A stretch of DNA of 39,830 nucleotides from Nocardioidaceae bacterium (GTDB lineage Bacteria; Actinomycetota; Actinomycetes; Propionibacteriales; Nocardioidaceae), in assembly GCA_029268205.1 (NCBI GenBank), contig JAJUGK010000006.1, forward strand, positions 1-39,830. Direction: 5' to 3'. Of this stretch, positions 1-39,830 are shown piece after piece (the first letter of the stretch is position 1; every line of letters begins with the position of its first letter). The position numbers and the translations under genes are program-made. The notes beneath the pieces were generated by a model. That model was not told the DNA's origin. It did not search any database and saw only the letters and a program-made list of their open reading frames with translations.

Positions 1-488
1 AGCTGCCAGCACACGTCGGGCTTGGTCTCGACGAAGTGCACGCCCTCGCGCTCGGCCTGGTGGTGGAAGGCGCAGCCCTCCCCGCCGGCGAAGCCGGGGC
101 GGTTGAAGAACACACAGACGCCCTCGTGCACCAGGGTCTTGCGCTCGCCGTCCTCGATCTCGATCCACTGCCGGCGTTTGGGCTTCACCCCGCGCTTGCC
201 GTCGGGGCGACCGATCTCGTGCATCTGCCAGTGCTCGGGCTCGAGCTTGTCGACCCAGCCGGCGACCCGCTCCTCGTCGTCGGCGTCGGCGAAGTGCGCG
301 CCGAGCGTGCAGCAGCCGTAGTCGGGACGGTCGGCGCTGATGCCGGCGCACCCCCCGCCGAAGATGCAGGTCCAGCTCGAGGTCAGCCAGGTCAGGTCGC
401 AGCGGAACACCTGACCACCATCGCCCGGGTCGGCGGGGTCCTCGAACTCCACCCACGCGCGCGGGAACACCAGATCGACCTCGGGCAC
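1..488 (-). CDS. Cysteine-rich conserved hypothetical protein (partial, runs off the left edge)
   Basis: Absent from ORF track because no stop lies in the window. Reverse-strand frame open from GTG at 488 to base 1: [66 protein letters not shown]...[41 protein letters not shown]. Multiple Cys, coherent protein. Confidence 0.8.
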
Positions 489-546
489 GCGCGCAACACT
501 ACGTCGGGCCGGGGTACGGGGCCCGCCGGGCGGTACCGTGGACCCC

Positions 547-1488
547 ATGCGGTTGGGCGTGCTCGACATCGGCTCCAACACCGGTCACCTCCTCGTCGTG
601 GACGCTCACGGCGGCGCCGCGCCGCTGCCGGCGTACTCCTACAAGGAGCACCTGCGGCTGGCCGAGAGCATCGATGAGAACGACGCGGTGACCCCCGACG
701 GCGCCGACCGCCTCGCCGCCTTCGTCGGCACCGCCCTCGAGGTCGCCGAGGCGAAGGGGTGCGAGGAGGTGCTCGGCTTCGCGACCTCCGCCGTCCGCGA
801 CGCGGTGAACACCGACGACGTGCTCGCCCACGTGCAGCGCCGCACCGGTGTCGCGCTCGACGTCGTCGAGGGGGAGGACGAGGCGCGGTTGACCTTCCTC
901 GCGGTGCGGCGCTGGTTCGGCTGGTCCTCGGGTCGGCTCGCGGTGTTCGACATCGGTGGCGGCTCGCTGGAGATCGCCGCCGGGGTCGACGAGGCCCCCG
1001 AGATCGCCTGGTCGCTCCCGCTGGGGGCCGGCAGGCTGACCCGTCGGTGGTTCCCCGAGGACCGCCCGCGCGAGGAGGCCGAGCTGCGCGACGTACGCCG
1101 GGTGGTGCGCACCGCGGTCGCCCGCGACGCCGGCGGCCTGCTGCGGCACGGCACCCCGGACCACGCGGTCGCGACGTCGAAGACGCTGCGCTCGCTGGCG
1201 CGGATCTGTGGCGCCGCACCGTCGGCCCAGGGGCCGTTCGTCAGGCGGGTGCTGCCCGCCGACGAGCTCGGGCGCTGGATCCCGAAGCTCGCCGGGATGC
1301 GCCACGACCAGATCGCGGCCCTGCCGGGCGTCGCCGCCAACCGCGCGCACCAGATGCTCGCCGGTGCCCTCGTGGCCGAGGCGATCTTCGACATCTTCGG
1401 GCTCACCGAGCTCGAGGTCTGCCCCTGGGCGCTGCGCGAGGGCGTCATCCTCGAGCGCCTCGACCGGTTGAGCGTGCGCACCCGATGA
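547..1488 (+). CDS. Ppx/GppA family exopolyphosphatase/phosphatase
   Basis: [23 protein letters not shown] and [12 protein letters not shown] motifs of the ASKHA phosphatase family. Start could be GTG 538. Confidence 0.9.
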
Positions 1489-2288
1489 CCCGACCGTCCT
1501 CCGGCCCGCTGTTCGCCCTCTCGACCTCGTCGGTCTACCCCGACACGACCGCCGACGCGTTCGCCTACGCCGCACGGCTGGGCTTCGACGCGGTCGAGGT
1601 GATGGTCGCGCTCGACCCGCTCAGCCAGGAGATCGACGGCATCAAGAAGCTCGCCGACCACCACGAGATGCCGGTGTGCTCGATCCACGCCCCGACGCTG
1701 CTGGTCACCCAGCGGGTGTGGGGCACCGACCCCTGGGTCAAGCTCGAGCGCAGCGCCGAGATGGCGCACGCGGTGGGCGCCGACGTGGTCGTGGTCCACC
1801 CGCCGTTCCGCTGGCAGCGCGAGTACGCCGCGGGCTTCGTCGAGGGGATCGCCGACCTCGAGGCCCGCACCGGGATCGCCTTCGCGGTCGAGAACATGTA
1901 TCCCTGGCGCGCCTCGGCCAAGCGCGAGCTGCAGGTCTACCAGCCCGGCTGGGACCCCTCCGAGCACGACTACGCCAATACCACCGTCGACCTGTCCCAC
2001 GCGGCCACCGCCCAGGTGGACTCCCTGGAGCTGGTCAAGCGGTTGGGTGACCGGTTCCGGCACCTGCACCTGACCGACGGCAGCGGGTCGGCCAAGGACG
2101 AGCACCTCGTGCCCGGCCGCGGCAAGCAGCCGGCGGCCGCGCTGCTCGAGCACCTCGCCCAGGAGGGCTTCACCGGCCATGTGGTGCTGGAGATCAACAC
2201 CCGCAAGGCCGACCGGGCCCAACGCGAGTCCGACCTGTTGGAGTCCCTGGCCTTCGCCCGGCTGCACTTCGCCACCGCGGTCGGCTGA
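1485..2288 (+). CDS. Sugar phosphate isomerase/epimerase (AP-endonuclease family 2 TIM barrel)
   Basis: [32 protein letters not shown]...VENMYP...HLHLTDG...VVLEINT; ATGA overlap with the upstream gene. Confidence 0.85.
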
Positions 2289-2329
2289 CGGCCCTCGCCG
2301 TACGCGCCGCGACGGTGCATCATCGCGAG

Positions 2330-3052
2330 ATGGCCGGAAGCGCGATCGTCGTGGCGGACCTCGCCGTCCGCCGCGGTGGCGTGCCCGTGCTCACCGGGCT
2401 CGACCTCGAGGTGCGCGCCGGCGAGGTCACCGGCCTGCTCGGCCCCTCCGGCTGCGGCAAGACCACGCTGCTGCGAGCGATCGTCGGCACCCAGCTGGTC
2501 GCCGGCGGCAGCGTCGCCGTCCTGGGACACCCGGCCGGGTCCGCGCGGCTGCGCCACCGAGTCGGCTACGTGACGCAGGCGCCGAGCGTGTACGCCGACC
2601 TCACGGTGCGCGAGAACCTGCGGTTCTTCGCCCGGGTGCTCGGCCTGCGGCGGGCGCGGGCGGCGGTCCGGACCGAGGAGGTGATCGCGGAGGTCGCGTT
2701 GGAGGGCCAGGCGGGCCGGCTGGTCCGGACCCTCTCGGGCGGCCAGCGTTCGCGGGTCTCCCTCGCGGCCGCGCTGCTGGCGGACCCCGACGTCCTGATC
2801 CTCGACGAGCCGACGGTCGGGCTCGACCCCGTCGTCCGCCGGGACATCTGGGCGGCCTTCGCGGCCCGGGCGGCCGCCGGCGCGACGGTGCTGGTCTCCA
2901 GCCACGTCATGGACGAGGCCCACCGGTGCGACCGACTGCTGCTCATGCGCGCGGGCGCTATCGTCGTCGACGACACCCCCGACGGGGTCTGCGCCCGCAC
3001 CGGCGCCCCCGACGTGGAGGCCGCGTTCCTCGCCCTGGTGGAGGGGTCGTGA
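2330..3052 (+). CDS. ABC transporter ATP-binding protein
   Basis: Walker A GPSGCGKTTLL, signature LSGGQRSRVSLA, Walker B VLILDEPTVGLDP. Track start is 2315. Confidence 0.95.
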   Translation: MAGSAIVVADLAVRRGGVPVLTGLDLEVRAGEVTGLLGPSGCGKTTLLRAIVGTQLVAGGSVAVLGHPAGSARLRHRVGYVTQAPSVYADLTVRENLRFFARVLGLRRARAAVRTEEVIAEVALEGQAGRLVRTLSGGQRSRVSLAAALLADPDVLILDEPTVGLDPVVRRDIWAAFAARAAAGATVLVSSHVMDEAHRCDRLLLMRAGAIVVDDTPDGVCARTGAPDVEAAFLALVEGS

Positions 3053-3783
3053 CCCCGCGGGTCACGGTCGCCGTCGCGACCCGGGTGCTGCAGCAGGTGC
3101 GCCGCGACCACCGCACGCTGGCGATGCTGCTGGTCGTCCCGGGCTTGCTGCTGTGCCTGCTGGGCTGGGTGTACGCCGACCTGCCCGCGCAGCGGTTCGA
3201 CGCGCTCGCCCCCGGTCTGTTGGCGGTCATCCCGTTCATCGTGATGTTCCTGGTCTCCTCGGTGACGACGCTGCGCGAGCGCTCGTCGGGAACCCTCGAA
3301 CGACTGCTGGCGCTGCCGATGGGCCGCGGCGACTTCCTGCTCGGCTACGCCCTGGCCTTCGGCCTGCTCGCGATCGGCCAGGCGCTGGTCGCGGTCGGCG
3401 CCTGCCTGACGCTGGGCCTGGAGGTCGCCGGGCCGACCGGGTGGCTGGTCGTGGTCGCGATCGCCGACGCCCTGCTCGGGGTGGCGCTCGGTCTGGGGGT
3501 CTCGGCGTTCGCGGCCACGGAGTTCCAGGCGGTGCAGTTCATGCCCGCGCTGGTGATCCCCCAACTCCTCGTCTGCGGGCTGCTCGTGCCGCGAGCGTCG
3601 CTGCCGACGGGCCTGGAGGAGGTTGCGGCGCTGCTGCCGCTCTCGTACGCCGTCTCGGCGATGCAGGCGGTGGTGGCGAGCCCGACCGCCGCCGGCGTGG
3701 GGAGCGATCTCGCCGTCGTCGTCGGCTTCGCGGTCGCGCTGCTCGCCCTCGGCGGCCTCACCCTGCGCCGGCGGACTCCCTGA
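3049..3783 (+). CDS. ABC-2 type transporter permease
   Basis: GTGA overlap with ATPase gene; multiple hydrophobic segments; LRERSSGTLERLLALPMGRGDFLLGY typical of ABC-2 permeases. Confidence 0.9.
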   Translation: MTPRVTVAVATRVLQQVRRDHRTLAMLLVVPGLLLCLLGWVYADLPAQRFDALAPGLLAVIPFIVMFLVSSVTTLRERSSGTLERLLALPMGRGDFLLGYALAFGLLAIGQALVAVGACLTLGLEVAGPTGWLVVVAIADALLGVALGLGVSAFAATEFQAVQFMPALVIPQLLVCGLLVPRASLPTGLEEVAALLPLSYAVSAMQAVVASPTAAGVGSDLAVVVGFAVALLALGGLTLRRRTP

Positions 3784-3815
3784 CCGGCCGGCGCCGGCGA
3801 CGTACGCTGGCCGGC

Positions 3816-4751
3816 ATGTCCCTGCTCCGCGAGCCGATCCTGGCGCTCTCGCGCAGCGACCGGGTGCGGGAGTCCCTGCAGCGACTGCCGGTGACGCGGG
3901 GCGTCGTCGACCGCTACGTCGCCGGGGAGACCACCGAGGACGCCGTCCGAGTCGCGGCCGCGCTCGTCGACCAGGGGCTGCATGTCACGCTCGACCACCT
4001 CGGTGAGGACACCGTCGAGGTCGCGCAGGCCCGGGCCACCGTGGACGCCTACCTCGAGCTCCTCGCCGCGCTCGCCGCCGGCGGGCTGGCCCGGCGCGCC
4101 GAGGTGTCGGTCAAGCTGACCGCGCTGGGCCTCGCGCTGCCCGGGCCGGGTCCGCGCCTCGCGCTCGAGCACGCCCGGCGGATCTGCCACGCCGCGCGCA
4201 ACGCCGGCACCACGGTGACCATCGATATGGAGGGGCACGCGCTGGTCGACCCGACCCTGACGATCCTGCGCGACCTGCGCAAGGACTTCCCCGAGACCGG
4301 CGCCGTGCTGCAGGCCTACCTGCACCGCACCGTGGCGGACTGCCGCGCGCTGGCCCACGAGGACTCCCGGGTACGGCTGTGCAAGGGCGCCTACGCGGAG
4401 CCGGGGACCGTCGCCCACCAGGGCCGCGACGAGGTCGCCCGGGCGTACGTGCGCAACCTGCGGATCCTGATGGCCGGCGCCGGCTACCCGATGGTCGCCA
4501 CTCACGACCCGCGGCTGATCGAGATCGCCTCCGCGCTGGCCGCCCGCCACGGGCGACGGCCGGGGAGCTATGAGTTCCAGATGCTCTACGGCATCCGGCC
4601 CGACGAGCAGCGGCGGCTGGCCGCGCAGGACGAGACCGTGCGGGTCTATGTGCCCTACGGCGAGCAGTGGTACGGCTACCTCATGAGACGTCTCGCGGAG
4701 CGGCCGGCCAACCTGACATTGTTCGCTCGGTCCCTGGTGTCGACGAGGTAG
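3816..4751 (+). CDS. Proline dehydrogenase
   Basis: VSVKLTALGL, VTIDMEGHA, AYLHRT, RLCKGAYAEP, MLYGIRPDEQ, YVPYGEQWYGYLMRRLAERPAN: PRODH motifs. Confidence 0.93.
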   Translation: MSLLREPILALSRSDRVRESLQRLPVTRGVVDRYVAGETTEDAVRVAAALVDQGLHVTLDHLGEDTVEVAQARATVDAYLELLAALAAGGLARRAEVSVKLTALGLALPGPGPRLALEHARRICHAARNAGTTVTIDMEGHALVDPTLTILRDLRKDFPETGAVLQAYLHRTVADCRALAHEDSRVRLCKGAYAEPGTVAHQGRDEVARAYVRNLRILMAGAGYPMVATHDPRLIEIASALAARHGRRPGSYEFQMLYGIRPDEQRRLAAQDETVRVYVPYGEQWYGYLMRRLAERPANLTLFARSLVSTR

Positions 4752-5591
4752 GTGGGGCACGTGGAGGCTTCGACGCAGACGGTGGGCGCGAGCGTCGCCA
4801 TCCTGGGCGCGGGAGTGATGGGCGAGACCCTGCTCTCGGGGATGCTGCGCGGCGGCCGGCCGGCCGCTTCGCTGCTGGTCGGGGAGAAGCGCGCCGAGCG
4901 GGCCGCCGAACTGACCGAGCGGTACGGCGTTCGGGTGCTCGACAACCCCGAGGCGGCCACCCTCGCCGACACGGTGCTGCTGGTCGTCAAGCCGCAGGAC
5001 ATGGCCGACCTGCTGGCCGAGGTCGCGCCGGTGCTGCGTCCCGGACAGCTGCTGGTCTCGCTCGCCGCCGGGATCACCACGGGGTGGATCGAGGCGCGGG
5101 TGCCCGAGGGCGTCGCGGTCGTGCGGGTCATGCCCAACACCCCGGCCCTGGTCGACGAGGGCATGGCCGCGATCTCCGCCGGTTCGGTCTGCACCGAGGA
5201 GCACCTGGTCGAGGCCGAGGCCGTGCTCGCCGCGACCGGCAAGGTGCTGCGGGTGCCCGAGCGCCAGCAGGACGCGGTGACGGCGATCAGCGGGTCGGGC
5301 CCGGCGTACATCTTCTTCGTGGTCGAGTCGATGATCGAGGCGGGCGTCCACCTCGGGCTGCCCCGCGCGACCGCCACCGATCTGGTCGTCCAGACCGTGA
5401 TCGGCTCGGCCAAGCTGTTGCGCGAGACCGGGGAGCACCCGACCGTGCTGCGCGAGCGGGTGACCTCGCCGGGCGGGACGACGGCCGCGGCCGTACGCGA
5501 GCTGGAGGAGCACAAGGTGCGCGCCGCTTTCCTGGTGGCGATGGAGGCTGCCCGCGACCGGTCCCGGGCGCTGGCCGAGGGGAGCGCCTGA
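4752..5591 (+). CDS. proC: Pyrroline-5-carboxylate reductase
   Basis: VAILGAGVMGETLLSGML; VRVMPNTPALVDEGM; AISGSGPAYIFFVVESM; TSPGGTTAAAV. Start 4752 or 4761. Confidence 0.95.
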   Translation: MGHVEASTQTVGASVAILGAGVMGETLLSGMLRGGRPAASLLVGEKRAERAAELTERYGVRVLDNPEAATLADTVLLVVKPQDMADLLAEVAPVLRPGQLLVSLAAGITTGWIEARVPEGVAVVRVMPNTPALVDEGMAAISAGSVCTEEHLVEAEAVLAATGKVLRVPERQQDAVTAISGSGPAYIFFVVESMIEAGVHLGLPRATATDLVVQTVIGSAKLLRETGEHPTVLRERVTSPGGTTAAAVRELEEHKVRAAFLVAMEAARDRSRALAEGSA

Positions 5592-5594
5592 GCG

Positions 5595-6821
5595 ATGCCG
5601 ATGGAGTCCGCGGTCCCGGCCGCTCCGGTGACCTGCCCGGGCGGCTCGGTGGTGGTCTTCGACCCCAGCATGACCGGGTACGACTTCGGCCCCACCCACC
5701 CGATGGCGCCGGTGCGGGTCGACCTGACGATGCGGCTGGCCACCGACCTCGGTGTCACCGGCCCGGGCGGGGTGCTGCGCGAGGTGCCCGCTCCGATCGC
5801 GACCGACGACGAACTCGCCACCGTGCACTCCGGCGCGCTGCTCGAGGCGGTCATGACCGCCGGCCGCGATCCCCGGCGCGCCGACTACTCCTTCGGGCTC
5901 GGCAGTGAGGACAACCCGGTCTTCGTCGGCATGCACGACGCCGGCGCCCACGTCGTGGGGGCAACCGTCGAGGCGATGCGTCAGGTCTGGACCGGCCGGG
6001 CGACCCACGCCGCCAACGTCGCCGGCGGGCTCCACCACGCGATGCCCGGCCGGGTCAGCGGGTTCTGCATCTACAACGACATCGCCGTGGGCATCAAGTG
6101 GCTGCTCGACAACGGCGCCGAGCGGGTGGCCTACGTCGACGTCGACGTCCACCACGGCGACGGGGTGGAGCGGATCTTCTGGGACGACCCGCGGGTGCTC
6201 ACCATCAGCCTGCACGAGACCGGTCAGATGCTCTTCCCGGGCACCGGCTTCCCCCAGGACCTCGGCGGGCCCGACGCGCGGGGGAGCGCGGTCAACGTGG
6301 CGCTGCCGCCCGGCACCTCCGACGCCGGCTGGCTACGCGCCTTCCACGCCGTCGTCCCCGAGCTGCTGCGCGAGTTCGAGCCCGACATCCTCGTCACGCA
6401 GCACGGCTGCGACACCCACCTCGAGGACCCGCTGGCCCACCTGATGCTCACCGTCGACGGGCAGCGCGCGTCGTACCTCGCCCTGCACGAGCTCGCCCAC
6501 GAGGTCTGCGACGGCAAGTGGGTCGCGACCGGGGGCGGGGGCTATGCGGTCGTCGACGTCGTCCCGCGGGCGTGGAGCCACCTGCTGGCCATCGTCGGCG
6601 GCGCCCCCCTCGACCCCGACCAACCCACCCCCGAGGACTGGCGCGAGCACGTCCAGATCGCGCTGGGCCGCACCGCACCCTTCCGGCTCACCGACGGCCG
6701 CAGCCCGGCCTACCGCGACTGGCGCGACGGCTACGACCCCAACACCTGGCTCGACCGGGCCATCCACGCCACCCGGGAGGCCGCCTTCCCCCTCCACGGC
6801 CTCAACGTGCACGGCTACTGA
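5595..6821 (+). CDS. acuC: Acetoin utilization protein AcuC / histone deacetylase family
   Basis: YDFGPTHPMAPVRVDLT; GGLHHAMPGRVSGFCIYNDIAVGI; VAYVDVDVHHGDGVERIFWDDPRVLTISLHE; TQHGCDTHLEDPLAHL. Confidence 0.93.
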   Translation: MPMESAVPAAPVTCPGGSVVVFDPSMTGYDFGPTHPMAPVRVDLTMRLATDLGVTGPGGVLREVPAPIATDDELATVHSGALLEAVMTAGRDPRRADYSFGLGSEDNPVFVGMHDAGAHVVGATVEAMRQVWTGRATHAANVAGGLHHAMPGRVSGFCIYNDIAVGIKWLLDNGAERVAYVDVDVHHGDGVERIFWDDPRVLTISLHETGQMLFPGTGFPQDLGGPDARGSAVNVALPPGTSDAGWLRAFHAVVPELLREFEPDILVTQHGCDTHLEDPLAHLMLTVDGQRASYLALHELAHEVCDGKWVATGGGGYAVVDVVPRAWSHLLAIVGGAPLDPDQPTPEDWREHVQIALGRTAPFRLTDGRSPAYRDWRDGYDPNTWLDRAIHATREAAFPLHGLNVHGY

Positions 6822-6932
6822 CGACGCGGTTGCGGCCCCTGCTCGACCGGGCAAATCGGGCCCCTGTCCACGCGACACGCCGAAGAAGGGCAAAGTTTTT
6901 CCCCGAAACCGGCGTCACCCCTTCCCCAGGAG

Positions 6933-6969
6933 TCACACCAGCCCCTATCCTCGCGGCATGCTGGTGTGA
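6933..6969. promoter_or_regulatory. 10-bp perfect inverted repeat (TCACACCAGC-N17-GCTGGTGTGA) around a TATCCT -10-like hexamer
   Basis: Arms 6933-6942 and 6960-6969; TATCCT at 6946-6951; upstream of the HTH gene. Confidence 0.55.
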
Positions 6970-7020
6970 GACTGCGGTGGGGAAGCCGCGGGCGCCGGCC
7001 ACAAGAAAGTGCGGTGCACG

Positions 7021-7227
7021 ATGGCTGCTCCAGGTTCCGGAGAGGTCTCCGGTCCGACGTTCCTGACCGTCGCGGAGGTCGCGCAGGTGATGCGCGTGTC
7101 CAAGATGACGGTCTACCGACTGGTCCACTCCGGCGAACTGCCGGCGGTGCGGGTCGGGCGGTCCTTCCGGGTCACCGAGAAGGACGTCGACGAGTACCTG
7201 AAGAACTCCTACTTCCAGACCGGCTGA
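7021..7227 (+). CDS. Small helix-turn-helix (MerR/excisionase-type) DNA-binding protein, Rv0500A-like by context
   Basis: MAAPGSGEVSGPTFLTVAEVAQVMRVSKMTVYRLVHSGELPAVRVGRSFRVTEKDVDEYLKNSYFQTG; conserved location between proC and bS22. Confidence 0.9.
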   Translation: MAAPGSGEVSGPTFLTVAEVAQVMRVSKMTVYRLVHSGELPAVRVGRSFRVTEKDVDEYLKNSYFQTG

Positions 7228-7332
7228 GGCTCACGATCCGTCTCGGTTTCCTGCTGGCTGGGCACCCCGGATACGCTGGCCCCTCGTCCTGCGCCACCGT
7301 GCAGCGATCTGATCGTCCAGAGAGGTCCACCT

Positions 7333-7434
7333 GTGGGTTCCGTCATCAAGAAGCGCCGCAAGCGCATGGCCAAGAAGAAGCACCGCAAGCTGCTGAAGAA
7401 GACCCGCGTCCAGCGTCGTCGTCTCGGCAAGTGA
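7333..7434 (+). CDS. Small ribosomal subunit protein bS22 (AURKAIP1/COX24-domain, 33 aa)
   Basis: GTG start; [33 protein letters not shown]. Near-identical to my recollection of the mycobacterial 33-aa protein (Rv0500B). Below the ORF-track size cutoff. Confidence 0.95.
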
Positions 7435-7472
7435 GCCTGCGCGGGCGCTGAGCAGAGCGGACTGACCTACTG

Positions 7473-8492
7473 GTGGGGCGCGTCGTACTCGTCACGGGGA
7501 TCTCGCGGGGGCTCGCCCTGCGGTTCGCGCGCGGGCTGACCGGCGAGCCGGGCATCGACCGGGTCATCGGCGTCGACGTCACCCCGCCCCGCGGGGACCT
7601 CGGGGCGGTGCAGTTCGTGCGGGCCGACATCCGCAACCCGGTGATCGCCAAGGTGATCGCCAAGGAGGACGTCGACACCGTCGTCCACATGAGCGTGGTC
7701 GCCACACCGGGCGACAACGCCGGCCGCAGCTCCATGAAGGAGCTCAACGTCATCGGCACCATGCAGCTGCTCGCGGCGTGCCAACGCGCGCCCGGGCTGC
7801 GGCACCTGGTCGTCAAGTCCTCGACGACGGTGTACGGCGCCTCGAGTCGCGACCCGGCGATGTTCACCGAGGACATGCCGCCCAAGCGGCTGCCGCGGTC
7901 GGGCTACGCCAAGGACGTCTACGAGGTCGAGGGGTACGTCCGGGGCTTCGCCCGGCGGCGTTCCGATGTCACGGTGACGATGCTGCGCTGCGCCAACAGC
8001 ATCGGTCCGCGCATCACCTCACCGCTGGCGCAGTACTTCCGGCTGCCGGTGATCCCGCGCGTCCTGGGGTACGACGCCCGCATGCAGTTCCTGCACGAGA
8101 CCGACCTGCTCGAGGTGCTCCGGCACGCCACGTTCGCCGGCGTGCACGGCACCTTCAACGTCGCCGGTGACGGGATCATGACCCTCTCCCAGGCCATCCG
8201 CCGCACCGGGAAGCCGAGCGTGATGGTGCCCGGCTTCGCCGCGATGACGGCGGGGTCGCTGATGCGCCAGACCAAGCTCGTCGACTTCTCCGCCGAGCAG
8301 GTCAAGTTCCTCACCTACGGCCGGGGCGTCGACACCTCGGCGTGCGCCCGGGTGCTCGGCTTCCGGCCGCGCTACACCACCGCCGAGGCGTTCGCCGACT
8401 TCGTCGAGTCGCTCCCGCCCGGCCTCACCGCCCCCTCGCGCCTGCTGGTCGACCACGTGGGCGCCCCTGTCCCCGGAGGCGACCGTGGCTGA
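7473..8492 (+). CDS. NAD-dependent epimerase/dehydratase (extended SDR, GalE2-like)
   Basis: VLVTGISRGLALRFARGL, VVHMSVVATPGD, VVKSSTTVYGASS, YAKDVYEVEGYV. Confidence 0.88.
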   Translation: MGRVVLVTGISRGLALRFARGLTGEPGIDRVIGVDVTPPRGDLGAVQFVRADIRNPVIAKVIAKEDVDTVVHMSVVATPGDNAGRSSMKELNVIGTMQLLAACQRAPGLRHLVVKSSTTVYGASSRDPAMFTEDMPPKRLPRSGYAKDVYEVEGYVRGFARRRSDVTVTMLRCANSIGPRITSPLAQYFRLPVIPRVLGYDARMQFLHETDLLEVLRHATFAGVHGTFNVAGDGIMTLSQAIRRTGKPSVMVPGFAAMTAGSLMRQTKLVDFSAEQVKFLTYGRGVDTSACARVLGFRPRYTTAEAFADFVESLPPGLTAPSRLLVDHVGAPVPGGDRG

Positions 8493-9705
8493 CGCAGAGA
8501 TCATCCCCCTCGGCACCCGGGGTCGCCCCGGGCGCGGCAGCGGCCGGACCAAGCCGTCCGCGGCCGCGCGCAACCTGGCGCCCGCCCGTACGGCGCCGAA
8601 GGCCAAGCCGCCGGTCGAGCCCGCTGCCCCCGCGGAGTCCGTCGCGCCCGCGGAGCCGGACCCGGTCGAGGAGCGCGCCGTCGCGCCGGATCCGGTCGAG
8701 CAGCGCCCCGTGGAGCAGCCGCCGGCCGCCGAAGCCACCGAGCCCGACGTCGCGGCCCCAGGGGCGCACGACCCGATCGACCCCAACGAGGCGGCCGACC
8801 CGACGCCCCGCCCCGGTGCCACCACCCGCGACCGCATGCCCGGCATCCCGGTCAGTGACTGGGCGGCCGCCCTGGCCACCGGCGCCCGGGAGGTGCTGGG
8901 CGAGGCGGGGCTGCGCCACCGGATCAACGGCGACTACGAGGTCGACGAGTACGGCTTCGACCGCGAGATCGCCGAGAAGCTCTTCTTAGCGGTGCTGCGC
9001 CCGATCGCCGAGAAGTGGTTCCGCATCGAGGTGCGGGGGGCGGAGAACATCCCCACCGAGGGCGGCGCCCTGGTCGTCTCCAACCATTCGGGCACCATCC
9101 CCGTCGACGGCCTGATGACCGGCTTCGTCATCCACGAGCACGCCGGCCGACACCTGCGCCCGCTCGGGGCCGATCTGGTCTTCCGGCTGCCCGTGGTCGC
9201 CAACCTCGCCCGCAAGGCCGGCGCCACTCTGGCCTGCAACGAGGACGCCGAGCGGATGCTGTCGGGCGGTGAGCTCGTCGGCGTCTGGCCCGAGGGGTTC
9301 AAGGGCATCGGCAAGCCCTACTCCGAGCGCTACAAGCTCCAGCGTTTCGGGCGCGGCGGGTTCGTCTCGGCCGCCATGCGCACCGGGGTGCCGATCATCC
9401 CGTGCTCGGTCGTCGGCGCCGAGGAGATCTACCCGCTGGTCGGCAACGTCCCCTCCCTCGCCCGCCTGCTGGGCGTGCCCTACATCCCGATCACGCCGCT
9501 CTTCCCGTGGCTGGGACCCCTGGGGCTGGTGCCGCTGCCGTCGAAGTGGCTCATCGAGTTCGGCGAGCCGATCCGCACCGACTCCTACGACGAGGGCGCC
9601 GCCGACGACCCGATGCTGGTCTTCAACGTCACCGACCAGGTGCGCGAGACCATCCAGCAGACGCTGTACTCGCTGCTGATGCAGCGCCGCTCGGTCTTCG
9701 GCTGA
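8485..9705 (+). CDS. 1-acyl-sn-glycerol-3-phosphate acyltransferase-like (PlsC family) with disordered Pro/Glu/Ala-rich N-terminal extension
   Basis: VVSNHSGTIPVDG (HX4D-like), VWPEGFKGIGKPYSERYKLQRFGRGGFVSAA; N-terminal PAAPAESVAPAEPDPVEERAVAPDPVEQRPVEQ. Confidence 0.85.
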   Translation: MADAEIIPLGTRGRPGRGSGRTKPSAAARNLAPARTAPKAKPPVEPAAPAESVAPAEPDPVEERAVAPDPVEQRPVEQPPAAEATEPDVAAPGAHDPIDPNEAADPTPRPGATTRDRMPGIPVSDWAAALATGAREVLGEAGLRHRINGDYEVDEYGFDREIAEKLFLAVLRPIAEKWFRIEVRGAENIPTEGGALVVSNHSGTIPVDGLMTGFVIHEHAGRHLRPLGADLVFRLPVVANLARKAGATLACNEDAERMLSGGELVGVWPEGFKGIGKPYSERYKLQRFGRGGFVSAAMRTGVPIIPCSVVGAEEIYPLVGNVPSLARLLGVPYIPITPLFPWLGPLGLVPLPSKWLIEFGEPIRTDSYDEGAADDPMLVFNVTDQVRETIQQTLYSLLMQRRSVFG

Positions 9706-9741
9706 CGACCCGGGCTGAGAGCGACCGCGGCGTACGTCAGC
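9701..9741. terminator. Candidate bidirectional terminator/IR between convergent plsC-like and DUF5667 genes
   Basis: GCTGACG (9701-9707, includes plsC stop TGA) and CGTCAGC (9735-9741). Confidence 0.35.
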
Positions 9742-9747
9742 GCGTGG

Positions 9748-10998
9748 TCACTTGCCGCCGAGCAGCGTGCCGAGCAGGTCGCCGAGGCTCTCGCCGAGCT
9801 CCTGCAACGGCTTCTCGGTGGGCGTGGGCGACGGGGAGGCGCCACCCTTGTCGCCCTCGGGCGCCTTGGTGGAACCACCGTCCCCCTTCGGCGCGGCCGG
9901 CTTCGTGCCGGTGTTCTGGCCGCGGGGGTTGAGCAGGTCGACGACGGTGCCGAGCAGGCCCTTGGGGACCTCGTCGGTCGTCCCGGGCTGCGGCGCGGCG
10001 GGCGCGTCCCCGCCGGCGGCCGGCGGCTCGGCCTGCTGGCCGCCCTCGTCGCCGGGACGGGCCGGTCGGGTCGGCGACGCGGGTGCCGAGGGGAGGGTGG
10101 GGATCTCGATCTCGACCTCGGGACGCACCGGGTGGGCATTGGTGAGCTCGCCGTCGGCGTCGCCGGTGGCCTGGAGCGCCTGCTTGACCTCGTCGAGTGC
10201 CAGGAAGGTCGTCGGCAGCTCCAGCACCTCGCCGGGGCCGCACTCGCCGCACAGCGTCGCGGCCTCGGCATCGAGGTCGCGCACCCGTACGGCGAGGTCG
10301 GCGAGATCGCCGTGCAGCGCAGCGGGCACCTGGTCGGTCAGCGCGTCGAGGCTCCGCAGCGAGGTCGCCAGGAACGCGCGCACCGTCTCGACGTCGGCGA
10401 CGTCGCCGGACTCGCGGTAGGAGGCGAACAGCAGCGCGGTGCCCTCGTTGGTGTGGCCGAGGAAGTCGTCGAGCGTGGCGCGGATCCGCTCCTCGAGACC
10501 CACAGCGTCGCCGTCGGCGGCCAACCGGGCGGCCTCGGCGAGGCGGCCGGTGGCGCGGTCGAGCAACTGGTGGCCCTTGCCGTCCTCGCTGAAGGTGAGG
10601 GAGGAGCGGGCCTGCTCGATGCCGCGCTTGATCGGGTAGAGCGCCTCGCCGGGGAGGGCGTCCTGCGCAGCCGTGGCCATCGTGGCCGAGCCGCCGAGCA
10701 GGACGGCGACCGAGGCCGCGGCGACGAAGCGGCGCTCGCGGGCACCCCGGGTGCGCGGGGGCAGGCTCAGGCGGGCCGCCTGGGGCGTGAGGGTGGTCTC
10801 GGCCTCGGCCATGAGCCGTTCGCGGAGGTCGTCGACGAAGGCGGCCCGCGGAGCCGGGGCCTCCATCGACCGCAGCGCGCCGACGAGTTCGAGCAGGGGT
10901 GCGTCGGCGCGCTCGTCACCGGCCTCGCCGCGGTCGAGCGCAGCGAGGCTGTCGGCGAAGTCCTCGGCGCGCCGTCGCGCCAGGAACCGGGAGTTCAT
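9748..10998 (-). CDS. DUF5667 domain-containing membrane/secreted protein; candidate anti-sigma factor of BldN (RsbN-like)
   Basis: Downstream of the BldN-type sigma gene on the same strand; N-terminal ~75-aa cytosolic-type domain, one hydrophobic segment (RRFVAAASVAVLLGGSATMATAA), then QDALPGEALYPIKRGIEQARSSLTFSEDGKGHQLLDRATGRLAEA typical of DUF5667; C-terminus DLLGTLLGGK. Confidence 0.8.
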   Translation of the reverse strand: MNSRFLARRRAEDFADSLAALDRGEAGDERADAPLLELVGALRSMEAPAPRAAFVDDLRERLMAEAETTLTPQAARLSLPPRTRGARERRFVAAASVAVLLGGSATMATAAQDALPGEALYPIKRGIEQARSSLTFSEDGKGHQLLDRATGRLAEAARLAADGDAVGLEERIRATLDDFLGHTNEGTALLFASYRESGDVADVETVRAFLATSLRSLDALTDQVPAALHGDLADLAVRVRDLDAEAATLCGECGPGEVLELPTTFLALDEVKQALQATGDADGELTNAHPVRPEVEIEIPTLPSAPASPTRPARPGDEGGQQAEPPAAGGDAPAAPQPGTTDEVPKGLLGTVVDLLNPRGQNTGTKPAAPKGDGGSTKAPEGDKGGASPSPTPTEKPLQELGESLGDLLGTLLGGK

Positions 10999-11050
10999 CG
11001 CACGTGTCCTGTCGTAGGTGCCGCAGGGAGGGATGCGGCGTCTACGGGGA

Positions 11051-11079
11051 GCAACGAGGCCCGCGCGCGGAAAGTTACG
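11051..11079 (-). promoter_or_regulatory. Candidate sigma-BldN-type promoter upstream of the DUF5667 gene
   Basis: Minus strand CGTAAC (11079-11074) - 17 nt - CGTTGC (11056-11051), about 50 nt upstream of ATG at 10998. Confidence 0.6.
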
Positions 11080-11173
11080 CCACACGCCCCCCGCTTGCCC
11101 GAACCTTGCGTCGGCCATGCAGCGACGTTGCGGATCCTCCTGCCGGCCGGGTGTGCGGCCACGGCGTACGCCC

Positions 11174-11977
11174 TCATCGCAGGCCCTCCGGGAGCAGCTT
11201 GGCCAGGTTGCGGACGCCGCGCAGCTGCAGCTGCTTGATCGCACCGTCGGTGCGGCCGAGCACCTTGGCGGTCTCGGCGATCGACATCCCCTGGAGGAAG
11301 CGCATGATCAGGCACTCCTGCTGCTCCTTGGGCAGCTTGCCCAGGGCCTCGAGCAGCGCCTCGTTGGTGAGGGTCTGCAGGACCGCGCCCTCGGGACCCT
11401 CGGTGGTGGTGTCGAGGTCGCCCATGTCCTCGGTCGACTGCTCGAGCCGGGTGCGGCCGGCCTTGTAGTGGTCGGCGGTGAGGTTGCGGGCGATGGTCAT
11501 CAGCCAGGCGCCGAAGTCCTTGCCCTGCCAGCGGAAGGTGCTCATGCTGCGCAGCGCGCGGAAGAACGTCTCGGAGGTGAGGTCCTCGGCCAGGGCGACC
11601 GTGCCGACGCGGTAGTAGAGGAAGCGGTAGACCGCCGGGTGGTAGTGGTCGTAGAGCAGGCCGAAGGCCTCGCTGTCGCCGCCACGGGCGAGCTCGACCA
11701 GCGCGATCAGCCGCTGTCCCTCGGCCTCGTCGGCTTCGGAGGAGGCGGCCAACGCGGAGTCGTCGCCCTGGCCGCTGGGCGGCTCCATCGCCAGTTGCGA
11801 GAGCGCCATGGCCTCGACCAGTGCGGGCCGGGGGCGGTGCGGCGTACCGAAGACCGTGGTCGGGGTGCCGGTGGTGGCGAGCGCGGGGGCGAAGGGGTCG
11901 TTGCCCTCCACGGCGGCGCGCAGCGCACGGCGCAGGGTTTCGAACCCTCGCCGGAACTCCGCGGCGCGCGTGTACAT
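11174..11977 (-). CDS. bldN: RNA polymerase sigma factor, ECF, BldN family
   Basis: LLYDHYHPAVYRFLYYRVGTVALAEDLTSETFFRALRSMSTFRWQGKDFGAWLMTIARNLTADHYKAGRTRLEQST...QQECLIMRFLQGMSIAETAKVLGRTDGAIKQLQLRGVRNLAKLLPEGLR; long N-terminal extension; location near rex-hem as in Streptomyces. Confidence 0.9.
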   Translation of the reverse strand: MYTRAAEFRRGFETLRRALRAAVEGNDPFAPALATTGTPTTVFGTPHRPRPALVEAMALSQLAMEPPSGQGDDSALAASSEADEAEGQRLIALVELARGGDSEAFGLLYDHYHPAVYRFLYYRVGTVALAEDLTSETFFRALRSMSTFRWQGKDFGAWLMTIARNLTADHYKAGRTRLEQSTEDMGDLDTTTEGPEGAVLQTLTNEALLEALGKLPKEQQECLIMRFLQGMSIAETAKVLGRTDGAIKQLQLRGVRNLAKLLPEGLR

Positions 11978-12206
11978 CGCCTCTCCCTCTCCGGCCTCCC
12001 CGCCGGACCCTACTCAACGGTAATCAACAACCGTGCACCTGACCAGAGGGCCGGGAGATTCTTTGCCCGACCATCTGCGCGGTCCCCGTTGCTGCCACCC
12101 GAACCGACCCGGAATCACCCGAGTCGCCCCGAGCCGTGCAGGTCACAGGGCCCGATTGTGCCTGTGATCGGCCGGGAACGATGTGACCTGAGCCATTCTG
12201 AGACGC

Positions 12207-13079
12207 TCAGCGCAGTCGGCGACGCAGGGCTGCCGCAGCGGCGGTCGCGCCCGCGGCCGCACCGGTCCCCGCGGCGGCGATCATCCCCACGCGGGCGGCC
12301 TTGCGGCCGGTGCGGTAGTCGCGGATCCGCCAACCGTGGGCCCGGGCGTACTCGCGCAGCCGGCGGTCGGGGTTGATCGCGCACGGGTCGCCGACCAGGG
12401 AGAGCATCGGCAGGTCGTTGAACGAGTCGGAGTACGCCGAGCACCGGGCGAGGTCGAGCGACTCCCGCTCGGCCAGGGCGACCACCGCCTCGGCCTTCGC
12501 CGGCCCGTGCAGCAGGTCGCCGACCAACCGGCCGGTGTAGACGCCGTCGACGTGCTCGGCGACCGTGCCCATCGCGCCGGTCAGGCCGAGCCGACGGGCG
12601 ATGATCCGGGCGATCTCGATGGGGGCGGCGGTCACCAGCCACACCCGCTGGCCCTGGTCGATGTGGATCTGCGCCAGCGCCCGGGTGCCGGGCCAGATGC
12701 GGCTGGCCATCACCTCGTCGAAGATCTCCTCGGCCAGGTGCTCGAGCTCGGTGACGGTGTGCCCGGCGATGAAGGCCAGCGCCGAGGAGCGGCTGGCCTC
12801 GATGTGCTCGGGGTCCTCCACGCCGGCGAGGCGGAAGTAGGCCTGCTTCCACGCGGCGCCGAGGATCTCGCGGGTGGTGAAGAACTCGCGCTTGTAGAGC
12901 CCCTTGGCCAGATGGAAGATCGAGGCGCCCTGCATGACGGTGTTGTCGACGTCGAAGAACGCCGCCGCCGTCGGGTCGGGGGTCACCGACAATGCCGACT
13001 CGACCTCGGCCGCCGACGCGGCCGCCTGCCCCGCCAGCGTCGAGCGGCGGCGCAGGTTCGGGGTCCGGTGGGGATGCAC
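12207..13079 (-). CDS. HAD-IB family hydrolase (SerB-like phosphatase)
   Basis: [34 protein letters not shown] (DxD motif), [51 protein letters not shown]. Confidence 0.93.
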
Positions 13080-13176
13080 ACGAGCAGACTAGGGCGTACG
13101 TGCCCTACGTCATACGCTCCACGAGCAATACCCCGACGGACGGATGACGGCCGCGGCGCTGTGCCAGACTCGCAGC

Positions 13177-14790
13177 ATGGTCGCGAACCTCGCCGCGCTC
13201 CTCGACGACGCCGTCGCGCGTACGCCGGACTCACCCGCGCTCGTCGAGGCCGGGACCGGCGCGGTGACCACCTGGTCGGCGCTCGCGGACGCGGTCGGTC
13301 GCAGCGCCCGCGGGCTGGTCGAGGCCGGGCTGGTCGCCGGTCACCGGGTCGCGCTCTGTCTCGGCAACACCCCCGACTTCGTCGTGGCCTACCTCGCCGC
13401 GCTCCGCGCCGGCCTGGTCGTGGTACCGATCAACCCCCGCGCCACGGCCACCGAGGTCGGCCGGATGCTCGGTGACAGTGGCTCCCGACTGGTGGTCGCC
13501 GAGGCGGCGACCGCGGCGACCGTCCGCGCGGCCGTGGCCGGGCTCGCGGAGGCGATCGCCGCGGGTGACGAGCGGGTACGCGACGGCGTGGGGCCGCCGG
13601 GGGTGGCGCTCACCGACTCCGAGCCCGAGTCCCGCGGGCCCGGCGGCCCGGACGGCGAGCGCGCGTGGTCCGCCTTCCGCGCCGACGCCCCGCTGGAGGG
13701 TCCGCCGCCCCAGGACCCCGAGACGCTGGCCGTGCTGCTCTACACCAGCGGCACCTCGGGGCGACCGCGCGGCGCGATGCTCTCCCACCGTGCGCTGCTG
13801 GCCAACCTCGAGCAGACCGCCGCGGTCGAGCCGCCGCTGCTCACCGCCGACGACCGGGTGCTGGCGGTGCTGCCGCTGTTCCACATCTACGGCCTCAACG
13901 CCGTGCTCGGCAGCGCGCTGCGCGAGCGCGCGACGGTCGTGCTCGTGCGGCACTTCGACCCCGACTCCTGCCTCGACGTGGTCGCCGAGCACGGCGTGAC
14001 GGTCCTCCCGGTCGCCCCGCCGGTCTTCGGCTACTGGCGCACGCTCGACCGGGTGGCCGAGCGGCTGACCGGCGTCCGCCTGGTGCTGTCGGGCTCGGCC
14101 CCGCTCGCGCCCGAGGTGCTCACCGAGTTCGAGGAGCGCACCGGGGTGCCCGTCCACCAGGGGTACGGCCTCACCGAGGCCGCGCCGGTGGTCACCTCGA
14201 CGCTGGCTGCCGCCGAACGCCCACCGGCCCACGCCGTGGGTCCGGCGCTGCCCGGGGTGGAGATCGCGCTGCGCGAGGAGACCGGCGAGGCCCCGGAGCC
14301 GGGTGACCCCGGGGAGATCCTGATCCGCGGGGCCAACCTGTTCTCCGGCTACTGGCCCGACGGCTCCGACGGCCCCGACGCCGAGGGCTGGTGGGCGACC
14401 GGCGACGTCGGCTACCTCGACGCCGACGGCGTGCTCCACCTCGTCGACCGGCTCAAGGAGCTGGTCATCGTCTCCGGCTTCAACGTCTATCCCTCCGAGG
14501 TCGAGGAGGTGCTCGTCGAGGTCGACGGGGTCGCCGAGGCGGCCGTACTCGGCGTCCCCGACGAGGAGACCGGCGAGGCCGTGCGCGCCTACGTCCGCGT
14601 CGAGGACGGCCGCGACCCCGCGCAGGTGCTGGCCGCCGCCCGGGCGTACGCCGAGGAGCGGCTCGCGCGGTTCAAGCAGCCGAACGCCTACGAGGTCGTC
14701 GCCGAGCTGCCGCGTACGCCCACCGGCAAGATCGCCAAGGGTCGGCTGCGCGCCGCGATCCGTCGTCAGCAGCTGGACCTGCTCGCATGA
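13177..14790 (+). CDS. AMP-dependent synthetase/ligase (long-chain acyl-CoA ligase-like)
   Basis: LLYTSGTSGRPRGAMLSH, LPLFHIYG, HQGYGLTEAAPVVTS, GWWATGDVGYLDADGVLHLVDRLKELVIVSGFNVYPSEVEEVL, PRTPTGKIAKGRLR. Track start is 13144. Confidence 0.95.
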   Translation: MVANLAALLDDAVARTPDSPALVEAGTGAVTTWSALADAVGRSARGLVEAGLVAGHRVALCLGNTPDFVVAYLAALRAGLVVVPINPRATATEVGRMLGDSGSRLVVAEAATAATVRAAVAGLAEAIAAGDERVRDGVGPPGVALTDSEPESRGPGGPDGERAWSAFRADAPLEGPPPQDPETLAVLLYTSGTSGRPRGAMLSHRALLANLEQTAAVEPPLLTADDRVLAVLPLFHIYGLNAVLGSALRERATVVLVRHFDPDSCLDVVAEHGVTVLPVAPPVFGYWRTLDRVAERLTGVRLVLSGSAPLAPEVLTEFEERTGVPVHQGYGLTEAAPVVTSTLAAAERPPAHAVGPALPGVEIALREETGEAPEPGDPGEILIRGANLFSGYWPDGSDGPDAEGWWATGDVGYLDADGVLHLVDRLKELVIVSGFNVYPSEVEEVLVEVDGVAEAAVLGVPDEETGEAVRAYVRVEDGRDPAQVLAAARAYAEERLARFKQPNAYEVVAELPRTPTGKIAKGRLRAAIRRQQLDLLA

Positions 14791-15095
14791 GCGAGCCCCG
14801 GGTCCTCGTCTACACCCGCCCGGGTTGTCACCTGTGTGAGCAGGCCGAGGCGGTCGTCGCGGCGGTGTGCGCCGAGGTCGGAGCGACCTGGGAGGCCCTC
14901 GACGTGACCGGTGATGACGCGCTGCTCGAGCGCTACCACGACGAGCTGCCGGTGACCTTCGTCGACGGGCGCCAGCACGACTTCTGGCGGGTGGACCCCG
15001 ACCGGCTCCGGGCGGCCCTGAGCGACTCGGCCGAGGGCTCCGCCGACGAGCCGGGCTCCGGCGTACGCCGTCGGTGGTGGCGCCGCGGGGGTTGA
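14787..15095 (+). CDS. Glutaredoxin family protein
   Basis: VLVYTRPGCHLCEQAEAVVAAV...LPVTFVDGRQHDFWRVDPDRLRAAL; CxxC; located upstream of rex/hemA. Confidence 0.9.
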   Translation: MSEPRVLVYTRPGCHLCEQAEAVVAAVCAEVGATWEALDVTGDDALLERYHDELPVTFVDGRQHDFWRVDPDRLRAALSDSAEGSADEPGSGVRRRWWRRGG

Positions 15096-15151
15096 CCGAC
15101 CCCGGTGCGGGTGAGAGATCTCACCTGTGCTAGCCCGCGGGCCGGACCGGT

Positions 15152-15169
15152 TTGTTCTCACGTTCACAA
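15152..15169 (+). promoter_or_regulatory. Rex operator (ROP)-like site overlapping -35/spacer of candidate rex promoter
   Basis: TTGTTCTCACGTTCACAA vs known ROP TTGTGAANNNNTTCACAA: right half perfect, left half 4/7. Candidate -35 TTGTTC 15152-15157, 17-nt spacer, -10 TACAGT 15175-15180. Confidence 0.75.
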
Positions 15170-15296
15170 ACTCCTACAGTGACAGGACCGTAGGCCCCCG
15201 GCGGCCGGGAACCGGGCATGTTCTGGCATGTCACGGCCCGCCTGCCGGAGCCGTTCCGCCCGTCGTCGGCGATTCCCGCAGCGGCCCAGGAGAGAC

Positions 15297-16079
15297 GTGA
15301 GCGCAGGACGTAGGAGAGCACCCGAGGTGCGCGCGACCGGCGCCGCGACCCCGGGCTCGCCGCTCGACCCCACCGCATCGGTGCCCGCCACCGTCGCCGT
15401 CGGCGGCGCGGCGATCCCCGAGGCGACCGTCGCCCGGCTGCCGGTCTACCTGCGGGCGCTCACCGCTCTGGCCGACGCCGGCACCACCACCTGCTCCAGC
15501 GAGGAGCTGGCGGCCGCGGCCGGGGTCAACAGCGCCAAGCTGCGCAAGGACCTGTCCTACCTCGGCTCCTACGGCACCCGCGGGGTCGGCTACGACGTCG
15601 AGTACCTCCGCTACCAGATCGCCCGCGAGATCGGCGTGACCCAGGACTGGCCCGTGGTCATCGTCGGCATCGGAAACCTCGGTCACGCCCTGGCCAACTA
15701 CTCCGGGTTCCGCTCGCGCGGGTTCCGGATCGTGGCCCTGCTCGACGCCGCCGCCGGCCGCCGGGGCGAGGAGGTGGCCGGCCTCCCGATCCGCAGCTTC
15801 GACGAGCTGGAGTCCGTGGTTGCCGAGCACCGGGTCGCCATCGGGGTGGTCGCCACCCCCGCCGCGGCCGCGCAGGAGGTCTGCGACCGGCTGGTCGCCG
15901 CCGGCGTCACCAGCATCCTCAACTTCGCCCCGACCGTGCTCGCGGTGCCCGAGGGCGTCGACGTCCGCAAGGTCGACCTGTCGATCGAGTTGCAGATCCT
16001 CGCCTTCCACGAGCAGCGCAAGGCCCAGGCCGAGGGCGGGGCCGCGCGTGCGGCCGACGCCGCGGAGGTGATCGCGTGA
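15297..16079 (+). CDS. rex: Redox-sensing transcriptional repressor Rex
   Basis: [83 protein letters not shown] start after AGGAGAG. Confidence 0.95.
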
Positions 16080-17374
16080 GCGTCCTGGTCCTCGGGGTCT
16101 CCCACAAGAGTGCGCCCGTCGCCGTCCTCGAGCAGCTCGCGCTCGGCGACGACGGCGTCCGCAAGCTGCTGCTCGACGTCCTCGACTGCGAGCACGTCGG
16201 CGAGGCCACCGTGCTGGCCACCTGCAACCGGCTCGAGGTGTACGCCGACGTCGACCGCTTCCACGGCAGCGTCGAGATGCTGAGCCGGCTGCTGTGCGAG
16301 CGCAGCGGCGTCGCGCCCGAGGACGTCCTGCCGCACCTGTATGTGCACTACGACGACGGCGCGGTCGCCCACCTCTTCCACGTCGCGGCCGGGCTGGACT
16401 CGATGGTGCTGGGCGAGGGGCAGATCCTCACCCAGGCGCGCGAGGCGCTGCGCCTCGGGCAGGACGTCGGCTCGGTGGGCTCGACCCTCAACGTGCTCTT
16501 CCAGCAGGCCTTCCGGGTCGCCAAGCGCGCCCACGCCGAGACCGGCATCGACTCCGTCGCCCCGTCGGTGGTCAGCGCCGCGCTGGAGCGCGCCACCGAG
16601 GTGCTCGGCACGCTGGCCGGACGTACGGCGCTGGTCGTCGGTGCCGGCGCGATGGCCTCGCTCGCCGTGGCCACCCTGGCCCGGATGGGCATCGGGGCGC
16701 TCACCGTCGTCAACCGCGACGTCGCCCGTGGCGTACGCCTGGCCGAGCAGTACGGCGGCACCGGCAGCACCTGGGACCGGGTGCCCGCGCTGGTCGCCGA
16801 GGCCGATCTGGTCGTCTCCTGCACCGGTGCGACGAGCACGGTGCTGTCGGCCGGCACCGTCGCCGAGGCGCGGACCGGGCGCACCGAGCCGCTGGCGCTG
16901 GTCGACCTCGCGCTGCCCCACGACATCGAGCCCGAGGCGGCGCTGGTCCCCGGCGTCTCCCTGATCGACCTCGCGCGCCTCTCCGAGGAGTTGCGCGGCA
17001 CCGCCGCCTCGAGCGAGGTGGCCGAGGTCCGCGGGATCGTGGGCGAGGAGATCGCGGCGTTCCTGAGCGCCCGCCGGGCCGCGAGCGTGACGCCGACCGT
17101 GGTCGCGCTGCGCTCGATGGCCACCGGCGTGGTCGAGAGCGAGATCGACCGGCTGGCAGCGCGGCTGCCCGGGCTCGACGAGGCTGCCCGCCGCGAGGTC
17201 GAGCACACGGTGCGCCGGGTCGCCGACAAGCTGCTGCACCGCCCGACCGTGCGGGTCAAGGAGCTGGCCAACGAGAGCGGCGCGGTGTCCTACGCTGCCG
17301 CGCTCGCCGAGCTGTTCGCCCTCGACCCCGACACCGTCGACGCCGTGACCCGCGCCGAGGGGGTGGCCGAATGA
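16076..17374 (+). CDS. hemA: Glutamyl-tRNA reductase
   Basis: [70 protein letters not shown]. Confidence 0.97.
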
Positions 17375-18369
17375 CCGAGCAGCCGCTGCGCATCGGCACC
17401 CGGGCCTCGCACCTGGCGCGCACCCAGTCCGGCCACGTCGCCGACGCCCTGAGCGCCGCGCTCGGTGTGCCGACCGTGCTGGTCGATGTCACCACCCACG
17501 GCGACACGTCGCGGGCCCCACTGGCCTCGATGGGCGGCACCGGTGTGTTCGTCTCCGCCCTGCGCGAGGCGCTGCAGGCCGGGGAGGTCGACGTCGCGGT
17601 GCACTCGCTGAAGGACATCCCCACCACGCCCGCGCCCGGCATCACCCTCGCGGCGGTGCCGCTGCGCGAGGACCCGCGGGACGTCCTCATCGCCCGCGAC
17701 GGGCTCACCCTCGGCGAGCTCCCGCCCGGCAGCACCGTCGGCACCGGCTCGCCGCGCCGGCGCTCCCAGCTCGCCGCCCTCGGGCTCGGGTTGGAGCTGC
17801 GCGAGCTGCGCGGCAACGTCGAGACCCGCATCGGGCGGGTCCGCGACGGCGAGCTCGACGCGATCGTCCTGGCCCGCGCCGGGCTCTCGCGGCTCGGTCG
17901 CGCCGACGACGCCACCGAGGTCCTCGACCCCCTCCAGATGCTCCCCGCCCCCGGGCAGGGTGCGCTGGCGGTGGAGTGCCGCGACGACGACGAGCGCGCA
18001 GCGGCGATCGCCGCGGCCCTCGACGACCCGGCGACGCGTGCGGCGGTCACCGCTGAGCGCGCCGTCCTCGCGGTGCTCGAGGCCGGTTGCTCCGCGCCGG
18101 TCGGCGCGCTGGCCGAGGTGGCCGAGGGCGACGATGGCGAGGAGCTCTACCTGCGGGCGGTCGTCCTCGCCGCCGACGGGTCGGTCTCGATCCGGCGCTC
18201 GGCCACCGGGACGCCGGAGTCGGCGTACGACGTGGGCGCCGCCCTGGCCGCCTCGATGCTCGAGGAGGGGGCCGCCGATCTGATGGGCGCCCCGCCGGGA
18301 GCCCCGCCGGGAGCAGCGCCGGGAGGCGTACCCGGAGCCCCGCCGGGCGCTCCGCCGGGGACGCCCTGA
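17371..18369 (+). CDS. hemC: Hydroxymethylbilane synthase (porphobilinogen deaminase) with Pro/Gly-rich C-terminal tail
   Basis: [74 protein letters not shown]; tail [27 protein letters not shown]. Confidence 0.97.
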
Positions 18370-18493
18370 CGCGGGGCCGACACCCCCGCCGCGCCGCTCC
18401 CTGAGCGGGCATCAGCACGCAGCACCAGTCCGAAGCACGAGCACCACCCAGGCACTGCCACCAGCAGTGACGACACCAGACGAAGTAGGCGAC

Positions 18494-20194
18494 GTGACCA
18501 AGCAGGCAACCAAGACCGCGGCCGCTGTGAAGCCGGCCGAGTCCACCCGCGCGACCGCGAAGACCACCCGTTCGGCGAGGACGAGCGCCGCCAAGCCGGT
18601 GCCGCAGCGGGTCGCGTTCGTGGGCAGTGGGCCGGGCGACCCGGACCTGCTCACCGTGCGCGCCGTCGAGCTCCTCCGGGCCGCGGAGATCGTGGTCACC
18701 GAGGTGCCCGGGCACGAGGACCTCGTCCGCGCCGTGGTCGAGGACGCGGAGCTGCCCGAGTTCGTCGACGGCGGCTTCGGCGAGGACGGCCAGCCGCTGA
18801 CCCACGCCTCGCGCGCCAAGGTCGTGGTCAAGCAGGTCAAGACCGGCAAGCGGGTGGTCCGGCTGATCTCGGGCGACCCGTTCGTCTACGCCTCCGGGCC
18901 CGAGGAGGCCCAGGCGTGCGCCAAGGCCGGACTCGCCTTCGAGATCGTGCCCGGCGTCTCCGCGGTGACCGCGGTGCCGGCGTACGCGGGCATCCCGCTG
19001 ACCACCAAGACCCAGCGTGAGGTCGCCGTCGTCACCTGCGGTGAGGCGAAGATCGACTGGCGCCAGTACGCCGACGACCGCACGCTCGTGCTGCTCTCGG
19101 CGGTCGGCCAGATCGCGGAGATCTCCGAGTCGCTGATCGCGGCCGGCCGCGCCGCCGACACCCCGGTGTCGATGACCCGCGTGGGCACCACCACCGACCA
19201 GCGCACCGTGATCTCCACCCTCGAGAACATCGCCGCCGACGCGCGCGAGGCGCGGATGACCCCGCCCGCCGTCATCGTCGTCGGCGACGTGGTCGACCTG
19301 CGCGACGCGCTGTCGTGGTTCGAGACCAAGCCGCTGTTCGGCTGGCGGGTGCTGGTGCCGCGCACCAAGGAGCAGGCAGCCTCGCTGACCCTGAGCCTGC
19401 GCAGCCACGGCGCGGTGCCCGAGGAGGTCCCGACCATCTCGGTCGAGCCGCCGCGCAACCCCCAGCAGATGGACAAGGCCATCCACGGCCTGGTCGAGGG
19501 CCGCTACAAGTGGGTGGCGTTCACCTCGGTCAACGCCGTGCGCGCGGTCCGCGAGAAGTTCGACGAGTACGGCCTCGACGCCCGCGCGTTCTCCGGGCTG
19601 ATGATCGCCGCGGTCGGCGACAAGACCGCCGAGGCGATCGAGGCCTGGGGCCTGCGCGCCGACCTCGTGCCCTCCGGTGAGCAGTCCGCCCGCGGCCTGC
19701 TCGAGGACTGGCCGCCGTACGACGAGGTGCTCGACCCGCTCAACCGGGTCTTCCTCCCGCGCGCCGACATCGCCACCGAGAACCTCGTCGCGGGTCTGCT
19801 CGACCTCGGCTGGGAGGTCGACGACGTCACCGCCTACCGCACCGTGCGGGCCGCTCCGCCGCCGGCGCCGGTGCGCGAGGCGATCAAGACCGGCAAGTTC
19901 GACGCGGTCGTGTTCACCTCGTCCTCGACGGTGCGCAACCTGGTCGGCATCGCCGGCAAGCCGCACCCGACCACCGTCATCGCGGCGATCGGGCCGGCGA
20001 CGGCGAAGACCGCCGAGGAGCACGGCCTGCGGGTCGACGTGATGGCATCGAAGCCGTCGGTCGAGGTGCTGGTCGAGGCGCTGGCCGACTTCGGTGCGGC
20101 GCGGCGGCTGTCGCTGATCGAGGCCGGCGAGCCGGTCACCAAGCCGTCCGAGCGGCGCCCCGCGGGTCGCCGGAAGGCCAAGTCGTCGTCGTGA
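18494..20194 (+). CDS. Bifunctional uroporphyrinogen-III C-methyltransferase / uroporphyrinogen-III synthase
   Basis: SUMT part [58 protein letters not shown]-like; HemD part [52 protein letters not shown]. Start 18467 also possible. Confidence 0.93.
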
Positions 20195-21210
20195 CCGACG
20201 GGCCGACCGCCGGGACCCCCCGCCCCTCCGGGAGCGCGGGGGGATTCCCCGCGGTACGGCCGCGCCGGCTGCGGCGTACCCCGGCGTTGCGACGGATGGT
20301 CGCCGAGACGCACGTGCGCCCCGAGCAGCTCGTGCTGCCGGTCTTCGTGGCGGAGGGCGCGCGCGAGCAGCGCCCGATCGCCAGCATGCCGGGGGTCGTG
20401 CAGCACACCCGTGACACGCTGCGCGCCGAGGCCGCTCGCGCGGCCGAGGCGGGGCTCGGCGGGATCATGCTCTTCGGCGTCCCGGAGACCAAGGACGCGA
20501 CCGGGTCCGGCGCCGTCGACCCGGGCGGCATCCTCAACGTCGCGATCGCCGACGTCGTCGCCGAGGTCGGCGACGCGCTGCCGGTGATGGCCGACCTGTG
20601 CCTCGACGAGTTCACCGACCACGGCCATTGCGGGGTGCTCGACGTCCGGGGCGCGGTCGACAACGACGCCACGCTCGAGGCGTACGCCGCGATGGCGCTC
20701 GCCCAGGCCGGCGCCGGGGTCGGGGTCGTCGCGCCCAGCGGGATGATGGACGGACAGGTCGGCGTGGTGCGGGCCGCGCTCGACGCCGCCGGACACGCCG
20801 ACGTCGCCGTGCTGGCCTACGCCGCGAAGTACGCTTCGGCGTTCTACGGACCCTTCCGCGAGGCGGTCGACTCGAGCCTGGTCGGCGACCGGCGCACCTA
20901 TCAGCAGGACCCCGCCAACGCCCGCGAGGGCGTACGCGAGGCGCTGCTCGATGTCGACGAGGGTGCCGACCTGGTGATGGTGAAGCCGGCCCTGGGCTAC
21001 CTCGACGTGCTGCGCCGGGTCGCCGACGCGGTGCCGGTGCCGGTCGCGGCCTACCAGGTCTCGGGCGAGTACGCCATGCTCGAGGCCGCCGCCGCGAACG
21101 GGTGGATCGACCGGCAGCCCGCGATCCTGGAGTCGTTGCTGTCCATCCGCCGTGCCGGGGCCGACGTGGTCCTGACCTACTGGGCGCTAGAGGCCGCGCG
21201 CTGGCTCTGA
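20191..21210 (+). CDS. hemB: Delta-aminolevulinic acid dehydratase (porphobilinogen synthase)
   Basis: [100 protein letters not shown]. Confidence 0.97.
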
Positions 21211-21283
21211 CGTCATACGTCCTATAGCTCCACGCGCGGGTGACGCTGCCGTGGGGCGTCAGCTGCACGGGCGTACGACGTCA
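21208..21283. repeat. Palindromic repeat element R2, starting at the hemB stop codon
   Basis: Termini TGACGTCATACGTCC (21208-21222) and GGGCGTACGACGTCA (21269-21283) are 15-bp imperfect inverted repeats; inner GCTCCACG/CGTGGGGC IR; contains TGACGCTGCCGTGGGGCGTC (21241-21260). Confidence 0.7.
21241..21260 (+). repeat. 20-bp perfect direct repeat, left copy (TGACGCTGCCGTGGGGCGTC)
   Basis: Identical to 22003-22022; the pair brackets the MNT-HEPN genes. Confidence 0.9.
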
Positions 21284-21322
21284 GCGGGCCGCGCGACGTC
21301 AATACGCCGGTACTCTCGATGC

Positions 21323-21640
21323 ATGAGCGCGACCACCGCTTCCCGGCGCCTTCGGGCTGTGCTGGATGAGCACGGCGAACGGGTGTCGGCCATCTTGAGC
21401 AGGTACGCGGCTACCAACCCGCGGCTCTTCGGCTCGGTTGCTCGCGGGGACGCCCGCGAGGACAGTGACGTCGACCTGCTCGTGGATCTAGCGCCGGACG
21501 CGGGCAATGAGTTGTTGCGCGTTGCTGGCATGTCCGAGGAGCTCTCCGACCTGCTCGGGGTGAGGGTGGACGTGGTCGCTGCCAGCCTCCTCAGGGAGGA
21601 GGTCTCCACGACCGCAATGGCTGAAGCGGAGGCAGTGTGA
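21323..21640 (+). CDS. MNT-type minimal nucleotidyltransferase (candidate antitoxin, MntA-like)
   Basis: NPRLFGSVARGDAREDSDVDLLVDL (GSX10DXD motif) in a ~105-aa protein; overlaps HEPN gene by GTGA. Confidence 0.9.
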   Translation: MSATTASRRLRAVLDEHGERVSAILSRYAATNPRLFGSVARGDAREDSDVDLLVDLAPDAGNELLRVAGMSEELSDLLGVRVDVVAASLLREEVSTTAMAEAEAV

Positions 21641-21960
21641 GCCGGACGCAGCACCAGCGGTTCGCCGATATCCGAGCCGCCATCGACCGCTGCCAGTCCT
21701 ACCAGCAGTACCTGGACTCGCCCGAGCTCGGCGCGATGGCGTACGACGCGGTCCTGCGCAATCTGGCGGTGATCGGCGAAGCAGTGAAGTCTCTGCCGGC
21801 TGAGATCAAGGATGCCCATGACGACGTGCCATGGGCGTCAATCGCCGGGTTGCGCAACGTGGTGGTGCATGAGTACTTCCGGGTGGACCCCGATCTGATC
21901 CGCGACGTGGTGACCAACCATCTGGTCATGCTGGCGGGGGCCGTCGACCCCGCAGGTTGA
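21637..21960 (+). CDS. HEPN domain / DUF86 protein (candidate RNase toxin, HepT-like)
   Basis: IGEAVKSLPAEIKDAHDDVPWASIAGLRNVVVHEYFRVD; RX4HXY motif (RNVVVHEY). Confidence 0.9.
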   Translation: MSRTQHQRFADIRAAIDRCQSYQQYLDSPELGAMAYDAVLRNLAVIGEAVKSLPAEIKDAHDDVPWASIAGLRNVVVHEYFRVDPDLIRDVVTNHLVMLAGAVDPAG

Positions 21961-22002
21961 CGGCACGGTGGGCCTCCCGGCAACCTCGGGCAGCTCGGCG
22001 TA

Positions 22003-22022
22003 TGACGCTGCCGTGGGGCGTC
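22003..22022 (+). repeat. 20-bp perfect direct repeat, right copy (TGACGCTGCCGTGGGGCGTC)
   Basis: Identical to 21241-21260. Confidence 0.9.
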
Positions 22023-22063
22023 GTACGTCCGACGACCTCTAGCTCCACGGGCGGATGACGTCA
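22003..22063. repeat. Palindromic repeat element R3, ending at the SnoaL-gene stop codon (minus strand)
   Basis: TGACGCTGCCGTGGGGC ... GCTCCACGGGCGGATGACGTCA; CCGTGGGGC/GCTCCACGG 9-bp arms with one mismatch; related to R2. Confidence 0.65.
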
Positions 22064-22573
22064 GCGGCCCAGGACGGTACGCCGCAGCACCGCCAACGGG
22101 TCCTGGTCGTCGCGACGCCCCCGTGGGCCCTCGGCGCGGGGAGGCACCAGCCGGCCGGCGTCGCTGCGGGTCCACTCGCGGACGGCGAACCGCTCGCGGA
22201 TGCGCCACCCGGCGTCGGTGCGGACGAAGTGGTCGACGTAGCGGAAGCCCGAGGTGAAGTTCAGGCCCGCGTCGGTGCTCGGGGTGCCCCAGTGGACGGC
22301 GGTCCCGTAGGTCTCGGCGACGGCCCGATCGCCGTCGACCTCGGCCAGGTGGTTGCCGATCAGGTGCATCGTCCCGTCGAGTCGGGGCAGCAGCCCGCGC
22401 AGCCAGGCGACGTAGTCGTCGGCCCGGCCGCTGAACCCGGTGTGGTGGTCGACCCCGTCCTCGGCGTACACCGCGCGGATGCCGTCGTAGTCGAGCCGGT
22501 CGACCGCGCGGCAGTAGCGCAGGACGACATCGTGGATGGCGCGGCGGTCGGCCTCGACGCGTTGATCGGTCAT
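22061..22573 (-). CDS. SnoaL-like / NTF2-like nuclear transport factor 2 family protein
   Basis: RAIHDVVLRYCRAVDRLDYDGIRAVYAEDGVDHHTGFSGRADDYVAWL...HLIGNHLAEVDGDRAVAETYGTAVHW...YVDHFVRTDAGWRIRERFAVREW. Confidence 0.88.
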   Translation of the reverse strand: MTDQRVEADRRAIHDVVLRYCRAVDRLDYDGIRAVYAEDGVDHHTGFSGRADDYVAWLRGLLPRLDGTMHLIGNHLAEVDGDRAVAETYGTAVHWGTPSTDAGLNFTSGFRYVDHFVRTDAGWRIRERFAVREWTRSDAGRLVPPRAEGPRGRRDDQDPLAVLRRTVLGR

Positions 22574-22577
22574 GGGG

Positions 22578-23825
22578 TCACTCCTCCTCGCGCGGTCCGA
22601 CGCGGTGACCCAGGTCCGCCAGCGCCAGGCGCGCACGGCCCCACCGTCGGTCGGTGGAGTAGGCCAGCCACTCCTCGACCATCTCCAGCCGCCCGATGAC
22701 GTCGCGGAAGCGGCGGAACGCACCCCGGCCCTCGATCACGGCGCGAAGCTCGTCACGGGCAGCGGGGTCGGGCTGGTCCTGGGCGAAGTCGGCCAGGTCC
22801 TGCCAGCCGCTCCGCGATCCGGTGCCGTAGAACCGGAGCCACCGGTCGGGCTCGCTGTCGACATCCACGGCGTCCTCGCCCACCATCGCTGCATCGGTGA
22901 TCGCCTCGGCGACGACCTCACCGGTGTGCAGATCGAGATATCCGCCGGTCGCGGTCTCGGGATCCCCCTCGAGCAGCTCACTGAGTGCCTCCAGGTCGAC
23001 CGGGACGGCGCCGCCGTCGAGCGGTTGCCTCCGCAGGACGGCCACCAGGTCATCTGCGAGCACCTCGTCCCCGGGCCACCCGCGCCACAGGAGCCGGTTG
23101 ACGATCGACAGAGCGATCGGCTCGGCCCGGGAGCGCTGCTGGTGGAGTGCGAGCGGGATGCCCGAACCCACCTGCTGGAGCATGGTGTCGACGTCACGCC
23201 CGACGATGGAGTCGAGGAAGGCGCCGGCGTCGGAGGCGACCAGCGCGGCCCGCAGGGCGCGGCGATCCGGGAGCAGGGCGCCGGTCGGGGCCGGCCAGTC
23301 CACGGCGCGGGGATGTCCCTGCTCCGGCAGGGCCGGCGGGTCGTCCTCGCCCCGGTCCTCGCGCCACCGCCGGCCGTACTGATCCGGGATCGTCCCCCAT
23401 CCCGCTGCGGGCAGCGGACGGTCGGGGCGTACCCCCAGAACCTCCAACGGATCCACCTTCGCCTCGACGGTGCAGTGGTGCGTCCACGTGTCGCCGAGGT
23501 CGAACACGAACCGGAACTCGTCGCCGGGTCGGAGGGTGCGGGCGAGCCTCGTCCTGGCACTGTCCATCGGTTCCAGCAGGCGGCCGCCCGCGGAGGCGGC
23601 GAACTCCGCGGCCGACTCCGCGTCGGTGATCTCGCGTCCGTCGGCCAGGGTGAACAACGACAGGTGCGCATGGTCCCAGCGACCGAAGGCGGTGTTCACC
23701 GCATCGGCGAACTGGGCGAAGGTGTGCGACGGACCCACGACCAGCACCCGGCCCGGAAGTGGCCAGAGGTCCTCACCCCGCCCCCCGAGAAGGTCGACGC
23801 GGACCGCGAGCCAGGTGCGTGCCAT
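22578..23825 (-). CDS. pRiA4b ORF-3-like (PF07929-type) N-terminus fused to UPF0158-like C-terminus
   Basis: N-term: FAQFADAVNTAFGRWDHAHLSLFTL...LRPGDEFRFVFDLGDTWTHHCTVEAKV; C-term: YLDLHTGEVVAEAI...LRAVIEGRGAFRRFRDVIGRLEMVEEWLAYSTDRRWGRARLALADLGHRV. Confidence 0.75.
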   Translation of the reverse strand: MARTWLAVRVDLLGGRGEDLWPLPGRVLVVGPSHTFAQFADAVNTAFGRWDHAHLSLFTLADGREITDAESAAEFAASAGGRLLEPMDSARTRLARTLRPGDEFRFVFDLGDTWTHHCTVEAKVDPLEVLGVRPDRPLPAAGWGTIPDQYGRRWREDRGEDDPPALPEQGHPRAVDWPAPTGALLPDRRALRAALVASDAGAFLDSIVGRDVDTMLQQVGSGIPLALHQQRSRAEPIALSIVNRLLWRGWPGDEVLADDLVAVLRRQPLDGGAVPVDLEALSELLEGDPETATGGYLDLHTGEVVAEAITDAAMVGEDAVDVDSEPDRWLRFYGTGSRSGWQDLADFAQDQPDPAARDELRAVIEGRGAFRRFRDVIGRLEMVEEWLAYSTDRRWGRARLALADLGHRVGPREEE

Positions 23826-23855
23826 GCGGGCAAGGGTGGCACGTCCTCGCGGGAG

Positions 23856-24392
23856 CTACCGCCCGACGTCCCACGCGTGGTGGATGACGTCGTGCAGGTG
23901 GTAGCGCGCGAGGCTGGCGACGGTGAACTCGTGTCCGTCGTCGCGGCGGCCCGCGCGGCCCCAGTCGGCGTCGGTGAGCTTCTCGTACGTCGCGCAGACC
24001 GCCTCGGACTCCTGGATGAGCTCGCGCCGCACGGTCGCGGGATCGGCGCGGTGGTAGGCCTCGTCGCGGGCGGTCGCGTCCTGGTCCCAGCCCGGGAAGA
24101 CGAGGTCGGCGTGCTGGAGCATCAACCACACGCGCGCACCCATCACCCGGTGCACGTCGCGGACGTGGCAGGCGTACTCCAGCGGCGACCACACCCGGGG
24201 CGCGGGCCGGGTGCGGCTGGCCTCGCCGAGCTGGTCGAGCAGGTCGAGCCAGAGGGCGGTGTTGCCGGCGATCGTGGCGGGGATCGAGGCGACGCCGACC
24301 CGCGCCGCGTCGTACCCGCAGTCGGCACACGGGCGCTCGAGCACCCAGGTCCAGTCCTTGGTGTCGGGCGGGATCGGGTCAGGCGCGTCCAT
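23856..24392 (-). CDS. DinB-like / mycothiol-dependent-type four-helix protein
   Basis: IAGNTALWLDLLDQLGEASRTRPAPRVWSPLEYACHVRDVHRVMGARVWLMLQHADLVFPGWDQDATARDEAYHRAD...SLARYHLHDVIHHAWDV (metal-binding His pattern). Confidence 0.8.
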   Translation of the reverse strand: MDAPDPIPPDTKDWTWVLERPCADCGYDAARVGVASIPATIAGNTALWLDLLDQLGEASRTRPAPRVWSPLEYACHVRDVHRVMGARVWLMLQHADLVFPGWDQDATARDEAYHRADPATVRRELIQESEAVCATYEKLTDADWGRAGRRDDGHEFTVASLARYHLHDVIHHAWDVGR

Positions 24393-24419
24393 GGGTCCGA
24401 TCCTCCCACCCCGGTGGGG

Positions 24420-25049
24420 TCAGGAGCCGAACAGCATCCGGAACCGCCGGGCGACGAGGGTCAGCAGCGGCCGGCGACCGGCGAGGAACCCGATCGGGCC
24501 GGAGGGGTCGACGCGCCAGTCCGCGCGCACCAGGCCGAGCGGTGTGCGCAGCCGCACCGGGCTGACGGTGATCCCCGGCCGTCCGTGGACGGCCCCGTCC
24601 TGCGCGAGCCGGAACCGCAGCCGCGCGGGGAGGGGGAGGACGCGCACGCGCGCCAGGCGGGTGCCGGCGACCTCGGCGCCCCCGCTCCGCATGACGTACG
24701 CCGTGGGGCCCGCGGCGTCGCCGGTGGTGAACTCCGCCAGGTCCTTGGGGATCGCCCACAGCTCCCGGCCGCCGGCCATCGACGCCGGGCTGTCGACCCA
24801 GATGTGGGTGATGTGCACCCGCGGGCGCCAGCCCTGACGCACGAGCACGGTGGTCATCAGCTCGCCGTAGGTCAGCGGGCTCGGCTCGTCGTAGACCACC
24901 CACGCCGCGGCGACCACCGCCCGGCCGAACAGGCGCAGCGGGCGTACCCCCTCGGGTACGTCCGGCGCCCGGTCGGCGGGCACGAGGAACACCGACACCA
25001 CCGCGTGACCGTGCAGGTCCCACGGCTCGGCCGGGTAGCTCACCCCCAC
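24420..25049 (-). CDS. Acetoacetate decarboxylase-like family protein
   Basis: YDEPSPLTYGELMTTVLVR...VHITHIWVDSPASMAGGRELWAIPKDLAEF; GTG start overlaps monooxygenase stop. Confidence 0.75.
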   Translation of the reverse strand: MGVSYPAEPWDLHGHAVVSVFLVPADRAPDVPEGVRPLRLFGRAVVAAAWVVYDEPSPLTYGELMTTVLVRQGWRPRVHITHIWVDSPASMAGGRELWAIPKDLAEFTTGDAAGPTAYVMRSGGAEVAGTRLARVRVLPLPARLRFRLAQDGAVHGRPGITVSPVRLRTPLGLVRADWRVDPSGPIGFLAGRRPLLTLVARRFRMLFGS

Positions 25050-26458
25050 GTGAACTCCGCGGGGTCGAGCGCGTCGAGCCGGGCGTCGTACTCCCGGGTG
25101 CTGCCCGGCCAGTTGGAGGTGATGCGCCCCGAGACCGGATGGCGGTACCAGTTGTCGCAGTGCACCCAGGTGGTCGTGGCCAGCCGCTGCTGGATCTCGG
25201 CGTCCCAGGCGAGCTCGGCGGCCTCGGTGACCTCGACCGACCGGGCACCCGTCCGTCGCGCCCGGTCGAGCACGTTGCGGATGTGGCGCGACTGCGCCTC
25301 GAGCATGACGATGATCGAGGAGCCGCCGAGGTTGGTGTTGGGGCCGTAGAGCAGGAAGAGGTTCGGGAAGCCGGGCACGTGCACCCCCAGGTGCGCCCGG
25401 GCCCCGTCGCGCCACTGCTTGGCCAACGGCGTCGCGTCGCGTCCGGTCACCTCGATGCCGTGGTCGAAGTTCTGGGTCTTGAAGCCGGTGCCCCAGATCA
25501 GCACGTCGGCGGCGCGCTCGACCCCGCCCGCCCGGACGCCGCCGGGGAGGACCTCGTCGACCGGGTCGGTCACCAGCTCGACGTGCGGCTGGGAGACGGC
25601 GGGATAGAAGTTGTTGGAGAACAGGATGCGCTTGCAGCCGATCGGGCTGTCGGGGGTGAGCTTCGCGCGCAGTACGGGGTCGGGGACCTGCCGGCGCAGG
25701 TGGGCCAGGGCGACCCGGCGCTGCACCTCCCCGACCGCGGAGCCGTCGTGCATCCCGCGGGAGAAGCCCTCGCCGAGCGAGCGGAAGAACCGCCGTTCCA
25801 CCGCGACCCCCGGGGCGTACCAGTCGGGCAGCGGGCCGTCGGGCTTGGGGAGGATGTAGTTGGCCGACCGCTGGAAGAGCGTCACCTCCGCCGCCCGCTC
25901 CACCAGGTGCGGGACGAACTGGATCGCGCTGGCGCCGACGCCGATCACCGCGACCCGCTTGCCGTCGAGGTCGGCGTCGTGGTCCCAGCGCGCGGAGTGG
26001 AAGGCGGTGCCGGCGAAGGAGTCGGCACCAGGGAGGTCGGGGATGTGCGGCTCCGAGAGCTGCCCGACGGCGCTGACGAGGACCTCGACCTGCTCGGTGC
26101 GGCCGTCGGCGAAGCCCACCGTCCACACCGCCTCGCCCTCGTCCCAGGTCGCGGAGACCACGGTGCGGCCGTACGAGATCAGCGGGCTGACCCCGAACCG
26201 GTCGGCCACGTCGCGCAGGTAGCCGTGGATCTGGTCCTGCAGCGCGTAGCGGCGGTGCCAGCGCGTGGTCGGTGCCCAGGAGTAGGAGTACAGCGGGGAG
26301 GGGACGTCGCAGCCCGCGCCCGGGTAGTGGTTGTCGCGCCACACGCCGCCGAGGTCGTCGGCGCGCTCCCACAGCCGCAGGTCGGTGTGGCCGGCGCGCA
26401 ACAGTTCGACGGCGATGCCGATGCCGCCGAATCCGGTGCCGATGATGCCGACGCGCAT
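25040..26458 (-). CDS. Flavin-containing monooxygenase (Baeyer-Villiger type)
   Basis: VGIIGTGFGGIGIAVELLRAG; LWERADDLGGVWRDNHYPGAGCDVPSPLYSYSW; FHSARWDHDADLDGKRVAVIGVGASAIQFVPHL; ADVLIWGTGFKTQNF. Confidence 0.92.
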   Translation of the reverse strand: MRVGIIGTGFGGIGIAVELLRAGHTDLRLWERADDLGGVWRDNHYPGAGCDVPSPLYSYSWAPTTRWHRRYALQDQIHGYLRDVADRFGVSPLISYGRTVVSATWDEGEAVWTVGFADGRTEQVEVLVSAVGQLSEPHIPDLPGADSFAGTAFHSARWDHDADLDGKRVAVIGVGASAIQFVPHLVERAAEVTLFQRSANYILPKPDGPLPDWYAPGVAVERRFFRSLGEGFSRGMHDGSAVGEVQRRVALAHLRRQVPDPVLRAKLTPDSPIGCKRILFSNNFYPAVSQPHVELVTDPVDEVLPGGVRAGGVERAADVLIWGTGFKTQNFDHGIEVTGRDATPLAKQWRDGARAHLGVHVPGFPNLFLLYGPNTNLGGSSIIVMLEAQSRHIRNVLDRARRTGARSVEVTEAAELAWDAEIQQRLATTTWVHCDNWYRHPVSGRITSNWPGSTREYDARLDALDPAEFTWG

Positions 26459-27114
26459 CAGATCTCCTTCTCGTTCGGGGATTGGGGCTGCTCGGAGAGT
26501 GGACGGTCGTCCCTGGGTGGGGCGTCCCCGGTGATGCCGGCGGTGCGGAGTACGCCGAGGACGGCCGCGGTGGTCAGGTCGAGGACGTCGGACCGGGTGA
26601 GCGTGGCCCGCTGCAGCCACTCGCGGCAGGCGGCCTTGACCAGCGGCGCGACCGTCCGCAGCCGGGCGCGCAGCTGTGGCTCGTCGGGGAGCGCGAGCGC
26701 GTCGAGCACGAGCCGCGCGGCGTTGTCGTCGGCCTCGTCGACGAGCTCCTGCAGGTCGGAGCCGGCCTCGGTGCTGACCGCGCCGGCGACGTTGACCCAG
26801 CCCTGGCCGTAGGTCGCCGCCCCCTCCAGGATCCAGTCCATCGTCCAGCGGGTGCGCTCGGCGAGCGGCTTCGCGGCCAGGTCGTCGGGCAGCTCGCCGG
26901 CCGGCATCACCACGGTGGAGCGCATCGCCTCGAGGAAGAGCGCGCGCTTGGTGCCGAAGTAGTGGTGGACCAGTCCGCGGGTGACGTCGGCGGCGCGCGC
27001 GACCTCGCTGGTGGAGACCCGGTGGTAGGGCCGGTCGGCATACAGCGCGCGTGCCGCCTCGAGGATCTGCTGGCGGCGCGCGTCGGGGGAGAGCCGACGG
27101 GCGGAGGTGGTCAC
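26458..27114 (-). CDS. TetR family transcriptional regulator
   Basis: RRQQILEAARALYADRPYHRVSTSEVARAADVTRGLVHHYFGTKRALFLEAM; 1-nt overlap with the monooxygenase start. Confidence 0.95.
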   Translation of the reverse strand: MTTSARRLSPDARRQQILEAARALYADRPYHRVSTSEVARAADVTRGLVHHYFGTKRALFLEAMRSTVVMPAGELPDDLAAKPLAERTRWTMDWILEGAATYGQGWVNVAGAVSTEAGSDLQELVDEADDNAARLVLDALALPDEPQLRARLRTVAPLVKAACREWLQRATLTRSDVLDLTTAAVLGVLRTAGITGDAPPRDDRPLSEQPQSPNEKEI

Positions 27115-27131
27115 GGCGGCATCGTGACGAA

Positions 27132-27164
27132 GTTATTGGCAACCTGTCAACAACGGCGTAGTCT
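27132..27164 (+). promoter_or_regulatory. Candidate TetR operator overlapping promoter of GMC oxidoreductase gene
   Basis: Imperfect palindrome GTTATTGGCAACCTGTCAACAAC (27132-27154); -35 TTGGCA (27136-27141), 17-nt spacer, -10 TAGTCT (27159-27164); start GTG at 27171. Confidence 0.65.
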
Positions 27165-27170
27165 GCCGCC

Positions 27171-28961
27171 GTGGCTCTGCGCATCCCCTCCCCCCGTACT
27201 GGCCCCCGTACTGGCCCCCGTCGCGGCCCCCGCACCGGCTCGCGGGAGGAGACCTTCGACGCCGACGTCCTCGTCGTCGGCTCCGGCTTCGGCGGCTCGG
27301 TCACCGCGCTGCGACTGGCGGAGAAGGGCTACCGCGTCCTGGTCGTCGAGGCCGGCCGACGGTTCGAGGACGAGGACTTCCCGAGGACGTCGTGGAGCCT
27401 GCGGCGCTACCTCTGGGCGCCGGCCGCGCGCTGCTTCGGCATCCTGCGGATCACCCCGCTGGGGGAGGTGCTGATCGCCAGCGGCGCGGGCGTCGGCGGC
27501 GGATCCCTGGTCTACGCCAACACGCTGTATGAGCCGCTCGACGGGTTCTACCGCGACCCGCAGTGGGCCGACATCACCGACTGGCGTGAGGAGCTCGCCC
27601 CGCACTACGACCAGGCCAAGCGGATGCTGGGGGTCACGACCTACCCCGGCCACACGCGGGCCGACGAGCTGCTCGCCGAGGTCGCCCGCGACCCCGGCAT
27701 CGAGGAGCCGGCCCACCCCGCCGACGTCGGTGTGCTGTTCGGCGAGCGGCCCGGGGAGGAGGTGGCCGACCCGTTCTTCGGCGGCGTCGGACCGGCCCGC
27801 CGGGCCTGCATCGACTGCGGCGCCTGCATGACCGGCTGCCGCCACAACGCCAAGAACACCCTGATGAAGAACTACCTGCACCTGGCCGAGCGGGCCGGGG
27901 CGCGGGTGCTGGCGATGACCACCGTCGACGGTGTCGCGCCGCTGGGCGACGGCACCGGGCGGGACGGGTACGTCGTCACCGCCCACCGCACCGGTAACCG
28001 GGTACGGCGCCGTTCGTTCACCGCGCAGCACGTGGTCTTCGCCGGCAACGCCCTGAACACCCAGAAGCTGCTGCACCGACTCCGGAGCACCACGCTGCCG
28101 CGGCTCTCGGCGCGGGTCGGGGAGCTGAGCCGTACCAATTCCGAGGCCGTCCTGAGCGCGCGGACGCTCGACCGCGATGCCGACCTCACCGCCGGCGTGG
28201 CGATCACCTCCTCGGTGCACCCCGACGAGAGCACCCACATCGAAGCGGTCCGCTACGGCCGTGGCTCGAGCGCGCTGGCCCTGCTCAACGCGCTGCTGAT
28301 CGACCCCGAGGACGGGGTGCCGATGTGGCGCTCGGTGGTGCGCACCTACCGCCGCGAGGGCCTGCGTCGCGCGTGGCGCCTGCACACCCCGCGGCGCTGG
28401 GCGGAGCAGAGCATCATCGTGCTGGTCATGCAGTCGCTCGACAACTCGGTGACGACCTTCCGCAAGGGGATCTTCCGGCGGATGACGAGCCGGCCCGGCG
28501 TCGGTGAGCCGAACCCGCGCTGGATCCCGATCGCGCACCGGTTCACCCGCCGTCTCGCCGAGCGCCTCGGCGGCGTGCCGGGCGCCTCGGTCGGCGGGCT
28601 GGTCGGGATGCCCCTGACCGCGCACTTCATCGGCGGCTGCGTCATCGGCACCTCCGAGCGCGACGGAGTCGTCGACCCCTACCACCGTGCCTTCGGCTAC
28701 GAGAACCTGCACATCACCGATGGCTCCACCATCTCGGCCAACCTCGGGGTCAACCCGTCGCTGACCATCACCGCACAGGCTGAGCGGGCCATCTCGCTGT
28801 GGCCCAACAAGGGGGAGGACGATCCCCGCCCGCCGCTGGGGGCGCCGTACGAGCGGGTCGCGCCGGTGGCGCCGCAGCGACCGTTGGTCCCTGCCGACGC
28901 CCCGGGCGCCCTGCGCCCGGTCGACCTCGGGATGCCGCAGGTGCGCGCCTCCGACGGCTGA
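27171..28961 (+). CDS. GMC family oxidoreductase (cholesterol oxidase/ChoD-like)
   Basis: DADVLVVGSGFGGSVTALRLAEKGYRVLVVEAG; GAGVGGGSLVYANTLYEP; RRACIDCGACMTGCRHNAKNTLMKNYLHLAE; DGSTISANLGVNPSLTITAQAERA. Confidence 0.92.
   Translation: MALRIPSPRTGPRTGPRRGPRTGSREETFDADVLVVGSGFGGSVTALRLAEKGYRVLVVEAGRRFEDEDFPRTSWSLRRYLWAPAARCFGILRITPLGEVLIASGAGVGGGSLVYANTLYEPLDGFYRDPQWADITDWREELAPHYDQAKRMLGVTTYPGHTRADELLAEVARDPGIEEPAHPADVGVLFGERPGEEVADPFFGGVGPARRACIDCGACMTGCRHNAKNTLMKNYLHLAERAGARVLAMTTVDGVAPLGDGTGRDGYVVTAHRTGNRVRRRSFTAQHVVFAGNALNTQKLLHRLRSTTLPRLSARVGELSRTNSEAVLSARTLDRDADLTAGVAITSSVHPDESTHIEAVRYGRGSSALALLNALLIDPEDGVPMWRSVVRTYRREGLRRAWRLHTPRRWAEQSIIVLVMQSLDNSVTTFRKGIFRRMTSRPGVGEPNPRWIPIAHRFTRRLAERLGGVPGASVGGLVGMPLTAHFIGGCVIGTSERDGVVDPYHRAFGYENLHITDGSTISANLGVNPSLTITAQAERAISLWPNKGEDDPRPPLGAPYERVAPVAPQRPLVPADAPGALRPVDLGMPQVRASDG
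27191..27238 (+). repeat. Tandem 12-bp repeat (4 copies) in N-terminal coding region
   Basis: CCCCCGTACTGG x2, CCCCCGTCGCGG, CCCCCGCACCGG; encodes PRTGPRTGPRRGPRTG. Confidence 0.85.
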
Positions 28962-28996
28962 TCGGCAGCCGGCCGGGACCAACCTGGGAAAGACAG

Positions 28997-29040
28997 GCCC
29001 GGAACGACAGCCCCGGAACGACAGCCCCGGGAACGACAAG
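28997..29040 (+). repeat. Three tandem ~14-bp repeats (CCCCGGAACGACAG) next to a terminator
   Basis: GCCCGGAACGACAG / CCCCGGAACGACAG / CCCCGGGAACGACAAG. Confidence 0.8.
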
Positions 29041-29072
29041 GGGCCCGGTCCCGCCGAAGCGGGGCCGGGCCC
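29041..29072. terminator. Strong bidirectional terminator hairpin between convergent GMC and transglycosylase genes
   Basis: GGGCCCGGTCCCGC-CGAA-GCGGGGCCGGGCCC: 14-bp stem with one G.U, CGAA tetraloop. Confidence 0.85.
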
Positions 29073-29117
29073 TCTGCCTGGGAGGTCGCCGACGCGGGGC
29101 CGACGAAGCGGGTGGGA

Positions 29118-30443
29118 TCAGCCCTTGCCGCCACCGAGGAGGCCGCCGACCAGACCGTCGACGACTCCGCCCACGGTGCCGAGGAGGCCCTGCAGCAGTG
29201 CCTGGACGGCACCGAGGCCGCCGTTGAGGACCTGCTGGCCACACGCGGCGAGACCGCCGAGCAGCTGGATCTCCTGGGAGGTGAAGGTCGCCTGACAGGT
29301 CGCGATCGCCTGCTCGAGTGGGGTCAGCGTCTTCACGACGGTGTCGGCGACGTCGTCGACGGTGTCCTTGACGACCTTGCCCGGGTTGGGGACCTTCGGC
29401 GTCTTGGGTGCCTTCGGCGCATCGGGCGCGGTGCCCTTGTCGTCGTCGCCGGGGGCCGGCGTGCCGGGGCCGGGGTCGCTGCCCGGGGTCTGCGGGCCGG
29501 TCCCGTCGGTCGGGGCGCTGTTGCCGCCGCGCGGGGCGTTGGGGCCGGTCTGCTTGCGCGACTTGCGGCCCTTGGTGCCGTCGGAGACGACCGCGTCACC
29601 GGTGTTGGGCGTCAGCATCCGGGCGCTGATGGTGCCGTTGGGCACCGCGGAGTAGTCGCCGCTCTGGTAGGCGCGCATCAGCGACAGCACCAGGTCGACG
29701 TACGCCTCGGAGTGGTTGTAGCGGTAGACCGCGGCGCGCTGCCCCGGCGTGGTCGCGAGGTCCTCGGTGCCGGAGCAGAGGTAGACCGCGCTGGCCAGGG
29801 CCGCGTCGTGGATGTTCTGCGGGTCGCGCTTGCCGTCGCCGTTGGCGTCGACCCCGACGATCGCCCAGGTGGAGGGGATGAACTGCATCGGGCCCACGGC
29901 GCGGTCCCAGACCGGGTCGTTGTCGTACTGGCCGGCGTCGGTGTCGGGGATCTCGGCGGTGTTGTTGGTGCCGTCGAGCGGGATGCCGAAGATGCCGGGA
30001 CGGCTGTTGCCGTCGTCGTCGAGGATGTTGCCGCCGTAGCGACCGTGGTCGGACTCCACCCGGCCGATCGCGGCGAGCAGCTCCCAGGAGAGGTTGCAGG
30101 CGGTGTCGGCGGAGTTGATGACCTGCGCGGCGCGCTGGTAGGCGGCCAGGGCGGCGGCGGGGATGCCGTTGGGGGAGGCGTCGCGGACCATCGCGCGGGT
30201 GGCGGTCGCGGACGGGACCTCGGCGGTGACCGCGGCGGGGAGCGAGACCGACGCCGGGTCCTCGACCACCTCGGCCGGCAGCAGCGAGCCGTCGGGGAGC
30301 GAGGAGGCGGTGGGGGCCTCCCGGCCCTCGTCGGCGGTCGCGGTGCTGGTGGCCGCGATGCTGGTCGTCCAGGCCCCGGAGAGCAGCGCCAGCGGCACGA
30401 GTGCCGTCGCCTTCTGCCAGGGCTTCATCCGCTTGGTCGCCAT
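29118..30443 (-). CDS. Secreted lytic murein transglycosylase (MltB/SLT-like) with Gly/Leu-rich hydrophobic C-terminal tail
   Basis: N-terminal signal-like segment; SWELLAAIGRVESDHGRYGG...GPMQFIPSTWAIVGVDANGDGKRDPQNIHDAALASAVYLC; tail LLGGLAACGQQVLNGGLGAVQALLQGLLGTVGGVVDGLVGGLLGGGKG. Confidence 0.93.
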   Translation of the reverse strand: MATKRMKPWQKATALVPLALLSGAWTTSIAATSTATADEGREAPTASSLPDGSLLPAEVVEDPASVSLPAAVTAEVPSATATRAMVRDASPNGIPAAALAAYQRAAQVINSADTACNLSWELLAAIGRVESDHGRYGGNILDDDGNSRPGIFGIPLDGTNNTAEIPDTDAGQYDNDPVWDRAVGPMQFIPSTWAIVGVDANGDGKRDPQNIHDAALASAVYLCSGTEDLATTPGQRAAVYRYNHSEAYVDLVLSLMRAYQSGDYSAVPNGTISARMLTPNTGDAVVSDGTKGRKSRKQTGPNAPRGGNSAPTDGTGPQTPGSDPGPGTPAPGDDDKGTAPDAPKAPKTPKVPNPGKVVKDTVDDVADTVVKTLTPLEQAIATCQATFTSQEIQLLGGLAACGQQVLNGGLGAVQALLQGLLGTVGGVVDGLVGGLLGGGKG

Positions 30444-30509
30444 AGTCTCTTCGTCTTCTCCCGTGTGGTCTGCCCGTCCAGCCGCTGAGTGCGCGGACGG
30501 ACAAGTGAG

Positions 30510-30537
30510 ACAACGAACACCCCACCCATCGGTTACG
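30510..30537 (-). promoter_or_regulatory. Candidate sigma-BldN-type promoter upstream of the transglycosylase gene
   Basis: Minus strand CGTAAC (30537-30532) - 16 nt - CGTTGT (30515-30510), about 70 nt upstream of ATG at 30443. Confidence 0.6.
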
Positions 30538-30738
30538 CCGACCGGGACCTGCGCAGAACCCGAGTCGTTGCAGGGAGCAGCCCCCGTCGTCGTAGCCGAG
30601 GGCACCTGCGTTCAGTGCACTCGTGTACGCCGAGTCAGCGTAGGGCACCGGCGGCTGGTGTGACCAGACGCACCGAACGGGCGGGGCCCGCGACCGGGTG
30701 GCCCGGCGGGGTGGTGCGGTCGGGGACAATGAACCCCG

Positions 30739-32091
30739 ATGGCTTCCTCCGCTGCTGACCCCGCTGCCTCCGCCGAGCTGTTCGCGCGCGCCCGCGCCGT
30801 GACCCCCGGCGGGGTGAACTCGCCCGTGCGCGCCTTCTCCAACGTCGGCGGCACCCCCCGCTTCATCGAGCGCGCCGAGGGGGCCTGGCTGCACGACGCC
30901 GACGGCAACGCCTATGTCGACCTGGTCGCGTCCTGGGGCCCGATGCTGCTCGGGCACGCCCACCCGGAGGTGACCGCGGCCGTGCAGGCGGCGGTGAGCC
31001 GCGGGACGTCGTACGGCACCCCGACGCGGCCCGAGGTCGAGCTGGCCGAGGAGATCGTCGCGCGCACCCCGGTCGAGCGGGTGCGGCTGGTGTCGTCGGG
31101 CACCGAGGCGACGATGTCGGCGATCCGGCTCGCGCGCGGGTTCACCGGCCGCGACGTCGTGGTGAAGTTCGCCGGCTGCTACCACGGCCACGTCGACGCG
31201 CTGCTGGCCGCGGCCGGCTCCGGTGTCGCCACCCACGCGGTGCCGGGCAGCCCCGGCGTGCCCGAGGCCGTCGCCGCCGCCACGCTGGTGCTGCCCTACA
31301 ACGACCGGGCCGCCGTCGCGGCCGCCTTCGCCGAGCACGGCGACCGCATCGCCTGCGTCATCACCGAGGCCGCCCCCGGCAACATGGGCGTCGTGCCCCC
31401 GGCGTACGTCGACGGCGAGGGCTTCAACGCCTACCTCGCCCGCACCTGCCGCGACCACGGGGCGTTGTTCATCAGCGACGAGGTGATGACCGGCTTCCGC
31501 GCCTCCCGCCGGGGTCAGTGGGGCCTCGACGGCGCGCACGAGGGCTGGACGCCCGACCTCATGACCTTCGGCAAGGTGATGGGCGGCGGCTTCCCGGCCG
31601 CGGCGTTCGGTGGCCGGGCCGACGTGATGGCGCTGCTCTCGCCCGACGGGCCCGTCTACCAGGCCGGCACGCTCTCCGGGAACCCGGTCGCCTGCACCGC
31701 GGGGCTCACCACGCTGCGGTTGGCCACCGACGACGTCTACGCCCATCTCGACCGTACGGCGACCGTGCTCGCCGAGGCTGCGTCGCAGGCGTTCACCGCC
31801 GCCGGCGTACCCCACCTGGTCCAGCGCACCGGCACGATGTTCAGCCTCTTCCTCACCGAGGACGAGGTCGCCGAGATCGTCGACTTCGCCGGCGCGCAGG
31901 CGCAGGCCCTGCACCGGTTCCGCGCGTTCTTCCACGCCATGCTCGAGCAGGGGGTCTACCTCCCGCCGAGCGCGTACGAGGCGTGGTTCGTCTCCGCCGC
32001 CCACGACGACCGGGCGGTCGAGCACGTGCTGGCCGCCCTCCCCGCCGCGGCGCGTGCCGCGGCGGCCGCCACCCCGGGAGAGACCGCATGA
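30739..32091 (+). CDS. hemL: Glutamate-1-semialdehyde 2,1-aminomutase
   Basis: [99 protein letters not shown]. Confidence 0.97.
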
Positions 32092-32864
32092 GCACCGCAC
32101 CCGCGAGCCCGAGCAGCACGATCGTCCACCTGCTGCGCCACGGCGAGGTGCACAACCCCGACGGCATCCTCTACGGCCGCGCGCCCGGCTACCGGCTCTC
32201 CACGCTGGGCCGGCAGATGGCGGAGCGGGTCGCGGAGGTGATCGGCGACCGCGACATCACCCACCTGGTCGCCTCGCCGCTGCAGCGCGCCCAGGAGACC
32301 GCCGCACCGCTGGCCGCCGCACGCGGCCTCGAGGTAGTCACCGACGACCGGATCATCGAGTCCGACAACGTCTTCGCCGGCAAGCCGTTCTCGGTCAGCG
32401 CCAGCCTGCTGCTGCGGCCCAGCGTCTGGCCGCACATGTGGAACCCGTTCCGCCCGTCGTGGGGCGAGCCGTACGTCGAGATCGCCGAGCGGATGATGGC
32501 CGCCGTCCGCGACGCGCGTGCCGCCGCCGAGGGGCACGAGGCCGTCCTGGTCTCCCACCAGCTGCCGATCTGGACCACCCGGCTGCACGTGGAGCGCAAG
32601 CGCTACTTCCACGACCCGCGCAAGCGCGAGTGCACTTTGTGCAGCCTGACCTCGCTGCACTTCGAGGGCGACCGGGTCGTGCGGGTGACCTACTCCGAGC
32701 CGGCCGGCGACCTGATCCCGGCCGCGGCGCGGGGTGCCGCCTTCTCCGCCGGCGCCGACGACCCGGCCGAGGTGGCCGACGCCGTCGAGCAGGCCGAGCA
32801 GGCCGCGAACGCCCCCGACGACGTGCCGACCGGCACCCCGCCCGACGACAGCGCCCGGCCATGA
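32088..32864 (+). CDS. Histidine phosphatase family protein
   Basis: [71 protein letters not shown]. Confidence 0.93.
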
Positions 32865-33463
32865 GGTCTCGACCCTTCGACAAGCGCAGGGCACCGCTCC
32901 GCTCGACCGGCGGGGTGCTGCTCGCTGCACTGCTGCTCGTCGGCTGCTCCGAGGGCGCGGAGCTGCAGTCCGGCGATCAGGGATTCGTCTCGGCCAACGG
33001 AGCGATCAGCCGGGTGAGCACCGACGACCGCACGGCGCCCGACGGCGCGGTGGCGGGGGAGAACCTCGCCGGTGAGCGGGTCGCGCTCGACGACTTCGCG
33101 GGGCAGGTCGTGGTCGTCAACGTCTGGGGCTCGTGGTGCGGCCCGTGCATCCGCGAGGCGCCGCACCTGGTCGAGGCCGCGCAGGAGCTCGACGGCGACG
33201 AGGTGGCCTTCCTCGGCATCAACACCCGTGACCTCTCCCGCGATCCGGCGCTGGCCTTCGAGCGCAAGTACGACCTCCCCTACGAGAGCATCTACGACCC
33301 CGCCGGCGAGGTGCTGCTCGCCTTCCGCGGCACCATCCCGCCCAGCGCCATCCCCAGCACGCTCGTGATCGACCGGGACGGCCGGATCGCCGCCCGGGTG
33401 CTGGGTGAGGTGACCGCCTCCACCCTGGTCGGTCTGGTCGAGGACGTCCTCGCTGATGGCTGA
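32861..33463 (+). CDS. TlpA/ResA-like thioredoxin-family lipoprotein
   Basis: Lipobox LLLVGC; VVVVNVWGSWCGPCIREAPHLVE; TIPPSAIPSTLVIDRDGRIAARVLGEV. Confidence 0.93.
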   Translation: MRSRPFDKRRAPLRSTGGVLLAALLLVGCSEGAELQSGDQGFVSANGAISRVSTDDRTAPDGAVAGENLAGERVALDDFAGQVVVVNVWGSWCGPCIREAPHLVEAAQELDGDEVAFLGINTRDLSRDPALAFERKYDLPYESIYDPAGEVLLAFRGTIPPSAIPSTLVIDRDGRIAARVLGEVTASTLVGLVEDVLADG

Positions 33464-33471
33464 GCCGATGC

Positions 33472-34242
33472 GTGGGGCAGCCGATGGGTGAGGTGTTCTC
33501 CGAGACGGTCTTCTCCGGCTCGCTCCTGCTGGCGCTGCCCGTGGCGCTGCTCGCGGGTCTGGTGTCGTTCTTCAGTCCCTGCGTCGTGCCGCTGCTCCCG
33601 GGCTACCTCTCCTACACGACCGGCCTGACCGGTGCCGACCTCGAGGCGGCGTACGACGGGGGCCGGCGCAGCCGGATGCTGGCGGGCAGCGCGCTGTTCG
33701 TGCTCGGCTTCGCGGCGGTCTTCGTCGCCTTCGGGGCGATCTCGGGGGCGTTCGGGTCGTGGCTGTTCGAGTACCGCCGGCAGATCTCGGTCGTCCTCGG
33801 CGGCCTGACGATCCTGGTGGGGCTCGCCTTCGCCGGCGCGATCCCGTTCCTCCAGCGTGACGTGCGCGTCCACCGGGTGCCGGCCGTCGGTCTGGCGGCC
33901 GCGCCCATGCTCGGCGTGCTGTTCGGCCTCGGCTGGACCCCGTGCATCGGCCCCACCCTCGCCGCGGTCAACGCGCTGGCGATGAGCGAGGCGAGCGCGG
34001 TGCGCGGAGCGGTGCTGAGCCTGGTGTACGCCGTGGGGCTCGGGCTGCCGTTCATCGTCGCGGCCCTGGCCTTCCGGCGGATGTTGGGTGCGGTGCGCTG
34101 GGTGCGGCGCCACCAGGTGTGGGTGACCCGGGCCGGGGGTGCGATGTTGGTGGTCGTCGGGCTGCTGCTGGTCAGCGGGCTGTGGGACCGGTGGGTGTAT
34201 GAGCTGCAGACCTGGTACTCCGGGTTCTCGGTGGCGATTTGA
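33472..34242 (+). CDS. ccdA: Cytochrome c biogenesis protein CcdA
   Basis: ALLAGLVSFFSPCVVPLLPGYLSYTTGLTG; LGVLFGLGWTPCIGPTLAAVNAL; polytopic. Start may be ATG 33484. Confidence 0.92.
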   Translation: MGQPMGEVFSETVFSGSLLLALPVALLAGLVSFFSPCVVPLLPGYLSYTTGLTGADLEAAYDGGRRSRMLAGSALFVLGFAAVFVAFGAISGAFGSWLFEYRRQISVVLGGLTILVGLAFAGAIPFLQRDVRVHRVPAVGLAAAPMLGVLFGLGWTPCIGPTLAAVNALAMSEASAVRGAVLSLVYAVGLGLPFIVAALAFRRMLGAVRWVRRHQVWVTRAGGAMLVVVGLLLVSGLWDRWVYELQTWYSGFSVAI

Positions 34243-34252
34243 GGAGCAGGCG

Positions 34253-35899
34253 ATGAGCAGCAAGGCGCCGGAGCGCACCTACGACCCGGACGCCCCCGCG
34301 ACCCCGCCGCCGGGCCTCGGGCCGCGCGAGCTGGCCCGCTGGGCGTGGCGGCAGCTGACCTCGATGCGCACCGCGCTGCTGCTCCTGCTGCTGCTGGCGG
34401 TCGCCGCCGTGCCCGGCAGCCTGATCCCCCAGGACGACGTCGACTCCTTCGCGGCGATCCGCTACCGCGACGAGCACCCCCGGCTGGCGCCGGTCTTCGA
34501 CGCGCTGGGGCTCTTCAACGTCTACAGCTCGCCGTGGTTCAGCGCGATCTACCTGCTGCTGATGGCCTCGCTGATCGGCTGCATCCTGCCGCGCACCCGG
34601 GTCTACTGGCGCGCGCTGCGGGCCCGTCCTCCGCGGGCGCCGCGCAACCTGGCCCGGATGCCGGTGTCGGCCTCCCACGAGGTCGTTCCCGACGATCCCG
34701 CCGCCGACCCGGCCGCGGTGCTGGAGCGCGCGGCCGCGGAGCTGAGGTCCCAGCGCTACCGGGTCGAGCACGTCCCCGGTGAGTACGTCAGCGCCGAGCG
34801 CGGCTACCTGCGCGAGGCCGGCAACCTGGTCTTCCACCTGGCGGTGCTCGTGGTGCTGGTCGGCGTCGCCGCGGGGTCGCTGTTCGGCTACAAGGGCGGC
34901 GCGATCATCGTCACCGGCAAGGGCTTCTCCAACGTCCTGACCCAGTACGACGACTTCGTCCCCGGCGCGTTCTTCGACCCCGACGACCTGGCGCCGTACT
35001 CCTTCACCGTCGACGACTTCGACGTCGACTTCATCCTCGAGGGCGAGCAGCGCGGCCTGCCGCGCGACTTCACCGCGCACGTGCGCTATCGCAACGCGCC
35101 CGGTGACGAGCCGACCGACTACGACCTCGCGGTGAACCACCCGCTGCGGCTCGACGGCGGCGACGTCTACCTCGTCGGCCACGGCTACGCGCCGCACATC
35201 ACCGTGCGCGACGGTGACGGCGAGATCGCCTACTCCGGGCCCACCGTCTTCCTGCCCGAGGACGCCAGCTTCCGCTCGTTCGGCGTGGTGAAGGTGCCGT
35301 TCGCCGAGCCGGAGCAGATCGGGCTGGAGGGGTTCTTCTACCCGACCTTCGCGATGGTCGACGGCGACCCGATGACCGTCTATCCCGACGCCGCCAACCC
35401 GCTGCTCTCGATGCTGGTCTACACCGGCGACCTCGGGCTCAGTGAGGGATCGCAGTCGGTCTACGCCCTGGAGAAGGCCGGCCTCGACCAGGTCACCGAC
35501 GACGACGGCAAGCCCCTGCGCATCGACCTCTCGCCCGGCCAGGTCACCGACCTGCCCGACGGGCTCGGCTCGGTGGAGTTCACCGGCCTGAGCCGCTGGG
35601 TGAAGGTGCAGACCGCGCACACGCCCGGCACCTTCGTCGCCCTCGGCGGTGTCGTCCTCGCGCTGCTCGGCCTGATGCTGTCGCTGTTCATCCGCCCCCG
35701 ACGGGTGTGGGTGCGCGTGCGCGAGGTCACCGGCCAGCAGGCCGACGGCGGTACGGCCGGCGAGGGGCGGCGCCGTACCCTGGTCGAGGTGGCCGGCCTC
35801 GACCGTTCGGGCAGCAGTGATGACCCCGGCGAGCTCGCCGTCGCCGTCGACGACCTGGCGCGCAGCCTCGCCGGGACCCGAGTGGAGGAGAACCAGTGA
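34253..35899 (+). CDS. resB: Cytochrome c biogenesis protein ResB
   Basis: LTSMRTALLLLLLLAVAAVPGSLIPQ; SPWFSAIYLLLMASLIGCILPRT; LREAGNLVFHLAVLVVLVGVAAGSLFGYKG. Confidence 0.93.
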   Translation: MSSKAPERTYDPDAPATPPPGLGPRELARWAWRQLTSMRTALLLLLLLAVAAVPGSLIPQDDVDSFAAIRYRDEHPRLAPVFDALGLFNVYSSPWFSAIYLLLMASLIGCILPRTRVYWRALRARPPRAPRNLARMPVSASHEVVPDDPAADPAAVLERAAAELRSQRYRVEHVPGEYVSAERGYLREAGNLVFHLAVLVVLVGVAAGSLFGYKGGAIIVTGKGFSNVLTQYDDFVPGAFFDPDDLAPYSFTVDDFDVDFILEGEQRGLPRDFTAHVRYRNAPGDEPTDYDLAVNHPLRLDGGDVYLVGHGYAPHITVRDGDGEIAYSGPTVFLPEDASFRSFGVVKVPFAEPEQIGLEGFFYPTFAMVDGDPMTVYPDAANPLLSMLVYTGDLGLSEGSQSVYALEKAGLDQVTDDDGKPLRIDLSPGQVTDLPDGLGSVEFTGLSRWVKVQTAHTPGTFVALGGVVLALLGLMLSLFIRPRRVWVRVREVTGQQADGGTAGEGRRRTLVEVAGLDRSGSSDDPGELAVAVDDLARSLAGTRVEENQ

Positions 35900-36897
35900 G
35901 CAACGCCGACTTCGCGTCGCTGAGCAACACCGCGATCACGTTCGCCGGTGTCGTCTACTTCGTGGCGCTGCTCGCGCACCTGGTGGAGTGGTCGCGGCTG
36001 CGGGCCGTGGTGCCCGCCGAGGCCGGCGCCGGCGACCCGGTCCGGTCCGAGGGCGACCTGCTCGTCGCCACTGGCGGCCCCGCCGAGGACAACCCCAAGG
36101 TCGCCTTCTGGGCCCGGCTCGGCGTCGTCCTCACCGCGATGGCGGCCCTGATCCACCTGGTCGGGGTCGTGTGCCGCGGCCTCGGCGCCGACCCGGTGCG
36201 GGTGCCGTGGGGCAACATGTATGAGTTCACGATCACCGCGAGCCTGGTCGTGGTGGTGCTCTACCTCGCGCTGCACCGCAAGCTCCAACTGGCCTGGCTC
36301 GGCCCGGTGCTGGTCGGCTTCGTCTGGGTCGTGCTGCTGGCCGCGGTGCGCATCCTCTACGTACCCGTCGCGCCGCTGATGCCCTCGCTGCAGTCGCCAT
36401 GGCTGGTCATCCACGTGTTCGCCGCGATCCTCGCCACCGGCGCCTTCACCCTCGCCGGCCTCGCCTCGATCATCTACCTGATCAAGGAGAGCCGGGTCCG
36501 CAAGGACAAGGTGCGTCCGGGTGGCTACCTCGACCGGGTGCCGTCGCTGCCCGCCCTCGACCGGGTCGCCTACCGCGTCACCGCCTTCGCCTTCCCCGTG
36601 TGGACCTTCGGGGTGCTGATCGCCGGACCGATCTGGGCCGAGAACGCCTGGGGCCGCTACTGGGGCTGGGACCCCAAGGAGGTCTGGTCCTTCATCACCT
36701 GGGTCGTCTTCGCCGCCTACCTCCACGCCCGCGCCACGCGGGGCTGGAAGGGTCGGCACGCCGCGATCCTGTGCCTGGTCGGACTCGTGACGCTGTGGTT
36801 CAACTTCGTCGGCATCAACTACGTCTTCGGCGACACCAGCCAGCACTCCTACGCGCTCGAGGTCGTCGCAACCGTGTCGTTGGCTGTCACCAGCTGA
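35896..36897 (+). CDS. ccsB: C-type cytochrome biogenesis protein CcsB/CcsA
   Basis: WGNMYEFTITASL; LPALDRVAYRVTAFAFPVWTFGVLIAGPIWAENAWGRYWGWDPKEVWSFITW (WWD-type motif). Confidence 0.95.
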   Translation: MSNADFASLSNTAITFAGVVYFVALLAHLVEWSRLRAVVPAEAGAGDPVRSEGDLLVATGGPAEDNPKVAFWARLGVVLTAMAALIHLVGVVCRGLGADPVRVPWGNMYEFTITASLVVVVLYLALHRKLQLAWLGPVLVGFVWVVLLAAVRILYVPVAPLMPSLQSPWLVIHVFAAILATGAFTLAGLASIIYLIKESRVRKDKVRPGGYLDRVPSLPALDRVAYRVTAFAFPVWTFGVLIAGPIWAENAWGRYWGWDPKEVWSFITWVVFAAYLHARATRGWKGRHAAILCLVGLVTLWFNFVGINYVFGDTSQHSYALEVVATVSLAVTS

Positions 36898-36938
36898 CAG
36901 TGGACGACACCGCTGGTGCGGCGGCGTACGGTGCGGGG

Positions 36939-37394
36939 GTGAGCGCGCGACGTCTGCTGTTGGTCAACGGCCCCAACCTCAACCTGCTGGGCACCCGGGA
37001 GCCGGCCGTCTACGGCCACCAGACGCTCGCCGACGTCGTCGACCTGGTCGAGAAGACCGCCCAGGAGTCGGGGTACGCCGTCCGCGCGGTGCAGTCCAAC
37101 CACGAGGGCGTGCTGATCGACGCGATCCACGACGCGCGCACCGACTGCGCCGGGATCGTGATCAACCCCGGCGGGCTCACCCACACCTCGGTGGTGCTCC
37201 GCGACGCCCTGACCGGGGTCGGGCTCCCCGTCGCCGAGGTGCACATCTCCGACGTGCACGCGCGCGAGGAGTTCCGGCACTTCTCCTACGTCTCCGACAT
37301 CGCCACCGTGGTGGTCGTCGGCGAGGGGGTGGCCGGGTATGCCCGTGCCGTGCGCGAGCTGGTCGCAACCCTGGGCCGACCCGAGCCGGACTGA
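36939..37394 (+). CDS. aroQ: Type II 3-dehydroquinate dehydratase
   Basis: LLLVNGPNLNLLGTREPAVYGHQTLADV; VQSNHEGVLIDAIHDA; IVINPGGLTHTSVVLRDAL; EVHISDVHAREEFRHFSYVSDIATVVVVGEGVAGYARA. Confidence 0.96.
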   Translation: MSARRLLLVNGPNLNLLGTREPAVYGHQTLADVVDLVEKTAQESGYAVRAVQSNHEGVLIDAIHDARTDCAGIVINPGGLTHTSVVLRDALTGVGLPVAEVHISDVHAREEFRHFSYVSDIATVVVVGEGVAGYARAVRELVATLGRPEPD

Positions 37395-37443
37395 GCGCCT
37401 GGCCGGACCCCCGGACCGAGCCGGACGGGTCTCAGGCGCTCAG
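37391..37443. terminator. Bidirectional terminator-like inverted repeat containing both stop codons of convergent aroQ and sigma-factor genes
   Basis: CTGAGCGCCT (37391-37400) / AGGCGCTCAG (37434-37443), perfect 10 bp, extends inward by one G-C pair; loop has three CCGGAC copies. Confidence 0.6.
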
Positions 37444-38334
37444 GCCGACCGAGCCGAGGCGGGCGAACGGCGTACGCCGGGTCGCGACCGCCTCGAAGTA
37501 CGCCTCCCGGCGCCGCGCGGCGCAGCCCTGCGGGCGCTTCGCAGGGGTGACCAGCTCGGGGGCGAGCGCGGCGTTCATCGCATCCTTGAGCAGCACCAGC
37601 GCCTCGGCCCGCATCTGGGAGATCCGGGACTCCGAGACCCCGAGGTCCTCGGCGATCTCGGCCATCGGGCGCTCGGCGAAGAAGTAGTCCTCGACCACCT
37701 TGCGCAGTCGCTCGGGCAGCTCGGCGACCGCGTCGACGAGGTAGCCCAGCTGCTCGCGGTGCTCCAGGTGGGTCTCGGGCGACGGCTCGGTCGTGGGCAG
37801 CAGGTCCTCGACCGGGGTGTCACCGAAGCCCTGCAGCGACATCACGCTGGCGCGGGAGACGTCGTCGTCGTTGGCCACGACCTCCTCCGGGCGCAGGCCC
37901 AGGGCGCTGGCCACCTCGGCGGTGGTCGGGACGCGGCCGAGTTCCGCGGCCAGCTTGGTCCGGGCCTCGTCCAGCTCGCGGGCGCGGCGACGGACCGAGC
38001 GCGAGGCCCAGTCGATGCCGCGCAGCTCGTCGAGGATCGCGCCGCGGATGCGGGTGGCGGCGTACCGGGCGAACACCACGCCGCGCTCGGCGTCGAAGGA
38101 CCGGGCGGCCTGGACCAGCGCGGCCATGCCGGCGGAGGTCAGGTCGTCGCGCGAGACGTGTGCCGGGACGCGGCCCATCGTCTCGCGGACCAGGTGGCCC
38201 ACGAGCGGCAGGTGGCTGGTGATCAGCTCGTCGCGCGGGTCCGCGGTCGGCGGGACTGGGGCGCCGGCCGGGGAGTCGGGGAGGGAGTCGACGGGGGCGA
38301 CACGGGGGGAGGGAATGACAGGGACCGTGCTCAT
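37432..38334 (-). CDS. FliA/WhiG-type RNA polymerase sigma factor (sigma-28 family)
   Basis: DPRDELITSHLPLVGHLVRETMGRVPAHVSRDDLTSAGMAALVQAARSFDAERGVVFARYAATRIRGAILDELRGIDWASRSVRRRAREL; LPERLRKVVEDYFFAERPMAEIAEDLGVSESRISQMRAEAL. Confidence 0.93.
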   Translation of the reverse strand: MSTVPVIPSPRVAPVDSLPDSPAGAPVPPTADPRDELITSHLPLVGHLVRETMGRVPAHVSRDDLTSAGMAALVQAARSFDAERGVVFARYAATRIRGAILDELRGIDWASRSVRRRARELDEARTKLAAELGRVPTTAEVASALGLRPEEVVANDDDVSRASVMSLQGFGDTPVEDLLPTTEPSPETHLEHREQLGYLVDAVAELPERLRKVVEDYFFAERPMAEIAEDLGVSESRISQMRAEALVLLKDAMNAALAPELVTPAKRPQGCAARRREAYFEAVATRRTPFARLGSVGLSA

Positions 38335-38517
38335 GACATCGACTCTTGGGGGTCGGCGGCCGCAGTTCCAGAGTCAGCGGCCGAGACTGCACGTTCGTCG
38401 GGACGGTCCGAACCGGTCCGGCAACCGGGCATAGTCCGAACGGGCTATGCCGGACCACCCTGCGGGGTGGCGCGGCGAACTGCTCACCTCGCGGGCGGCC
38501 CGGCCGACTGTGAGGAG

Positions 38518-38925
38518 GTGGAGAACCTGTCCCTGGTCCTGTGGCGCGAGCGGGAGCTGCTGGAGACGCTGCAGTGCTGCCTGGAGCAGGAGCAATTGGT
38601 GCTCACCAACGACCGCACCCGCTGGCTCGCGCGCGTGGCCCGGGAGGTCGAGGAGGTGTTGACCGAACTGCGGGAGACCGAGCTGCTGCGGTCGGTGGCC
38701 GCCGACGCCGTCGCCCGGTCCCACGGACTCCCCAGCCACCCCAGTCTGCGGGCGATCGCAGCCGTCGCCGGCGAGCCCTGGCGCACGATCCTGCTCGACC
38801 ACCACGCGGCGCTGATCCGCGCGACCGCCGAGCTGAGCGAGCTCGCCGCGGTCAACCGCGAGCTGTTGCGCGCCGGGCACGCCGCGACCCGCGAGGCCCT
38901 GACCGAGCTGGGCGTCGCATCGTGA
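38518..38925 (+). CDS. flgN: FlgN-like flagellar export chaperone
   Basis: VENLSLVLWRERELLETLQCCLEQEQLVLTNDRTRWLARVAREVEEVLTELRETELLRSVAADAVARSHGL...EPWRTILLDHHAALIRATAELSELAAVNRELLRAGHAATREALTELG matches the actinobacterial FlgN pattern. Perfect SD AGGAGGTG (38513-38520) overlaps the GTG start, so exact start uncertain. Confidence 0.85.
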   Translation: MENLSLVLWRERELLETLQCCLEQEQLVLTNDRTRWLARVAREVEEVLTELRETELLRSVAADAVARSHGLPSHPSLRAIAAVAGEPWRTILLDHHAALIRATAELSELAAVNRELLRAGHAATREALTELGVAS

Positions 38926-39434
38926 CCACCAGCGCTCTCCAGGATGCGGCAGCGCTCGTGGGCCGCGCCCACGAGTGCGGCCTGCGGGTGCTGGGAGCCG
39001 CGGTGGCGGACGGGTCCGCCGCGCCGGCCACCCGCGGTGCGGAGCCGGCGCGGGTGGCTGCCCGGGTCGACGAACTGGCCGCCCAGCTCCGGGGCCTGGC
39101 TGCCGCCGGCTATCTCGGGTCCGTCGGCGGAGCGGCGCTCGTCGCCGACCTGGAGACGCTGGCCGGCGCGTTGCGCGGCGCGGACCCCGCGGCGATCCGG
39201 CCCGCCACCGAGCGGGTCGGCGATGCGGTACGGCGGATCGCCGCCGGGCTGGTCACCCGGCCCGGCGACGTGATCGACGGGACCGACGGGGCCGGCGCAT
39301 CCGGGATCGGCACCGCCGAGCGCGACCGGTCGGCGGCGATCGCGCACCTGCAGGTGCAGGAGGCGGTCTACCGGTCCGCGATCGCGGCGACCGGACGGGT
39401 GGTCCCGGCCAGGCTGGCCGAGTTCCTGCGCTGA
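38922..39434 (+). CDS. Uncharacterised 170-aa protein with FlgL/flagellin-like C-terminal D0 helix
   Basis: GTGA overlap with flgN; C-terminus AIAHLQVQEAVYRSAIAATGRVVPARLAEFLR resembles FlgL ends (..LQLQQxAYQAALAATARVxQPSLxDFLR). Confidence 0.7.
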   Translation: MTTSALQDAAALVGRAHECGLRVLGAAVADGSAAPATRGAEPARVAARVDELAAQLRGLAAAGYLGSVGGAALVADLETLAGALRGADPAAIRPATERVGDAVRRIAAGLVTRPGDVIDGTDGAGASGIGTAERDRSAAIAHLQVQEAVYRSAIAATGRVVPARLAEFLR

Positions 39435-39830
39435 GCGCCGCCGCGCCGCACGGCGGTGATCCGTACGGTCAGCGCACCACCGGCGGCCTGCCGCGTCGTG
39501 CGCGGGTCCCAGACCCGGACCCGGGCCCGTCCCCGCGCTGGAGCGCGGAAGGTGCCGCGGTAGACGTGAGCGTTGCTGCACCGGCGCCTCGTGCCGTGCG
39601 CGGTGAGCGGGACCGCGACCCCCTGCACGTGCAGGGCGAAGTGGTCGGCGTCGGGCTGCGCCAGGTCGAGCGAGTGCTGGGGCCGCAGCCGGCCGGCGTA
39701 CCGCACGCAGGCCCCGTCGTAGCGCACCCCGCCCCGCTGGGCGACACCGCGCACCACGACCCGGTAGCGGGTCCCGCGGCGCAGCGCCCGCCGGGTGCGT
39801 ACGCCCGCCGCGGCGCGGGCCGGGAGGGTG
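39368..39830 (-). CDS. C-terminal part of an uncharacterised, probably secreted beta-rich protein (partial, runs off right edge)
   Basis: Minus-strand frame open from window end to TAG at 39370-39368: TLPARAAAGVRTRRALRRGTRYRVVVRGVAQRGGVRYDGACVRYAGRLRPQHSLDLAQPDADHFALHVQGVAVPLTAHGTRRRCSNAHVYRGTFRAPARGRARVRVWDPRTTRQAAGGALTVRITAV.... Overlaps the 3' end of the upstream ORF tail-to-tail. Confidence 0.6.
   Translation of the reverse strand, partial: TLPARAAAGVRTRRALRRGTRYRVVVRGVAQRGGVRYDGACVRYAGRLRPQHSLDLAQPDADHFALHVQGVAVPLTAHGTRRRCSNAHVYRGTFRAPARGRARVRVWDPRTTRQAAGGALTVRITAVRRGGAQRRNSASLAGTTRPVAAIADR

Follow-up and report, generated by a model that had tools for sequence, protein, structure and literature searches.

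In Streptomyces, the gene for the anti-sigma factor RsbN is reported to own a promoter that depends on sigma-BldN (PMC4255298). In 2013, convincing syntenic BldN orthologues were reported only in morphologically complex genera, which may include Nocardioides (PMC4255298). No other paper naming BldN and Nocardioides together was found among the openly readable papers searched.

Here we analyzed a stretch of 39,830 nucleotides from a Nocardioidaceae bacterium (the window, at its full length), in which an earlier note had proposed a sigma-BldN-like promoter before a DUF5667 gene and, with it, a BldN/anti-sigma feedback loop in a non-Streptomyces lineage. Orthology, a conserved promoter and joint loss, all of them computational lines of evidence, support this loop. 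With a probability of about 0.92, we read the site at 11079-11051 as a sigma-BldN-dependent promoter of rsbN in a negative feedback loop; the sigma factor would also transcribe an envelope regulon and a small RNA.

Features of the window that bear on the proposed BldN/RsbN module
Feature	Position	Strand	Basis
Gene-order block common with Streptomyces	5595..21210	.	ORF-by-ORF blastp comparison with two Streptomyces loci; Pfam names
rsbN-like anti-sigma gene, 416 aa	9748..10998	-	Pfam DUF5667 E 1.7e-11; profile match 6dxo_D; AlphaFold2
-10 element CGTTGC of predicted rsbN promoter	11051..11056	-	17-nt spacer, T directly before CGTT
-35 element CGTAAC of predicted rsbN promoter	11074..11079	-	Sequence; conserved in Nocardioidaceae and Streptomyces
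ECF sigma factor gene, BldN orthologue by similarity and synteny, 267 aa	11174..11977	-	6dxo_A match, TIGR02952 best, synteny
Predicted target, secreted lytic transglycosylase-like protein	29118..30443	-	SLT_2 E 6.9e-11
Second sigma-BldN-type promoter (predicted), CGTAAC-N16-CGTTG	30511..30537	-	Pattern search; orthologous sites

The sigma factor and the DUF5667 protein

Among solved sigma factors, 6dxo_A was by far the best match of the sigma protein (E 6e-54; next best E 3.7e-14), and TIGR02952, the BldN family, scored best of 72 NCBIfam families with 186.3 bits. This score lies under the curated TIGR02952 cut-off of 206.45 bits; our claim is therefore one of orthology by synteny and similarity, not of NCBI equivalog membership. 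The block shared with Streptomyces comprises genes for a deacetylase-like protein, an epimerase, RsbN, BldN, a HAD hydrolase and a Rex-like protein, followed by hemA, hemD and hemB, and the seven genes from the epimerase to hemD occur in identical order in two Streptomyces loci (L314 and L315). The BldN-type sigma gene that had been noticed upstream of the DUF5667 gene is thus identified, by sequence and gene order, as a syntenic BldN orthologue. Its product is likely to fall into the ECF121 group of ECF sigma factors, which we take to include BldN. ECF121 sigma factors with anti-sigma factors are mentioned in PMC8999054.

The DUF5667 protein is laid out as an N-terminal three-helix domain, one predicted TM helix (~86-110), a helical DUF5667 region and a disordered tail, with AlphaFold2 helices at 6-22, 33-44, 52-69 and 86-110 (mean pLDDT 72). 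The Pfam match is confined to the region behind the TM helix and leaves out the N-terminus. For the latter, a profile built from 32 Nocardioidaceae family members gave 6dxo_D (RsbN 1-91) as the sole significant PDB match, with E 3.6e-4 over residues 1-78 (next hit, 0.32). This chain is labelled BldN in the database, but its 91-residue sequence matches the N-terminus of Streptomyces RsbN. A single-sequence PDB search with the window protein found no match, nor did a Foldseek search of its AlphaFold2 model against PDB at E 0.001. The window protein has diverged from Streptomyces RsbN (identity about 28-33%), which itself bears a DUF5667 domain. By its predicted sigma-binding domain of three helices, which is homologous to residues 1-91 of RsbN, the protein groups with the class III anti-sigma factors, and the predicted helix 86-110, with an aligned hydrophobic stretch in 32 sequences, points to a membrane anchor after this domain. 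The candidate anti-sigma factor of the earlier note is accordingly identified, by homology of its N-terminus, as RsbN.

In the predicted extracytoplasmic part of Nocardioidaceae RsbN, C250 and C253 (C-x2-C) are invariant; the pair is absent from 29 Streptomyces RsbN sequences. It is possible that these cysteines form a disulphide or a metal site.

The predicted rsbN promoter across loci

The gap between the ECF sigma gene, whose stop codon lies upstream, and the DUF5667 gene contains on the minus strand CGTAAC, the 17-nt spacer TTTCCGCGCGCGGGCCT (11073-11057) and CGTTGC, and the ATG of the DUF5667 gene at 10998 follows ~53 nt downstream of this motif. CGTAAC-N15-17-CGTTG occurs twice in the window versus 0.01 expected from dinucleotide shuffles, so the motif is present before the DUF5667 gene as described and far above chance. 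A relaxed pattern recovered the same two sites and no third one in the window. The source genome has 7 sites, versus 0 for the reversed pattern.

To follow the site across the family, 80 Nocardioidaceae loci were collected by their sigma protein, and the best site within 340 nt after the sigma gene was scored as matches out of 11 specified bases. Every one of the 80 loci had a site of at least 10/11 in the sigma-rsbN gap (49 perfect), whereas reverse-complement controls of the same stretches reached a best score of 7-9/11 in 79 of 80 and 10 once. The spacer was 17 nt in 78 loci; the best-scoring reading of the other two was 14, and in both a reading at spacer 17 also scores 10/11. Throughout the 80 loci the -35 element was CGTAAC or CATAAC. 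A class-level search with the crystal sigma sequence yielded 30 further loci, whose genomes, at 90-96% identity with the sequence from S. venezuelae, we take to be Streptomyces. The element was present between sigma and rsbN in 29 of these 30, with spacer 17 in 28 and 16 in one, and the thirtieth is a short locus. The motif is therefore conserved upstream of orthologous DUF5667 genes, and its form before rsbN, CGTAAC-N16/17-CGTTG, is that of a sigma-BldN promoter. The consensus spacer of ~16 given in the earlier note was borne out in part: most targets other than rsbN use 16, but before rsbN the spacer is 17 in Nocardioidaceae and, with few exceptions, in the Streptomyces loci as well. A perfect site for the sigma gene itself, which would indicate its autoregulation, was found in 0 of the 80 loci.

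Some variants were also seen. CATAAC replaces CGTAAC in L004, L005, L008, L009, L014 and other loci, several of which are labelled Marmoricola. In L063, 8 nt separate the -10 element from the start of rsbN, whose message would be nearly leaderless. An inverted repeat upstream of the window's sigma gene (AGGTCACA/TGTGACCT) resembled a regulator site and was rejected, as it is not conserved.

Predicted regulon, co-loss and the small RNA

The second window site, which like the regulon and the small RNA was absent from the earlier note, lies 67 nt above the start codon of the lytic transglycosylase-like gene. Target genes were taken from sites in the source genome and sister genomes, together with 100 further regions, and grouped by recurrence. 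The recurrent groups were MlaF/MceG-like ATPase, MlaE-type permeases, rsbN and lytic transglycosylase, joined by trypsin-like and S15-type secreted enzymes, LPXTG-type secreted proteins and glycosyltransferases (the last named by eye). By a crude rule, applied without a background rate, an N-terminal hydrophobic segment was found in 71 of 116 site-associated proteins. The genes downstream of the sites are predicted members of the regulon. The inspected sites yielded no recognisable chaplin, rodlin or bldM target.

In the promoter of the MlaF/MceG-like ATPase, an imperfect inverted repeat, e.g. TTAGCCCCGGGCTAC, is often found within the spacer (L095, L214, L231, L237, L252, L253, L260, L264); it is possibly the operator of a second regulator. 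In L294 and L313 (genus g11), the site precedes a gene for a short protein that, judged by eye, resembles Flp-type pilins.

The sigma gene is present in 49 of 61 Nocardioidaceae genomes. The 49 sigma-bearing genomes have 298 sites (mean 6.1; 22 with the reversed-pattern control) and the 12 sigma-less genomes have 2 (mean 0.17; control 8). The difference in counts is significant if shared ancestry is ignored (Mann-Whitney p 1e-7), and it also holds within two genera. As the 12 sigma-less genomes belong to only four genera, the number of independent losses behind them is small. The RsbN profile found nothing in any of these 12 genomes and detected 3/3 positive controls. At orthologous genes, the MlaF/MceG-like ATPase has a site of at least 10/11 in 16/16 sigma-bearing genomes versus at most 8/11 in 9/9 sigma-less ones. 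Similarly, the lytic transglycosylase gene has a site of at least 9/11 in 17/18 sigma-bearing genomes, against a best score of 6-9/11 in 8 sigma-less ones, in which the single 9/11 belongs to a partial gene match with an uncertain gene start. The sites, the sigma factor and the anti-sigma factor have apparently been lost together across the family, and this phylogenetic co-loss suggests that the sites may depend on the sigma factor.

These data bear on other readings of the locus. The promoter class was assigned from sequence and Actinobacteria carry many ECF sigma factors, one of which, with a similar specificity, might read a real motif next to which BldN merely happens to lie. We consider this very unlikely, since the sites vanish both genome-wide and at orthologous genes where the BldN orthologue is missing, and since the same promoter precedes Streptomyces rsbN, for which BldN dependence is reported in S. 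venezuelae (PMC4255298). Very unlikely, too, is that the DUF5667 protein is an envelope protein belonging to the regulon and not an anti-sigma factor. DUF5667 is without an assigned function (the term was not found in the openly readable papers searched), and the domain lies outside the N-terminus; however, it is the N-terminal 78 residues that correspond to RsbN, the sigma-binding chain in the crystal, Streptomyces RsbN has the same domain in a conserved gene order, and the protein is co-lost with the sigma factor. A chance match in GC-rich DNA, conceivable for an element of only 11 specified bases, is refuted by the shuffle expectation and by conservation in 80/80 loci despite divergent spacers, and its probability is negligible.

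One site of the source genome has no protein gene directly behind it; what follows is a structured element located upstream of guaA. This element is present in 41 of 61 Nocardioidaceae genomes, and none turned up in 22 tested genomes that belong to other families in the same class. It folds into two hairpins, a 5' one and one that resembles a terminator, each with a C-rich CUCCCUCCC loop, and both-side changes occur in 10 of its 25 pairs, a level reached by 0/500 shuffles. Among 39 genomes inspected, a promoter of at least 9/11 precedes it in all but G033, and no other genome of the 39 lacks the sigma gene, as G033 does. With guaA following closely in the source genome and several others, the element could be read as a leader or attenuator of this gene; this is unlikely, because many genomes showed no guaA in the 1.4 kb downstream, and the element has its own promoter and a strong conserved terminal hairpin. 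We therefore favor a free small RNA.

In G033 (L176 / L203), the RNA and its hairpins are kept and no sigma-BldN-type promoter is recognisable in front. At G037:C12:245292-245457, the 3' hairpin is matched three more times over 27 nt, at intervals of ~70 nt, which suggests tandem copies in this genome.

The 6C RNA (RF01066) is likewise actinobacterial and has two C-rich hairpin loops, but differs in that the loops of the new element are CUCCCUCCC. Identity with 6C was rejected: there was no 6C match in the source genome or within the element's locus (L084), and where both occur in one genome they lie in different places, with 6C loci lacking the promoter (best 7/11). The alphaproteobacterial ar14 (RF02344) also has two hairpins, with CCUCCUCCC-like loops; the new RNA matches it only below threshold (28.4 vs 58.8 bits). 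The small RNA is apparently undescribed.

Proposed mechanism and comparison with known systems

Orthology, promoter conservation, the co-loss of sigma, anti-sigma and sites, and RNA structure by covariation were computed. From these we infer sigma binding, the transcription start, inhibition by RsbN, an activating signal and a role of the small RNA, as follows. The BldN-orthologue ECF sigma would direct RNA polymerase to CGTAAC-N16/17-CGTTG promoters, one of which would produce its own membrane-anchored anti-sigma factor, the DUF5667 protein RsbN. The cytoplasmic N-terminal helices of RsbN would bind and hold the sigma factor, closing a negative feedback loop. Once an extracytoplasmic event relieved RsbN, the sigma factor would transcribe the small RNA and a cell-envelope regulon including the MlaF/MceG-like lipid-transport ATPase, lytic transglycosylase, and secreted proteases and hydrolases. 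The two C-rich loops of the small RNA could base-pair with Shine-Dalgarno regions. We give about even odds to a wider proposal, in which the Nocardioidaceae BldN/RsbN pair runs an envelope and lipid-transport regulon together with a sigma-transcribed small-RNA family whose CUCCCUCCC loops would lower translation by such pairing, and RsbN may sense envelope or redox state through its invariant cysteine pair.

If correct, a regulator known chiefly from aerial growth in Streptomyces occurs, together with its feedback promoter, throughout a family whose members are mostly simple bacteria. This would give a comparative handle on the role of the BldN module where chaplins and rodlins are not evident targets, and a sigma-specific regulon open to direct testing. 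DUF5667 proteins would gain a role, and there would be a candidate small RNA that has lost its promoter in the one sigma-less genome retaining it.

As the Streptomyces loop has already been reported and the openly readable papers searched are otherwise silent, the loop itself extends a known module to another lineage, while the regulon, the small RNA and the RsbN cysteine pair look new. The S. venezuelae sigma-BldN/RsbN system (6dxo) resembles that of the window in its orthologous sigma factor, conserved gene order and adjacent anti-sigma gene. Streptomyces RsbN likewise combines an N-terminal sigma-binding helical domain, a TM helix and DUF5667, and the Streptomyces rsbN promoter has the same form, CGTAAC-N17-CGTTG with a T before CGTT. 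In contrast, Nocardioidaceae RsbN has the invariant extracytoplasmic C-x2-C, which the 29 Streptomyces sequences lack, and, compared with Streptomyces sigma-BldN, the predicted Nocardioidaceae targets comprise a small RNA besides genes for the envelope and lipid transport.
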